Virus record (IMG/VR): IMGVR_UViG_3300026157_000003
Span: 1-48,592 of that record
DNA: 48,592 bases
DNA from: a virus
Direction: 5' to 3' (one strand)
The notes beneath the pieces are model-generated. The model worked only from the letters and a program-made list of their open reading frames with translations, ran no database searches and was not told the DNA's origin. A program made the translations under genes and the position numbers. The stretch's first letter is position 1; each line of letters begins with the position of its first letter. This document shows, in pieces, positions 1-48,592 of the stretch.

Positions 1-1050
1 TGGATCCAGATGATCTAGATGACACCTCAACAACCAACAAGTTTACAACCGCAAGCGACATCTCAAAGCTAGCAGGAGTGGAAGCAGGCGCAACTGCCGA
101 TCAAACAGATGCAGAGATAAAGACTGCTTATGAAAATAATGCTGATACCAATGCCTTTACTGATGCTGAACAAACAAAACTAGCAGGAGTGGAAGCACTA
201 GCAGATGTGACTGATACTGCCAATGTTACATCAGCAGGTGCCCTAATGGACAGCGAAGTAACAAATCTAGCTGATGTCAAGGCATTTGATCCGGCTGACT
301 ATGCTACTGCCGCACAGGGCGATTTGGCAGACACAGCACTACAGGATCTTTCAGGTAGTTCAACTACCGATCTAAGTGAGGGAACAAACCTTTACTTCAC
401 CAATGAACGAGTAGACGATAGAGTTGACAGTCTACTGGTTGGTGGAACAAACATTACCCTCACATATGATGATGTGTCAGGAACACTGACTATTGATGCG
501 GCAGGCGGAACGGCTCCAGTTGATAGTGTAAATGGACAAACAGGTGTTGTGGTATTGGACCCAGATGATCTAGATGACACCTCAACAACCAACAAGTTTA
601 CAACGGCAGGTGACATCTCAAAACTAGCAGGTATTGAAACTGGTGCGACAGCAGACCAAACAGATGCTGAGATCAAGACTGCTTATGAAAATAATGTTAA
701 TACAAATGCCTTTACAGATAGCGAACAAACAAAACTAGCAGGTATTGAAACTGGCGCTGATGTAACTGATACTGCTAATGTTACATCAGCAGGGGCACTC
801 ATGGATAGTGAGGTAACCAACCTAGCAGCAGTTAAGGCATTTGATCCGGCTGACTATGCCACAGCAGCACAGGGCGATTTGGCAGACACAGCACTTCAAG
901 ACTTGAGTGGCAATTCTACAACAGATCTAAGTGAAGGAACAAATCTCTACTACACAGATGAACGAGTAGACGATAGAGTTGCAGCACTTCTCGTTGAAGG
1001 CGATGCCATTAACTTAACATATAATGATGTGGCAGGAACACTCACAGTGG
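1..1050 (+). repeat. Tandem coding repeat, period about 555 bp
   Basis: Bases from 1 (encoding DPDDLDDTSTTNKFTT) match bases from 556 almost letter for letter, and similarity continues through the NLYYTDERVDDRV motif. A third, diverged and shortened unit runs from about 1505. The repeats are in frame, so gain or loss of a unit would lengthen or shorten the fibre. Confidence 0.8.
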
Positions 1051-2831
1051 CCGTTCCAGATCAAGCTATTACTTTTGCCAAGATGCAGCACATTGCTACC
1101 AATCGCATACTTGGTCGTGACAGTAGTGGCACAGGCGATATTGAAGCACTCACAGGCCCTGCGGCAACTGATCTACTGCGCACATTCAACATTAGTAACA
1201 GTGGTATTGTCCCTAGCTCAGGTGGAGGTACAACCAACTTTTTGAGAGCAGATGGAAGTTGGGCAGAGCCCGCATACTACAACACTTTCAATACAGACTT
1301 TGATACAAGACTAGGGACCAAGGATACAGACGATCTAAGTGAAGGAACAAATCTCTACTATACAGATGAACGAGTAGACGATAGAGTTGATAGCCTACTC
1401 ACAGCGGGCTCAAATGTAACACTTACATATAACGATGTGGCTGGAACATTGACTATTGATGCCGGCGGAGATGTTGACAGTGTCAACGGATTGACGGGTG
1501 CTGTGGTATTGGACCCAGATGATTTAGATGACACTTCTACCACAAATAAGTTTACAACCGCAGGCGACATCTCAAAGCTAGCAGGCATTGAAGCACTAGC
1601 AGATGTAACTGATACTGTTAATGTGGCAGCCGCAGGCGCTGTTATGGATAGTGACTTTTCTACAAATGGATTTATGCGCAGGACAGGTGCTGGCACATAC
1701 ACTAACGATGCCAACATTGATCTTGCAAGTCAAGTAACTGGAAATCTTCCAGTATCAAACCTCAACGGTGGAACAGGAGCGAGTTCTTCAACATACTGGA
1801 GAGGAGATGGAACATGGGCTAGCATTGCTGGAGGAGGGGATGTAAACAAAGTAGGCACACCAGTTGACAACCAAGTTGGCGTATGGACTGGTGATGGCAC
1901 TATTGAAGGCACAACCGGACTTACCTACAATGGAGCCGCACTTGATATTACAGGCAATATCACAGTAAGTGGAACAGTTGATGGCAGAGACCTCGCATCT
2001 GATGGCACCAAGCTAGATGGCATAGAGGCACTGGCTGATGTAACTGACACTGCCAATGTTACAGCGGCTGGAGCATTAATGGACAGTGAGGTAACCAACC
2101 TAGCAGCAGTTAAGGCATTCGACCCAGCTGATTATGTAGATTTAACAAGCAATCAAACAATTGGCGGCAACAAGACATTCGCTGACAACATCAATCTCAC
2201 TAGAAGCACAGGAACAGCACCACACTTTATCCAGATCGGTGAAGGTAGAACAGGCGACGGCAATGCATTTATCGATCTTGTTGGAGGAACTACCTACACA
2301 GATTATGGATTTAGAATTCTAAGAGCCAGCGAAGGCAATACAAGCCTGTTTCATAGAGGAACAGACTCACTAATAATGAGAACCATTGATGCTGCTGATA
2401 TACAGTTTCAAACAGATGGCGCTAATAATAGATTGGTTGTCAAATCTGATGGTTTGATTGGTATTGGAACTGGTGCACCCGCTGTTAGTCTTGATATCAG
2501 CGCAACTGATGCCATCCGGTTGCCTGTAGGAACAGATGCACAAAGACCAACTGGTGCTGATGGATATATCCGTTATAACTCAACAAATAATGAGTTTGAA
2601 GGATATTCAAATAGTTCTTGGGCCGCACTTGGCGGCGGAGGCGGCGCCGGTCTTTTCAAAGGCGAGAATGGTGAAGTTGGATCAGCACCAGGAGATATCT
2701 TCCGTGTCAATGAGCAAGTCCTCAATACAGATGTAACCATAGATGCCAACGAGAATGCCAGCGCAGCAGGACCACTTGAAATTGCTACTGGAACTACCAT
2801 TACTGTAAATGGAAATTTATCCATTGTTTAA
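3..2831 (+). CDS. Tail fibre / adhesin protein, 5'-truncated by the window edge
   Basis: The frame is open from the first full codon at base 3, so the true start lies upstream; 942 residues are visible. The first part holds two tandem copies of a unit of about 185 residues (DNA period about 555 bp). The motif LSEGTNLYYTDERVDDRV, or a close variant, occurs near residues 124, 309 and 445, each followed by a beta-rich LTYDDVAGTLTIDA segment. The C-terminal third has AIRLPVGTDAQRPTGADGYI and GDIFRVNEQVLN, types of sequence often seen at the ends of marine phage fibres. A role in host adsorption is inferred from repeat architecture, low complexity and neighbouring virion genes. An SD (AAGGAGG) just after its stop serves the next gene. 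Fibre family is fairly secure; which fibre it is remains unknown. Confidence 0.8.
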   Translation, partial: DPDDLDDTSTTNKFTTASDISKLAGVEAGATADQTDAEIKTAYENNADTNAFTDAEQTKLAGVEALADVTDTANVTSAGALMDSEVTNLADVKAFDPADYATAAQGDLADTALQDLSGSSTTDLSEGTNLYFTNERVDDRVDSLLVGGTNITLTYDDVSGTLTIDAAGGTAPVDSVNGQTGVVVLDPDDLDDTSTTNKFTTAGDISKLAGIETGATADQTDAEIKTAYENNVNTNAFTDSEQTKLAGIETGADVTDTANVTSAGALMDSEVTNLAAVKAFDPADYATAAQGDLADTALQDLSGNSTTDLSEGTNLYYTDERVDDRVAALLVEGDAINLTYNDVAGTLTVAVPDQAITFAKMQHIATNRILGRDSSGTGDIEALTGPAATDLLRTFNISNSGIVPSSGGGTTNFLRADGSWAEPAYYNTFNTDFDTRLGTKDTDDLSEGTNLYYTDERVDDRVDSLLTAGSNVTLTYNDVAGTLTIDAGGDVDSVNGLTGAVVLDPDDLDDTSTTNKFTTAGDISKLAGIEALADVTDTVNVAAAGAVMDSDFSTNGFMRRTGAGTYTNDANIDLASQVTGNLPVSNLNGGTGASSSTYWRGDGTWASIAGGGDVNKVGTPVDNQVGVWTGDGTIEGTTGLTYNGAALDITGNITVSGTVDGRDLASDGTKLDGIEALADVTDTANVTAAGALMDSEVTNLAAVKAFDPADYVDLTSNQTIGGNKTFADNINLTRSTGTAPHFIQIGEGRTGDGNAFIDLVGGTTYTDYGFRILRASEGNTSLFHRGTDSLIMRTIDAADIQFQTDGANNRLVVKSDGLIGIGTGAPAVSLDISATDAIRLPVGTDAQRPTGADGYIRYNSTNNEFEGYSNSSWAALGGGGGAGLFKGENGEVGSAPGDIFRVNEQVLNTDVTIDANENASAAGPLEIATGTTITVNGNLSIV

Positions 2832-2840
2832 GGAGGACAT

Positions 2841-3407
2841 ATGAGCACATTACAAATTGGATCACTTCAAGATCTGGACGGAAACAATATGAATGAGAGA
2901 GTGCTACTTGACAGCTTCTTCCGGGGAAGTGAAGGGGAATTGAATACTGATTATCTTGGATTTGACATCCAACCATATGATGGTGACTATGATTATCTTG
3001 AGATGGAAATTTTTGCCATCAGTGGAGGATTCGGGACCGATATAGAATTCCGTGTAGCAACAAACACTGGTAGCACCCCTACATGGATTACCACAAATGA
3101 TTACTCTTATATTTCATATGGTGTAAATAACACAGGCGCTTTTTTTGGGACTAATTCAACTGGGGGAGACAGTATTAAAAACAGCATATCTAGCAACACC
3201 TCAGGTGATGAAACCTTGAGAACGCTCATCTTCGATCCATATGCAGCGGCACCAACTCACTTTGAGTTTAGTGGCGCCTTGTATTCAAATAGGTTCCGAG
3301 CCACTGGCGCCTACAATCCCTCAACCAAGATCACATTCGTATCTTTACATGAGCCCGGCGGTGATTTAACCTCGATAGGCATGTCTCTTTATGGAAGGAA
3401 CTATTAA
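2841..3407 (+). CDS. Probable virion adsorption protein 1 of 3 (unknown family)
   Basis: A 188-residue protein with start ATG preceded by a strong SD (AAGGAGG) in the gap after the fibre gene. The composition is rich in G, S, T, N and aromatic residues, as in beta-sandwich virion proteins, and no membrane segment or signal peptide is visible. The C-terminus reads SIGMSLYGRNY. A terminal G-x3-LYG pattern recurs in the gene two places downstream, so the two may share a fold. Its stop overlaps the next start by one base (TAATG), implying coupled translation. A fibre tip, decoration or receptor-binding role is inferred from position only. Confidence 0.6.
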   Translation: MSTLQIGSLQDLDGNNMNERVLLDSFFRGSEGELNTDYLGFDIQPYDGDYDYLEMEIFAISGGFGTDIEFRVATNTGSTPTWITTNDYSYISYGVNNTGAFFGTNSTGGDSIKNSISSNTSGDETLRTLIFDPYAAAPTHFEFSGALYSNRFRATGAYNPSTKITFVSLHEPGGDLTSIGMSLYGRNY

Positions 3408-4096
3408 TGACAACTACCATTGACGATCTTCTTGACGGCAACGGCGAAAGCATATACCGGGACTGGTCCTATGTGGATAGTATTGACTTTGGGTCCCTTC
3501 CTGGTAGCACTGTTGGTGATCCCAGAATGCCTGGGTGGGATGGTATTGATGTAATCGAACGGACATTTGGATTCACTCCAAATGAAGAAGACTTAAATCT
3601 ATTCGAATTCAGAATACTTTGTCTTAACCTACACACAACGGTTGATGCGAGGAGATTCCAACTGGTTCCACTGTCAAGAGGAACTAATGGTCACCGACTT
3701 GCCCCTATACTTAATGATGGAAATAAGAGCTGGAGTTATATCGAACTCCAAGCTGATGGAACCCCTGATGTTGATACCCCTGGAGGAAGTGGACAGAACG
3801 ATGCCATGCTACACCCGGCTGATATTCGAGATGAGGATACAGCAGGTGGATGGAGTGGTGAAATTTATGTGGCCCTAGGAAAATTTTTCGCATTCTCATC
3901 AATGGGAGTTCAACTTAATGGGAGTGATAATGTATTTGTCATGCCAAGTGGTGGAGGTAGTCATGTAGCCCTTGCAAATCCCGCTGTGGGATTTGCATTT
4001 ATGACAGAGAACGACGAGACTATTACAGGTAGAGCTGTGCTATATGTGAGACAAAAACCAACAAACAACATGGGAAGAGTAGGACAAAGCCTATGA
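3407..4096 (+). CDS. Probable virion adsorption protein 2 of 3 (unknown family)
   Basis: A 229-residue protein translated from an ATG that overlaps the previous stop, and itself overlapping the next start by four bases. It is rich in G, D, N and aromatic residues with no membrane segment. Near the C-terminus TGRAVLYVRQ resembles the G-x3-LYG ending of its two neighbours, suggesting the three are distant relatives or share a C-terminal strand. The tight coupling suggests fixed stoichiometry, for example a fibre-tip complex; this is inference. I do not recognise the family. Confidence 0.55.
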   Translation: MTTTIDDLLDGNGESIYRDWSYVDSIDFGSLPGSTVGDPRMPGWDGIDVIERTFGFTPNEEDLNLFEFRILCLNLHTTVDARRFQLVPLSRGTNGHRLAPILNDGNKSWSYIELQADGTPDVDTPGGSGQNDAMLHPADIRDEDTAGGWSGEIYVALGKFFAFSSMGVQLNGSDNVFVMPSGGGSHVALANPAVGFAFMTENDETITGRAVLYVRQKPTNNMGRVGQSL

Positions 4097-4677
4097 GTGG
4101 AACACTAAGAACTAATGAATTACGATACCGCGGAAAGGGAATCTATCGTCCGGCTGAGATACGACTAGATGCACAAAACTTTTCTGCGACCAGTGTGATC
4201 TTTAATCTAGATGGATCATATCCGGTTTATGTTGTCCGTTTCGTGAATACTGTATTTGCATCAAATGATGGTGTTTTTGAAATGGAAACATCAACAGATA
4301 ACGGAGTCTCATGGGACAGCACGAGTGGTGATTACTCAACTATTGCCCAAAGCAGAGATGGCGCTGGAAACAGTTTATATACTGAGGTTGATAATCGTTT
4401 AATCTTCAATGCTTCAGGTGAAGGAATTGGTAATGATGGTGCAAGGGATGGTCTCAGACTAGAGATGTTGATTTTTAATGCCAATGAGGCTGGAGCCTAT
4501 ACGGGATTTGTGGGTGCTGGAAGTTATCACTCAACAGTTGCTAACGGTGATCGACCAGTGCTTTGTCAGTTTGGCGGAATGCGCTTTACTACTAGTGATA
4601 TAACAAATCTAAGATTCCAGATGCCAGCTAGTGTTATGACTGGACGAGGATTTTTATACGGAATTAAAGAGTATTGA
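4093..4677 (+). CDS. Probable virion adsorption protein 3 of 3 (unknown family)
   Basis: A 194-residue protein beginning with an ATG inside the end of the preceding gene (4-base overlap). It ends in TGRGFLYGIKEY, the clearest instance of the terminal LYG pattern shared by this trio. The visible composition (VFEMETSTDNGVSW, alternating polar and hydrophobic residues) suits a jelly-roll or other beta-sandwich. No catalytic motif is seen. It lies between two fibre genes that share repeats, so a host-recognition or fibre-assembly role is the best guess. Confidence 0.55.
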   Translation: MSGTLRTNELRYRGKGIYRPAEIRLDAQNFSATSVIFNLDGSYPVYVVRFVNTVFASNDGVFEMETSTDNGVSWDSTSGDYSTIAQSRDGAGNSLYTEVDNRLIFNASGEGIGNDGARDGLRLEMLIFNANEAGAYTGFVGAGSYHSTVANGDRPVLCQFGGMRFTTSDITNLRFQMPASVMTGRGFLYGIKEY

Positions 4678-4751
4678 TCCACGACGAGAAAAAACAGATA
4701 ATTAAGATAGTAAGACAGGATAGAATCCAGAAAAGGCAAGAGTAAGTAAAT

Positions 4752-5831
4752 ATGGCACAAGTTTCAAACAGCACCTTTAGAACATTAACAGATACATTGT
4801 TCGCAACGAACGCAACAGGCGGAATTACCGCTGAGGATTTACGCACACATTTTGATAATATATCAGACAGTGTTCCATTCAAAATTACAGGCAAAACTGC
4901 CGCGCCCACTGTTAACGATGATGTTGACGGTAGTGGTGGTAATGGTAAATTTGCTGTTGGTGATTTTTGGATTGATGAAACAAATGATGCAATATATGTC
5001 TGTTTGGACAACACAAATGTTACCGCTGTTTGGGAGCAAATAAATGATGGTAATGTTGATTTAAGTGGTAATGATACCGGAGATTTAGCAGAAGGTAGTA
5101 ATCTTTATTTTACAGACGAAAGAGTAGACGACCGTGTTGCTGCAATGTTAGCTGGTGGAACAAATATTGGATTAAGTTACGATGATGGTTCTAACCTACT
5201 AACAATCAATGGACCATCAACCACCGCACAAATATCTGAGGGTAGCAATCTATATTACACAGATGAACGAGTAGACGATCGAGTAAATGATCTTCTTGTT
5301 GCTGGATCAAATATCACACTTACATATGATGATGGTGCTGGAACAATTACTATTGATTCCTCGGGTGGAGGTGGATCTTTTGCTGTAGAAGATGATGGTG
5401 TGAGCATCGTAGGAACAGCATCAACATTGAACTTCACAGGTTCTAGTGTTACGGTTACAGATGCTGGATCTGGACAAGCGAATATTGCTATAGAAAGTGG
5501 TGGTGGAGGAGGAGGAGGTTTTCCAACTGTTCTAGATGTAACCGCTGATTTCCTTTTCAATCTTGCAGGAATTGACGCAGGCACATACATACGACTTAAT
5601 AACTCAGGTGGATTGCCTTTTGATGTAGAAATTCCATCAAACACATTTTCAGTTGGAGATGAATTTTATATCGAACAATCAGGATCGGGTGCATTAAATT
5701 TTACTTCTCTAGCAGAAGCTGTTACTATTTTAAGTCTTGGAGGCTTAACTCAATCAGCAGGTCAATATGGCGTTGTAACGATTAAGTTTATTGACAATAA
5801 CGTTGTTAATATCAAAGGCGATCTAGCATAA
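4752..5831 (+). CDS. Second tail fibre-like protein
   Basis: A 359-residue protein. The N-terminal part contains a GDFWIDETNDAIYV...VWEQI segment of a type also present in the sheath, gp14-like and gp15-like proteins. The centre has two copies of the motif NLYFTDERVDDRV/NLYYTDERVDDRV (bases about 5098 and 5248), the same motif found three times in the fibre gene at the left edge. Glycine runs (GGGGS, GGGGGGG) link the beta-rich modules. The C-terminal part (from about residue 260) is distinct and may be the attachment or receptor domain. Start ATG follows the weak purine stretch AAGAGTAAGTAA. A structural role is likely; its exact place in the tail is unknown. Confidence 0.7.
   Translation: MAQVSNSTFRTLTDTLFATNATGGITAEDLRTHFDNISDSVPFKITGKTAAPTVNDDVDGSGGNGKFAVGDFWIDETNDAIYVCLDNTNVTAVWEQINDGNVDLSGNDTGDLAEGSNLYFTDERVDDRVAAMLAGGTNIGLSYDDGSNLLTINGPSTTAQISEGSNLYYTDERVDDRVNDLLVAGSNITLTYDDGAGTITIDSSGGGGSFAVEDDGVSIVGTASTLNFTGSSVTVTDAGSGQANIAIESGGGGGGGFPTVLDVTADFLFNLAGIDAGTYIRLNNSGGLPFDVEIPSNTFSVGDEFYIEQSGSGALNFTSLAEAVTILSLGGLTQSAGQYGVVTIKFIDNNVVNIKGDLA
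5082..5286 (+). repeat. Fibre motif repeats shared with the left-edge fibre gene
   Basis: Two copies of the NLYxTDERVDDRV coding motif (5082-5138 and 5233-5286). Three more are at about 369-427, 924-980 and 1332-1389 in the first fibre gene; ACAGATGAACGAGTAGACGA is identical in 5260-5278 and the copies at 924 and 1332. Homologous exchange between the two fibre genes is possible. Confidence 0.72.
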
Positions 5832-5836
5832 ATGTA

Positions 5837-6280
5837 TTATCTGATGTCCTGGGCAGTGACAAGCTGATCGACCACAGTTTTGATCTTACTTATTATACGA
5901 GGATTTTGAAGAACTATTTTAGCGCCTGGGTGTAACGGAACTGGATAACGGTCGTAGTTAACCCAGGCGTAGCCTTCGCTTTCGCCATTTATGTTGGGTG
6001 TAAATTCTTGAGGAACAGTGGCGAGGAATGTGTCATACTCAAATGATTCGTCATTACTCACCATTTTATGTATTGGAATAAATTTAGTAATGTCAGGCAA
6101 AAATCCAAGCTCTTCTTCCAATTCACGCTCAATTGTTTGCACAGGAAGTTCTTGGCCTTCTTGTGTGCCTCCCCAAAATCCCCAATAATTTTTGTTTTTG
6201 CGGTCTGGTTTTCGTAGCTGAAGCAAAATCCTTTTTGTATTCTCGCTTAGTAGAATACATCCGCTTGCTCTGATTGTCAT
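5837..6280 (-). CDS. Nudix hydrolase
   Basis: A 147-residue protein with a complete Nudix box: G-x5-E-x7-RELEEELGF, i.e. GTQEGQE then seven residues then REUxEExGU. Nudix enzymes hydrolyse nucleoside diphosphates linked to another moiety, such as modified NTPs, NDP-sugars, ADP-ribose or RNA caps; the substrate cannot be read here. The start chosen is the ATG at 6280 (MTIRASG), because a perfect late promoter octamer TATAAATA on the minus strand ends five bases before it; an in-frame upstream ATG would lie across that promoter. The mRNA would be leaderless. It lies downstream of the minus-strand gp14-gp15 pair, so it can also be read through from them. Confidence 0.88.
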   Translation of the reverse strand: MTIRASGCILLSENTKRILLQLRKPDRKNKNYWGFWGGTQEGQELPVQTIERELEEELGFLPDITKFIPIHKMVSNDESFEYDTFLATVPQEFTPNINGESEGYAWVNYDRYPVPLHPGAKIVLQNPRIISKIKTVVDQLVTAQDIR

Positions 6281-6285
6281 GTGTC

Positions 6286-6293
6286 TATTTATA
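6286..6293 (-). promoter_or_regulatory. T4-type late promoter core (leaderless class)
   Basis: TATAAATA on the minus strand, separated by five bases from the Nudix ATG. With the usual T4 late start site five to seven bases downstream, the transcript would begin at the start codon. Confidence 0.65.
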
Positions 6294-7641
6294 TGTAAAG
6301 ACGCCACCAACCTTCTCGGTAAGTGCCTTCATAACTGTTCTGCCAAAACTCACCAGTCCACTCAAATTGATCTCCGGTAGCAGTATTAGTTACATATTCT
6401 GTGCCACCATTAGCACTTGAGTCAAAACTGACGACCCATGAACCACCATTAAATTCAATAATATCGTTTTTGCCCGCTGTAATGGTCCCCCAAATTCCAC
6501 CACTTGGAACTTCGTCAAGCACAAGATATCTCTGTCCAAGAACTGCACTGGGCAAGTTGCCATCACCCGGGCCTGTATTTTGTGGATTGATAATAGCGTC
6601 AACCGTTCCTTGTGTGTTGTTAGGAAGAGTGTCTGCATCAATATTTACTATTAATCTTTGGTTATTGTTTGGATCAAAATCAATCGTTCCTATTACATCG
6701 CTACTGGGATCTGTTACGTCGTCACCCTGACGTAAACGAATCTGACTTATGCCAGGACGCAATTCACCATAATTGCTGAACACATCCTTCTCCCAATTTA
6801 GAACTGTGCCTAAACCACCTTGATCATCACCATTGCGTTGTAACAACAAGGCGCTGCCATCTTCAAAACGAATCCAATAATCTTCCAGTGTTGTGACCAC
6901 AAAGCTGCTATTATCTCCTGTGATTGCGTCCACAGTCCAAGTTTCAAAGTCTTCCAAGTCTAGGGTATGAATTTGTGTAAGGATAGTATGGATGATATTC
7001 ATACGCTGAACACGGACAGGAGGATTGATAAAGATAGGCATCTCAAATGTTAGCGTTGCGACATCAATAACAGTATCGGCTCCGCTTGGAAGACTACGAC
7101 TTGACCAAGTCGTATTTGTCATTTCACAATATGCAAGACTGGTCCAATCCAGTGTGTTTTGATTTGTGTGTAGGTTGATTCCAGGATTGAACAAGACAAG
7201 AATTTGTTCAAGAAGCTGAAGCTTTTGATCAGTATTGCTGGTCCAAATGTCAACGTTCATGGTAAGCAAATATGGCACAGGTTGGTAACGCGTCACATTA
7301 TAGCTCTGGCCTGGGTTTTCTAGATAGGTATGGCTATCCTCATCAAACTCTTTTTCTATTACTTGTAGAGTTTCTTCAAATTGAGGATAACGACGGAGAT
7401 CTGGTTTCATTTCAAGATTGTTAACATAGCAACTAATGAAAGGAACAGTGTTTAAACTGTTCTCGCTATTTTCTTTGAGAATATGACCGACTTGTCTACT
7501 CATGTCACCATAACGCGCAGGCACAGTTTCGTAAACAGGATTTCCTTGTGCATCAAAACCTTTTTGAACTGTGAAATTTCCGAAAATTCGCACAAATTGC
7601 AAGAGGTATTTTCTTATTTGTTCATCGTAAAAATATTGCAT
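6289..7641 (-). CDS. 15: Tail sheath stabiliser / tail completion protein, gp15-like
   Basis: A 450-residue protein whose first ~230 residues look like the T4 gp15 family of marine T4-like phages: QYFYDEQIRKYLLQFVRIF at the N-terminus, then YGDM, PFISCYV, PYLLTMNVDIWT, LEQILVLFNP and TFEMPIFINPPV in order. gp15 caps the tail and joins it to the neck. T4 gp15 is about 270 residues, so this one carries a long C-terminal extension (about residues 230-450) with a GGSWVVSF...GDQFEWTG segment resembling modules in other virion proteins here. Its start overlaps the stop of the gp14-like gene (TAATG). Assignment rests on family recognition by eye. Confidence 0.75.
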   Translation of the reverse strand: MQYFYDEQIRKYLLQFVRIFGNFTVQKGFDAQGNPVYETVPARYGDMSRQVGHILKENSENSLNTVPFISCYVNNLEMKPDLRRYPQFEETLQVIEKEFDEDSHTYLENPGQSYNVTRYQPVPYLLTMNVDIWTSNTDQKLQLLEQILVLFNPGINLHTNQNTLDWTSLAYCEMTNTTWSSRSLPSGADTVIDVATLTFEMPIFINPPVRVQRMNIIHTILTQIHTLDLEDFETWTVDAITGDNSSFVVTTLEDYWIRFEDGSALLLQRNGDDQGGLGTVLNWEKDVFSNYGELRPGISQIRLRQGDDVTDPSSDVIGTIDFDPNNNQRLIVNIDADTLPNNTQGTVDAIINPQNTGPGDGNLPSAVLGQRYLVLDEVPSGGIWGTITAGKNDIIEFNGGSWVVSFDSSANGGTEYVTNTATGDQFEWTGEFWQNSYEGTYREGWWRLYI

Positions 7642-8747
7642 TATGGATCATTTCCAAAATCTTTGTTATTGAAACTAACATCAAAACTTTCATCCAGATC
7701 AACATCCGCGTTGCCATCATAATCTGCTCGTGGACGAATCGCATCTTCAATGCTCTGGCGTGAATTATATTCTCGCCCTGTGGCTACATCTGTATCGATA
7801 TTATTTACAAAGGTTGAAGCATTGAAAGTTCTATCGCTCCAAGTGCGGTCGTCGATGTTATCGTATAGTCTCACCCAACGTGTATCCCTGTAAACAAAGA
7901 GACGGTTTGGACGAAAATCTGTGCGTATGTAGAAGTCACCTTGATTTGGTGTGCTTGGAAAATTATCGCCTGATGCTATAGTCTCGCCAGGATCCCAATT
8001 ATATCCTTGTTCATTGACATAGTTGTAGAGATGATCTACAAGCTGAGTAGCGCCGCCAATAGGATCATTCCCCGCAGCACTTTCAACCACAGCGTCAGTG
8101 ATATCCATTTCTTTGGCAAATGTGCTGAATACATTCTTCATACTGTCGGCATCATCTGCATTTCCTAGGATATCGTCAAACTCTTGGCTGTCAGTAATTG
8201 GTTCAAGCTTGGCACGCCAAATGTGTGGCCACCAAGTAGCACTAAAACCTTCACCACCTCTGTTACCATCACTAACAGTATAGAATTTAGGAATGGGCGG
8301 CGTGTCTGCATCAAGAGCATATTGTTCGATAAGATGCGGCAACTCAATAACGTCGCCACTCATGAGTTTACGTCCCAAAACTTCAACCATTTCATTAAGG
8401 TGGAATGTCATGTATAGTGTGTCGTTTGTAAGGAATAGGCCAAATTGTGTGAGGTCAAAGTCGTTATCGCTTACATTATAAATGCCGCGCAATTCGTATA
8501 GATCTTTGTCATACTTGCGGTCACGATTTTCAAGTAACAGCAAGTCTTGTATAGTTGTTTCGTTTATAACATTATTGTTTTGATAATCAGGTCGACTAGG
8601 ATCATCTGATAGTTGTCCATCTTCAGGACCAACATACTTGTGAATAATTGCCCCCGTCCCGCCAACATGAAACTGCTCGCGGATAGTGCGGTCAAAGAAC
8701 TTGTAGTCGTTGGTCTTATTTGGACTCCACATAGAGAGGCGAGGCAT
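7641..8747 (-). CDS. 14: Neck protein, gp14-like
   Basis: A 368-residue protein starting at MPRLSMW (ATG at 8747) with SD AAAGGAA; a longer frame upstream would run back through the promoter and is rejected. The middle segment LTQFGLFLTNDTLYMTF...GDVIELPHL matches the pattern of T4-like gp14, in which an FGLxxxDxxxF strand is followed by a GDxIxxP loop, and the gene abuts the gp15-like gene as in T4. gp14 forms the neck collar joining head and tail with gp13. A module GDFYIRTDFRPNRLFVY...RWVRLYD sits in the C-terminal half. The C-terminal tail is acidic. Confidence 0.72.
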   Translation of the reverse strand: MPRLSMWSPNKTNDYKFFDRTIREQFHVGGTGAIIHKYVGPEDGQLSDDPSRPDYQNNNVINETTIQDLLLLENRDRKYDKDLYELRGIYNVSDNDFDLTQFGLFLTNDTLYMTFHLNEMVEVLGRKLMSGDVIELPHLIEQYALDADTPPIPKFYTVSDGNRGGEGFSATWWPHIWRAKLEPITDSQEFDDILGNADDADSMKNVFSTFAKEMDITDAVVESAAGNDPIGGATQLVDHLYNYVNEQGYNWDPGETIASGDNFPSTPNQGDFYIRTDFRPNRLFVYRDTRWVRLYDNIDDRTWSDRTFNASTFVNNIDTDVATGREYNSRQSIEDAIRPRADYDGNADVDLDESFDVSFNNKDFGNDP

Positions 8748-8763
8748 AGCGATTCCTTTCGGG

Positions 8764-8771
8764 TATTTATC
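8764..8771 (-). promoter_or_regulatory. Late promoter core for the gp14-gp15-Nudix transcript
   Basis: GATAAATA on the minus strand, 16 bases before the gp14-like ATG, leaving room for the SD AAAGGAA. It stands back to back with the plus-strand late promoter of gp13. Confidence 0.65.
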
Positions 8772-8780
8772 CAGTATCGC

Positions 8781-8788
8781 AATAAATA
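8781..8788 (+). promoter_or_regulatory. Late promoter core for gp13
   Basis: AATAAATA, with an SD (GCAGGAG) and ATG 21 bases downstream. The two cores of this divergent pair are nine bases apart. Confidence 0.6.
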
Positions 8789-8808
8789 CCTGACAGCAGG
8801 AGCACTTT

Positions 8809-9549
8809 ATGACAGATCGCGCAAAAATCACAAAAGAGATTGAGTTGAGACTTGGTGGCCAGATGGTTGACGTTGAACTCGACCCTGAGCACTATGAACT
8901 ATCAATCGACAAAGCCTTAGAAAAATATAGACAACGAAGTGAGAACGCTGTCGAAGAAAACTTTCACTTTTTTGAGATTACCGAAGATGTCAACACATAC
9001 ACATTTCCAGACAATATCATTGACGTAAAAGATCTTTACGGAAGAGTAAGCGGAACAACATCAACCGGTGTTGAGTTTGAACCATTTGAAGCAAACTACT
9101 GGAACACCTTCCTGCGCGGCTATGGAAGCGGACAGAGCGGAACACTTGCTATGTATGACTTCCTAGCTCAATATCACGAAACCCTTGGTCGTTTGTTCGG
9201 TGCTGAATACACATATACGTGGAACCGCACCAAGCACCAGTTGATATTGCACCGTCGACCACGATATCCGCGTCCTATATACGCACATGTCTATCAATAT
9301 CGTGAAGAAGACGACTTGTTTGTAGATCACTATGCGCTTCCATGGATCAAAGAGTATTCATTGGCTATGAGCAAGTTCATGCTGGGCGAAGCTCGTGGCA
9401 AGTTTGCAACTGTTGCTGGTCCACAGGGAGGCACTACGCTAAATGGCGATCAACTCAAAGCTGATGCAGCAGAAACCATGGCTCAGCTAGAAGAAGATAT
9501 CAAGCTCTACAAAGAAGGTAGTGCTGGGCTTGGAATCATTATAGGATAA
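8809..9549 (+). CDS. 13: Neck protein, gp13-like
   Basis: A 246-residue protein, near the length usual for marine T4-like gp13. The diagnostic region is the C-terminal third: LPWIKEYSLAMSKFMLGEAR, then GKFATVAGPQGGTTLNGD, and the ending GLGIIIG. gp13 joins the head portal to the tail as part of the neck. Start ATG follows SD GCAGGAG. In T4, genes 13, 14 and 15 are collinear; here gp13 is transcribed divergently from gp14-gp15, an inversion that separates partners of the same structure. Confidence 0.85.
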   Translation: MTDRAKITKEIELRLGGQMVDVELDPEHYELSIDKALEKYRQRSENAVEENFHFFEITEDVNTYTFPDNIIDVKDLYGRVSGTTSTGVEFEPFEANYWNTFLRGYGSGQSGTLAMYDFLAQYHETLGRLFGAEYTYTWNRTKHQLILHRRPRYPRPIYAHVYQYREEDDLFVDHYALPWIKEYSLAMSKFMLGEARGKFATVAGPQGGTTLNGDQLKADAAETMAQLEEDIKLYKEGSAGLGIIIG

Positions 9550-9553
9550 GATT

Positions 9554-9787
9554 ATGGATATTAACAGAATAAAAGCTCTTGCGGGTGTTAAGGAAGCTAA
9601 AAAGACTCAAGGTTCACGATTGGATATTGTGGACTTGGATGGAATGACTGTGGGTGATCTGATCAACCATTTACAAACATATTATGATCCAACAGACCGA
9701 ATCTCAGTTGAAGAAGAGTATGCTTACAGAGCGATTGGTGGCAGCCAAGAACCGCAAGACGTGATTAAAATTTATCCAGGCAGTTAA
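9554..9787 (+). CDS. Small protein with LAGVKE-type N-terminus
   Basis: A 77-residue protein of unknown function. The N-terminus MDINRIKALAGVKEAKK is of the same kind as those of the genes at 19069 and 47561 (xRLxxLSGIxE), after which the sequences are unrelated. This looks like an exchangeable N-terminal tag with a possible cleavage site after VKE; see findings. The rest is acidic and ends PQDVIKIYPGS. It follows gp13 after four bases and probably shares its late transcript. Confidence 0.6.
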   Translation: MDINRIKALAGVKEAKKTQGSRLDIVDLDGMTVGDLINHLQTYYDPTDRISVEEEYAYRAIGGSQEPQDVIKIYPGS

Positions 9788-9798
9788 GTAGATTCACA

Positions 9799-10527
9799 AT
9801 GCGTATTCAGGATATTGTAGAATACAAGACCAAAGCTGGTGACGATATTAAATTTGAGTTACACCAGGATTCTGAATCAGATCGAAATTTTAATAGTGAA
9901 TGGATTGTGCACAAGCTGGTCCCCCGAGTCAATGGCAAGGAGGCTGGCTACCTTAAAATATCATACATTCCCAAAGAACGATTTGATGCCAGATATCCAT
10001 CAATGGTTAATTATATTCTAAAACAATACATACCACGAGAACTAGTTGGAACACATTGGCGTAATATGCCTGACGAAGTCAAAAAAACACTAGTGACATA
10101 CACAATTTTGGGTCGATATGTTCCGAGAACACAAGGGTGGGATCTTGCTTGGTCAGATCAAAGCAAGATCAAAGACATGGATAGTGAAACCTTGGATCAT
10201 TATTTGGAAATGGTTGATGATCCAAAACTGAATAAGAATAATGCTCAAGAATTCCAAAAATTTAAGAAATTTCATGTAGACAAGCCTCTTGTTGATTATA
10301 TTAGAGTCAATGAGGACTTCCAAAGACAGCGAATCGCCCTGGCTATGTATCAAGAAGCAGCCAAATGGCTTGACAAGCAAGGCCTTCTTCTCCATGCTAG
10401 TGGACTCCAACAGCCCGCAGCAAAAGCAGCATGGGAAAAAATGAAATCCTTGGGATGGACTGCTCCTGCTCCATCAGATCCTAGCCGAACAGTGATAAAC
10501 CCAAAAAAACTACCTAAAGATAACTGA
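9799..10527 (+). CDS. GNAT-like acetyltransferase domain protein with tag-like N-terminus
   Basis: A 242-residue protein. The C-terminal half has the look of a GNAT fold: DYIRVNEDFQRQRIALAMYQ matches motif A (the acetyl-CoA loop, with QRQRIA in place of the usual Q/RxxGxG/A), followed by an LLLHASGLQQPAAKAAWEKM segment and a final GW, as in many acetyltransferases. The N-terminal third (EWIVHKLVPRVNGKEAGYLKIS) would be the first strands. The start MRIQDIVEYK has an IxE at residues 6-8, like several other genes here. Substrate unknown. The weakened pyrophosphate-loop glycines make activity uncertain. Confidence 0.55.
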   Translation: MRIQDIVEYKTKAGDDIKFELHQDSESDRNFNSEWIVHKLVPRVNGKEAGYLKISYIPKERFDARYPSMVNYILKQYIPRELVGTHWRNMPDEVKKTLVTYTILGRYVPRTQGWDLAWSDQSKIKDMDSETLDHYLEMVDDPKLNKNNAQEFQKFKKFHVDKPLVDYIRVNEDFQRQRIALAMYQEAAKWLDKQGLLLHASGLQQPAAKAAWEKMKSLGWTAPAPSDPSRTVINPKKLPKDN

Positions 10528-10532
10528 TAACC

Positions 10533-10721
10533 ATGACTTATAATCGATATTTTGAACTTGATCTTGAAGATCTTGAAATCATTGAGTCTGCACTTCGGCA
10601 GCAGCTATCAGCTACAGACAGCCCAGATCGCAAGCGTCTGCTTAACGACATGCTAGGCAAGCTACACCAGCAAAAAACGTGGTATCGTCCCAAAGGCAAA
10701 GAACCTTATATTTCTGGTTGA
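10533..10721 (+). CDS. Small conserved phage protein (unknown)
   Basis: A 62-residue protein. The pattern FELDLEDLEIIESALR, then LLGKLH-type text (MLGKLHQQKTWYRP) and a final ISG is one I associate with small conserved proteins of marine phages; no function is known to me. The N-terminal half should be helical. Its last codons overlap the -35 box of the following early promoter. Confidence 0.6.
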   Translation: MTYNRYFELDLEDLEIIESALRQQLSATDSPDRKRLLNDMLGKLHQQKTWYRPKGKEPYISG

Positions 10722-10765
10722 CAAACCAAGGCACATTGCTTATATTGGTAGGGTAAGCAAAGGAG
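10718..10765 (+). promoter_or_regulatory. Early promoter cassette, copy 1 (sigma70-like with dyad and SD)
   Basis: TTGACA (10718-10723), 17 bases, TATATT (10741-10746). A dyad TTGCTTA (10736-10742) / TAAGCAA (10754-10760) overlaps the -10 and the expected start site, and AAAGGAGAT follows at once. The same layout occurs at 11844, 31374 and, more diverged, 32751. Confidence 0.8.
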
Positions 10766-10770
10766 ATATT

Positions 10771-11082
10771 ATGTCCAATCAAGTTGCCCAAACCATTCTC
10801 GACCAGATGGGTGGACGTCAGTTTTTACTGATGGTAGGTGGCAAGAACATGGTTGCTCTCAGCGGTGATGGTGGACTTGCCCTACAGTTTGGCACCGGCG
10901 CCCGAAACCGCGCTAACCGCCTGCGTGTTGAATATGACCACAGCAGCGACACCTATAACGTTGAGTTTGGTCGTATCCGCAAGCTAGAGTGGAAAACGAT
11001 CTCGCGTCATGAAGGTGTTTACGCTGACATGCTGCAAGAGCTGTTCACCGCCGAAACCGGCTTTCACACCACCCTGCGCTAA
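10771..11082 (+). CDS. Conserved small early protein (unknown)
   Basis: A 103-residue protein with ATG six bases after SD AAGGAGAT of the promoter cassette. The sequence (GGRQFLLMVGGKNMV, then ANRLRVEYDHSSDTYNVEFG and GVYADMLQELFTAETGF) resembles a family of about 100 residues that I have seen in many unrelated phages and mobile elements without known function. Base composition is more GC-rich than in the structural genes around it. It heads a three-gene early unit. Confidence 0.7.
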   Translation: MSNQVAQTILDQMGGRQFLLMVGGKNMVALSGDGGLALQFGTGARNRANRLRVEYDHSSDTYNVEFGRIRKLEWKTISRHEGVYADMLQELFTAETGFHTTLR

Positions 11083-11091
11083 GAGGACGTG

Positions 11092-11532
11092 ATGCAAGAC
11101 GATCTTTTTGAAGGCCAGATGACCGACCCCACTGACATCCAGCGTTTTGTCTATGCGGGCCGCGCCCTGTTCACTGTTGTCAGCAAACGCACCGGCACCC
11201 GCTTTACCTACCAAATCAGCCGCAAGCGTGACAAGGATGCAACCATCCGCTTTGTCAGCGCGCTCCGTGGTCCCAACAACGAGACTGATTACGGATACAT
11301 CGGCTATATCGATACTCGTCGTTCTGGACAAGTGCTTTTTGGGCGCAAAGGCAAGCCTGATGCAGCAAGCTTCAAAGCCCTCAACTGGACACTCAAGCAA
11401 GTCTGTGCTGGCAAGATGCCCCAAGAGCTTGAGTTTTACCACAGCGGCACTTGTGGCGCGTGTGGACGGACACTCACTGTCCCTGAAAGTATTCAATCTG
11501 GTCTCGGACCTGTTTGCGCTGGGAGGCAGTAG
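11092..11532 (+). CDS. Zinc-ribbon-like small protein (C-terminal Cys cluster)
   Basis: A 146-residue protein. The C-terminus carries GTCGACGRTLTVPESIQSGL then GPVCAG: three cysteines with C-x2-C and a third about 20 residues later, a layout seen in small phage zinc-binding proteins (DUF6011-like in my memory). The start chosen is ATG 11092, four bases after SD GAGGA; a GTG three bases earlier is too close to the SD. The N-terminal part is basic with alternating strands. Role unknown; nucleic-acid binding is possible. Confidence 0.65.
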   Translation: MQDDLFEGQMTDPTDIQRFVYAGRALFTVVSKRTGTRFTYQISRKRDKDATIRFVSALRGPNNETDYGYIGYIDTRRSGQVLFGRKGKPDAASFKALNWTLKQVCAGKMPQELEFYHSGTCGACGRTLTVPESIQSGLGPVCAGRQ

Positions 11533-11805
11533 ATGCTGACTGAAAAACAAGAAAACCTTTACGACGAATATATGACTCAGGTTGCTGTGCTTCAGAAACA
11601 GGCGATTAAAGCGATTGAAGAGGCTCTGATATGGCACTATCCATATCTTAGTCGGGATGAAATACGTAATGGTGTCATGAAACGTAGTCAGATAGTTGAG
11701 GATGTTGTCAACACCACAGATCTTGTGGAATTGTCTAACCTCATTGAGGATCAACAAGATTATGTAAATGAAAGCATGATGAAAAAACTTTCAGAAAATC
11801 TTTAA
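11533..11805 (+). CDS. Small acidic helical protein (unknown)
   Basis: A 90-residue protein whose ATG directly follows the previous stop (TAGATG), with SD GGGAGG inside the upstream gene. It should be mostly helical (QVAVLQKQAIKAIEEAL, LVELSNLIEDQQDYV). I do not recognise it. Third gene of the early unit at 10771-11805. Confidence 0.55.
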   Translation: MLTEKQENLYDEYMTQVAVLQKQAIKAIEEALIWHYPYLSRDEIRNGVMKRSQIVEDVVNTTDLVELSNLIEDQQDYVNESMMKKLSENL

Positions 11806-11843
11806 GTTATTGAAGACCAAGAAAAATTAGTTTCACTTTCTGG

Positions 11844-11891
11844 TAGACAAACCAAGGCTTTTTGCTTATATTATATGAGTAAGCAAAGGAG
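11844..11891 (+). promoter_or_regulatory. Early promoter cassette, copy 2
   Basis: TAGACA (11844-11849), 17 bases, TATATT (11867-11872). Dyad TTGCTTA (11862-11868) / TAAGCAA (11880-11886) with the same 11-base centre as copy 1, then AAAGGAGAT. The sequence after the -35, AACCAAGG, matches copy 1. Confidence 0.78.
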
Positions 11892-11898
11892 ATACACG

Positions 11899-12243
11899 AT
11901 GGAAATGACGCTCGACAACGCAGTAGACGCCCTGGTTGAAGCCATCAAGGCGGACTACCTGACCTACACCCTGCGTGGCAAAGACGAATTGACTGAGATC
12001 AATGAACAGATGGTCGCAGAGTTCAACGCCGGCTTTGAAGTCCTCCCTGGTCGGAAGTATATCAAGATTGTTTCCAACCGCAGCGTTTGGGGCTTTATTG
12101 TTGCCACTGACACGGACAAGAAGTTCCCCAAGGGCACCATCCTTATGGCTGCTGGCTACAACGCTCCGGCCCGCAACCACAGCCGTGGCAACGTCCTTGA
12201 TGGTGGCTACACCATCCAGTGGACTGGCCCGCTTTACATGTAA
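11899..12243 (+). CDS. Conserved small early protein (unknown)
   Basis: A 114-residue protein. The start is ATG 11899, placed five bases after the cassette SD; an upstream in-frame ATG at 11875 lies inside the promoter dyad and is rejected. The second half (KYIKIVSNRSVWGFIV, then FPKGTILMAAGYNAPARNHS and GNVLDGGYTIQWTGPLYM) is strongly patterned and resembles a widely spread phage protein of unknown function. First gene of an early run that continues to about 13202. Confidence 0.7.
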   Translation: MEMTLDNAVDALVEAIKADYLTYTLRGKDELTEINEQMVAEFNAGFEVLPGRKYIKIVSNRSVWGFIVATDTDKKFPKGTILMAAGYNAPARNHSRGNVLDGGYTIQWTGPLYM

Positions 12244-12253
12244 GGATTGGAAA

Positions 12254-12523
12254 ATGACTATTTTCGAGAAATTTCATGTTGCGTCACTTGTAGCCCTTGC
12301 GTGGGACCGCAAAGAATATCGAACTGTTACCAGCGCAGAAGCCTGGGACATGGGATATGACGTTGAAGGATCCATGTTGATCTGGCAAGGAAACGACGTT
12401 GTTGACTGCACTGCAATCTCTGACGTTGAGAACCCCACAGAGGTTACGGTCGGCGCTGGTGCCGGTCCCAACTATCAGGTTATCGTTTTGGACCTGGAAA
12501 CCGGTGAGATTAGGAACGATTAA
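12254..12523 (+). CDS. Small early protein (unknown)
   Basis: An 89-residue protein with ATG 12254 after SD AAGGA just beyond the preceding stop. The N-terminal half begins FEKFHVASLVALAWDRKEYR; the C-terminal half is beta-rich (YQVIVLDLETGEIRND). No motif recognised. The long open stretch in the same frame upstream overlaps the previous gene and is not part of it. Confidence 0.5.
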   Translation: MTIFEKFHVASLVALAWDRKEYRTVTSAEAWDMGYDVEGSMLIWQGNDVVDCTAISDVENPTEVTVGAGAGPNYQVIVLDLETGEIRND

Positions 12524-12530
12524 TAACGCC

Positions 12531-12698
12531 ATGGCACAGAAACCTGCAAAAATCAAGATGCCCAAAGGCCGCAACCCAGTTGCGGCTACTTTGAGGGATC
12601 CTCGCAGCGGGTTCACCCAACGGACCATTCCTGACAAGCGTGAGACAAAAATAGATCGAAAGCGCAAGCACAAAGGACGACCTTTTGATGAGATATGA
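12531..12698 (+). CDS. Very small basic protein (NPVA..LRDPR motif)
   Basis: A 55-residue protein with about a third basic residues and no hydrophobic core. RNPVAATLRDPRSGFTQR followed by a lysine/arginine-rich tail resembles small basic proteins found in many phages and, loosely, the ribosome-rescue factor ArfA (DPLFRxR plus basic tail). ArfA-like function is only a suggestion. Its end overlaps the next gene by eleven bases. Confidence 0.5.
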   Translation: MAQKPAKIKMPKGRNPVAATLRDPRSGFTQRTIPDKRETKIDRKRKHKGRPFDEI

Positions 12699-12945
12699 TG
12701 ATCCTCGTGCCGCCCTAGTTTGCGAACTGGTTGAAAGATTGCACAAAGAAGCCAAGCTTATTGAAAAGCGATCGCCCGACGTTATGGCGCTAGCAAAGCG
12801 TGACGGCTTCATGATCTATTTTCTTAACTCGCTTTACACAAGTTTGCCTGACGATTCAATGATGGTCGATCATTTTCCACAGGCTCTGGAAAAAATGATC
12901 GATCAATTAGGACAAGATGAAGCAATGAACAAGTTGGAATCATGA
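12688..12945 (+). CDS. Small protein (unknown)
   Basis: An 85-residue protein starting at ATG 12688 (MRYDDPRAA), inside the end of the previous gene; a TTG one codon upstream is less likely. It should be alpha-helical, with an amphipathic start (LVCELVERLHKEAKLIEK). No family recognised. It overlaps the next gene by four bases (ATGA), so the string 12531-13202 is translationally coupled. Confidence 0.5.
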   Translation: MRYDDPRAALVCELVERLHKEAKLIEKRSPDVMALAKRDGFMIYFLNSLYTSLPDDSMMVDHFPQALEKMIDQLGQDEAMNKLES

Positions 12946-13202
12946 CAGAGACAGAATTTGAAAAAAACATGAATGATCTTCGACGCATGAAATTGAAGCG
13001 AGCTCAAGCTCTTCGCCTTGTTGATGAATTCAAGGAATGGTATTGTAAGCAGACTGGCGAACTTTCCGAAGATGAGCAAATAGTCATCATGGGTTTGACT
13101 CGTGACATTCTGAGAGGAACTGAATCCGAGGTAGATAGGCTTACTGAGCGTATTGATGAACGAAACCAGCAAGCCCTCATGAGAAAACTTGAAAGACAAT
13201 AA
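12942..13202 (+). CDS. Small helical protein (unknown)
   Basis: An 86-residue, highly charged, probably coiled-coil protein (NMNDLRRMKLKRAQALRLVD, then ESEVDRLTERIDERNQQALM). Start ATG lies in the ATGA overlap with the preceding stop. No function recognised. Last gene of the early run before the promoter at 13207. Confidence 0.5.
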   Translation: MTETEFEKNMNDLRRMKLKRAQALRLVDEFKEWYCKQTGELSEDEQIVIMGLTRDILRGTESEVDRLTERIDERNQQALMRKLERQ

Positions 13203-13206
13203 GTGA

Positions 13207-13235
13207 TTGATTTTTAAGAGTTTTCATGCTATAAG
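13207..13235 (+). promoter_or_regulatory. Sigma70-like promoter for the dNMP kinase
   Basis: TTGATT (13207-13212), 17 bases, TATAAG (13230-13235), with TGC before the -10 (extended -10 type). It lacks the dyad of the early cassette. SD CTGGAGA and the ATG follow. Confidence 0.6.
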
Positions 13236-13256
13236 TATGAATACTCTGGAGATCAA

Positions 13257-13883
13257 ATGAAAAGAAGAATTATTGGTGTCTGTGGCTTTATCGGTTGTGG
13301 TAAAGGCACAGTGGGCGACATTTTAGTTGAAGATTATGGATTTACAAAACTCAGTTATGCAGATAGGCTGAAAGACACAGTTTCCACCCTCTTTGGTTGG
13401 GATCGTGGCATGGTTGAGGGTGATACACCTGATAGTCGTGAGTGGCGAGAAACACCAGATCCGTGGTGGAGCCAAGAACTTGGATATGATCTCACTCCAA
13501 GATTGGTCATGCAGCGCGTGGGCACAGATTGTATGCGTCGAGGACTTGATGGTCAAATCTGGGTCCTCATGGTCAAGCAGGTGCTTGAACAAAATCCCCA
13601 AACAAATTATGTGATACCTGACGTTCGATTTTATAACGAACGCGATCTCATTCGCAAGATGAATGGCGAGGTGTGGCGTGTTAAACGTGGCCCTGATCCA
13701 GAATGGGTTCAGAAAGCAATTTCTGACAATCGTTATGACACTGATTGGATGCGAGATTATCCAGAAATCCACGAGAGCGAATGGCGCTGGTTGGATTATG
13801 CCACAGAGTTTGAAAAAACGATACCAAACGACGGTGATCTATCAGAACTAAAAAAGCATGTTGAACGCGCAGTAGGTAATTAA
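13257..13883 (+). CDS. 1: Deoxynucleoside monophosphate kinase, gp1-like
   Basis: A 208-residue P-loop kinase. GFIGCGKGTVGD (residues 10-21) is the Walker A loop; SYADRLKDTVSTLFGW (about 34-49) followed by SREWRE and the late TPRLVMQRVGTD is the pattern of phage and bacterial dNMP kinases of the T4 gp1 type. The enzyme converts dNMPs to dNDPs for phage DNA synthesis. It has its own promoter and SD and stands alone between small early genes and the late sheath gene. The residue set looks intact. Confidence 0.85.
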   Translation: MKRRIIGVCGFIGCGKGTVGDILVEDYGFTKLSYADRLKDTVSTLFGWDRGMVEGDTPDSREWRETPDPWWSQELGYDLTPRLVMQRVGTDCMRRGLDGQIWVLMVKQVLEQNPQTNYVIPDVRFYNERDLIRKMNGEVWRVKRGPDPEWVQKAISDNRYDTDWMRDYPEIHESEWRWLDYATEFEKTIPNDGDLSELKKHVERAVGN

Positions 13884-13926
13884 GCACGTAGTTATCACCG
13901 TAACCACCCCAGATAAGTAGCCGCCC

Positions 13927-13934
13927 AATAAATA
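13927..13934 (+). promoter_or_regulatory. Late promoter core for sheath gene
   Basis: AATAAATA about 40 bases before the gp18 ATG, which has its own SD AGGAG at 13963. Confidence 0.6.
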
Positions 13935-13974
13935 CTGGCAGAGCAAAAATATAAGCTTTGACAGGAGATCATAC

Positions 13975-16419
13975 ATGGCTACACTAGTATCACCAGGCGT
14001 TGACGTAACAGTTGTTGACGAAAGCGCATATGCCAGCCCGGGTTCTGGCACAATTCCTCTAGTCATTGTTGCTACAGCACAAGACAAGACAGATCCAACA
14101 GGAACAGAAACTGATGGCATCGCAAAATACACAAAGGCAGCTAATGCCAATCTTGTTGTTCCAGTAACATCACAGAGAGAACTAACCCAATTTTTCGGAG
14201 ACCCGACCTTTGCAGCCACTGAAGGTGCAGAGACAAGCGAATATGGTCTCCTAGCTGCATACAGTTATCTAGGACAAGGCTCACAAGCATACGTTGTCCG
14301 TGCAGACGTTGACCTTGCAGGACTTGAATCAAGCGAAACAGCACCAACTGGACCAGCAAATGGCAACCAGTTTTGGCTAGACACTGACGCTAGCTCATAT
14401 GGTATCCACGTTTGGAGCGGCTCAGCATGGGTCCTACAAACTGTAACCGTTGAGGTTGATCTTGCCGCTGCCAGCGGTGAAGTTTCTGACCCTAAGTCAT
14501 ATACACCATCAACCACCGTGGGCGCAGCAGGAGACTTCCTAGTTGCCGTGCTAAGTGATGGCTCAACTGGATTTGCAATTGGTTATTTCTATAGTGACGG
14601 TTCAGCATGGGAAAGTGTTGACACAGCAAACATTGCTGACCTAGCAGCCACAGCAGTAACATATGCTCCACACTATAGCAGCCCATCATCACCAGCAGCA
14701 GACGACATTTGGGTCAAGACTACGTCACCAGGTAATGGTGTTAATCTTGTCATCTATCAGTCAAATAGCCTGGGTGTTTTCAGCCTTGTTGAGGTTGAAG
14801 GTGTTTCAAACGACGGCGGCACAACTTACGTCGCACAAGATGGAACAAGCGCAACAGACATCATTAATGACATGACCGATGGTAATATTGCACTCAACTT
14901 TACAGCCGCAAATGCTGGTTTTGAGATCGAAGAAGTTGATACCACAGCCAGTGCGATTGCTGAAGAAGTATATGCACAGGCAGCTGAGCCAACTGGAGAT
15001 CCAGTTGCAGGAACATATTGGTATGATCCAACTGTTACAGATCTTGATCTTTACATCAATGACGGAACAGATTGGCTACGTATTGATTCAGCAGACGTAA
15101 CATACTCAACAATAGAGCCAACTTCACCAAGCACAGACGACATTTGGGTTGAAACAGATGGAACAGAAGCTGAATATCCCAAGCTTTACCGTTATGATGG
15201 TTCAAACTGGTTGCTATATGACAACACAGACCAAACCACAGACCGTGGTGTATTGTTCGCTGACTTCACAGCAGACAGCACAATCACAGCAGGTGCCGCA
15301 CACGATTCAAACAGCACTGACTTTGATTCAGCACCAGATGAAGCACTATACCCAACCAACATGCTAGCTGTCAACATGGCGCTGTCAAGCGGAACAGTTC
15401 GTGTATGGACTGAAGGCGTTTCAATCAACGGTGGAGCATCAACTGTTGATGCTTGGACCAATGCTGCCGCAAATAATGCCAATGGCAGCGGCGTGTTTAG
15501 TCGTTTGGCACAACGTAAAGTTATTGCAACAGCAATGCAAGCAGCAGTAGCAGGTAACGAAGATCTACGTGATCCAAATCGTAACTTCACCCTACTTGCG
15601 GCTCCAAACTTCCCAGAACTAACAGACGAGTTGGTAACGCTTAACAGCGACCGTGGCGAAACAGGATTTATCATTATTGATACTCCAATGCGTCTCACAC
15701 CAACAGAAGCTGTTAACTGGGTCCAAGGCACTGGCGCAACAGAAAACGGTGATGAAGGTCTTGTTACAAAGAACACCTACAGTGCGGTTTATTACCCAGC
15801 TGGGCGTTCAACAACACCAGCCGGAACCACAGTAACCGTTCCAGCAAGTCACATGGTGCTCTACACCTACGCATACAACGACAACATCAGCTATCCATGG
15901 TTTGCTCCAGCAGGCTTGACGCGTGGTGTCGTGCAGAACGGTAGCGCAGTTGGTTACATCACAACAGAAGAAGAATTCAAGGCAGTATCACTTAGCCAAG
16001 GCCAGCGTGACGCACTATACTTGAACAAGATGAACCCAATTGCTCAATTCCCTCTAGAGGGTGTAGTTGTGTTTGGTCAGAAGACCCTGCATTCAACCAG
16101 CAGCGCATTGGATCGAGTCAACGTAGCACGTCTCGTTGCTTACCTACGTGAGCGTTTCGACGAGATTGCACGTCCGCTGCTCTTTGAACAGAACGACACA
16201 TTGACACGTCAACGTGCCGTCCAATTGTTCGAAAGCTTCCTAAGCGACTTGCTAACCAAGAGAGCACTCACTGACTTTGCGGTTGTATGTGACGAATCAA
16301 ACAATACACCGATTCGAATCGACCGCAACGAACTATATATTGACGTAGCAATTGCTCCGACCAAGGCGGTGGAATTCATCTACATTCCAATCCGTATTGT
16401 CAACACCGGCGCTCTATAA
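13975..16419 (+). CDS. 18: Tail sheath protein, gp18-like
   Basis: An 814-residue contractile sheath subunit. The N-terminus MATLVSPGVDVTVVDES is the classic sheath start, and the C-terminal 250 residues (LNKMNPIAQFPLEGVVVFGQ, then RVNVARLVAYLRERF and VAIAPTKAVEFIYIPI) form the conserved handshake and core region. It is longer than T4 gp18 (659). The extra length lies at about 120-420 and contains five repeats of one module: P-x-GD-x-W followed by LYxxDGSxW, at about 123-156, 178-214, 233-272, 337-371 and 378-416. These would be exposed on the outside of the tail. SD AGGAGA precedes the ATG. Confidence 0.93.
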   Translation: MATLVSPGVDVTVVDESAYASPGSGTIPLVIVATAQDKTDPTGTETDGIAKYTKAANANLVVPVTSQRELTQFFGDPTFAATEGAETSEYGLLAAYSYLGQGSQAYVVRADVDLAGLESSETAPTGPANGNQFWLDTDASSYGIHVWSGSAWVLQTVTVEVDLAAASGEVSDPKSYTPSTTVGAAGDFLVAVLSDGSTGFAIGYFYSDGSAWESVDTANIADLAATAVTYAPHYSSPSSPAADDIWVKTTSPGNGVNLVIYQSNSLGVFSLVEVEGVSNDGGTTYVAQDGTSATDIINDMTDGNIALNFTAANAGFEIEEVDTTASAIAEEVYAQAAEPTGDPVAGTYWYDPTVTDLDLYINDGTDWLRIDSADVTYSTIEPTSPSTDDIWVETDGTEAEYPKLYRYDGSNWLLYDNTDQTTDRGVLFADFTADSTITAGAAHDSNSTDFDSAPDEALYPTNMLAVNMALSSGTVRVWTEGVSINGGASTVDAWTNAAANNANGSGVFSRLAQRKVIATAMQAAVAGNEDLRDPNRNFTLLAAPNFPELTDELVTLNSDRGETGFIIIDTPMRLTPTEAVNWVQGTGATENGDEGLVTKNTYSAVYYPAGRSTTPAGTTVTVPASHMVLYTYAYNDNISYPWFAPAGLTRGVVQNGSAVGYITTEEEFKAVSLSQGQRDALYLNKMNPIAQFPLEGVVVFGQKTLHSTSSALDRVNVARLVAYLRERFDEIARPLLFEQNDTLTRQRAVQLFESFLSDLLTKRALTDFAVVCDESNNTPIRIDRNELYIDVAIAPTKAVEFIYIPIRIVNTGAL

Positions 16420-16436
16420 TATACGTTGATAATTAT

Positions 16437-16444
16437 GATAAATA
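16437..16444 (+). promoter_or_regulatory. Late promoter core for the membrane-motor-like operon
   Basis: GATAAATA between gp18 and the operon; the expected start site falls about 16450, inside the hairpin at 16446-16476. Confidence 0.6.
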
Positions 16445-16445
16445 A

Positions 16446-16476
16446 GTGGGGCAAGGTGGAAACACTTTTGCCCCAC
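16446..16476 (+). terminator. Hairpin between gp18 and the motor-like operon
   Basis: GTGGGGCAA (16446-16454) pairs with TTGCCCCAC (16468-16476). No T-run follows, so it may work as a weak terminator or processing site for gp18 mRNA, or protect the 3' end. Confidence 0.55.
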
Positions 16477-16495
16477 AATCATTAAGGATAAATTA

Positions 16496-16948
16496 ATGAA
16501 TATGAAATTTTGGAAGTTTTGGACAGTATTAATATTGACAGTGTTTGTATTAGCAACAGGCCAATATTACCTTGGATTGTTTGACTTCATTCTAAATTAT
16601 GATCAAACCTACCTAACATTCGTTAACCTAGGCATTGCGGCGGTGGCCCACATCTTAATGATTCGTATGCATTGGCGAAAATCATATGAAGAATACGAAC
16701 ACAAAATGGTTCGTTATATGGGCGAAACCACTGTTTCGATTGGTCTCGTCGGTACATTGATTGGATTTATGATCGTTCTTTGGAGTGTGTTTGGGCCTGG
16801 GGTTGTATTAGATCCAGCAGATACTGTTGCAATGACACAAGCTCTAACCAGTATGGCAAGCGGAATGGCAGCAGCATTGATTACATCTCTTAGTGGTATT
16901 ATACTATCAGCGTTGATTAATTTTCAGTTAGTGATACTTGAAGAATGA
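16496..16948 (+). CDS. MotA/TolQ/ExbB-type proton-channel protein
   Basis: A 150-residue integral membrane protein. Hydrophobic segments are at about 9-30, 38-58, 78-100 and 117-147. The last two match the channel domain of the MotA/TolQ/ExbB family: SIGLVGTLIGFMIVLW followed, after a short loop containing DPAD, by ALTSMASGMAAALITSLSG. In known members five copies surround a dimer of a MotB/TolR/ExbD protein and proton flow drives rotation. It is shorter than ExbB (244) and lacks a large cytoplasmic domain. Start ATG follows SD AAGGA; a second ATG two codons later is possible. It overlaps the next gene by four bases, which encodes the expected partner. Confidence 0.8.
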   Translation: MNMKFWKFWTVLILTVFVLATGQYYLGLFDFILNYDQTYLTFVNLGIAAVAHILMIRMHWRKSYEEYEHKMVRYMGETTVSIGLVGTLIGFMIVLWSVFGPGVVLDPADTVAMTQALTSMASGMAAALITSLSGIILSALINFQLVILEE

Positions 16949-17556
16949 CATCAGGAACTCTTAGATTAGCATTTTTGGATTTGGTATTCAACTTGTTGTT
17001 GGGTATTACGTTGATGTTTATTCTTGCCTTTCTCATGATCAATCCACCAACCCAAGGCGGACAAATTGATCCTCCCATACGCTTCATGGTCGAAATGGAA
17101 TGGGATGATGAAAGTTATGTTGATATTGATCTTTGGGTCCAAGGCAAAGACAGGGATTGGGTTGGGTTTACTCGTATGGATGGTAGTTATTTTGTTCTAG
17201 AGCGAGATGACCGCGGCACACAAAATGATACTATCATGGTTGATGGTGAGCAAGTGGTAATATCACGCAATTATGAAAATATACGTTTCACAATTTTGCC
17301 TCCAGGTGAATATTTTGTAAATGTTCATTATTATAGCAGTTCAGGACCAACAGAAGACATCACAATTAATTTGACCATGCTGAATCCGTTCCGCAGTGTG
17401 TTTACAGACACGGTTACGCTTGACCCTAGTCAAGAGACAACAGTGGTGTCATTCATCGTCGGACAGGATGGAAAGATCACGGACTTAAGAACAAATGTTC
17501 AGGTGAGAAGAAATACGCTTCCGCCTTCAATGAGCGATGGGAATGACGAATGGTAA
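16945..17556 (+). CDS. ExbD/TolR/MotB-like partner with a DUF2135-like beta domain
   Basis: A 203-residue protein with one N-terminal membrane helix at about 8-33 (LAFLDLVFNLLLGITLMF). Asp12 within it is placed like the proton-carrying Asp of ExbD, TolR and MotB. The remaining ~165 residues would lie outside the inner membrane. They are beta-rich and begin with YVDIDLWVQGKDRDWVGF; DxDLWV, ERDDRGTQND and LPPGEYFVNVHYY recall the DUF2135/YfaP-type sandwich rather than the ExbD or OmpA-like peptidoglycan-binding domains. ATGA overlap with the channel gene implies coupled translation. The membrane pairing is well supported; the target of the outer domain is unknown. Confidence 0.72.
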   Translation: MTSGTLRLAFLDLVFNLLLGITLMFILAFLMINPPTQGGQIDPPIRFMVEMEWDDESYVDIDLWVQGKDRDWVGFTRMDGSYFVLERDDRGTQNDTIMVDGEQVVISRNYENIRFTILPPGEYFVNVHYYSSSGPTEDITINLTMLNPFRSVFTDTVTLDPSQETTVVSFIVGQDGKITDLRTNVQVRRNTLPPSMSDGNDEW

Positions 17557-17975
17557 CAATATTAACTCTCATAGGCATATTAACTGCATTGCTTGTTTCT
17601 TTTCTGGCTTACTGGTCACCAGCACATTGGTTTTTAAAATCTATCGCGTTGATGTGTTTTCTTATGATCGGAGTAGTCGCTTATGAGCTCTTCGTAAGGC
17701 AAATGGGGGCGCCAATACAAGCCAAACCCCAAGGTGAATATGCCTATGTTTGGCATGAGATAACAAACAAGCCATCAATTATACTCTGGGCGATCAACGA
17801 CAGAGGTCACCGCTTGTATGAATACCCATACAGTCGTGAAGAAGCTGCAATGCTGGAAGAAATTAGAGAAGCCAGGAAGGATGGTCAACCACCACAGTGG
17901 TTGACATATGATCAGCCAGAAGGCGAAGATGATCAACTCATGGTCTTACCCCACCATAATATAATCAAGCCATAA
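17550..17975 (+). CDS. Third membrane protein of the motor-like operon
   Basis: A 141-residue protein with two hydrophobic segments at about 3-22 and 28-48, then a soluble tail of ~90 residues with many acidic and aromatic positions (SREEAAMLEEIREARKDGQP). It overlaps the previous gene by seven bases. I do not recognise the family. Its fixed place behind an ExbB/ExbD-like pair suggests an accessory or anchoring subunit. A long palindromic hairpin follows three bases after its stop. Confidence 0.6.
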   Translation: MVTILTLIGILTALLVSFLAYWSPAHWFLKSIALMCFLMIGVVAYELFVRQMGAPIQAKPQGEYAYVWHEITNKPSIILWAINDRGHRLYEYPYSREEAAMLEEIREARKDGQPPQWLTYDQPEGEDDQLMVLPHHNIIKP

Positions 17976-17977
17976 GT

Positions 17978-18005
17978 GAAGCCGCTCAATAAATTGAGCG
18001 GCTTC
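17978..18005. terminator. Long perfect hairpin ending the motor-like operon
   Basis: GAAGCCGCTCAA (17978-17989) pairs with TTGAGCGGCTTC (17994-18005), loop TAAA. It is followed by AAGTTT on the plus strand; no strong T-run either way. It could terminate transcripts from both sides. Confidence 0.65.
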
Positions 18006-18302
18006 AAGTTTACACTAGTGCAAAGCGTTTGCTACAGCTAATTGAGGATGGCATCACCGAAAAGCGAAAGTCTCAACGGCCGTAGTTACGAAACAATGCA
18101 TATACCGGGCGATGGTCTAATACGGTTTCTATCGCCCCTCAGCCCCGTCCTCCAGCCTTATCTGGCCGTGGTCCACGAGTTTCTAGTGCTTAGAGAAAGA
18201 GAACGCCGTAAGTGTTGACAAAATCAGTTACAAACAGCGTAGAACCGATAACAAGATTTTCAAGAGTCATAAACATCATTCAGTTTCCTTCTTTATAGTT
18301 AT
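18006..18302 (-). ncRNA. Possible structured minus-strand transcript in the gene-poor gap
   Basis: Apart from one tiny ORF, the 416 bases between 17975 and 18392 hold no gene. A good minus-strand promoter (18303-18331) points into the gap. The interior is GC-rich with local pairing, including GGGCGAT (minus strand, about 18139-18133) with ATCGCCC (about 18115-18109) and CGTGG/CCACG. The bidirectional hairpin at 17978-18005 would end the RNA at about 320 bases. I match it to no known RNA family. Confidence 0.4.
18190..18279 (-). CDS. Possible 29-residue hydrophobic peptide
   Basis: The reading frame starts MMFMTLENLVIGSTLF and ends TYGVLFL, 29 residues, with SD AAGGAAA five bases before the ATG and a sigma70-like minus-strand promoter directly upstream. 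It may be a small membrane peptide or the leader of the downstream RNA. Coding is supported only by signals, not by similarity. Confidence 0.4.
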   Translation of the reverse strand: MMFMTLENLVIGSTLFVTDFVNTYGVLFL

Positions 18303-18331
18303 ACTATATAGTAAGACGTTTTGGCTGTCAA
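18303..18331 (-). promoter_or_regulatory. Minus-strand sigma70-like promoter
   Basis: Reading the minus strand: TTGACA (18331-18326), 17 bases, TATAGT (18308-18303). It faces away from gp19 and into the gene-poor gap. Confidence 0.7.
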
Positions 18332-18349
18332 GGAAAATTTTCTCTAGAT

Positions 18350-18357
18350 GATAAATA
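18350..18357 (+). promoter_or_regulatory. Late promoter core for tail tube gene
   Basis: GATAAATA, 34 bases before the gp19 ATG, with SD GAGGAG at 18378-18383. Confidence 0.65.
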
Positions 18358-18391
18358 CTTTGAGCAGAGCGCATTATGAGGAGATAGACGA

Positions 18392-19000
18392 ATGGCAGTT
18401 CTTGACAAGCTAAGTGTCCCAGTAAACGGCGAAAGCCAAGGTACACTGATGCCAAAACTACAATACCGCTTCCGCGTTAACTTCATCAACATGGGTGCAG
18501 GCGACACAAAAGTTGCAACAAACAACGTTGTCAGCGTCACACGTCCGAACCTTACACATGATGAAGTTCTAGTGGACACATACAACTCACGTATCTACCT
18601 AGCTGGTAAGCACTCCTGGGAGCCTGTAACCATCGAGCTACGTGACGACATTACATCAGCAACTTCAGCACTACTTGACCAACAAGTTGCGAAGCAGATC
18701 GATATGGCAAACCAGAGCTCACCACAGGCCGGTATTAGCTATAAATTCCAGTGTCAAATTGAAAACTTGAATGGTGCTAACCCAGATCCAGTCCCGCTAG
18801 ACACATGGGTTTTGAGCGGTGCATATATTTCAAACCTAACATACAATGAGACCAACTACGGCAGTGGTGGTGAATACCAGACCATTTCAGTGCAGCTACG
18901 CTATGACAACGCACAACACTTTGTTGGTGCAATTGACAACCTTAGCGATCCAAACTTTAGCGTTGAGACTGTCACACAAGCGAACGCAACAGGTTCATAA
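18392..19000 (+). CDS. 19: Tail tube protein, gp19-like
   Basis: A 202-residue protein of the T4 gp19 tube family. Typical points are YRFRVNFINMG near the start, VSVTRPNLTHDEVLVDTYNS, the HSWEPVTIELRDDI strand and the C-terminal VQLRYDNAQ. T4 gp19 is 163 residues. The tube lies inside the sheath encoded upstream. It has its own late promoter and SD and is followed by a strong terminator, so it forms a separate highly expressed transcript. Confidence 0.85.
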   Translation: MAVLDKLSVPVNGESQGTLMPKLQYRFRVNFINMGAGDTKVATNNVVSVTRPNLTHDEVLVDTYNSRIYLAGKHSWEPVTIELRDDITSATSALLDQQVAKQIDMANQSSPQAGISYKFQCQIENLNGANPDPVPLDTWVLSGAYISNLTYNETNYGSGGEYQTISVQLRYDNAQHFVGAIDNLSDPNFSVETVTQANATGS

Positions 19001-19011
19001 TGCTAATTAAA

Positions 19012-19052
19012 AACGGCCGAAGCATTCGGACTGCCTGCTTCGGCCGTTTTTT
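19012..19052 (+). terminator. Strong intrinsic terminator after gp19
   Basis: AACGGCCGAAGCA (19012-19024) pairs with TGCTTCGGCCGTT (19036-19048), 13 base pairs, followed by TTTT. Confidence 0.9.
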
Positions 19053-19068
19053 CGTAAGGAAATAAACA

Positions 19069-19344
19069 ATGAATTTAGATAGACTAAAAGCTCTTTCAGG
19101 AATCAATGAAGATGGAATTGATGACGAAAAAATGGAAGACATTGCTGATTTACTAATACAAGCATTTGATGGCGATCACATGTATGCTGACATCAAGAAA
19201 ACCAAAAAATATGTTGAAATAGACACAGGCGTAAGTCAGCATGAGCTTCATGTTTTTCCTGAGCATTTGAATAAATTATATCGTCATCCCAGTGTAGCGA
19301 GTGTAACAATCTATAGAGACAAAGCGAGAGCATATCTACAATAA
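19069..19344 (+). CDS. Small protein with LSGINE-type N-terminus
   Basis: A 91-residue protein with SD AAGGAAA. The N-terminus MNLDRLKALSGINEDG belongs to the same tag-like group as the genes at 9554 and 47561. The rest (DLLIQAFDGDHMYADIKKTK, HELHVFPEHLNKLYRHP) is unlike theirs. No function recognised. Its stop overlaps the next start (TAATG). Confidence 0.6.
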   Translation: MNLDRLKALSGINEDGIDDEKMEDIADLLIQAFDGDHMYADIKKTKKYVEIDTGVSQHELHVFPEHLNKLYRHPSVASVTIYRDKARAYLQ

Positions 19345-19994
19345 TGGCAATCACCAATTTCGCACAAGAGGTTTATAGCTCAGATAGTCCAGGCACATTG
19401 GATCTCATTCCTCGTCAGAGGTTTAATTTCACATTGCAGTTGACTACACATGATCGTGCGATTATCAATTACCACAAAGTTAGTGAAGTTACACAGCCGA
19501 GTTTTAGTGTTGATGGTCAGTTGATGAATCAATACAACAAAAAGCGTTTCGTGCAGACACGAATCAATTATGATCCGATCACAGTGAGTTTTTATGACAC
19601 ATTTGATGACCAGTGGTATAATATCATGCGTGACTATTTTGCTCATTACTATAACGGAACAGAAGGTTTGACAAGTAGGACTCAGCTTGAGGGAACAAGC
19701 ACAGTGGAGATCAACTTTGAAACAGATTTAGGTTTTACCCCCAATGCCACACGCAACTTCTTTCCTGAGATCCGTATTATACAGAATGGTATCCGCGGCC
19801 GTCACCGTGGTTGGATACTCAAGCAACCATATATTACCTCGGTGACTGGCGATACAATGAACTACAGCGACAGCAATCCAGTTCAGTGGGCAGTAACATT
19901 CCAGCCTGAGAGTGTTCAGACATATGTTGAATCAAGTCAGTTTGATGATGGAATAGAACCTAGCCGTTCTCCACGACCATCCAGCACCGGATAA
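19344..19994 (+). CDS. Second tail-tube-like protein
   Basis: A 216-residue protein resembling the tube family of marine T4-like phages: PRQRFNFTLQL near the N-terminus, SEVTQPSFSVDGQLMNQYNK, then INYDPITVSFYDTFDDQWY. It differs greatly from the gp19-like gene just upstream. It may be a tube terminator (gp3 role), a tube initiator (gp54 role) or a minor tube protein; sequence alone does not decide. Its position beside gp4 would suit a tail- or head-completion gene. ATG overlaps the preceding stop. Confidence 0.7.
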   Translation: MAITNFAQEVYSSDSPGTLDLIPRQRFNFTLQLTTHDRAIINYHKVSEVTQPSFSVDGQLMNQYNKKRFVQTRINYDPITVSFYDTFDDQWYNIMRDYFAHYYNGTEGLTSRTQLEGTSTVEINFETDLGFTPNATRNFFPEIRIIQNGIRGRHRGWILKQPYITSVTGDTMNYSDSNPVQWAVTFQPESVQTYVESSQFDDGIEPSRSPRPSSTG

Positions 19995-20002
19995 GCTAAA
20001 TA
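19995..20002 (+). promoter_or_regulatory. Probable late promoter core for gp4 (leaderless class)
   Basis: GCTAAATA, five bases before the gp4 ATG. It differs from the consensus at one of the usual positions (C for A) but has the same five-base spacing as four other genes in the window. Confidence 0.45.
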
Positions 20003-20007
20003 CGTTT

Positions 20008-20484
20008 ATGTCGACGTATCAGCAAGGCAATTATCAGCCTAAAAACACAGAAAAATATGTTGGAAAGCACATTCCCAAATACCGATCGGGTTGGGAACTT
20101 CATTTTATGCGTATGTGCGACAATCATCCCAACATCCTGGCTTGGGCTAGTGAAAGCCACCGTATACCTTATATCAATCCAATAACTGGAAAAAAGAGCA
20201 ATTATGTCCCAGACTTCTTTGTGATCTATGTAGACAAGGAAGGCAAAAAACATGCTGAATTGGTTGAAGTAAAACCCAGTAGTCATATGGTAGGCAACGC
20301 AAAAGGACAATATGATCAAGCCATGGCTGTTATCAATGAAGCCAAATGGAATTATGCCAGACAGTGGTGTAGGCAACAGGGTATTGGATTTCGCATCATT
20401 ACAGAAAAGGAAATCTTCAACAAACCACAAAAGCCACGCAGTCAGCGCAAGCCCAAGATGCCAAAAAAGAGAGCTCGTAAATGA
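20008..20484 (+). CDS. 4: Head completion protein, gp4-like (nuclease fold)
   Basis: A 158-residue basic protein matching T4 gp4 (also called gp50): YRSGWELHFMRMCDNHPNIL, then ASESHRIPYINPITGKKSNYVPDFFV and ELVEVKP. E in WELHF, D in PDF and ExK in VEVKP form a restriction-endonuclease-like active site (TnsA-like). gp4 acts after DNA packaging to make heads competent for tail joining. The C-terminal 30 residues are very basic. No SD precedes the ATG, and the possible late promoter lies five bases upstream. Confidence 0.85.
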   Translation: MSTYQQGNYQPKNTEKYVGKHIPKYRSGWELHFMRMCDNHPNILAWASESHRIPYINPITGKKSNYVPDFFVIYVDKEGKKHAELVEVKPSSHMVGNAKGQYDQAMAVINEAKWNYARQWCRQQGIGFRIITEKEIFNKPQKPRSQRKPKMPKKRARK

Positions 20485-20711
20485 GATTAGAACAGATAGA
20501 ACCTATTGCTGAAGTCAAGGTTATGAGCAGTTGGATTGCTGATCTAGACTACGCTGGCCCCAATGTCGTAATCATGACCCTCAACAGCGGGCGCCGTTAT
20601 CGTGTTTTGGGAGTGGGCGAAGGTTTATTTCGTCAATGGGTCCGCGCCCCAAGCAAGGGTAAGTTTTGGCACAGCAACATCAGAGGAAACTATAGGGTGA
20701 GCAGAATATGA
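20481..20711 (+). CDS. KTSC-domain protein
   Basis: A 76-residue protein. SSWIADLDYAGPNVVIMTLN and the C-terminal SKGKFWHSNIRGNY give the pattern of the KTSC domain, a small domain named after the KTSC motif of lysyl-tRNA-synthetase-like proteins and common in phages; its function is unknown. The N-terminus MRLEQIEPIAEVK has IAE at residues 9-11, like the tag-bearing genes. It overlaps gp4 by four bases and gp16 by four bases. Confidence 0.7.
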   Translation: MRLEQIEPIAEVKVMSSWIADLDYAGPNVVIMTLNSGRRYRVLGVGEGLFRQWVRAPSKGKFWHSNIRGNYRVSRI

Positions 20712-21238
20712 CACGCAAATTAGAAGATACCTTCAATTTACCACCAATGGATTTACCAGAAGTCAAGGAAGATGACATGGAAGAAATTGAAGGTTACACA
20801 GAAGATGAAATGCATCAGATCATGGAGAGGGCAGACAAAATCGATGCTGCCTTGCCGCAAGTCAGCGGGCTAGACAACGTTGATACAGATTATGACGAGT
20901 ATGCACGTAAGGCTATTGAAACATTTGATGACCTAGTTGATTTGGGTAAAAATGTCGAGGACCGACATGCCGCTGATATCTTCAACGCAGCCAGTAGCAT
21001 GATGACCAATGCGCTCAACGCCAAAACTAACAAAGCGCAAAAGAAGCTTGAAATGGTCAAGCTACAAATACAAAAAGCCAAGTTGGAACACGAGAACGAA
21101 AAGCTTGATTATCTCAAGAAACGACACCTCAAAACACAAGATGATTCAGCAGAAGAAACAGAAGGACGTATTATTGCAACACGTAATGATATGTTAAGTG
21201 ATATACTTGCAGGCATGAAAAGAGACGATGACCAATGA
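20708..21238 (+). CDS. 16: Terminase small subunit, gp16-like
   Basis: A 176-residue, mostly helical acidic protein. The core DEYARKAIETFDDLVDLGKN, then FNAASSMMTNALNAKTNKAQ and KKLEMVKLQIQKAKLEHEN matches the marine T4-like gp16 pattern, including the long central coiled coil. gp16 forms rings that regulate the gp17 motor and cutting. In T4 it directly precedes gp17; here three genes separate them. Confidence 0.82.
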   Translation: MTRKLEDTFNLPPMDLPEVKEDDMEEIEGYTEDEMHQIMERADKIDAALPQVSGLDNVDTDYDEYARKAIETFDDLVDLGKNVEDRHAADIFNAASSMMTNALNAKTNKAQKKLEMVKLQIQKAKLEHENEKLDYLKKRHLKTQDDSAEETEGRIIATRNDMLSDILAGMKRDDDQ

Positions 21239-21657
21239 GATTATTTGAGCTATTCGACTACAAGGCAGATTTTTGGGATAAGACTGTTGATACATTCGAT
21301 AACCAGTTTTATGAAACTTATATCGACAACGATCATATTGAACTAATGTATCAAAGCAGCGGCAGCAGTTCAGAAGATTGGACGGTGGCCTTTAAAAGAA
21401 ACAAAAAAACAACACAAACACATGAGGGCAATGCCAACAAAATATTCTCAGCAGTAATTAATCATATGTTAGAGTGGGTTGAACAAAATCAGCCACACAC
21501 TCTTACATTTAGTGGTGATAAAGGCGAGTCATCTCGAACAAATTTATACTCTAGAATGCTTGATCGTTACGCAGGAAAAATGGGATACCGCGTTGTAACT
21601 GAAGATTTGGGAACAGCGGTATATTTTATATTAGTGAAAAATAACCAAGACACATAA
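21235..21657 (+). CDS. Unknown protein, possibly acetyltransferase-related C-terminus
   Basis: A 140-residue protein overlapping gp16 by four bases. The C-terminal part SRTNLYSRMLDRYAGKMGYR followed by VVTEDLGTAVYFILVK has a form I associate with the last helix and strand of phage GNAT-like or related proteins. The usual acetyl-CoA loop is not visible. The N-terminus MRLFELFDYK resembles the short tag of other genes but lacks the IxE. A late promoter follows it. Confidence 0.5.
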   Translation: MRLFELFDYKADFWDKTVDTFDNQFYETYIDNDHIELMYQSSGSSSEDWTVAFKRNKKTTQTHEGNANKIFSAVINHMLEWVEQNQPHTLTFSGDKGESSRTNLYSRMLDRYAGKMGYRVVTEDLGTAVYFILVKNNQDT

Positions 21658-21660
21658 ATA
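21653..21660 (+). promoter_or_regulatory. Late promoter core
   Basis: CATAAATA overlapping the preceding stop codon, with SD AGGAGA and ATG 21 bases downstream. Confidence 0.6.
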
Positions 21661-21681
21661 CCATAATAGCAGGAGATTCCT

Positions 21682-22191
21682 ATGACCAAGAACCTAGGGC
21701 AATATTTGGCAGAAAATGAAGCGGTCCACGAATTTCGTGTGAAGATTGCTAGAGAACCAACTGATGAGCAGCTCGACGCAATGGAGTTGCACCTAAGAAA
21801 GTATGACGGCTTTGATATCACAACGCCAAAGAAAACAATTATACAGCGTAATCCACGTGATTTCCGCAGTATTGATGCCGCAGAGGTTTACATGGTCGAC
21901 TTCAAAACGCGTCAGCCAGCAAGCCCACTTCAGTTGCTTGCTGAACTAACACAAAAAATGGGCATCCATGAACGTTTTCTAATCGTTCGAAACAAGCTAG
22001 AGCCTCTACATATTGAAAACGAGGCAGATGAGATGCCAGAAGAGAATTATGAACCACGCCTAACTGACGAAGAATACAGTGAAGTTGAGCAACCCGACCC
22101 AGAGCAATTTTACGGAGAAAAGTTTAAAGATTCGTTCCTTAAAGAGATTGCCAAAGAGCGTGCAGATCATCTGAAGAAAGCAGAGGACTAA
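21682..22191 (+). CDS. Conserved marine T4-like protein (unknown)
   Basis: A 169-residue protein. FRVKIAREPTDEQLDAMELH, LRKYDGFDITTPKKTIIQRN and VYMVDFKTRQPASPLQLLAE form a pattern I recognise from marine T4-like genomes, where it has no assigned function. The N-terminal half could be a ferredoxin-like fold. The C-terminus is acidic (LTDEEYSEVEQPDPEQFY). LAE at residues 9-11 is a possible protease site. Its late promoter suggests a virion or assembly role. Confidence 0.62.
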   Translation: MTKNLGQYLAENEAVHEFRVKIAREPTDEQLDAMELHLRKYDGFDITTPKKTIIQRNPRDFRSIDAAEVYMVDFKTRQPASPLQLLAELTQKMGIHERFLIVRNKLEPLHIENEADEMPEENYEPRLTDEEYSEVEQPDPEQFYGEKFKDSFLKEIAKERADHLKKAED

Positions 22192-22192
22192 A

Positions 22193-22651
22193 ATGGATAA
22201 AACAGAACTCGACAGACTACGCCAGCTCGCAGGTAATGAAACAGCAAAAAAATTGCCACAAGACGAGTCAGGACGCAACATGTATCAAATCCGTGACCTA
22301 ATGGAAGACGCACAGGATTCTAAAGAACTCGAAGAAGAAGAAGCGAAACCAGATTTTGCTGATATCGACGGCGATGGTGACGAAAAAGAAACAGCAAAGA
22401 AAGCTGCTAAGGATAAAGAAAAGTCTAAAAAGTCAGCCAAGACCGAACAACAGCAAATGCGTGAATGGTCCAATAGTATCTATAAGCAGTATGATGATCG
22501 TGGCCATTATCAAGAGCCTCCTGAAGGTGAAACAGTTGATTTGAGCCTACGTCGTTATCTCAATGCAGACCCACAAAAAGTTCAGATTGAAGAAGATCAT
22601 ACTGAAGAGGGTATGCTCAAGGAATACAAGGCACATAAAAAGAAGGGCTAA
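22193..22651 (+). CDS. Charged protein with an Asp-rich calcium-loop-like motif
   Basis: A 152-residue, very hydrophilic protein. The N-terminus DRLRQLAGNET is close to the RLxxLSG tag group. DFADIDGDGDEKETAKKAAK at about 55-74 looks like an EF-hand or dockerin-type calcium loop next to a lysine-rich helix. Such sequences are common in T4-like head-core and unknown late proteins. No hydrophobic core is obvious, so it may be partly disordered. A scaffold or internal head role is possible but unproven. Confidence 0.55.
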   Translation: MDKTELDRLRQLAGNETAKKLPQDESGRNMYQIRDLMEDAQDSKELEEEEAKPDFADIDGDGDEKETAKKAAKDKEKSKKSAKTEQQQMREWSNSIYKQYDDRGHYQEPPEGETVDLSLRRYLNADPQKVQIEEDHTEEGMLKEYKAHKKKG

Positions 22652-22697
22652 ACGAGCTCTTCTTTATGGGTCCTGTTTGAATCTGTAAGGAGTAACG

Positions 22698-24257
22698 GTG
22701 AATACTGTAAATACAGATCTTGTCAAACGCCCGTATCAAGAACAGGCGATGTCACAAAAAGAACTGAGAGAGCTCGCACTTTGCTCAGTTAATCCGTTAC
22801 ATTTCATTAGAAACTATTGTTATATTCAACATCCAACAAAAGGACGGATGTCTTTCCAGTTGTTTGACTATCAGGAAGGGTTGATCAACAGCTACAATGA
22901 TTATCGTTATTCAATCAGCTTGCTTAGTCGCCAGACTGGTAAGTCCACTTGCGCGGCTGCATACTTGCTTTGGTATGCTATGTTTAAGCCGGATAGCACC
23001 ATATTAGTTGCTGCTCACAAACGTGACGGTGCACAAGAAATCATGACACGTCTACGTTATATGTATGAAAGTTGCCCAGACTATATTAGGGCTGGCGTAA
23101 CAGCATATAATAAAGGAAGCATTGAATTTGACAACGGTAGTAAAATTGTTGCGCAAGCTACCACAGAAAACACCGGACGTGGTCTTTCACTTTCACTAGT
23201 TTACTTGGACGAATTTGCCTTTGTGCCGCCACGTGTGGCCCAGGAATTTTGGACCAGTATCTCACCAACATTGAGTACTGGTGGTAAGTGTATTATTACC
23301 TCAACACCCAACCAAGATGACGACCAATTTGCTCAAATCTGGAAGCAAGCTAATCGTCGCGTTGATGAGTTTGGTAATGAAACAGAAACAGGCGTAAATG
23401 GTTTCCGTCCATATATTGTTAAGTGGGATCAACATCCAGATCGCGATCAAGAATGGGCAACGAACGAAAGATCCAAAATTGGCGATGAACGATTTCGCCG
23501 TGAGCATGAATGTGAATTCATTGCGTTCGATGAAACTCTTATCAATTCTATTTTCCTCTCCGAAATGGACCTCGGCATGGAGCCACTGCGTCGAAGCGGC
23601 CAGATCCGATGGTATGATGCAATTCGTGATGAGCAAACCTATCTAGTGGCACTAGATCCAAGCCTAGGAACGGGCGGCGACCCTTCTGCTATTCAAGTAT
23701 TTGCTATACCTGGCATGCGTCAGATTGGCGAATGGCAACACAATAAGACTCCAGTCCAAGGTCAAATCAAAGTATTAAAAAGTATTTTGGAAGAGCTTGA
23801 AGATGCTGCACCGAATAGTGAAATCTACTACAGTGTAGAAAACAATACATTAGGTGAAGCCGCCCTAGTTTCTATCGAAGAAATGGGTGAAGAAAATCTG
23901 CCAGGGATTTTCCTTAGTGAGCCAAGGCGACGGGGTAACGTAAGAAGATATAGAAAAGGGTTTAACACAACCCACGGCACAAAACTTGCTTCTTGCGCAA
24001 AGCTCAAGCGTTGGGTTGAAGAAGAAACAATGAAGGTTCGCAGCAAGAACCTTACTCGCGAACTCAAAACTTTTGTAGCAAAGGGAAACAGCTATGCAGC
24101 AAAGGACGGGGATACAGACGATCTTGTCATGTCAACCCTCCTTGCTGTTCGCATGGCCATGCAAGTTGCCAAATATGATGAGGACGCATTCACTGATCTC
24201 AAGGATAGTTTTGATGATGCTGAACTAAGACGACCCATGCCCATCGGAATATTGTGA
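22698..24257 (+). CDS. 17: Terminase large subunit, gp17-like
   Basis: A 519-residue packaging motor and nuclease. Walker A is SRQTGKST (77-84), Walker B is LVYLDEFAF (about 168), and the coupling region TSTPNQDDDQF follows. The RNase H-like nuclease starts at ALDPSLGTGGDPSAIQV (about 317), with further acidic positions in YYSVENN and GDTDDLVMS. The start is GTG at 22698, supported by the SD TAAGGAG ten bases before it. T4 gp17 is 610 residues, so this one is somewhat short but all motifs are present. Start of the next gene overlaps its stop. Confidence 0.95.
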   Translation: MNTVNTDLVKRPYQEQAMSQKELRELALCSVNPLHFIRNYCYIQHPTKGRMSFQLFDYQEGLINSYNDYRYSISLLSRQTGKSTCAAAYLLWYAMFKPDSTILVAAHKRDGAQEIMTRLRYMYESCPDYIRAGVTAYNKGSIEFDNGSKIVAQATTENTGRGLSLSLVYLDEFAFVPPRVAQEFWTSISPTLSTGGKCIITSTPNQDDDQFAQIWKQANRRVDEFGNETETGVNGFRPYIVKWDQHPDRDQEWATNERSKIGDERFRREHECEFIAFDETLINSIFLSEMDLGMEPLRRSGQIRWYDAIRDEQTYLVALDPSLGTGGDPSAIQVFAIPGMRQIGEWQHNKTPVQGQIKVLKSILEELEDAAPNSEIYYSVENNTLGEAALVSIEEMGEENLPGIFLSEPRRRGNVRRYRKGFNTTHGTKLASCAKLKRWVEEETMKVRSKNLTRELKTFVAKGNSYAAKDGDTDDLVMSTLLAVRMAMQVAKYDEDAFTDLKDSFDDAELRRPMPIGIL

Positions 24258-24700
24258 TGAGATATCGACATCTATTTGAAAATAACGACATACAGATGAA
24301 AATCATGCCGGGAAATGATCTAGCTCTTTTCATTTCCCGTAACCAAGATGTCAATCAGGATACATTTGAAAGGCTACGCTATCTTCATGTAAATGAAATG
24401 GATAAAGAAATACACATTGCTCATTTTGATGGGCAACGAGTTGTATCAAGTCTAGCATTACAAATAAATCCATATGACAATGATGAACTATGGCTCAAGC
24501 ACGTCATTGTTGATGAAGATTATCGTAATCGTGGACTCGCAAGTGAGCTATATCAAGCCGCTGCGGATTATGCTAGAGAAAAGAACAAAGCTATCAAACG
24601 TAGCAGTTCAACAAAAATGGGTCAGGAATATCTATCACACGTTGTTGATCGCGTCAAGAGAAGAAACCCTGATGTTAAAATAATAGATCAGGATAAATAA
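24257..24700 (+). CDS. GNAT acetyltransferase with tag-like N-terminus
   Basis: A 147-residue protein. LKHVIVDEDYRNRGLASELY followed by QAAADYAREK is GNAT motif A with the RNRGLA acetyl-CoA loop, preceded by a central strand (VVSSLALQINPYD). The target is unknown. The start chosen is ATG 24257, overlapping the gp17 stop (TGATG); a GTG one codon earlier is possible. The N-terminus MRYRHLFENN carries LFE at residues 6-8, like other genes here that may be head-targeted. The final part is basic. Confidence 0.68.
   Translation: MRYRHLFENNDIQMKIMPGNDLALFISRNQDVNQDTFERLRYLHVNEMDKEIHIAHFDGQRVVSSLALQINPYDNDELWLKHVIVDEDYRNRGLASELYQAAADYAREKNKAIKRSSSTKMGQEYLSHVVDRVKRRNPDVKIIDQDK
24692..24699 (+). promoter_or_regulatory. 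Late promoter core (leaderless class)
   Basis: GATAAATA ending five bases before the ATG of the large 885-residue gene; it overlaps the stop of the GNAT gene. Confidence 0.6.
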
Positions 24701-24704
24701 CAGT

Positions 24705-27362
24705 ATGGCAAGTTCAATTGAGCATATTTCAGAACAGATATTCAAAATCATTAAGGGTTTTGGTCACGATATTGTATTGTTCACAGAAAGCGGCAAAAAG
24801 GTTGTAGATCCATCTGAAGCCCGCCGCTTCTATGCTAAGGATATCCAGATGATGGTTAACTTTGTTGCTGATGAATCATCTAATGAAATTGTTGTTAATT
24901 TGTCCAAGGACACAGAACCCAAGGACATCGCAGCAATGCTCAAGGGACTACGTAACCTAGCCAATCGTTATATTATTGAATACACAGTTAAGACATTTGG
25001 CAAATCAATTGGACCCAAGGATTTCGCATACATGGCAAAAAACAAGGTAGAAGAAGCAGCAAAACCGCTGGGTGGAAAATTCAAAGTAGGACAACGTGTT
25101 CTTCCAAGCAAAAGTAGCAGCAATGTAATGACAATCACTGGTTTTGACCGCGTTGAATATATGGGTAAAATGAAAACATTTGCTGACGGGAAAGATGACA
25201 AAGGAAGAACAATGCGCCGCCCGTTAAACACATTGATTCCTGTAGATGAATCAGTAAATGAAGCACGAGAGATGACGCGAGCAGCAGTCATGAAAAAGAT
25301 TCGCGATGGAGAATGGGAAGCAACGCAGGATGTCAAGCCAGGCAAGCACTGTGAGATTCGCAATACTACAAATGGAAAGAAGATGCAGATCATGGTTAAA
25401 GAACACACAGGCACTCAGCAATCATTTGATCTAAAGGGTGGTTCGGCTATTCATCCAAGCTGGCAGGTATATTTCAAAGGAAAAGCAAGTATTGGAAATC
25501 CCAAGACTTGGGCGGCAGAGCTCTATAAGGAACATAAAGGTGAGCCAATCACTCGTGCAACAATTAAAAAGAAGTGGAAGGAAAATGAAGAACTTAGTTT
25601 TTCAGATCGTCTTTTGTTCAAGCCAAATTATGATGCAATCCTATCCTACTATGAAATGATTCATGATGGACAACCAGATCCATCACGGGTCAAGGAGAAT
25701 GTGAAAATGGAAGATATTAAACCAGGCCAGAATTGTGAAATCCGCGACGCAAAAAACAATAAGAGGGTTAAGGTTATGACTAAAGAATCAAGTTGGGGTG
25801 GTGCACAAGCCGAAGGCACTGTAAAGAAATTGAAGGATGGCGGCTGGTGGGCAAAAAACCAAGAAGGCACGATGAAAACATTCAAAGACCATGTTCACGC
25901 CAAAAGGTTTGCTAAGACAGGTGATCCTGAAAATGCACCAGACCGTGTTGATGAGACAGATCAATTAAATGAATTGACACCACGACAGAAAGCTATGAAG
26001 CAAGGTGCAATTACGGATCCTGTATGGAGAAATAATCCTCATGCCGGTTCATATCCAGCTACTGCTGGTCGTATCCGCAGGGGCGATCCGAAAGATCAAG
26101 ATGAGAGATCACAAAAACGTGCTGCTCAGGTATTGAAAACAAAAGGTTCAACAGCACCATATAATCATGGAGTTGACGCCGGCGATAAGCTAAGGCAAAA
26201 ACGATACAAGGCTGATCAGAAAACATACATGAATTTTGATAAACGAATAAGAGATGTAAAAGGACCCGGATCAGATGCAGATCGTGCAGAAAACAGAGGG
26301 TTTACACGAAGATTTAAGAAAAAACGAGATCTTGATGGGGTTGATCCTACAGCCAGACCAGTTGGCAAGTTGCCTGAATCAGTTAGTGAGGGCTTCAGCG
26401 GCTGGCACGGATCAGCACGTAAAAGCGTTAACGAACTAGGAGACGCTCGTCTCATTGTTCGTCATAAGCGCAATGTAGATGAAGAAAAGCGTGGCGCAAG
26501 AACACGGCAGATCGAAAGCATCTTCATTGAAAATAGTGAAGGCGAACGTTTCAAGTTTCCAAGCAACAATATCACCGCTGCAAAAGCCATGGCCCGCCAT
26601 GTTAAGGAAGGCGGTACGCCGTTTGATGACTTTGGACAGCACATTTACGAAACAATGGAAGAGCTCAATCAGCTCAAGAAGTTCAATCGTAAAAATCGTC
26701 GAAATGACTTTTTTGAAGACCAACAGATAGGCGAAGAAATCACATCACGTATCAGTGGTTTGCGCAATAACCTCAAGAAGATGGCTAACCCAACTGGTTA
26801 CAAGACACAACTGGAAAGCTTCACAACGGAAAAAAGCGAAGTGCCGCAAGAGCGTATTGACGAACTCAAAAGTGAAACCACAATGACATATTTTGATGAA
26901 AGCATCGCAGACAGTCTTCCTTATGTTGCACGGGTTATTGAAACATACCGCAATCGTCAAGAACTAGAGCAGCAGGTTGTATCACTTGCGCGTTATGTAA
27001 TGAAAAACAAAGACGACATTTACTTCAATCGTGAGGTTGATTTTGATGATCCAGAATCACCAACCAACCAGAGATTCAACGACCCAGCAACTGAAGTCGC
27101 AGCAATGGTAGACTTTTTGGCGCCAGCCGTCAAGGATGATGAACTCAGCAACATGATGATGAAAGTATCAGATGCAGTTCATGATCTTGGTGGAAAATAC
27201 ATCAACATGGCCATGCAGGCAATCAACGTTATCAAGCGCGCCGGTCAAGTTGACGAGCAACAGCTTGAGTCTGATAGTGAAAATGTTTACGAGACTGAGC
27301 TTGATGCTATCAACGAGACTTTGAACCGTTACAGTGATACTCGCAAACTCTTCGGCGCATGA
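24705..27362 (+). CDS. Large conserved marine T4-like protein (unknown; probably virion)
   Basis: An 885-residue protein. The N-terminal ~110 residues (IFKIIKGFGHDIVLFTESGK, EARRFYAKDIQMMVNF, ANRYIIEYTVKTFGKSIGPK) and the C-terminal ~290 (SIFIENSEGERFKFPSNNIT, HVKEGGTPFDDFGQHIYE) are of a type I know from marine T4-like phages. The middle (about 120-560) is basic, low in hydrophobics and varied, with two related segments: VKPGKHCEIRNTTNGKKMQI (about 206) and IKPGQNCEIRDAKNNKRVKV (about 337). Function unknown. Its late promoter and place after gp17 suggest a head or neck role. No SD; leaderless start likely. Confidence 0.65.
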   Translation: MASSIEHISEQIFKIIKGFGHDIVLFTESGKKVVDPSEARRFYAKDIQMMVNFVADESSNEIVVNLSKDTEPKDIAAMLKGLRNLANRYIIEYTVKTFGKSIGPKDFAYMAKNKVEEAAKPLGGKFKVGQRVLPSKSSSNVMTITGFDRVEYMGKMKTFADGKDDKGRTMRRPLNTLIPVDESVNEAREMTRAAVMKKIRDGEWEATQDVKPGKHCEIRNTTNGKKMQIMVKEHTGTQQSFDLKGGSAIHPSWQVYFKGKASIGNPKTWAAELYKEHKGEPITRATIKKKWKENEELSFSDRLLFKPNYDAILSYYEMIHDGQPDPSRVKENVKMEDIKPGQNCEIRDAKNNKRVKVMTKESSWGGAQAEGTVKKLKDGGWWAKNQEGTMKTFKDHVHAKRFAKTGDPENAPDRVDETDQLNELTPRQKAMKQGAITDPVWRNNPHAGSYPATAGRIRRGDPKDQDERSQKRAAQVLKTKGSTAPYNHGVDAGDKLRQKRYKADQKTYMNFDKRIRDVKGPGSDADRAENRGFTRRFKKKRDLDGVDPTARPVGKLPESVSEGFSGWHGSARKSVNELGDARLIVRHKRNVDEEKRGARTRQIESIFIENSEGERFKFPSNNITAAKAMARHVKEGGTPFDDFGQHIYETMEELNQLKKFNRKNRRNDFFEDQQIGEEITSRISGLRNNLKKMANPTGYKTQLESFTTEKSEVPQERIDELKSETTMTYFDESIADSLPYVARVIETYRNRQELEQQVVSLARYVMKNKDDIYFNREVDFDDPESPTNQRFNDPATEVAAMVDFLAPAVKDDELSNMMMKVSDAVHDLGGKYINMAMQAINVIKRAGQVDEQQLESDSENVYETELDAINETLNRYSDTRKLFGA

Positions 27363-28018
27363 GACTACATCAAATAACTGAAGGCAGAGACGCACCCCTA
27401 TATCATGGGGTGCGTTTCGATCATGCAGCAAAGCAACTAAAAGAAAATCGAATCGAAGGTAGAACAACTCAGAGATTCTGGCCTGGTGGTAGACGATTGA
27501 AAGACGATCATCCTGAATATAAAGATAGCTTTTGGCTCAAAGGTGTTAGCCTTACACGCGACATCAATTATGCCAAGCATTGGGCAGATATCGTTTATGT
27601 TATAGATCAAACAAAACTGTCACAACGTTACAAGATTATACCTTTCAACTGGGGCTATGCTAACGCTAAATCAAGAGGACAACATCACAAACGTGAACGT
27701 GAAGAATTTGTCGTGCTTGGTAAGATTTACAAAAGCCTTCATCAATTCATTGAAGATTATAATGACGAAAGAGATGCACTCTGGGACAAATATGATGAAC
27801 TATTATATCGTGGTCAGAAAGAAGCCGCTGAAAAAATCAAACAGCAAATTCGCGATATGCCTAATGCAATGGATGCATGGCAAGGACCAGTCAAGACCAA
27901 TATTGAACCGCTAGATCAATACCTACTAGAGATCCGTGCTGACAAAATTCATGATAGATTGAATGCTAAAAAGTTTGAGATTATCAAGTCTCATCCTAAG
28001 TTCGCAGGATTTTTCTGA
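27359..28018 (+). CDS. ART-like protein, possible packaged ADP-ribosyltransferase
   Basis: A 219-residue protein. APLYHGVRFDHAAKQL near the start, GVSLTRDINYAKHW (about 61-74), DQTKLSQRYKIIPFNW and REREEFVVLG (about 117-126) lie in the order expected for an ADP-ribosyltransferase fold: NAD-binding strand, S-T strand, and ExE-like acidic loop. The N-terminus MRLHQITEGR has ITE at 6-8; T4 Alt, an ADP-ribosyltransferase packaged in the head, also begins with a short propeptide cleaved after glutamate. A role modifying host proteins on infection is therefore plausible. Catalytic assignment is tentative. It overlaps the previous gene by four bases. Confidence 0.5.
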   Translation: MRLHQITEGRDAPLYHGVRFDHAAKQLKENRIEGRTTQRFWPGGRRLKDDHPEYKDSFWLKGVSLTRDINYAKHWADIVYVIDQTKLSQRYKIIPFNWGYANAKSRGQHHKREREEFVVLGKIYKSLHQFIEDYNDERDALWDKYDELLYRGQKEAAEKIKQQIRDMPNAMDAWQGPVKTNIEPLDQYLLEIRADKIHDRLNAKKFEIIKSHPKFAGFF

Positions 28019-28024
28019 TAAATA
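28017..28024 (+). promoter_or_regulatory. Late promoter core upstream of gp32
   Basis: GATAAATA overlapping the preceding stop; it would give gp32 a second, late transcript beside the sigma70-like promoter at 28050. Confidence 0.45.
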
Positions 28025-28049
28025 AATGTGCACGGAAATCAAAGAGTTA

Positions 28050-28078
28050 TTGACACTCAGTGGTTTTTTGTGTATATT
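28050..28078 (+). promoter_or_regulatory. Sigma70-like promoter for gp32
   Basis: TTGACA (28050-28055), 17 bases, TATATT (28073-28078). The expected start near 28085 leaves a leader of about 80 bases. Confidence 0.78.
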
Positions 28079-28084
28079 CAAGGA

Positions 28085-28165
28085 GTTAGCTTTAACTTGC
28101 TTGTCTCGAAACTAACATGAGCCGGATTACCGGTAACAAACATAGGCTAATATAGGAGAAATACA
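28085..28165 (+). promoter_or_regulatory. gp32 mRNA leader with pairing potential
   Basis: The leader holds GTTAG (28085-28089) able to pair with CTAAC (28112-28116), the palindrome TTACCGGTAA (28127-28136), and a 12-codon upstream frame (28117-28155, MSRITGNKHRLI). The gp32 SD AGGAGA comes next. T4 gp32 represses its own translation by binding a leader pseudoknot; an equivalent here is possible. Confidence 0.45.
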
Positions 28166-29170
28166 ATGTCAACACTCGCAGAAATTCGTGCGAAACTGCT
28201 CGAGCAGGAGCAGAGTAAAGGTGGGAAAAAATTTGGTGGCGATAACCAGATATACCCACACTGGAACACCCCGGAAAATGAAACAAGCGTGATTCGTTTC
28301 CTCCCAGATGGAGATGACGATAACGATTTCTTCTGGCGCGAACGTCAGATGATCAATCTCACATTCAGTGGAATCAAAGGACAGGACGAAGCAAAGCCTG
28401 TCACTATCAAGGTTCCTTGTGTTGAGATGTGGAGTGGCATGAAGTGCCCTGTCCACGAAGAGATTCGTCCTTGGTTCAAGGACCCCAGCATGGAAGACAT
28501 GGCTCGCAAGTATTGGAAGAAGCGCAGTTATCTATACCAAGGTTTGGTCGTTAACAGTGCATTCACTGAAGAAGAAACACCGGAAAATCCCATCCGTCGT
28601 TTTGTCATTAGCACACAGATCCATAACATTATCAAGAGTGCTCTAATGGATCCAGACTTTGGCGATCATCTTCCAACTGATTATGATCAAGGTGTTGACT
28701 TCCGCATCACAAAGACCAAGAAGGGTCAGTATGCTGATTACACTACAAGCAACTGGGCACGTAAGGAACGTAGCCTAGATCAGGATGAGCGTGATGCTAT
28801 CACAGAGCATGGACTGTTCAGCCTGAATGATTTCTTGCCCAAGCGTCCAACAGAAGAAGATCTAAACATCATCTTCCAGATGTTTGAAGCAAGCGTTGAC
28901 GGAGAGCTCTACGACCCAGAACGTTTCGCAGACTATTACCGTCCATACGGCATGGATGCACCCAATAGCGGAGCAAGCGACCGTGCCGCAAAAGCCTCTA
29001 CGCCCAAAGCCGAACCTGCCGCGGCTAAAAGCGTGGAGACCCGAGCCGAAGATTCAGAGGAGGCCACAGCGGCAACAGCACCTGTGGAAACTCCAGAAGA
29101 ATCTTCTGGCGGAGGCAAGGATGCGAAGGATATTCTCGCAGCCATCCGAGCTCGTAAAGAGGCCGGTTAA
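28166..29170 (+). CDS. 32: Single-stranded DNA-binding protein, gp32-like
   Basis: A 334-residue protein with the T4 gp32 layout. A short basic N-terminus (LAEIRAKLLEQEQSKGGKK) serves cooperative binding; the core contains YPHWNTPENETSVIRFLPDG and a zinc site region VPCVEMWSGMKCPVHEEI with C-x8-C-x2-H; the C-terminal third is rich in A, E and S and ends with a short basic helix (AKDILAAIRARKEAG). It coats single-stranded DNA and organises replication and recombination with UvsX, UvsY and the helicase. SD AGGAGA; two promoters upstream. Confidence 0.92.
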   Translation: MSTLAEIRAKLLEQEQSKGGKKFGGDNQIYPHWNTPENETSVIRFLPDGDDDNDFFWRERQMINLTFSGIKGQDEAKPVTIKVPCVEMWSGMKCPVHEEIRPWFKDPSMEDMARKYWKKRSYLYQGLVVNSAFTEEETPENPIRRFVISTQIHNIIKSALMDPDFGDHLPTDYDQGVDFRITKTKKGQYADYTTSNWARKERSLDQDERDAITEHGLFSLNDFLPKRPTEEDLNIIFQMFEASVDGELYDPERFADYYRPYGMDAPNSGASDRAAKASTPKAEPAAAKSVETRAEDSEEATAATAPVETPEESSGGGKDAKDILAAIRARKEAG

Positions 29171-29187
29171 TTTCACACTCAAACCCA

Positions 29188-29213
29188 GGACGGGCCATTA
29201 GGCCCGTCCATTT
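29188..29213 (+). terminator. Intrinsic terminator between gp32 and UvsX
   Basis: GGACGGGCC (29188-29196), loop ATTA, GGCCCGTCC (29201-29209), then ATTTT. Likely limits read-through from gp32 into uvsX. Confidence 0.75.
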
Positions 29214-29233
29214 TGCCAACTGAGGAGAAATAC

Positions 29234-30325
29234 ATGGCACGAGCATTTGATGTAAGCAAATTTAGAAAATCGATTACGAAAAGCGTTACGGGACTGAGTG
29301 TAGGCTTCCGTGACCCAAACACCTGGATTTCAACAGGTAATTACACACTTAACAAACTCATCAGCAATGATTTCCATAAAGGCGTTCCTCTCGGCAAGGT
29401 CACAATGCTTGCAGGTGAAAGCGGCGCTGGCAAGAGCTTTATTGCGGCTGGTAATCTAGTGCGTCACGCACAAGAGCAAGGCATTTATGTCGTGTTGATT
29501 GATAGTGAAAACGCATTGGATGAAAGCTGGCTACATGCCCTTGGCGTGGACACTGACGAAAACAAGCTGCTCAAGCTTAACATGGCCATGATTGATGATG
29601 TTGCGAAAGTTATCAGTGATTTTGTTAAGGATTACCGCGCTGAATATGGAGGAGTCGAAGACGAAGACCGACCCAAGATTCTATTTGTAGTAGACAGTTT
29701 GGGAATGTTGCTCACACCAACCGACATCAATCAGTTTGAAAAAGGTGACATGAAAGGTGACATGGGTCGCAAAGCACGCCAACTAAAAGCACTTGTTACT
29801 AACTGTGTCAATATGTTTGGTGATCTTAACATCGGCATGGTGTGCACAAACCATACATATGCAAGTCAGGACATGTTTGATCCAGATGACAAGATCTCAG
29901 GTGGTAGTGGCATGATTTATGCAGCTAGTATTGTGGTTGCTATCAAGAAGCTCAAACTCAAAGAAGACGCTGAAGGCAACAAGACAAGCAAAGTTCACGG
30001 CATCCGCGCAGCCTGTAAGGTTGTCAAAAGCCGTTACAGCAAACCATTTGAAAGTGTTCAAGTCAGGATACCTTGGGACACTGGCATGGATCCATACAGC
30101 GGCCTTGTTGATTTCTTTGAAGCACATGACTTGCTCAAGAAAACTGGTAACAAGCTGGAATATATTAGCCCAGCCACTGGTGAAGTCACCAAGGAATTCC
30201 GTAAGCATTGGGAAGCCAATACTAACAGTTGCTTGGATGTGATCATGGAAGAATTCGACCAACATGAAATCAAGTTGGAAGACGATGATGATCAAGAGTT
30301 TGAAGATCAATCAACAGAATCATAA
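29234..30325 (+). CDS. uvsX: UvsX RecA-like recombinase
   Basis: A 363-residue recombinase. The start is ATG 29234 (MARAFDVSKFRKS) with SD GAGGAG; an upstream TTG in frame lies in the terminator. Walker A is AGESGAGKSF (about 60-69), Walker B KILFVVDSLGML (about 148), and the L2-type loop region follows with SGGSGMIYAASIVV. The C-terminus is strongly acidic (DDDDQEFEDQSTES), as in RecA-family proteins that regulate DNA access. It pairs DNA strands with gp32 and UvsY. No promoter is visible between the terminator and start. Confidence 0.95.
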   Translation: MARAFDVSKFRKSITKSVTGLSVGFRDPNTWISTGNYTLNKLISNDFHKGVPLGKVTMLAGESGAGKSFIAAGNLVRHAQEQGIYVVLIDSENALDESWLHALGVDTDENKLLKLNMAMIDDVAKVISDFVKDYRAEYGGVEDEDRPKILFVVDSLGMLLTPTDINQFEKGDMKGDMGRKARQLKALVTNCVNMFGDLNIGMVCTNHTYASQDMFDPDDKISGGSGMIYAASIVVAIKKLKLKEDAEGNKTSKVHGIRAACKVVKSRYSKPFESVQVRIPWDTGMDPYSGLVDFFEAHDLLKKTGNKLEYISPATGEVTKEFRKHWEANTNSCLDVIMEEFDQHEIKLEDDDDQEFEDQSTES

Positions 30326-30327
30326 AA

Positions 30328-30335
30328 TATAAATA
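30328..30335 (+). promoter_or_regulatory. Late promoter core before the UvsY region
   Basis: Perfect TATAAATA, 21 bases before ATG 30357, with SD GAGGA at 30346-30350. It would give late expression of the two following genes. Confidence 0.65.
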
Positions 30336-30356
30336 GACCCGAAATGAGGAATAAAC

Positions 30357-30608
30357 ATGAGTCTACACACTACTGAAGTGGTTGCTCTAGTTGAACTTTG
30401 GTCTGGCATAAAAACCTATGTGCCAGTCAAAGATCAACGCAGCGCAGCGGAACACTTTATTACGTCTATTGACGAGGCGGGCCTTGTTGATCTCAGTGTC
30501 GCCGGGCCAGAACTATATGGAGTCTGTGATACATTTGACAAGGCACTGCGAACATATGTTCAGGAAAATATGATTGAGGATCAAGACCACGAAGACTGGG
30601 ATGAATAA
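30357..30608 (+). CDS. Small conserved protein between UvsX and UvsY-like (unknown)
   Basis: An 83-residue protein. VVALVELWSGIKTYVPVKDQ, then RSAAEHFITSIDEAGLVDLS and a final acidic tail (QDHEDWDE). I recall similar small proteins in other T4-like and unrelated phages, without function. It overlaps the next start by one base (TAATG), so it is coupled to the UvsY-like gene. Confidence 0.6.
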   Translation: MSLHTTEVVALVELWSGIKTYVPVKDQRSAAEHFITSIDEAGLVDLSVAGPELYGVCDTFDKALRTYVQENMIEDQDHEDWDE

Positions 30609-31069
30609 TGTCTGGATGGTATAACAAAGTCAAGGACAACTTATCAAATATTGTCCCTGCAATCAGTTATTATGAAAAAGAGCTAGAGGAAGCCCGCAAG
30701 GAAACATTCTTGTCGGGTAACCTCGAAGCGAACAGCAAACGTATACCAGGTGATGTAGCTTATCGCTTTGCTCAGTTACAAGAGGTTGATGCTATCTTGG
30801 AATATCTCAACATCGAACTTCGCAAGATACATCGTGAGAAGTATCGCAAATATCTTGAGCACTATAACAAAGCACTCAGCAGCCGTGATGCTGACAAGTT
30901 TGCGGAAGGCGACCAGGACTACATTGACATGGAGCACTTGGTCAATGAGTTTGCACTCGTCCGCAACAAATATCTAGCCATCATGAAGGGACTGGATAAC
31001 AAAAGCTTCCAAATTAACAATATCACCAAGCTTCGCACGGCGGGCATGGAAGATATCAGTCTAGATTGA
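30608..31069 (+). CDS. uvsY: UvsY-like recombination mediator
   Basis: A 153-residue helical protein. T4 UvsY is 137 residues, and the marine forms share ANSKRIPGDVAYRFAQLQEV (sites with IP near the N-third), the IEL(R)KIHREKYRKYLEHY helix and a C-terminal ALVRNKYLAIMKGLDNKSFQ followed by I-x-N-x-I. It loads UvsX on gp32-coated DNA. Position one gene after uvsX supports the call. Similarity to T4 UvsY itself is weak by eye. Confidence 0.68.
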   Translation: MSGWYNKVKDNLSNIVPAISYYEKELEEARKETFLSGNLEANSKRIPGDVAYRFAQLQEVDAILEYLNIELRKIHREKYRKYLEHYNKALSSRDADKFAEGDQDYIDMEHLVNEFALVRNKYLAIMKGLDNKSFQINNITKLRTAGMEDISLD

Positions 31070-31094
31070 CATGTTGGCGTCGTTCATGTATAGT
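31066..31094 (+). promoter_or_regulatory. Strong sigma70-like promoter
   Basis: TTGACA (31066-31071), 17 bases, TATAGT (31089-31094). The -35 overlaps the stop of the UvsY-like gene. Confidence 0.82.
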
Positions 31095-31119
31095 CAATCA
31101 GAAAATAAAGGATTCTAAC

Positions 31120-31356
31120 GTGGATAACCTTATCCAAACAATCATGTATCTGCTCATCGGATACCTTGTTGGCATTTGGCTGGCCGCGCCAGGCATTTTT
31201 TCCTGGACGGTGAGTGCAACACAGTGGGGCAACATCTTGGTCTACGTCTACATGTTGTTTTGGCCGTTCATACTTCTCTTCCACTTTGTCTTGTGGATCA
31301 TCGCTATCGTGTTGATCTTCATCGTGGTTGCAATGATTTTGGAACGCTACTCCTAA
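31120..31356 (+). CDS. Small two-helix membrane protein
   Basis: A 78-residue protein from GTG 31120 (VDNLIQTIMY), chosen because the SD AAAGGA lies seven bases upstream and because a longer reading frame would begin inside the promoter. Hydrophobic segments at about 5-28 and 38-72 leave almost no soluble part. It has its own early promoter. Function unknown; early small membrane proteins of phages often interfere with host envelope functions, but nothing here shows that. Confidence 0.62.
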   Translation: MDNLIQTIMYLLIGYLVGIWLAAPGIFSWTVSATQWGNILVYVYMLFWPFILLFHFVLWIIAIVLIFIVVAMILERYS

Positions 31357-31373
31357 AAAAGTTGAAAGAGTGG

Positions 31374-31421
31374 TTGACAAACCAAGCTACCTTGCTTATA
31401 TTGGTAAGGTAAGCAAAGGAG
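31374..31421 (+). promoter_or_regulatory. Early promoter cassette, copy 3
   Basis: TTGACA (31374-31379), 17 bases, TATATT (31397-31402). Dyad TTGCTTA (31392-31398) / TAAGCAA (31410-31416) with an 11-base centre, then AAAGGAGAT. Closest to copy 1 (10718). Confidence 0.8.
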
Positions 31422-31427
31422 ATGGAC

Positions 31428-31730
31428 ATGGCATCCAAAATTGAAATGCTCGCTGCACTGACTCCAGGTTGCAATACTGCGTCTAGCCAGCCTGCAACGA
31501 TCAGCAGCCGAAAGTTTGATTTCGACAAGAGCAAGAACCTGTTCCTCGCCGAAGTCAGCGAACTCCAAATCCGCGAGATGGGCTGCTTCTACATTCGCAG
31601 TGCTCGCACTGGCGACACTCGTCTGTTCATGCTCCAGAAAGTGGAGCGTGACGCAAGTGGCGAGGACATTCTCGCCTTTCACTACATCAGCCCGGGACAA
31701 GGTCTCAGTGCTGTTGTGTTCAACGACTAA
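31428..31730 (+). CDS. Conserved small early protein (unknown)
   Basis: A 100-residue protein. ATG 31428 is preferred over the ATG at 31422, which abuts the SD. The C-terminal two thirds (FLAEVSELQIREMGCFYIRS, then RTGDTRLFMLQKVERDASGE and a final VVFND) suggest a small beta domain. Its type is familiar to me from other phages without function. Controlled by the dyad promoter, like the genes at 10771, 11899 and 32805. Confidence 0.65.
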   Translation: MASKIEMLAALTPGCNTASSQPATISSRKFDFDKSKNLFLAEVSELQIREMGCFYIRSARTGDTRLFMLQKVERDASGEDILAFHYISPGQGLSAVVFND

Positions 31731-31749
31731 ACCTCAAAAAGGAACTAAC

Positions 31750-31863
31750 ATGGATATCTTGATTGTTTTGGTAGCTTGCCCGCTTCTGGCGCTTGGAATT
31801 GGTTACCTCTATGCACTGAAGATTGGTGCAGAACATCGTCCTGAATACGATAAAATTGCTTGA
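31750..31863 (+). CDS. Very small membrane protein
   Basis: A 37-residue peptide with one hydrophobic helix (ILIVLVACPLLALGIGYLY) and a short charged tail (EHRPEYDKIA). SD AAGGAA is eight bases before the ATG. It lies in the same transcript as the preceding gene. Its stop overlaps the next promoter's -35. Confidence 0.5.
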   Translation: MDILIVLVACPLLALGIGYLYALKIGAEHRPEYDKIA

Positions 31864-31889
31864 CGCCCCGGGGCGTCTCGCAGTATACT
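31860..31889 (+). promoter_or_regulatory. Promoter with a 16-base palindrome in the spacer
   Basis: TTGACG (31860-31865), 18 bases, TATACT (31884-31889). The perfect palindrome GACGCCCCGGGGCGTC (31862-31877) covers most of the -35 and half the spacer, so it could be an operator; as RNA it would be a weak hairpin ending the upstream transcript. Confidence 0.6.
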
Positions 31890-31927
31890 AACAACATTAG
31901 AAGTATTACAAATCAGAAGGAAGTCCG

Positions 31928-32701
31928 ATGATTGGATATCGCCCTACAAAAGAAAAATATCCCCTGATGGAGGCACTTGCTGTCGCCGTTGCGATTGATC
32001 GCGAACAAGGCTTTATCAAGTCCAACCAGGGATACTACGATCAAGATACTGATCAGCGTGTTGATGACAACCGCACGGTTGCTCTCCGCACGTTGCGGGT
32101 TCGCCACGGCGCCAAACCACAGACCAATGGTGATGGTGTGGAACTTTATCGTGTCGAAACCACATCAGAAGATGAACAGAAGGCACAGGAAATCTTCAGC
32201 TACTTTGACCAGGTCTTGCTCATGGACAAGATGGCCGATAACCTTGTCAAGCATGGCCGTGACGGCCTGATCAATGACTACAATCTCCAGTTGAGCAGGA
32301 TGTTTGACAAAGGTGAGATTGACGTTAACAAAGAGCTGGCTATGATTGTCAGCCTTCCCAACAGCCGTCGGATGGCCGACAAGCGCGACCAAATGGATGA
32401 GTTTTATGCCAGCCATAAAGCCAACGGCTACGTCGGTGATTTGCGTCAACGTATCAAGGTCGTGGCCCGGGTCATGGACGTCAAGTTTCTCCCCCGTCAT
32501 CATATTCATCTTGCGACAGTTGTTACTGAAGATGAAAAGCTGATCAAGTTCTTCATGAACGAGAAGCTGGGTGATATGGCCCGAACGATCAATGGCAAGA
32601 CTATTGAGATCACGGGCACGGTCAAGAAGCAGGAAGTCAATGATTTTACTGGCTGCCAGGAAACAGTGATCAACCGTGTCAAGATCGGAGAAACCCAGTA
32701 A
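31928..32701 (+). CDS. Conserved early protein with OB-like C-terminus (unknown)
   Basis: A 257-residue protein with SD AAGGAAG. N-terminal half: ALAVAVAIDREQGFIKSNQG and a long helical region. C-terminal half: SHKANGYVGDLRQRIKVVAR, then NEKLGDMARTINGKTIEITG and VINRVKIG. I recall this family from many lytic phages without known function; the C-terminal strands and TGTVKK-type loop could form an OB fold and so bind nucleic acid. Own promoter upstream and a hairpin terminator downstream make it a single-gene unit. Confidence 0.65.
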   Translation: MIGYRPTKEKYPLMEALAVAVAIDREQGFIKSNQGYYDQDTDQRVDDNRTVALRTLRVRHGAKPQTNGDGVELYRVETTSEDEQKAQEIFSYFDQVLLMDKMADNLVKHGRDGLINDYNLQLSRMFDKGEIDVNKELAMIVSLPNSRRMADKRDQMDEFYASHKANGYVGDLRQRIKVVARVMDVKFLPRHHIHLATVVTEDEKLIKFFMNEKLGDMARTINGKTIEITGTVKKQEVNDFTGCQETVINRVKIGETQ

Positions 32702-32719
32702 CCCACTGAAAATAAAACA

Positions 32720-32749
32720 GACAAAGGCGCTCCAAGGGGCGCCTTTGTC
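32720..32749 (+). terminator. Hairpin terminator before the AAA ATPase promoter
   Basis: GACAAAGGCGC (32720-32730), loop TCCAAGGG, GCGCCTTTGTC (32739-32749). No T-run follows, because the TTGACA of the next promoter begins at 32751. Confidence 0.65.
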
Positions 32750-32750
32750 A

Positions 32751-32798
32751 TTGACACTACCAATACCTTTTGCTAGATTACATGGGTAAGCAATAGGA
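32751..32798 (+). promoter_or_regulatory. Early promoter cassette, copy 4 (diverged)
   Basis: TTGACA (32751-32756), 17 bases, TAGATT (32774-32779). The right dyad arm TAAGCAA (32787-32793) is intact; the left arm reads TTGCTAG (32770-32776) and the centre is ten bases. SD TAGGAGA follows. Confidence 0.75.
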
Positions 32799-32804
32799 GA
32801 TAAA

Positions 32805-33836
32805 ATGACCGAGATCATTGTCAAGCGTGGACGTTACGGAGAGCAAGAAATTGTCAACCAGCCGTTCACCATGGAGCTCAGCCCGCGCATGGGCAAGAAG
32901 GGCATGTATGTCACAGTTGACGGCACGCCGATCGGACAAAAGCGCAAGGTGCGGGTCCTGATCGACAGCGAAAACGATGTCAAACTCAATGATAGCACCG
33001 CTGTTATCCGTCCCGCGGAAGCACAGGCCGAACCTGAAGTCCAAGCCGAGACTGACGAGCAGATCATGGATCGTATGCGTGAAAAGTTTCAAGTGCTGGA
33101 TGGCATGACCATGGCGGCAGTTGAAGGCCATGTCCGCGCTATGATCGTTACAGGTCCTCCTGGTGTTGGCAAAAGCTTTGGTATCGAAACCACGCTGGAG
33201 AGCCTGGATGTCATGGACAAGGTCACTGACACAGAATTGCATGATGAGACTGCGAAGCGCGGCGTCGAGAAGGTCGCAAGCGCAAGCGCACTGGGCCTTT
33301 ACCAATTGCTTTGGGAATACCGTGCAGAAGGAAGCCTGCTTGTTCTGGACGATAGCGACAGCGTCCTAAATGACGAAGCTGGCATCAACATGCTCAAAGC
33401 TGCCACTGACTCGGGCAAGAAGCGCAAGTTGACCTGGCGCACTGAAAGCCGTGTGCTTGAAGATCGCGGCATACCTGACGAGTTCGAGTTTGAAGGTAGC
33501 ATTATCTTTGTTACCAACCTTGACTTTGAAAAGTCGCGCGGCAAGATTGGTGAGCACCTCAAGGCTATTGTTAGCCGCTGCCACTACCTGGACATGGGTA
33601 TCCACGACAGCCATGAAAAGTTTCTCCGCTGCAAGCAGATTGTGCGTGATGGAATGTTGACGTCCTACAAGTTTGATGATGTGATGATTGATCGTATCCT
33701 CACTTACATCGAGGTCAACCAGAAGTCACTGCGCGAACTTAGCCTGCGTATGGTCAAGAAGATTGCGGACCTTGCTCGCATGGATCCTGATAGTTGGCAG
33801 ACGTATGCAGACCAGACTTGCTTGCGGGGGAAGTGA
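32805..33836 (+). CDS. AAA-family ATPase (unknown role)
   Basis: A 343-residue protein. After an N-terminal domain of ~110 residues comes VTGPPGVGKSFG (Walker A, about 115-126), LLVLDDSDSVL (Walker B, about 176), and SIIFVTNLDFE (sensor 1, about 227). An HDSHEKFLRCKQIV helix and a C-terminal lid follow. Similar ATPases occur in many phages without assigned function; MoxR-like or chaperone roles are possible. It is under the shared dyad promoter, so it is probably early. SD TAGGAGA. Confidence 0.78.
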   Translation: MTEIIVKRGRYGEQEIVNQPFTMELSPRMGKKGMYVTVDGTPIGQKRKVRVLIDSENDVKLNDSTAVIRPAEAQAEPEVQAETDEQIMDRMREKFQVLDGMTMAAVEGHVRAMIVTGPPGVGKSFGIETTLESLDVMDKVTDTELHDETAKRGVEKVASASALGLYQLLWEYRAEGSLLVLDDSDSVLNDEAGINMLKAATDSGKKRKLTWRTESRVLEDRGIPDEFEFEGSIIFVTNLDFEKSRGKIGEHLKAIVSRCHYLDMGIHDSHEKFLRCKQIVRDGMLTSYKFDDVMIDRILTYIEVNQKSLRELSLRMVKKIADLARMDPDSWQTYADQTCLRGK

Positions 33837-33837
33837 C

Positions 33838-34146
33838 ATGAACCTGGAATCGCTTCGTGAATATGCTGATCTGCAGGAGGAAGTCCTGCAGATCGCACAG
33901 TGTATTGTGGATACAGAAGCGTCTGATCCACAGGAAAACGCAGGCGAGCCGCTCAGAGCATACAGATTTACACCTGAACTCTACGTCACTGAAGTGGACC
34001 TTTCGCCTATTAACCAAGGCATGATCTCGATCCACTATGTGGAAGACTGGGGACAGGCTGGCAGTGAGAGCAAAATCTTGCATCGCACCATTGAAGAGTT
34101 CTGTGATCCTAAATACCTTTTTAAATCGATAGAAGATGGAAACTGA
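33838..34146 (+). CDS. Small protein with a strong hairpin in its 5' coding region
   Basis: A 102-residue acidic protein whose ATG lies one base after the ATPase stop, with SD GGGGAAG. No motif is recognised (AYRFTPELYVTEVDLSPINQ and SIHYVEDWG may form beta strands). The coding sequence for residues 11-19 is a perfect inverted repeat (33868-33894), which could control translation. Confidence 0.5.
   Translation: MNLESLREYADLQEEVLQIAQCIVDTEASDPQENAGEPLRAYRFTPELYVTEVDLSPINQGMISIHYVEDWGQAGSESKILHRTIEEFCDPKYLFKSIEDGN
33868..33894 (+). repeat. Perfect 11-bp inverted repeat inside a coding start
   Basis: GATCTGCAGGA (33868-33878), loop GGAAG, TCCTGCAGATC (33884-33894). It starts 30 bases after the ATG. 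As RNA it would be a stable hairpin. Confidence 0.7.
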
Positions 34147-34148
34147 TT

Positions 34149-34412
34149 ATGAATATACCAGATGGTATTGATGGATGGGATTTTGATTTTGATAATACAG
34201 TTGTCTTCTATCATGATAGTCATGTCCAAATGAAAGACATGAAATCCTGGTTCAGATCATTTTTAAATGACGAAGTGCGTTATGTTCCCGTCGCGCGGTC
34301 CGGACCATCAGGACCATATTCTTGGTGGTTCGAACTTACAGATAACGACTTTGTTATGCTCAAAATAGTATTATCAATCACTGAACCTTCTGCTCCACCA
34401 CGAACATTCTAA
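34149..34412 (+). CDS. Small protein (unknown)
   Basis: An 87-residue protein with ATG two bases after the previous stop. It is rich in Asp and Trp (DGWDFDFDNTVVFYHD, then MKSWFRSFLNDEVRYVPVAR). I do not recognise it. Its last part ends just before the intergenic promoter and hairpin region. Confidence 0.45.
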   Translation: MNIPDGIDGWDFDFDNTVVFYHDSHVQMKDMKSWFRSFLNDEVRYVPVARSGPSGPYSWWFELTDNDFVMLKIVLSITEPSAPPRTF

Positions 34413-34429
34413 TTACTCAAAGTATCTTC

Positions 34430-34458
34430 TTGACATCATTAAAGAATAAATGTATGTT
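34430..34458 (+). promoter_or_regulatory. Sigma70-like promoter for the 34465 RNA
   Basis: TTGACA (34430-34435), 17 bases, TATGTT (34453-34458). The expected start at about 34465 coincides with the left arm of the hairpin below. Confidence 0.7.
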
Positions 34459-34464
34459 ATGAAT

Positions 34465-34542
34465 TAACCAGCCAGTATCATCTCCTTTCCATCATTGCGT
34501 CCCTGGTTGGTCAAGCGGGTCGGGCAAGAGTCCGACCCGCAC
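34465..34542 (+). ncRNA. Possible small RNA with an anti-Shine-Dalgarno loop
   Basis: A 183-base gap holds no ORF. AACCAG (34466-34471) can pair with CTGGTT (34503-34508), leaving a 31-base loop with ATCATCTCCTTTCC (34477-34490). This is almost the 16S rRNA 3' end and is the exact complement of AAAGGAGAT, the ribosome site of the cassette-driven genes. A second hairpin follows: GCGGGTCGGG (34515-34524), loop CAAGAG, TCCGACCCGC (34531-34540, one G-T pair). No T-run follows. The existence of the RNA is inferred. Confidence 0.45.
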
Positions 34543-34559
34543 TCATCTATGATAAGTAT

Positions 34560-34588
34560 TTGACAATCATAGATAAAAAGTGTATTAT
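34560..34588 (+). promoter_or_regulatory. Sigma70-like promoter for UvsW (leaderless)
   Basis: TTGACA (34560-34565), 17 bases, TATTAT (34583-34588). Only seven bases separate the -10 from the UvsW ATG and no SD is present. Confidence 0.72.
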
Positions 34589-34595
34589 TATTAAC

Positions 34596-36179
34596 ATGGA
34601 AGCAAAAATCGAGCTGCTCGATGAAGTGAATTGTAAAATTCACGGTCTTAACACGTCTACTAGGCGCAAGTTACATGATGAGTTTAGCTTCATGCTACCT
34701 CATGCTTATCACGTCCCGGCTTTTAAAATGGGTAGATGGGACGGCAAGACCAACTTCTTCGCTCTAGGCGGCAAAACATATGTAAATTTGTTAGAAGATA
34801 TTCTGCCCTCGCTCCTTGAAGAAGGATACGAGGTCAGTCTAATTGACAATCGCAATAAGTATGATCTAGAACTCACTCCAATTGATGTAGATCACTTTGC
34901 GGATCGTGTATGGCCTGAAGGTCATCCAGTCGCCGGCGAACCTGTTATATTGCGCGACTATCAACTAGAGATCATCAATAACTTTTTGAAGAACCAATCC
35001 AGTGTTCAAGAAGTAGCAACAGGAGCAGGCAAGACACTTATTACAGCCGCCCTGAGCGACCTCATCGAGCGCAGTATGACAGAAGAACAGTTAGTGATGC
35101 ACAAGCTAACAACTGGCAGCGACGGCGGCGCTAGAACTATTGTGGTTGTGCCAAACAAAGGCTTAGTTACCCAAACAGAAGAAGACTACCAAAATCTGGG
35201 TCTGGATGTGGGAGTATATTATGGTGATCGCAAAGAATACAATCGCACCCACACCATCTGCACTTGGCAAAGCCTAGAGATCATACAGAAGAATTTCAAG
35301 AACGGCAAAAGCGACATGAGTCTAGAGGACTTCACACGTGGAGTCATGGCAGTGATTGTTGATGAGGCACACGGCGCCAAGGCTGATGTCCTCAAGGCCA
35401 TGCTGGTCGGCGCGTTCCGTAACATACCAATACGTTGGGGGCTAACGGGCACCATACCCCCTGAAGAACACGCCGCAGTGGGCCTCAAGGTATCGTTGGG
35501 GCCAGTTGTGGGAGAGCTAGCAGCCGCTACACTACAAGCTGACGGGGTGCTATCAAACTGTCACGTTGACATAATACAGATGCAAGACAATGTGCTTTAT
35601 GATAACTATCAGAGTGAGTTGAGTTATCTTACCACTGACAGCGCAAGACTAGACTACATGGCAGAATTTATCATGGCTATCGCTGGTGAAGAAAATACAC
35701 TCGTGTTAGTCGATAGGGTAAAGGCTGGACGAGGCCTACTAGAGAGGCTACCTGAAGACCGAACCGTGTTTGTTAGTGGCGAGATGAAGAACGAAGACCG
35801 CCGCGGACATTACAAAGATATTTCAAACAGCGATGGAAAGATCATCGTTGCAACCTACGGGGTCGCGGCCGTGGGTATTAACGTTCCCCGAATTTTCAAT
35901 ATGGTGCTTGTGGAACCTGGCAAGAGCTTTATCCGTGTGATTCAAAGTATCGGGCGCGGATTGCGCCGTGCTGAGGATAAAGATTTCGTCAACATTTACG
36001 ACATTTGTAGTTCAGCCAAGTTTAGTAAACGCCATCTCACGTCAAGGAAGAAGTTTTATAAAAAGGCCGAGTATCCTTTCAAGATCAACAAAGTAGATTG
36101 GCGACAAGACCAAAAACTGATTCGTGAATTAGGGAAACGAGTATTAAAGGAACCCCAAGTTGAAAATCTTAACCAGTGA
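34596..36179 (+). CDS. uvsW: UvsW DNA/RNA helicase (SF2)
   Basis: A 527-residue helicase starting at ATG 34596 (MEAKIELLD); a TTG in frame 12 codons earlier lies within the promoter. Order of motifs: QEVATGAGKTLITA (I), ARTIVVVPNKGLVTQ (Ia), AVIVDEAHG (II, DEAH), RWGLTGTIP (III), VLVDRVKAGRGLLERL (IV), IVATYGVAAVGINVP (V) and QSIGRGLRR (VI). UvsW unwinds branched DNA and R-loops and helps switch from origin to recombination-dependent replication. All key residues are present. Own promoter; likely leaderless. Confidence 0.93.
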   Translation: MEAKIELLDEVNCKIHGLNTSTRRKLHDEFSFMLPHAYHVPAFKMGRWDGKTNFFALGGKTYVNLLEDILPSLLEEGYEVSLIDNRNKYDLELTPIDVDHFADRVWPEGHPVAGEPVILRDYQLEIINNFLKNQSSVQEVATGAGKTLITAALSDLIERSMTEEQLVMHKLTTGSDGGARTIVVVPNKGLVTQTEEDYQNLGLDVGVYYGDRKEYNRTHTICTWQSLEIIQKNFKNGKSDMSLEDFTRGVMAVIVDEAHGAKADVLKAMLVGAFRNIPIRWGLTGTIPPEEHAAVGLKVSLGPVVGELAAATLQADGVLSNCHVDIIQMQDNVLYDNYQSELSYLTTDSARLDYMAEFIMAIAGEENTLVLVDRVKAGRGLLERLPEDRTVFVSGEMKNEDRRGHYKDISNSDGKIIVATYGVAAVGINVPRIFNMVLVEPGKSFIRVIQSIGRGLRRAEDKDFVNIYDICSSAKFSKRHLTSRKKFYKKAEYPFKINKVDWRQDQKLIRELGKRVLKEPQVENLNQ

Positions 36180-36660
36180 AAATCAAACTTACGAGTTGGA
36201 TTTCGTACCTGATGAGATTGATGATATTCGCTATTGCGTTCTCGATTACAGTGACAAGCAAAATCCTGATTACTACTTTATGCCGCTCGTATTTTTGGAG
36301 ATCTTCAATGCTCCAGCAGCAGTATTACAAGTGGGTGATTATACATTTAAGATGCCTATTGACTGGAGTTTGATCATATGTGACAGCGAAATTGGTGAGC
36401 CTGAAGTTATACCTATCACGTCACTTAATGACAGAGGGTTTTCAGCGTTTACTATTAATCCTATCTCAAGCTACATGCCCAGCTATCAAACCATTGAAAT
36501 CGTCAATGTATACAGCGAGGTTAAATGGCATTTTCCTAAACTCAAACAAGGACATTTGTTAGCAGTGCCAATGGGAGATCAAGACGGATCAAACTGCGCG
36601 TTCTTTGTCAAAGAAACCAGCAAGGTTCCTGATGTGCTCGACATAAGCGAACTATGGTAG
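36160..36660 (+). CDS. Conserved protein next to UvsW (unknown)
   Basis: A 166-residue protein starting with TTG at 36160 (seven bases after SD AAGGAA) and overlapping uvsW by 20 bases; the next in-frame ATG is about 40 codons later. NAPAAVLQVGDYTFKMPIDW, CDSEIGEPEVIPITSLNDRG and FPKLKQGHLLAVPM form a pattern I recall at the same position in marine T4-like genomes. Function unknown. The rare TTG start and overlap suggest low-level coupled expression. Confidence 0.6.
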   Translation: MKILTSENQTYELDFVPDEIDDIRYCVLDYSDKQNPDYYFMPLVFLEIFNAPAAVLQVGDYTFKMPIDWSLIICDSEIGEPEVIPITSLNDRGFSAFTINPISSYMPSYQTIEIVNVYSEVKWHFPKLKQGHLLAVPMGDQDGSNCAFFVKETSKVPDVLDISELW

Positions 36661-36710
36661 ACCGTGCAATTGTATACGCCCCCTATCTACCACTCTTCCC
36701 AGGTCAGCTA

Positions 36711-36740
36711 ACGACATTGGATGGATCAAAACACTATAAT
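36711..36740 (+). promoter_or_regulatory. Possible sigma70-like promoter for gp62
   Basis: ACGACA (36711-36716), 18 bases, TATAAT (36735-36740). A second TATAAT with TGTG before it is at 36758-36763. The 139-base gap between 36660 and 36800 holds nothing else that I can support. Confidence 0.45.
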
Positions 36741-36799
36741 GACCGCCCGTATATGTGTATAATGAATATGTTAGGTCTATTGAATAACGGAAAAACGAG

Positions 36800-37267
36800 A
36801 TGCCAACAATTAAAGAAGAGATGTCTGCGATTGATTTACGCAAGTATAATTGGTATGCCAATCTCAATGAAGACGACAAAAAAGAGTTGAGCATGTGGGT
36901 CCTCATGCGTTACTGTTCTAGCACGAGCAGTAAGGTTGATGACATCAACCATTTTTATCTCAATATGACAAACGAACTAGTCAACGTCAATTTTAACGAT
37001 CTGCGTCACTATCCTGATTTGCAGTTTCGTCTCATGCAATGTGTTGGTATTGGCAGTAACCAGTTTCACGCTTGGATCAAACCTGGCAAGAGAAAGAAGT
37101 CAAGCAAGGGCAATGCAAAGCTTGAGGAATTCTATCTTGGTCTATACCCTCATCTAAAAGACGATGAGTTGGCAATGGCATTGGATTCAATGAGCGAACA
37201 AGACGTTCGCGATATGCTTGAGGACGCCGGCATACCCAAGAACAAGGTAAAAGAATATCTCAAATGA
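36800..37267 (+). CDS. 62: Clamp-loader small subunit, gp62-like
   Basis: A 155-residue protein. SAIDLRKYNWYANLNEDDKK, then VLMRYCSSTSSKVDDINHFY and FRLMQCVGIG...HAWIKPGKRKK give the pattern of gp62 of marine T4-like phages, where an xAID start, a LMR block and a WI..GK..KSSK block are conserved. With gp44 (not in this window) it loads the sliding clamp. The sequence is far from T4 gp62 (187), so the call rests on recalled marine forms. It overlaps the next gene by four bases. Confidence 0.6.
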   Translation: MPTIKEEMSAIDLRKYNWYANLNEDDKKELSMWVLMRYCSSTSSKVDDINHFYLNMTNELVNVNFNDLRHYPDLQFRLMQCVGIGSNQFHAWIKPGKRKKSSKGNAKLEEFYLGLYPHLKDDELAMALDSMSEQDVRDMLEDAGIPKNKVKEYLK

Positions 37268-37938
37268 CTTTCAAGTGTGAGTATTGTGGAAATACCTTCA
37301 AGCGCGAAAGCTCATTGACTAATCACATGTGTAAGATCAAGAAGCGTTTCCTTCAACGCGACGAGCAACATGTTAAATTGGGCCTGAAGTTTTTTGATGA
37401 TTGGTATCGTATCGCTATGGGCGCTAGTGGTCATAAAACATACGAACAATTTGCAAAAAGTCAATATTATGGGGCTTTTGTTCGTTTTGGACTTTACGTT
37501 CTCGAAACCCGCGTGTTAGCACCAGAGCGTTATCTAAGCTGGCTGATACGTGAGAAGACGCCCGTAGACAGGTGGTGCAAGGACAGCATATACAACCAAT
37601 ATCTGGCTGAACAAAGCAAACGGGAAACAGCAGAGCGCGCTCTAGAGCGTTTTGTTATACATGCTGATAGCTGGTCAGAACGCACAGGATATCACTGGAC
37701 AGAATACTGGCGCGAGGTCAAACCACATACGTTGGTCAATGATATAAAAATGGGCAAGGTATCTCCATGGGTATTTCTAGGATACAGCAAAGCCAAAGAC
37801 GCTCTTGATGAATTACCAAATGAACTGTTAAATGATATTGCTGAGACAATTGATCTCTCTTATTGGCAACGCAAATTAGAACTGAACCAAAGAGACGTTA
37901 AGTGGATTGAAGGAATATTAGATGTCAAAACAACCTAA
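37264..37938 (+). CDS. C2H2 zinc-finger protein conserved in marine T4-like phages
   Basis: A 224-residue protein. The N-terminus CEYCGNTFKRESSLTNHMC fits a classic zinc finger (C-x2-C, then H and a terminal C). The body carries GLKFFDDWYRIAMGASGHKT, FVRFGLYVLETRVLAPERYL and SPWVFLGYSK, a pattern I recall from cyanophage and SAR11 phage genomes, function unknown. A C2H2 finger is unusual in a phage of bacteria. Its place between gp62 and other replication genes suggests a role at DNA. It overlaps the next start. Confidence 0.68.
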   Translation: MTFKCEYCGNTFKRESSLTNHMCKIKKRFLQRDEQHVKLGLKFFDDWYRIAMGASGHKTYEQFAKSQYYGAFVRFGLYVLETRVLAPERYLSWLIREKTPVDRWCKDSIYNQYLAEQSKRETAERALERFVIHADSWSERTGYHWTEYWREVKPHTLVNDIKMGKVSPWVFLGYSKAKDALDELPNELLNDIAETIDLSYWQRKLELNQRDVKWIEGILDVKTT

Positions 37939-38161
37939 GTATTTGTTCCTTCCAATAAAAGCAATTGCGTCAGATAGCAGAATCGATTCAGATCAAGACC
38001 AAGTCATGATTTTATTATCTGATTACACTTATTGGGGCCATCCAAAAATTAATAAGGCTTTGGAAAAATGGTGTGATGAATATGGCGCCGTCCTGGATGG
38101 ATTGACATTGGTTTTCCCCGATGATGAAACATTTTTGTTATTTAAGATGACATGGGTATGA
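37922..38161 (+). CDS. Small protein (unknown)
   Basis: A 79-residue protein that overlaps the zinc-finger gene by 17 bases. KYLFLPIKAIASDSRIDSDQ begins a probable alpha/beta domain; VLDGLTLVFPDDETFLLFKM ends it. No family recognised. Closely followed (five bases) by the DnaE-like gene. Confidence 0.5.
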   Translation: MSKQPKYLFLPIKAIASDSRIDSDQDQVMILLSDYTYWGHPKINKALEKWCDEYGAVLDGLTLVFPDDETFLLFKMTWV

Positions 38162-38166
38162 TATAA

Positions 38167-38748
38167 ATGAAACCAGCAGTAACAGATATCGATATTGACA
38201 CACCAGATCGTGACAAAATTCTAAAGCTATTTCGTCATACAATCGCAAGCAACCACAGTGGTAAAAAACCCAGGGCTCATAATACTGGTGTATATTTCCA
38301 TCGTGTGCCAGAAGATCCTTTAACTGGTCGTTGTAGCATTGATTACCAAGAAGCCGAGGATTTGGGATATTTCAAAATTGATGTTCTCAATGTCGGTATC
38401 TATAAGGATGTAAAAGATGAACAGCACATGAATCAATTGCTTGAACGAGAGCCTGTGTGGGAATTGTTAGAGGAAAAAGATTTCTGTGATATGCTATTCC
38501 ACATACGTGGACACCATGACATTTGTCGTCAAATGAAGCCACGCAATGTTGAGCAATTAGCAGCGGTTTTGGCTATGATTCGACCAGCAAAAAGATCACT
38601 TGTTGGTAAGGAGTGGGATCATGTCATGAAACATGTCTGGACCCGCCCACGTAACGACGATTACTACTTTAAGAAAAGCCATGCTGTCGGCTATGCAATG
38701 GCTGTCAAATTACATATGAATTTATTGGTTGAAAAAATAAATGAATAA
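38167..38748 (+). CDS. Mini DNA polymerase III alpha (DnaE)-like protein
   Basis: A 193-residue protein that follows, in order, the landmarks of the bacterial C-family polymerase palm and beyond: DIDIDTPDR (7-15; DnaE PDFDMDF..R), HNTGVYF (38-44; KHAGGVV), GYFKIDVLN (67-75; GLVKFDFLG, third catalytic Asp at D72), LAAVLAMIRPAK (131-142; MIALVALFRPG) and YYFKKSHAVGYA (166-177; GFNKSHSAAYA). The PHP, fingers insertions and tau/clamp-binding parts of DnaE (~1160 residues) are absent. All three catalytic Asp positions appear kept. Similar short genes exist in marine T4-like phages as I recall. Whether it polymerises DNA is unknown. Confidence 0.62.
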   Translation: MKPAVTDIDIDTPDRDKILKLFRHTIASNHSGKKPRAHNTGVYFHRVPEDPLTGRCSIDYQEAEDLGYFKIDVLNVGIYKDVKDEQHMNQLLEREPVWELLEEKDFCDMLFHIRGHHDICRQMKPRNVEQLAAVLAMIRPAKRSLVGKEWDHVMKHVWTRPRNDDYYFKKSHAVGYAMAVKLHMNLLVEKINE

Positions 38749-39430
38749 AATTGATCATTTAAATGAACATGGATATGCTGTTTGGAAAACCCTCGTTTCA
38801 CCTACCTCTCTCTATAGCCTAGTATATCATAAAGACACATTTGATATTCCTCTGCGTGGTCATGACATAAATGGAAATTATTATGAGTGTTATCACCGCA
38901 GTGTTGAATGGGCAAATTATTGGACACTACCACTCAATCAAAACAATCGAGTCAGAGAAATACGTGCCAATGTTGACCCTGTTGTTGAGCAACTTCTAGA
39001 TCGTCCGGTTTTTTATCATGCTGATGCCAGTGTATTAACAGAATTAAACAATACTATACGACCACATATCGATACACCACATAGACATAAGCCTTGGAAT
39101 AAAAAAATTGACCGCAGGCTTGGAATACAAGTTGCAATGCCCATGCATGACATGAAAGTTACAGCTGGCATAACAGCATTTGTTCCTGGTAGTCATCGAA
39201 AATACTGGGATATAAAGAAATGTTATCGTGGAGATTACACACAACAATTTTTAAGGGAATGTGAACAACCTCAAATCACATATGGAGATATGATAGTTTG
39301 GGATGCAAGAACATTGCATAGCCAAATGCCAAATGTTAGTCATTCAAGTCGATACATGTTAATAATGAATTACCTTGAAGAAGACGTTGTTCAAGATGTG
39401 ATGCAATATGAAGCTAGTCTGCACGCCTAA
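38741..39430 (+). CDS. PhyH-like 2-oxoglutarate/Fe(II) dioxygenase
   Basis: A 229-residue double-stranded-beta-helix oxygenase. Metal ligands: IRPHIDTPH (H-x-D, about 107-109) and DARTLHSQMP (distal His, about 194), followed by the 2-oxoglutarate-binding Arg in SSRYMLIMNY. TAGITAFVPGSHRKYWDIK is the typical GSH segment of phytanoyl-CoA-dioxygenase-like enzymes. Marine phages carry several such genes; the substrate is not known here (a small molecule, base or protein are all possible). It overlaps the DnaE-like gene by eight bases. Confidence 0.82.
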   Translation: MNKIDHLNEHGYAVWKTLVSPTSLYSLVYHKDTFDIPLRGHDINGNYYECYHRSVEWANYWTLPLNQNNRVREIRANVDPVVEQLLDRPVFYHADASVLTELNNTIRPHIDTPHRHKPWNKKIDRRLGIQVAMPMHDMKVTAGITAFVPGSHRKYWDIKKCYRGDYTQQFLRECEQPQITYGDMIVWDARTLHSQMPNVSHSSRYMLIMNYLEEDVVQDVMQYEASLHA

Positions 39431-39794
39431 TCAGCTGAACATTCTTTCGCTTTACACGTTTTTGCATGATATCCTTGAGACAAACACTTGGCCCATATTT
39501 GATCTCAAAATCTTTGATATTGAATGTTCGCAAGCAATCCTTAAAGGGTGCAAAACGTTTGCCAAGAATGATGTTGATTGGAATCATGCGATTTGTTTCC
39601 CACCACCATTCTGCACCATATTCTAAAAACGCTTTGCGAAGTTCTGGTGTTTTGATTTCGTCAAATACATACATGCTAATCAAGTTTGCGTCTTGATTTT
39701 GTATGATGCCCAAATATTCATTCTTGCCGTAAACTGCTACGGTCAAAAAAGGATACTCATCAAGCAAATCTTCTAGTTTAATATTTCCTGTCAT
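39414..39794 (-). CDS. Conserved marine T4-like protein (unknown)
   Basis: A 126-residue protein on the minus strand, beginning at ATG 39794 (MTGNIKLEDLLDEY), chosen because a perfect TATAAATA lies five bases before it. SMYVFDEIKT...EYGAEWWWETNRMIPINIIL and a C-terminal IMQKRVKRKNVQLIRR match a marine T4-like family I recall, function unknown. Its 3' end overlaps the end of the dioxygenase gene by 17 bases. Confidence 0.68.
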   Translation of the reverse strand: MTGNIKLEDLLDEYPFLTVAVYGKNEYLGIIQNQDANLISMYVFDEIKTPELRKAFLEYGAEWWWETNRMIPINIILGKRFAPFKDCLRTFNIKDFEIKYGPSVCLKDIMQKRVKRKNVQLIRRAD

Positions 39795-39799
39795 GCACC

Positions 39800-39807
39800 T
39801 ATTTATA
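39800..39807 (-). promoter_or_regulatory. Late promoter core, minus strand (leaderless class)
   Basis: TATAAATA on the minus strand, five bases before ATG 39794. It stands back to back with the plus-strand core at 39831. Confidence 0.68.
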
Positions 39808-39830
39808 CGCAAAACGTCTTGGTGATTTTT

Positions 39831-39838
39831 GATAAATA
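39831..39838 (+). promoter_or_regulatory. Late promoter core, plus strand (leaderless class)
   Basis: GATAAATA, five bases before ATG 39844; no SD is present. Confidence 0.63.
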
Positions 39839-39843
39839 TCTGC

Positions 39844-40284
39844 ATGACAGTTTATGTATATAATACGCCACACGTTTCCAGTCCGATCAATGATCGCCGC
39901 GCAGGAACATATCGTGTTGGTAGTGATAGTCCTGATCCAATACAGATTTATAAGGGATGGGACACAGTGTTGTATTTTGCGTTCCGAAACCACACCAATC
40001 GAGCTTATTTAACAGTGGGATCTACCATTACGGCGCGCGTATACAATACAGAAAATGTTGAAGTTTTCGAAGGCACAATGGTAAGTGATCCTTTGATGGA
40101 CGGCGCTGCAACTTTGTTTATGAACGCAGCCCAGACTGATATTTTCGAGGCCGGACTATATAGCATGATTGTCGAAGTCACTGATGAGCGCGGCCGCACT
40201 TTGGTTGCCCAAACCAGCACCCGCAGCCTTCCCCGCTTTGTAATTGAAGTTATTGACCAGACTACAGTGGCTCTAAACATCTGA
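39844..40284 (+). CDS. Probable virion protein with Ig-like beta domain
   Basis: A 146-residue beta-rich protein starting at ATG 39844 (MTVYVYNTPH), selected because the late promoter core ends five bases before. IQIYKGWDTVLYFAFRNHTN, LTVGSTITARVYNTENVEVF, then FEAGLYSMIVEVTDERGRTL has the form of the N-terminal Ig-like domains of phage baseplate or fibre proteins. No catalytic site is seen. It is an isolated late gene in a replication block, facing away from 39794. Confidence 0.55.
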   Translation: MTVYVYNTPHVSSPINDRRAGTYRVGSDSPDPIQIYKGWDTVLYFAFRNHTNRAYLTVGSTITARVYNTENVEVFEGTMVSDPLMDGAATLFMNAAQTDIFEAGLYSMIVEVTDERGRTLVAQTSTRSLPRFVIEVIDQTTVALNI

Positions 40285-40313
40285 TAGACACGTCCAGACT
40301 ATTGTAATATACT
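40285..40313 (+). promoter_or_regulatory. Sigma70-like promoter for primase-helicase (leaderless)
   Basis: TAGACA (40285-40290), 17 bases, TATACT (40308-40313). The primase ATG at 40322 is eight bases after the -10, so the transcript would start at the ATG or one or two bases before it. Confidence 0.68.
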
Positions 40314-40321
40314 GATTCTAA

Positions 40322-41332
40322 ATGCATTTCTTTGTGGAGTTTATTCGCAACCGAACCGTCGGTTGGCGGCCCAGTAGTTCAGGCTGGGTGACAGGAAACT
40401 GTCCTGTTTGTGTTCGCATGGGTGAACCTCGTCCTGATACAAAACAACGTGGTGGTTTTCAATTCTCTGATAATGAATGGGTTTATCATTGCTTCAATTG
40501 TGGTTTTAAGACAGGTTGGTCCAAAGGTCATCGCATGAGTAGTGGTGTTCAGACTCTACTCTCGGGCATGGGATTCGATCGCAGCGATATACAACGTCTA
40601 AATATCGAATTGATGCGTGAGGAAGAAACTGCAAATCTACTCAATCCGTTACCAGAAGAAAAACCTGCCTATACACCAGACTGGCCTGAAAGAAGCTTAC
40701 CTGAAGGCACATCACTAATATCAGACATTGCGCCAGTCAAAATGAACAAGAACTTTGAAGCTGGATTGGTTATGCTCAGTGATCGTCATCTTTTACATTG
40801 GCACGATTGGGCATATACTGATGCTGATTTCAAATATCGAAAACGTATCATCCTGCCTTATAGGTATAAAGGAAAGATAGTTGGCCACAATGCAAGATTT
40901 ATTGGATCGCCGCCAGCTAATACACCCAAATATATAGTAATCAAGCCACCACATTTTGTTTTTAATCTTGACAGACAAAAGCCCGAACGGAATGCTGTGA
41001 TTGTGGTGGAAGGAGATTTTGACGCCATAAGTATCGATGGTGTTGCACTTGGCACTAACAGTGTCAGCAATGAACAAGCTAGCTTGATCAACCAATTGAA
41101 CAAGAAGACCGTGCTGTTACCAGATGCTGACAGGTCAGGTAATTCTCTAATTGGCCCTGCAATTGAGCAGGGATGGCATGTGAGCTTTCCAGAATGGATG
41201 GAGTTGTATAAAGATGCAAACCAAGCCTGTGAAAAACTTGGTTCGCCTTTTGTATTAAAAAGCATATTGTCAAGCGCAACAGATAACCCAACCAAGATAA
41301 GAGTTTTGGCAAAAAGATTTCTCAAGGACTAA
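40322..41332 (+). CDS. 61: DNA primase, gp61-like
   Basis: A 336-residue primase. N-terminal zinc ribbon: GNCPVCVR (C27, C30) and YHCFNCGFK (C57, C60 approximately). The TOPRIM core is AVIVVEGDFDAISIDGVALG (E of the EGDFDA motif) and KTVLLPDADRSGN (DxD). Primase makes the RNA primers for lagging-strand synthesis with the gp41 helicase encoded two genes on. T4 gp61 is 342 residues. No SD is present before ATG 40322, in keeping with a leaderless mRNA. Confidence 0.92.
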   Translation: MHFFVEFIRNRTVGWRPSSSGWVTGNCPVCVRMGEPRPDTKQRGGFQFSDNEWVYHCFNCGFKTGWSKGHRMSSGVQTLLSGMGFDRSDIQRLNIELMREEETANLLNPLPEEKPAYTPDWPERSLPEGTSLISDIAPVKMNKNFEAGLVMLSDRHLLHWHDWAYTDADFKYRKRIILPYRYKGKIVGHNARFIGSPPANTPKYIVIKPPHFVFNLDRQKPERNAVIVVEGDFDAISIDGVALGTNSVSNEQASLINQLNKKTVLLPDADRSGNSLIGPAIEQGWHVSFPEWMELYKDANQACEKLGSPFVLKSILSSATDNPTKIRVLAKRFLKD

Positions 41333-41333
41333 A

Positions 41334-41621
41334 TTGCAGGATATTAGAACATTTGATGAGTGGATTGATGAACCAAGATGGTCCTGGTATTATACTCCAT
41401 TATGGCGCTGTCATGCCGTAAGAGTAGAGATACATGAATTAACTTCTACGTCTCGTTTATATCAGTCTGGTGGTTCACTTATGTCAACAAGTCAACTCAG
41501 ACCCGACCTTATAGTATACCACATTTATTTTACACCAGAAGAGTTTGTGATGTGGAAATTAGAATCTAATGCATTGAATTATGACAAAACAAATATAGAC
41601 CAAGGATATGTTTACAGTTAA
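41334..41621 (+). CDS. Small protein between primase and helicase (TTG start)
   Basis: A 95-residue protein with TTG start one base after the primase stop, supported by SD AAGGA about five bases upstream, and ending in a TAATG overlap with the helicase. Aromatic-rich start (FDEWIDEPRWSWYYTPLWRC). No function recognised. If it is not translated, the helicase would still have weak initiation signals, so coupling favours it being real. Confidence 0.5.
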   Translation: MQDIRTFDEWIDEPRWSWYYTPLWRCHAVRVEIHELTSTSRLYQSGGSLMSTSQLRPDLIVYHIYFTPEEFVMWKLESNALNYDKTNIDQGYVYS

Positions 41622-42997
41622 TGGCTGAAGAATACAATACAGAGTTACAAAGACTATACCTAGAATTCCTAGTAAGTGATCACGAATTATTTGTGCGTTG
41701 CAATTCAATTCTGGATGAAAGTTATTTTGACCGCAGCATACGTGATAGTGTTAAATTTCTCCGCGAGTATGCTGATGAATATGGTGCGGTTCCTGAGATC
41801 AAACAAATAAGAGCAAAAACAGGTCTGGAATTACAAGACATTGGCAAAGCTGGCGCAGACCATCGTAATTGGTTCCTAGATGATTTTGAACGATTTTGCC
41901 GACACAAAGCCCTTGAAGCAGCTATCCTGCAATCCACAGACAAGTTAGAACGTAAGGAATATGGTGCAGTTGAGGAATTAATCAAACAGGCAGTCCAAAT
42001 TGGTCTAGCAAAAGAACTAGGTACCGACTATTGGGAAAATCCGGCAGAACGACTACAGCGTATCATGGAACGCAAGGGTGGAACCAGCACAGGCTGGTCC
42101 ACGGTTGATTATTACTTATACGGCGGCTTCAATCGTGGAGAGCTCAATATTTTTGCTGGAGGAAGCGGCGCGGGCAAGTCACTCTTCCTTCAAAACCTAG
42201 CAATCAATTGGGTTGAAAAAGGATTCAATGTTGTTTACGTGAGTCTCGAACTCAGCGAAGACTTGTGTGCAATGAGACTTGATAGCATGATTACTGGTTT
42301 GCAAACCAAAGAGCTATTCAAGAACATGGAGGACGTTGCGCTCAAAGTTAGCATGAAGAGCAAGAAGTCAGGCAAGTTGCAAATTGTGCAGTTGCCCAAT
42401 GGCATCAATGTCAATGATCTCCGTGCTTATATTAAAGAATATCAGATCCAAAACGACATCCGAGTCGACGCTATCCTAGTTGACTATTTGGATCTTATGA
42501 TGCCAGCAAAGGCTAAGGTAAGTGCCGACAACGTGTTTCTCAAGGATAAGCACGTATCAGAAGAATTGCGCAACTTTGCAATGGAAGGTGATTACCTCTT
42601 TGCTACGGCAAGCCAGCTAAACCGTGGTGCTGTTGATGAAGTAGAGTTTGACCACAGCCACATATCAGGTGGATTGAGTAAGATTCAGACAGCAGACAAC
42701 GTGATTGGTATTTTCTCCAGTCGTGCCATGCGCGAGCGTGGACGAGTTCAGATACAGTTTATGAAAACTCGTTCAAGCAGCGGTGTTGGACAAAAGGTTG
42801 ACTTGGGATTTGATCTTGATAGTCTTAGAATACGAGATTTGGAAGAAGATGAGGATGATGCTGAAACAGTAACCGGCAATGCTCTTTATGAAAAGCTAGC
42901 TAAAAAGCCAAAAGAAACTGAAGATCGGGTTGATCGAACCGAAAGAGCTATAAACAATGGTGACAAACTAAAGGCCATACTAAAAAGAAGCGAGTGA
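41621..42997 (+). CDS. 41: Replicative DNA helicase, gp41-like (DnaB family)
   Basis: A 458-residue hexameric helicase. The N-terminal helical domain (1-145) precedes the RecA-like core: FAGGSGAGKSLFLQN (Walker A, about 184-198), VVYVSLELSEDL (H1a, about 208), AILVDYLDLMMP (Walker B, about 286), ATASQLNRGA (H3) and FMKTRSSSGVGQ (H4, arginine finger region). T4 gp41 is 475 residues. It unwinds the fork with gp61. ATG overlaps the previous stop by one base. Confidence 0.94.
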   Translation: MAEEYNTELQRLYLEFLVSDHELFVRCNSILDESYFDRSIRDSVKFLREYADEYGAVPEIKQIRAKTGLELQDIGKAGADHRNWFLDDFERFCRHKALEAAILQSTDKLERKEYGAVEELIKQAVQIGLAKELGTDYWENPAERLQRIMERKGGTSTGWSTVDYYLYGGFNRGELNIFAGGSGAGKSLFLQNLAINWVEKGFNVVYVSLELSEDLCAMRLDSMITGLQTKELFKNMEDVALKVSMKSKKSGKLQIVQLPNGINVNDLRAYIKEYQIQNDIRVDAILVDYLDLMMPAKAKVSADNVFLKDKHVSEELRNFAMEGDYLFATASQLNRGAVDEVEFDHSHISGGLSKIQTADNVIGIFSSRAMRERGRVQIQFMKTRSSSGVGQKVDLGFDLDSLRIRDLEEDEDDAETVTGNALYEKLAKKPKETEDRVDRTERAINNGDKLKAILKRSE

Positions 42998-42999
42998 CG

Positions 43000-43007
43000 G
43001 ATAAATA
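43000..43007 (+). promoter_or_regulatory. Late promoter core for the NTase/KxDG operon
   Basis: GATAAATA just after the helicase stop; ATG 43030 follows with a purine-rich SD (AAAAAGGA). Confidence 0.6.
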
Positions 43008-43029
43008 ATACTAGAAAAAGGACCCCGTC

Positions 43030-43302
43030 ATGGTGAAAAAGCGCACTCGCAGTATACTTGAGGAAATCAGTCGTATTGATATCCACAAGGATAAAGAGCA
43101 CTTTATCGAATCCAAGGCCCGTAATGTTATCGCAGGCACTGAAAATCTATTGACTCTTATCAATGAGACATATGATGAAGACACGGCACACGATTTGACC
43201 AAAAGACTGCTAAATGCTATTCGCACACAGGATCCAAAAAAGTTTGAGCGAGGCATAAGGAAGGTCAATGAAAGTCGAAGATATCCTAAGCGGAGGTCAT
43301 AA
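43030..43302 (+). CDS. Small conserved protein (unknown)
   Basis: A 90-residue basic helical protein: RTRSILEEISRIDIHKDKEH, SKARNVIAGTENLLTLINET, TAHDLTKRLLNAIRTQDPKK. A similar protein occurs in marine T4-like phages as I recall, without function. It overlaps the next gene by 35 bases, an unusually long overlap, and begins the late operon 43030-46844. Confidence 0.6.
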   Translation: MVKKRTRSILEEISRIDIHKDKEHFIESKARNVIAGTENLLTLINETYDEDTAHDLTKRLLNAIRTQDPKKFERGIRKVNESRRYPKRRS

Positions 43303-44176
43303 ACGACGCAGCCGTCGTGGACCACGAAAAGGCAGAATTAAAGGCATTGAACTCGCTCCAATCAAGTTGCGTGAAGGCGGTCATATGGATGGAGTTGGTG
43401 CTATTCACATTGATGAGATCAAACCAACACTTCAGAAACTTGAACGTGACTTGGGTATTGATCTTCAAAATAATGTTCTTGGCAGCGTAGGAAAGAAAGA
43501 ATTTAGCGGCGATATTGACGTCGCAATTCATATCAAACCAGAAGATTTTGAAAAATTCAAATCACAAGTAGAAAAGTCGCCTATTGTTGATGACACTGTA
43601 AAAGGTCCTCTTGTGCTTATGAGCCGTGTTCAAATTCAAAACTACGATCCTGAACTCAGCACAGATAAAAAGCGCACAGGATATGTGCAAGTTGATTACA
43701 TGATGGATGAAGATCCAGAATGGCTCAAAACGTTTTATCATGCGCCAAGTGAAAAAGAAAGCCGCTATAAAGGAGCTCATCGTAATATTGCAATTGGTGC
43801 CCTAAGCCAGTTTGTTGATCGTGAAGAAGGATCAGAAAAAACTCCTGATGGTCGTCCTGTTGAAGTAGAACGCTATATGTTCTCAAGCACCAAGGGCCTG
43901 GTCCGTGTCCGTCGTCGACTCAAGCCGCGTAAAGATGGCAAGGGCTATACCAAAGCCTGGGAGAATGAAGTAATTGGCGGGCCTTGGAAAACAGGCGATG
44001 AGATTGCTGAAAAATTGGGACTTGGCACAGCAAAAGACCTTAATAGTTTTGAAACAATTTTTTCAGCAATCAAGAAAAATCATCCCCGCCTAGTTAAGCC
44101 TTTCGCACAGGCTATAGCAGCAGACAAGACAATCCAAGATATGGGTGTGCCAGACGAGATCAAAGAGTATCTATGA
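43268..44176 (+). CDS. Pol-beta-type nucleotidyltransferase-like protein
   Basis: A 302-residue protein with SD AAGGAAGG. LGSVGKKEFSGDIDVAIHI (71-89) is the pol-beta NTase motif: GS at 72-73 and DxD at 82 and 84. RTGYVQVDYMMDED supplies the likely third acidic residue (VDYM). The C-terminal region (GGPWKTGDEIAEKLGL, then NSFETIFSAIKKNHPRLVKP) resembles a winged or helical substrate domain. Such enzymes add nucleotides to RNA or other molecules. Its neighbour is a KxDG-type protein, so the two may act together. The N-terminus has a basic stretch (HKRRSRRGPRKGRIK). Confidence 0.68.
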   Translation: MKVEDILSGGHKRRSRRGPRKGRIKGIELAPIKLREGGHMDGVGAIHIDEIKPTLQKLERDLGIDLQNNVLGSVGKKEFSGDIDVAIHIKPEDFEKFKSQVEKSPIVDDTVKGPLVLMSRVQIQNYDPELSTDKKRTGYVQVDYMMDEDPEWLKTFYHAPSEKESRYKGAHRNIAIGALSQFVDREEGSEKTPDGRPVEVERYMFSSTKGLVRVRRRLKPRKDGKGYTKAWENEVIGGPWKTGDEIAEKLGLGTAKDLNSFETIFSAIKKNHPRLVKPFAQAIAADKTIQDMGVPDEIKEYL

Positions 44177-45276
44177 GAATACGTCACCTAATAGAAGCTG
44201 ACCGCAAAAAGATGGGCAGGGACCTCAATCACATTGAGGACCTTGTTTTCTTCTATGGAAGTGATGGAGCACAAGAGGCCCTAGAAATACTTCAAGATTT
44301 GACAGATGATGATCGTCATGATCTCAGCATTAAGTGGGATGGCAAGGTTGCGTTGTTTTATGGGCGTGATGAGGATGGTGTGTTCGGAATGGGGACAAAA
44401 GGCAATTGGGCCAAGAACATGCCCATGACAAGCCCAGAGGCAGCCTATGAGTATATTACAACGGCAGGCAAGGGAGAAGACTGGCGGAAAGAAATGGGAC
44501 AGGATTTCATCAAGATATTCCCCATGCTTGAAAACAGTGTGCCACAAAACTTCAGTGGATATGTGACTGGCGATTTGATTTTTTCACCAGTGTTAGCACC
44601 CAAGAAAAAAACACCAGAAGGTATCCAGTTCAAGAGCAATCAGGTTGTTTACACGGTTGATCCTCAGAGTGAACTTGGCAAGCGTGTAGCACAGGCTGAA
44701 GTTGGAATGGCCCTGCACCTTAAATTTGATTCATGGAATAGTTCAAATAAAGCTGTGATCGGACAAGATACAGTAAAACAGTTGAATTCGCCACAAGTAT
44801 TGGCACTAGGACAAACGTATGCACCCAGCGCACCACGTTTGGACGACAGCGTTCTCAAGAAACTCTCCAGTATGATACAAAAGAACAGCCACGCAATTGA
44901 TAGTTTAATTGAACGTCGCGCCGGACTGAGCGATATACCAAATATCATATACACATTTAATAATCAAATGACTAGAGCAGGCAAAGCAAACGATGTTTCA
45001 ACACAAGAGTTTTTCGAGTGGCTTTCTGGAAGCAAAGTAAGTGCTAACAAACAAGCCAAACTAGCTGCAATAAACGAAGAAAATCCTCGTGCTTTCCCAG
45101 CACTTTTTGAGTTAGTTCGTGCAGTTGCTGATGCAAAGAACAATATCATTGATCAGTTAGAAGCCGCTACGACAGATATTCGAGCATCAACAGACGGACA
45201 GGCCGGGGGCGAAGGCTATGTAAGCCTTAAACACAAAGTAAAATTGGTTCCACGCCATCGTTGGCGACCAAGTTAA
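44173..45276 (+). CDS. KxDG-motif nucleotidyltransferase (ligase-like) protein
   Basis: A 367-residue protein overlapping the NTase by four bases. SIKWDGKVALFYG (52-64) fits motif I (KxDG) of ATP-grasp-unrelated DNA/RNA ligases and capping enzymes, where Lys is adenylylated; SGYVTGDLIFSP (128-139) fits motif III; EGYV (347-350) and KVKLV (355-359) fit motifs IV and V, but far down the chain, after a long helical insert (about 190-335). I recall this family in marine T4-like phages as unknown (DUF6267-like). The N-terminus MRIRHLIEADR has LIE at 6-8, as in other candidate head-targeted proteins. Activity is unproven. Confidence 0.6.
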   Translation: MRIRHLIEADRKKMGRDLNHIEDLVFFYGSDGAQEALEILQDLTDDDRHDLSIKWDGKVALFYGRDEDGVFGMGTKGNWAKNMPMTSPEAAYEYITTAGKGEDWRKEMGQDFIKIFPMLENSVPQNFSGYVTGDLIFSPVLAPKKKTPEGIQFKSNQVVYTVDPQSELGKRVAQAEVGMALHLKFDSWNSSNKAVIGQDTVKQLNSPQVLALGQTYAPSAPRLDDSVLKKLSSMIQKNSHAIDSLIERRAGLSDIPNIIYTFNNQMTRAGKANDVSTQEFFEWLSGSKVSANKQAKLAAINEENPRAFPALFELVRAVADAKNNIIDQLEAATTDIRASTDGQAGGEGYVSLKHKVKLVPRHRWRPS

Positions 45277-45287
45277 GGAGAAGACAG

Positions 45288-45725
45288 ATGGCAGAAGGCA
45301 AAGGACTCGTGTCATGGCTTAAAGCCAATGCTGGTGCAATACTAATACCACTAGCATCAGGTGCAATTGCATTGGTAGTTTCATATGGTTCATCAATCGA
45401 AGAAGAAACGCGGCTTTATAATCGTGTTAGTCAATTAGAGGCAGCAGTTTCATCTCTTGAGAATCAAGACAATGAATTTGACGAAGATATTGACGATCTA
45501 GAAGATTTGGTTGACGATAAAAGCAGAGCAGTTGAACAGATGGTTATCAGTGAGGGCCGTGATCTTGAACGCAGCATAATTAGATTGGAAGGACGTGTTG
45601 AAAATCTTAATCGACGCTTGACTTTTCTTGATGGTATTGGTGGTCCAGTCTATGGTCCAACTTATGAAAATTACAGCGTTGACCCATCTAATGACAACAT
45701 GACACAGCCCTCAGAAACGGAATAA
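45288..45725 (+). CDS. Membrane-anchored coiled-coil protein
   Basis: A 145-residue protein from ATG 45288 (SD AAGGAGAAG seven bases upstream; an in-frame ATG at 45261 lacks an SD). One hydrophobic segment at about 15-34 (AGAILIPLASGAIALVVSYG) is followed by a coiled coil of ~85 residues with heptads (RVSQLEAAVSSLENQDNEFD, then EDIDDLEDLVDDK). Topology would suit a spanin-like or holin-accessory protein but no lipobox or lysis partner is seen. Role unknown. Confidence 0.58.
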   Translation: MAEGKGLVSWLKANAGAILIPLASGAIALVVSYGSSIEEETRLYNRVSQLEAAVSSLENQDNEFDEDIDDLEDLVDDKSRAVEQMVISEGRDLERSIIRLEGRVENLNRRLTFLDGIGGPVYGPTYENYSVDPSNDNMTQPSETE

Positions 45726-45726
45726 A

Positions 45727-46434
45727 ATGGAATTAAAACTTATTACAGAATTTAACGAAAGCACACAGTATAGAAGCAAAAGTGCCTTCCGCCAGACTGA
45801 TGCTCGCACAGTCTGTGATCATGCCTTCATGGACATGATTGCTTTGTGGATTCTATACAACGAAAACGAGTTTGCTCCTTGGGCATTGGAATATGCTAGT
45901 CGCACAGTTCAGTTCAATCGCTTTACTAACTATCGCCAAATGGGCACAGACCTTTATCTCAATTTGCATGTGATTACTGAAAAAAGAACAGATCTTCTCG
46001 GAATGAATGACAAGGATCTAATCATGCTTGACCGCGTCCAACTTGATGTTCCTAATATTGTTCGTTATCTTCGCATGATGTCACAGAACAATATAAACCA
46101 AGGAATGGCGAGAATGACACTGCAAAAACTTGAACATTCCCTGCACATCAATAATTCAAATTATCGCAGTGTGCGTCGTATTGCACAAAATTGGCCCAAT
46201 CTTGCAACTAATCAGAAGCGCATGGTAATCACACGTATGAATTTCTTTTATCAGATGAATGCCCGTCGTTCTGAAGTATTCAAGCAAATTAAATTGCTTG
46301 GTAAGAGTCAAGGCCTAATAGCAAAAGATGCAAATAATCCAGAGATACCCTTTGCTGCTAAAGCAGCGGCCGCCGCCGCTGCTGGCGCTACTGGATATGC
46401 AATAGGCCACAGGATTGGTAAAAGTCTTCTATGA
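45727..46434 (+). CDS. Conserved late protein with tag-like N-terminus (unknown)
   Basis: A 235-residue helical, basic protein. The N-terminus MELKLITEFNES closely resembles that of T4 Alt (MELITELFDE, recalled), with ITE at 6-8. The body (YLNLHVITEKRTDLLGMNDK, NIVRYLRMMSQNNINQGMAR) has no catalytic motif. The end is alanine- and glycine-rich (AAKAAAAAAAGATGYAIGH), maybe a membrane- or assembly-related helix. Similar proteins occur in marine T4-like phages. Overlaps the next gene by four bases. Confidence 0.6.
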   Translation: MELKLITEFNESTQYRSKSAFRQTDARTVCDHAFMDMIALWILYNENEFAPWALEYASRTVQFNRFTNYRQMGTDLYLNLHVITEKRTDLLGMNDKDLIMLDRVQLDVPNIVRYLRMMSQNNINQGMARMTLQKLEHSLHINNSNYRSVRRIAQNWPNLATNQKRMVITRMNFFYQMNARRSEVFKQIKLLGKSQGLIAKDANNPEIPFAAKAAAAAAAGATGYAIGHRIGKSLL

Positions 46435-46844
46435 CCCAACAAATATTAGCTTTCACTCTGGTTGATATCACAGATAGTGGCACAACCAGAGTCCGAGATA
46501 GCAATACAAAAGAATATCATCAGCAACAAAATCTCAACGTTCTTTTGCAGACCATTGGATTGAGAGCGCAGCCGTTCGATCCAGAGGTTCAAATCCTTGA
46601 AAATGAATCACTAGATAATATGGGATTTGGGGAATTTTTTGGAATCGACCCACAAAGAGTATGGTCATTGAAATTCCAAGTTGAACATGAAATGGCATGG
46701 AGCGATGGCGTTGATCAATTAGCACTCCTCAAGCAAGATGCAAATGGTGTAGCAATTACTAGTGATCTAGACAACACAGTTGAATTTCCTATAAATGCGT
46801 TTGATACCCGGGATAATGTAAATCTTTATTTTGCAATCAATTAA
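46431..46844 (+). CDS. Conserved marine T4-like protein (unknown)
   Basis: A 137-residue protein. ILAFTLVDITDSGTTRVRDS, then LQTIGLRAQPFDPEVQILEN, GFGEFFGIDPQRVWSLKFQV and the ending VNLYFAIN form a pattern I recall from marine T4-like genomes. It is beta-rich with no catalytic motif. Last gene of the 43030-46844 late operon. Its function is unknown. Confidence 0.62.
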   Translation: MTQQILAFTLVDITDSGTTRVRDSNTKEYHQQQNLNVLLQTIGLRAQPFDPEVQILENESLDNMGFGEFFGIDPQRVWSLKFQVEHEMAWSDGVDQLALLKQDANGVAITSDLDNTVEFPINAFDTRDNVNLYFAIN

Positions 46845-46871
46845 CAGGCTACCTAATTTTTTAACAAGCCC

Positions 46872-46879
46872 AATAAATA
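46872..46879 (+). promoter_or_regulatory. Late promoter core
   Basis: AATAAATA, 18 bases before ATG 46898, with SD TAAGGG. Confidence 0.58.
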
Positions 46880-46897
46880 TGATTGTAAGGGAATTAG

Positions 46898-47194
46898 ATG
46901 ACTACACCTTTTAATAGCGAACTTGAGAAAAAGAATCTCGAAGTACACGTTGACATGGAACGTCAACGGTTTGCAATCCTATCTGAAAAAGTCGAGACGT
47001 TGGATGAACGCATGGATGCGGTTTTTAGTGAAATCGGTGATTTTCGCAAAGAACACGCAAAAAACATGCAACAGATACGAGAAGAAAATGCCCTTAACTC
47101 ACAAGGAACACACAAGCTGTTCGTAGGAGCAGCAGCAACAGTAATTGGCGGACTCTTGAGCACTATTGTTGTTCTGTTAATTGCTTTTATATAA
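46898..47194 (+). CDS. XhlA-like coiled-coil protein with C-terminal membrane helix
   Basis: A 98-residue protein with an N-terminal coiled coil (DMERQRFAILSEKVETLDER, then MDAVFSEIGDFRKEHAKNMQ) and one C-terminal membrane helix (AATVIGGLLSTIVVLLIAF, about 78-97). This layout is that of the XhlA/hemolysin-type membrane proteins near phage lysis genes, so a holin-accessory role is possible. No endolysin is in the window to support it. Followed by a terminator. Confidence 0.58.
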   Translation: MTTPFNSELEKKNLEVHVDMERQRFAILSEKVETLDERMDAVFSEIGDFRKEHAKNMQQIREENALNSQGTHKLFVGAAATVIGGLLSTIVVLLIAFI

Positions 47195-47215
47195 AACACT
47201 CTTGCATTACAACTT

Positions 47216-47243
47216 GCGTCGCCTCTAGGGGCGGCGCCTTTTT
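47216..47243 (+). terminator. Intrinsic terminator
   Basis: GCGTCGCC (47216-47223), loop TCTAGG, GGCGGCGC (47230-47237; one G-T pair), then CTTTTT. Confidence 0.82.
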
Positions 47244-47255
47244 ATTAACGGATAG

Positions 47256-47263
47256 CATAAATA
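47256..47263 (+). promoter_or_regulatory. Late promoter core
   Basis: CATAAATA, 16 bases before ATG 47280, with SD AAAAGGAAA between them. Confidence 0.6.
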
Positions 47264-47279
47264 CCCAAAAGGAAACGTT

Positions 47280-47564
47280 ATGAAACTGAATGATATTACG
47301 GGAGAGAGTGATTCACTAGTCGAGACCAAAATGGTCTGGGCAAAGTCAGGTGGAAAAGTCGCCCGCAAATATCGTTGCACATTTGGAAAACGTAAAGGTC
47401 GTGTTGTAAGCGATCCAAGCCAATGTAGCAAGCCAGTTGACATGAAAAAGCGTTTTACCCTGCGCCGCACCAAAGCGCAAAAAGGTAGTAGAATGACTCG
47501 CAAGGCACAACGCACCAAACGCACAAATCCAGCGAGCAAGATGGTAAAGGCACTAAACAAATGA
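47280..47564 (+). CDS. Small, very basic conserved protein
   Basis: A 94-residue protein with roughly one third Lys/Arg. KYRCTFGKRKGRVVSDPSQC, then PVDMKKRFTLRRTKAQKGSR and RKAQRTKRTNPASKMVKALN resemble a family I recall in marine T4-like phages. Two cysteines flank the first basic block. It should bind nucleic acid; with a late promoter it may be an internal DNA-associated head protein. The N-terminus MKLNDITGESD is similar to the tag group but lacks an exact IxE. Confidence 0.65.
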   Translation: MKLNDITGESDSLVETKMVWAKSGGKVARKYRCTFGKRKGRVVSDPSQCSKPVDMKKRFTLRRTKAQKGSRMTRKAQRTKRTNPASKMVKALNK

Positions 47565-47782
47565 CAGATATTGACAGACTACGCAAACTGAGTGGTATTT
47601 CAGAAGATAATGACAATTCGACGCTAGAAAAAATCCAAAAAGGTATTAGTAACTACGTTCGTCAGGAAAATGATCATCATTGGCCTTTTGGTTTTGAGCG
47701 CGAGTTGGCTGAATTTATTCAAGCTGAGTTGGAAAAAGATGAGACAGTTGATAATATGCCACAATGGGGAGAACGCACATGA
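47561..47782 (+). CDS. Small protein with LSGISE-type N-terminus
   Basis: A 73-residue acidic protein overlapping the previous gene by four bases. MTDIDRLRKLSGISEDN is the best example of the xRLxxLSGIxE tag (ISE at 13-15). The rest (TLEKIQKGISNYVRQENDHH, GFERELAEFIQAELEKDETV) is unlike the other tagged proteins. Unknown function. Overlaps the next gene by four bases. Confidence 0.6.
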   Translation: MTDIDRLRKLSGISEDNDNSTLEKIQKGISNYVRQENDHHWPFGFERELAEFIQAELEKDETVDNMPQWGERT

Positions 47783-48592
47783 AACTTCTTGAAGCAATCG
47801 AAAGCACTTCAGTAAAAGATGCTATTCAAAAGATGGTAACTGATATGTTCAATGATGAGTTGGACGATAATCGTCTTGATCAAATTATTGATGGTCTTAG
47901 CCTTAGCGATCTACTTGCCCTTGACCAGGCCTATCAAGATGGCGACAAAGAAACAATTAGCAAAATACTTGGACCTTTTCCAAAATTGGAATACAGCATG
48001 GGCGCAGGCCGCCAATCCAGCAGCGCAGCAAGCAACCGTCCAGCACCAAGAACCGCAGGCGGCCAGCAAGCAAGCAAAAAACCAGGGACGCAAAAAACAG
48101 TAAACACCAACCGTAACTATAGCAGCGGTGTCCAAAACGCTGTTACCACAAAGAATGTTGATGGTGAAAATGGAGACGATCCTGAAGCAATGGTTAAAGA
48201 TGATGAACCAGTTGAAGAAACCAACAGTGGTTCATTCAATGACGAGCGATTCAATTCACATGAAGTTATCCGCGCCCTTGAAGGAATTGCAAGTGATGAA
48301 GAAGGCGATGATCCTGTGTTTTCATCAGGACTACAACAGCTAGCCAATCGCATTAATCAAAGCTATCCTGATAGTGTTACTATCGCAGAAATCGTTAACA
48401 TGCTACAGGAACCACAGCTAAGTTCTATTGATAAAGATGACGTCTTTTATGCCTTGCAAGCTAGTGGAATTATGGATATACAGATGGAAGCAAGCGTCGG
48501 CGCGCCTGACTATAATCCAGCAGCAGGTCGCCATAACCAATTCCAAAATAGTGACGACGTGATTGTCACAAGTGGTGAATGGGAAGGTAAGA
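47779..48592 (+). CDS. Acidic late protein, 3'-truncated by the window edge
   Basis: Open from ATG 47779 to the last base: 271 residues visible, no stop. The start MKLLEAIEST follows the ATGA overlap with the gene before. After a helical N-terminus (~residues 1-70) comes a low-complexity linker rich in S, A, Q, N and P, then an acidic region (DDPEAMVKDDEPVEETNSGS) and another ordered part (LQQLANRINQSYPDSVTIAE). Such mixed acidic/helical proteins are common among head-core and unknown late proteins. Not recognised. LLE at residues 3-5 could be a protease site. Confidence 0.62.
   Translation, partial: MKLLEAIESTSVKDAIQKMVTDMFNDELDDNRLDQIIDGLSLSDLLALDQAYQDGDKETISKILGPFPKLEYSMGAGRQSSSAASNRPAPRTAGGQQASKKPGTQKTVNTNRNYSSGVQNAVTTKNVDGENGDDPEAMVKDDEPVEETNSGSFNDERFNSHEVIRALEGIASDEEGDDPVFSSGLQQLANRINQSYPDSVTIAEIVNMLQEPQLSSIDKDDVFYALQASGIMDIQMEASVGAPDYNPAAGRHNQFQNSDDVIVTSGEWEGK

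Follow-up and report, generated by a model that had tools for sequence, protein, structure and literature searches.

The window analysed here is the whole of a 48,592-base virus record. On its plus strand it carries three overlapping genes, referred to as A, B, and C hereafter, which are preceded by a sheath gene (13975-16419; phrog_10581, E 2.3e-201) and followed by a tube gene (18392-19000; phrog_4542, E 2.1e-46). The first-pass annotation had described three overlapping open reading frames between the sheath and tube genes, and these are found in that place, with A overlapping B by 4 nt and B overlapping C by 7 nt. The features of the locus are as follows.

16438..16444, plus strand: ATAAATA, a motif resembling the T4 late promoter, 52-58 nt upstream of gene A
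16446..16476, plus strand: hairpin without a T-run, between the sheath stop and gene A (RNAfold, -22.2 kcal/mol)
16496..16948, plus strand: gene A, 150 aa, predicted channel subunit of the MotA/TolQ/ExbB type with four hydrophobic segments
16754..16756, plus strand: Thr87 of A, within the third-helix GT motif (Thr in 61/69 homologues)
16883..16885, plus strand: Thr130 of A, in the fourth helix (Thr in 55/69, Thr or Ser in 65/69)
16945..17556, plus strand: gene B, 203 aa, N-terminal membrane helix and beta-sandwich outer domain of predicted TerD-like fold
16978..16980, plus strand: Asp12 of B, the presumed proton-carrying Asp (invariant, 67/67)
17550..17975, plus strand: gene C, 141 aa, two membrane helices and a small beta-beta-beta-alpha domain predicted to be periplasmic
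17977..18006, plus strand: hairpin without a T-run, directly 3′ of gene C (RNAfold, -22.3 kcal/mol)

Exact copies of ATAAATA number 12 on the plus strand of the window versus 3 on the minus strand, and further copies lie upstream of the sheath gene (13928) and the tube gene (18351). The motif also occurs upstream of A in the related loci L011, L012, and L014, the last being a near-copy of L012; it was not found in the 110 nt upstream of A in L015. The trio is probably under a late promoter, as had been proposed. The two hairpins, also noted earlier, are real and of about -22 kcal/mol each, and neither was counted as an intrinsic terminator in a consensus scan. The stems upstream of A are strong and of another sequence in L012 and L015, and weaker and differently folded in L011. 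The pN/pS ratios, obtained from six pairs of four sequences per gene (the window, L011, L012, and L015) with synonymous sites near saturation, are 0.23-0.30 for A, 0.24-0.32 for B, and 0.36-0.49 for C, which indicates purifying selection on all three genes.

Sequence characteristics and predicted structures of the three proteins

The A protein had been described as bearing the MotA/TolQ/ExbB channel signature, and this description held. Against PF01618 (MotA_ExbB), the A of the window scores 21.0 bits (E 3e-4), just under the gathering score of 22.9 bits, which three of its relatives exceed (27.3, 26.8, and 23.0 bits); 61 of the 69 non-redundant homologues match this family at E ≤ 0.01. When a profile built from 15 A proteins was compared with the PDB, 23 distinct sequences were found at E ≤ 10, of which 20, including all of the first 18, are of the MotA/TolQ/ExbB/ZorA kind (the best E-value was 4.5e-5, and the others were 0.0039 or weaker). 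Small and polar residues on two pore helices are a motif of the MotA/TolQ/ExbB superfamily, and the corresponding positions in A are Gly86 (69/69), Thr87 (61/69), Thr130 (55/69), Ser/Thr131 (68/69), and Gly134 (68/69). The membership of A in this channel superfamily is thus well supported at the level of sequence comparison. The A of the window, used alone in a tblastn search of INPHARED, gave no match at E ≤ 1.

In the AlphaFold model of B (57 input sequences; mean pLDDT 88.5), a single helix spans residues 3-32. It carries Asp12, in agreement with the first-pass annotation, and Asn16, which is kept in 51 of the 67 homologues. The outer domain contains ten positions conserved in all 67 homologues (W53, D60, D62, L85, R87, D88, D89, G91, N94, and E111), and the invariant acidic residues among them make metal binding by this domain plausible. 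The annotation had likened the outer domain to DUF2135. This assignment was rejected: the score of 15.3 bits falls short of the cut-off of 22, none of the 67 members matches at E ≤ 0.01, and the closest solved fold is that of TerD. The model aligns with 3ibz (TerD) with a Z score of 11.7 over 144 residues (4.4 Å), and with 2qz7_B, a TerD homologue, with a Z score of 10.0 over 132 residues (3.6 Å). Comparable scores were given by 2qng (10.5) and 9a6r_B (10.4), both of which we take to be members of the TerD family, and by 7jtk_A (10.3), while the sixth row dropped to 6.4. Foldseek by itself gave weak matches for this model (E 0.017 or worse). Pfam TerD is not matched by any of the 67 B members at E ≤ 0.01, and hhalign of B with seven TerD proteins gave a probability of 0.4, that is, no match. 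Since neither Pfam nor hhalign ties B to TerD, we claim a likeness of fold alone: as judged from the model, the outer domain of B would have a TerD-like fold that is without sequence support.

The model of C (mean pLDDT 83.6) contains two helices, which bears out the earlier description of the third protein, and a small beta-beta-beta-alpha domain. Two helices could be recognised in 65 non-redundant C proteins. In 57 of these, the inter-helix loop carries more net positive charge than the segment following helix 2, and in 4 it carries less. According to the positive-inside rule, this would place the domain of C in the periplasm. No clear fold match was found for the domain (the best row covering it has a Z score of 5.6, and Foldseek against the PDB gave E 0.43 or worse). 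Against BFVD, C has two matches at E ≤ 0.001 and a third at 0.0012; one of the three is a named Rhizobium-phage protein, and two are nameless. Neither B nor C matches a curated family above the cut-off in Pfam (fused lysozymes excepted), NCBIfam, or PADLOC, and their matches in PHROGs are weak.

Flagella, the Ton/Tol systems, gliding, and Zorya all provide known examples of complexes in which proton flow is converted into work. The trio resembles ExbB-ExbD and TolQ-TolR in having a channel subunit with PF01618-type helices and an adjacent gene for an Asp-bearing one-helix partner. Unlike ExbD and TolR, B has no ExbD match (Pfam ExbD is not among the three families matched by the 67 B members at E ≤ 0.01) and a TerD-like predicted fold, and the two-helix C is added. 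MotA-MotB, with which GldL-GldM is grouped as a similar system, shares with the trio the four hydrophobic segments (as in A) and the Asp helix (as in B), whereas the cytoplasmic loop of the window's A is very short and no peptidoglycan-binding family is found among the Pfam matches of the 67 B members. From these sequence relationships, the assignment of the putative A-B-C complex to the MotA/ExbB kind is well supported. We read the trio as a new branch of the proton-driven 5:2-type complexes, one that would be deeply diverged, consist of three genes, and extend over several phage groups and alphaproteobacterial chromosomes.

Occurrence of the trio in phages and bacterial chromosomes

A scan of IMG/VR gave 100 relatives, from which 80 loci were kept; once near-copies had been removed from all the sequences assembled, 69 non-redundant loci remained (a simple string measure puts their B proteins at less than about 93% similarity). 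The complete trio was found in 67 of the 69 non-redundant phage loci, with the same order and strand in all 67. The gap between A and B is at most 20 nt, or an overlap, in 58 of 69 loci, and that between B and C in 53 of 67, the longest-ORF starts used for these counts favouring overlap; in the annotated phages, longer gaps within the trio contain homing-endonuclease-like or small hypothetical genes. When profiles of A, B, and C were run on 102 sequences, many of which are copies, A and B were recognised in 100 and all three in 96, where in the most diverged phages C was accepted at E up to 0.06 plus position; the larger profiles used in a later search were trained on these weakly recognised proteins too. 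The two sequences without any of the three genes are those of Phosso and XacN1, which had been included for their sheath genes alone. The four sequences without C (L013, L028, L053, and L075) stop just past or within B. These counts establish a single conserved unit, made up of the genes for the predicted channel subunit, its Asp partner with one helix, and a third membrane protein; the channel protein and its Asp partner had been expected to recur together in relatives.

The carriers comprise Pootjesviridae, 171-kb and 68-kb Rhizobium phages, temperate relatives of phage 16-3, and contigs from metagenomes, the largest of them 363 kb long. Five B proteins, used separately in tblastn searches of INPHARED, gave 27 records each time, namely 25 of Rhizobium phages and 2 of Sinorhizobium phages; eight of these are RefSeq copies, so that 19 phages are represented. 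In the 11 records examined, the products of the trio are called hypothetical or merely numbered. Our literature search found no title or abstract opening that names the trio. The passages found in PMC10460002, on phage AP-16-3, and in PMC12429752 are silent on it, and in PMC5852040 a term search located ExbB in the reference list only.

The position of the operon inside a tail gene cluster, emphasised by the first-pass annotation, was confirmed for the window and for L011, L012, and L015, the loci beside whose trio the sheath and tube neighbours recur (blastp clustering of the non-redundant loci). In other phage groups the trio has a different place. In Phosso and XacN1, which have related sheaths, no A, B, or C was found in the 12 kb around the sheath gene. 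The neighbours of the trio in the annotated phages are gyrase, sigma-factor, exonuclease, protease, or hypothetical genes, with gyrase and a late sigma factor adjoining it in the Pootjesviridae examined. The location among tail genes is specific to the lineage of the window and has no general meaning. A role in tail assembly was accordingly rejected, because the trio sits elsewhere in other phage groups and the sheath regions of Phosso and XacN1 are without it.

A pattern scan of genome contigs detected nine trio loci, of which four from Rhizobiaceae branch with the 16-3-like phages, and several others look by eye like plain chromosome. The notion of a virus-only module, which this nine-locus scan had suggested, was overturned when profile searches found B in bacterial genomes. 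L106 comes from a Rhizobium genome, and 289 genomes of its class, the Alphaproteobacteria, were sampled. The B profile matched 40 of these at E ≤ 1e-5, with E below 1e-38 in 35; some of the matches, the seed included, are prophage copies. Within the phylum of that Rhizobium genome, 16 of 398 genomes were matched at E ≤ 1e-10, and in two other phyla (286 and 198 genomes) the seed genome alone was matched. Among 23 cellular stretches, some of which are near-copies of each other, A, B, and C occur in this order in 19. In three of the exceptions, L170 (at a contig end), L104, and L105, no C was called, and in the fourth, L172, no B was called. Of seven further stretches, six contain A-B-C, and L180 contains C alone. 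In a tree of 96 B proteins (71 from phages or prophages and 25 cellular), which was built quickly and has long branches, the phage/cell label changes six times, three of these changes being forced by starred branches; the label changes point to exchange between phages and cells. Neither these chromosomal operons nor the fusions of C with lysozyme given below figured in the interpretation of the first-pass annotation.

A gene for a PQQ-dehydrogenase (PF01011) or for PQQ_ABC_repeats was found within 20 kb of B in 10 of 29 cellular copies, two of the ten being near-identical, whereas about 1.3 would be expected by a rough estimate that assumes independent random placement, counts nearby genes apart, and takes in matches to PF01011 at E below 1e-20 and matches to TIGR03866 that exceed the cut-off. 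By eye, an apparent TonB-dependent receptor gene was also noticed near the trio of L182. Since bacteria keep the trio on their chromosomes, partly near PQQ-dehydrogenase genes, the main rival to a function in phage lysis is that the trio is a host-derived energiser of the envelope, which phages carry as an auxiliary gene set and which, as in bacteria, powers uptake or maturation in the periplasm or outer membrane and so keeps the infected cell productive, perhaps in connection with PQQ-dependent dehydrogenases or their metals. The invariant acidic residues in the TerD-like fold of B, the number and strength of the matches to B in the alphaproteobacterial sample, and a gene for an SbmA/BacA-like transporter in the flank of 8 of the 69 phage loci are consistent with this explanation. 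So is the proposal that an ExbB gene is a putative auxiliary gene of Lentisphaerae phages (PMC11361711), the closest published case that our literature search found; this case shares an A-type gene with the trio, and the passages found in that paper mention neither an ExbD-type partner nor a third subunit. On the other hand, 19 of the 29 cellular copies have no PQQ-system gene within 20 kb on their own contig, none was seen among the ten families of phage neighbours that were scanned (a minority of the neighbours), and lysozyme fusions and lysis-gene neighbours occur in phages. On balance, we consider this explanation somewhat unlikely. If it is correct, an uncharacterised energised complex of alphaproteobacteria is defined.

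Lysis genes and a possible role in the host envelope

In a Pfam scan of the 67 C proteins, Phage_lysozyme was found in four (residues 167-295, E 4.7e-47 to 5.8e-50) and not in the C of the window. A second viral scan, made with the C of this clade and a profile from the four lysozyme domains, raised the fusions to eight distinct viral contigs, all belonging to one clade and all keeping the catalytic motif E-x8-D-x5-T. The whole A-B-C is present in six of these contigs, B-C in one, and C alone, at a contig end, in one. Their sister L063 has a C without the lysozyme domain, and its nearest separate lysozyme gene lies 4.4 kb downstream on the same strand and encodes an N-terminal hydrophobic segment. 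SAR endolysins are a known class in which the enzyme is held in a comparable way: in the fusion clade, too, N-terminal helices would hold the lysozyme at the inner membrane. The fusion differs from them in that the anchor is the whole of C, with its two helices and its domain, and is encoded together with the channel pair. The occurrence of the fusion in some viruses suggests a job on the host envelope.

The other association with lysis genes concerns the 16-3-like branches. A lysozyme gene was found in the fetched upstream flank of 7 of their 14 members (L005, L018, L087, L093, L097, L106, and L107), and none was found in the fetched flanks, some of them short, of the other seven, 16-3 included (L002, L006, L094, L096, L100, L109, and L110 complete the set). 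In L018, L087, L093, and L106, genes read by eye as holin, anchored endolysin, Rz, and Rz1 follow each other in this order on the same strand about 1.5-4 kb upstream of A; the names holin, Rz, and Rz1, like that of the TonB-dependent receptor above, were given without a family search. The trio is thus retained even where holin, endolysin, Rz, and Rz1 genes are all present, which argues against a plain replacement of these genes. In L018, an annotated attL lies between the lysis genes and the trio, so that their neighbourhood may be a cargo region. Outside the fusion and 16-3-like clades, no link with lysis was seen apart from L037, which has a lysozyme gene on the opposite strand, 1.2 kb past C. 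The gyrase and late sigma-factor neighbours in the Pootjesviridae likewise speak against such a link.

The lysozyme fusion and the lysis-gene neighbours together make a role at the end of infection the likeliest one in phages, and the trypsin-like protease genes near 12 of the 69 loci, described below, fit a function in the envelope. We therefore favour, tentatively and as a reading that falls a little short of an even chance, that the three proteins assemble in the inner membrane into a complex of the MotA/ExbB kind, with which the phage acts on the host envelope as infection ends. In such a complex, A would be the channel ring around B; B would supply the central helix with the proton-carrying Asp as well as a periplasmic TerD-like domain; and C would be a third subunit with its domain toward the periplasm. 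Proton flow, or its collapse, would move or release B and C, and these would then drive or gate a step that opens the envelope, the lysozyme being carried by C itself in one phage clade. The more specific proposal, that a proton-powered machine acts mechanically on a cell-wall hydrolase anchored in the membrane, driving or gating it, i.e., a motor-assisted lysis akin to a chromosomal 5:2-type complex, is in our judgement unlikely as it stands. If the trio does act in lysis, phages go beyond punching holes, and act on the wall by using or sensing the proton gradient. Lysis cannot be its role where it lies, as judged by eye, on bacterial chromosomes outside prophages. The presence of the trio in phage 16-3 makes both the lysis reading and the host-system reading testable in Sinorhizobium.

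Another possibility is a pinholin-like leak, in which A and B merely discharge the proton gradient and thereby trigger anchored endolysins. A belongs, by its sequence, to a channel family, and lysozymes with N-terminal hydrophobic segments are present, as read by eye, in L063, L018, L087, and L093. In a plain leak, however, the conserved outer domain of B and the whole of C would be purposeless, and the operon is kept on bacterial chromosomes; we regard this possibility as highly improbable.

A different function, superinfection exclusion or counter-defence, would have the trio guard the envelope against other phages, or mimic or poison ZorAB. Its attraction is that the defence models closest to A are those of ZorA (PADLOC, 5.7e-8; NCBIfam, 3.1e-4), that temperate phages, and the Rhizobiaceae genome loci branching with them, carry the trio, and that a gene for a trypsin-like protease with a signal or lipoprotein start lies near it in 12 of the 69 loci. 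The likeness to Zorya is, however, confined to A, which scores 19.9 bits with ZorA_2 against a cut-off of 100 and, at 150 aa, has no long ZorA tail; B has no ZorB match in NCBIfam or PADLOC, and the trio is phage-borne. A lysozyme with an intact catalytic motif attached to C is likewise unsuited to exclusion, which we consider quite improbable as the function of the trio. An action of the putative complex on the envelope as infection ends remains our preferred reading.

Finally, other genes around the trio were surveyed. Peptidase_M15_4 was considered as a common partner and dismissed, as it occurs in only 2 of 48 whole records. Phage_lysozyme was found in only 16 of these 48 (15 over the cut-off), which speaks against lysis as a general role. 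Several of the matches fall in long frames of tail-like character, and the distance to the trio is about 17 kb in N3_19 and L078. Neighbour clusters were named from one member each, scanned with Pfam and PHROGs; those of the protease, the SbmA/BacA-like transporter, and a ClpP-fold protein were confirmed by Pfam, the ClpP-fold gene being present at 18 of the 69 loci.

Late-promoter-like motif in the window

The exact motif ATAAATA is found 12 times on the + strand of the window, as compared with 3 times on the − strand, and several of the + strand copies lie immediately upstream of genes. From this strand bias and placement, the motif is likely to represent a T4-type late promoter.

Exact ATAAATA matches in the window
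8782, 13928, 16438, 18351, 21654, 24693; + strand; motif match
28018, 30329, 39832, 43001, 46873, 47257; + strand; motif match

Surroundings of the trio in viruses

Two neighbouring tube-like proteins, both assigned to phrog_4542, are encoded in the window (18392-19000 and 19344-19994). In the jumbo phage Phosso, a gene for a Ro-like RNA-binding protein (L021:8531-10195) is located between sheath and tube, the same spot that the A-B-C trio occupies in the window. In L005, L006 and L018, the trio is interrupted by homing-endonuclease-type genes (HNH and Seg-like; GIY-YIG-like in L006, by eye), while the A-B-C order is intact. SbmA/BacA-like peptide-transporter genes are found near the trio in the viral contigs L030, L032, L035, L037, L041, L046, L054 and L067 (Pfam check on the L037 copy).

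Neighbours of the cellular operons

PQQ-dependent alcohol dehydrogenase systems lie close to part of the chromosomal A-B-C operons (L158, L159, L166-L170, L179, L182 and further genomes): genes of such systems occur within 20 kb of the cellular A-B-C in 10 of the 29 genomes; a rough estimate puts the expected number at about 1.3. Several cellular operons (L161-L165, L182) carry a lipoprotein-like gene directly 3′ of C, which is DUF3108-like in one copy (L162; Pfam). In a Kaiserbacteria MAG, one protein encoded next to the trio (L104:9199-10026) looks like a trypsin-like protease, an echo of the phage arrangement.
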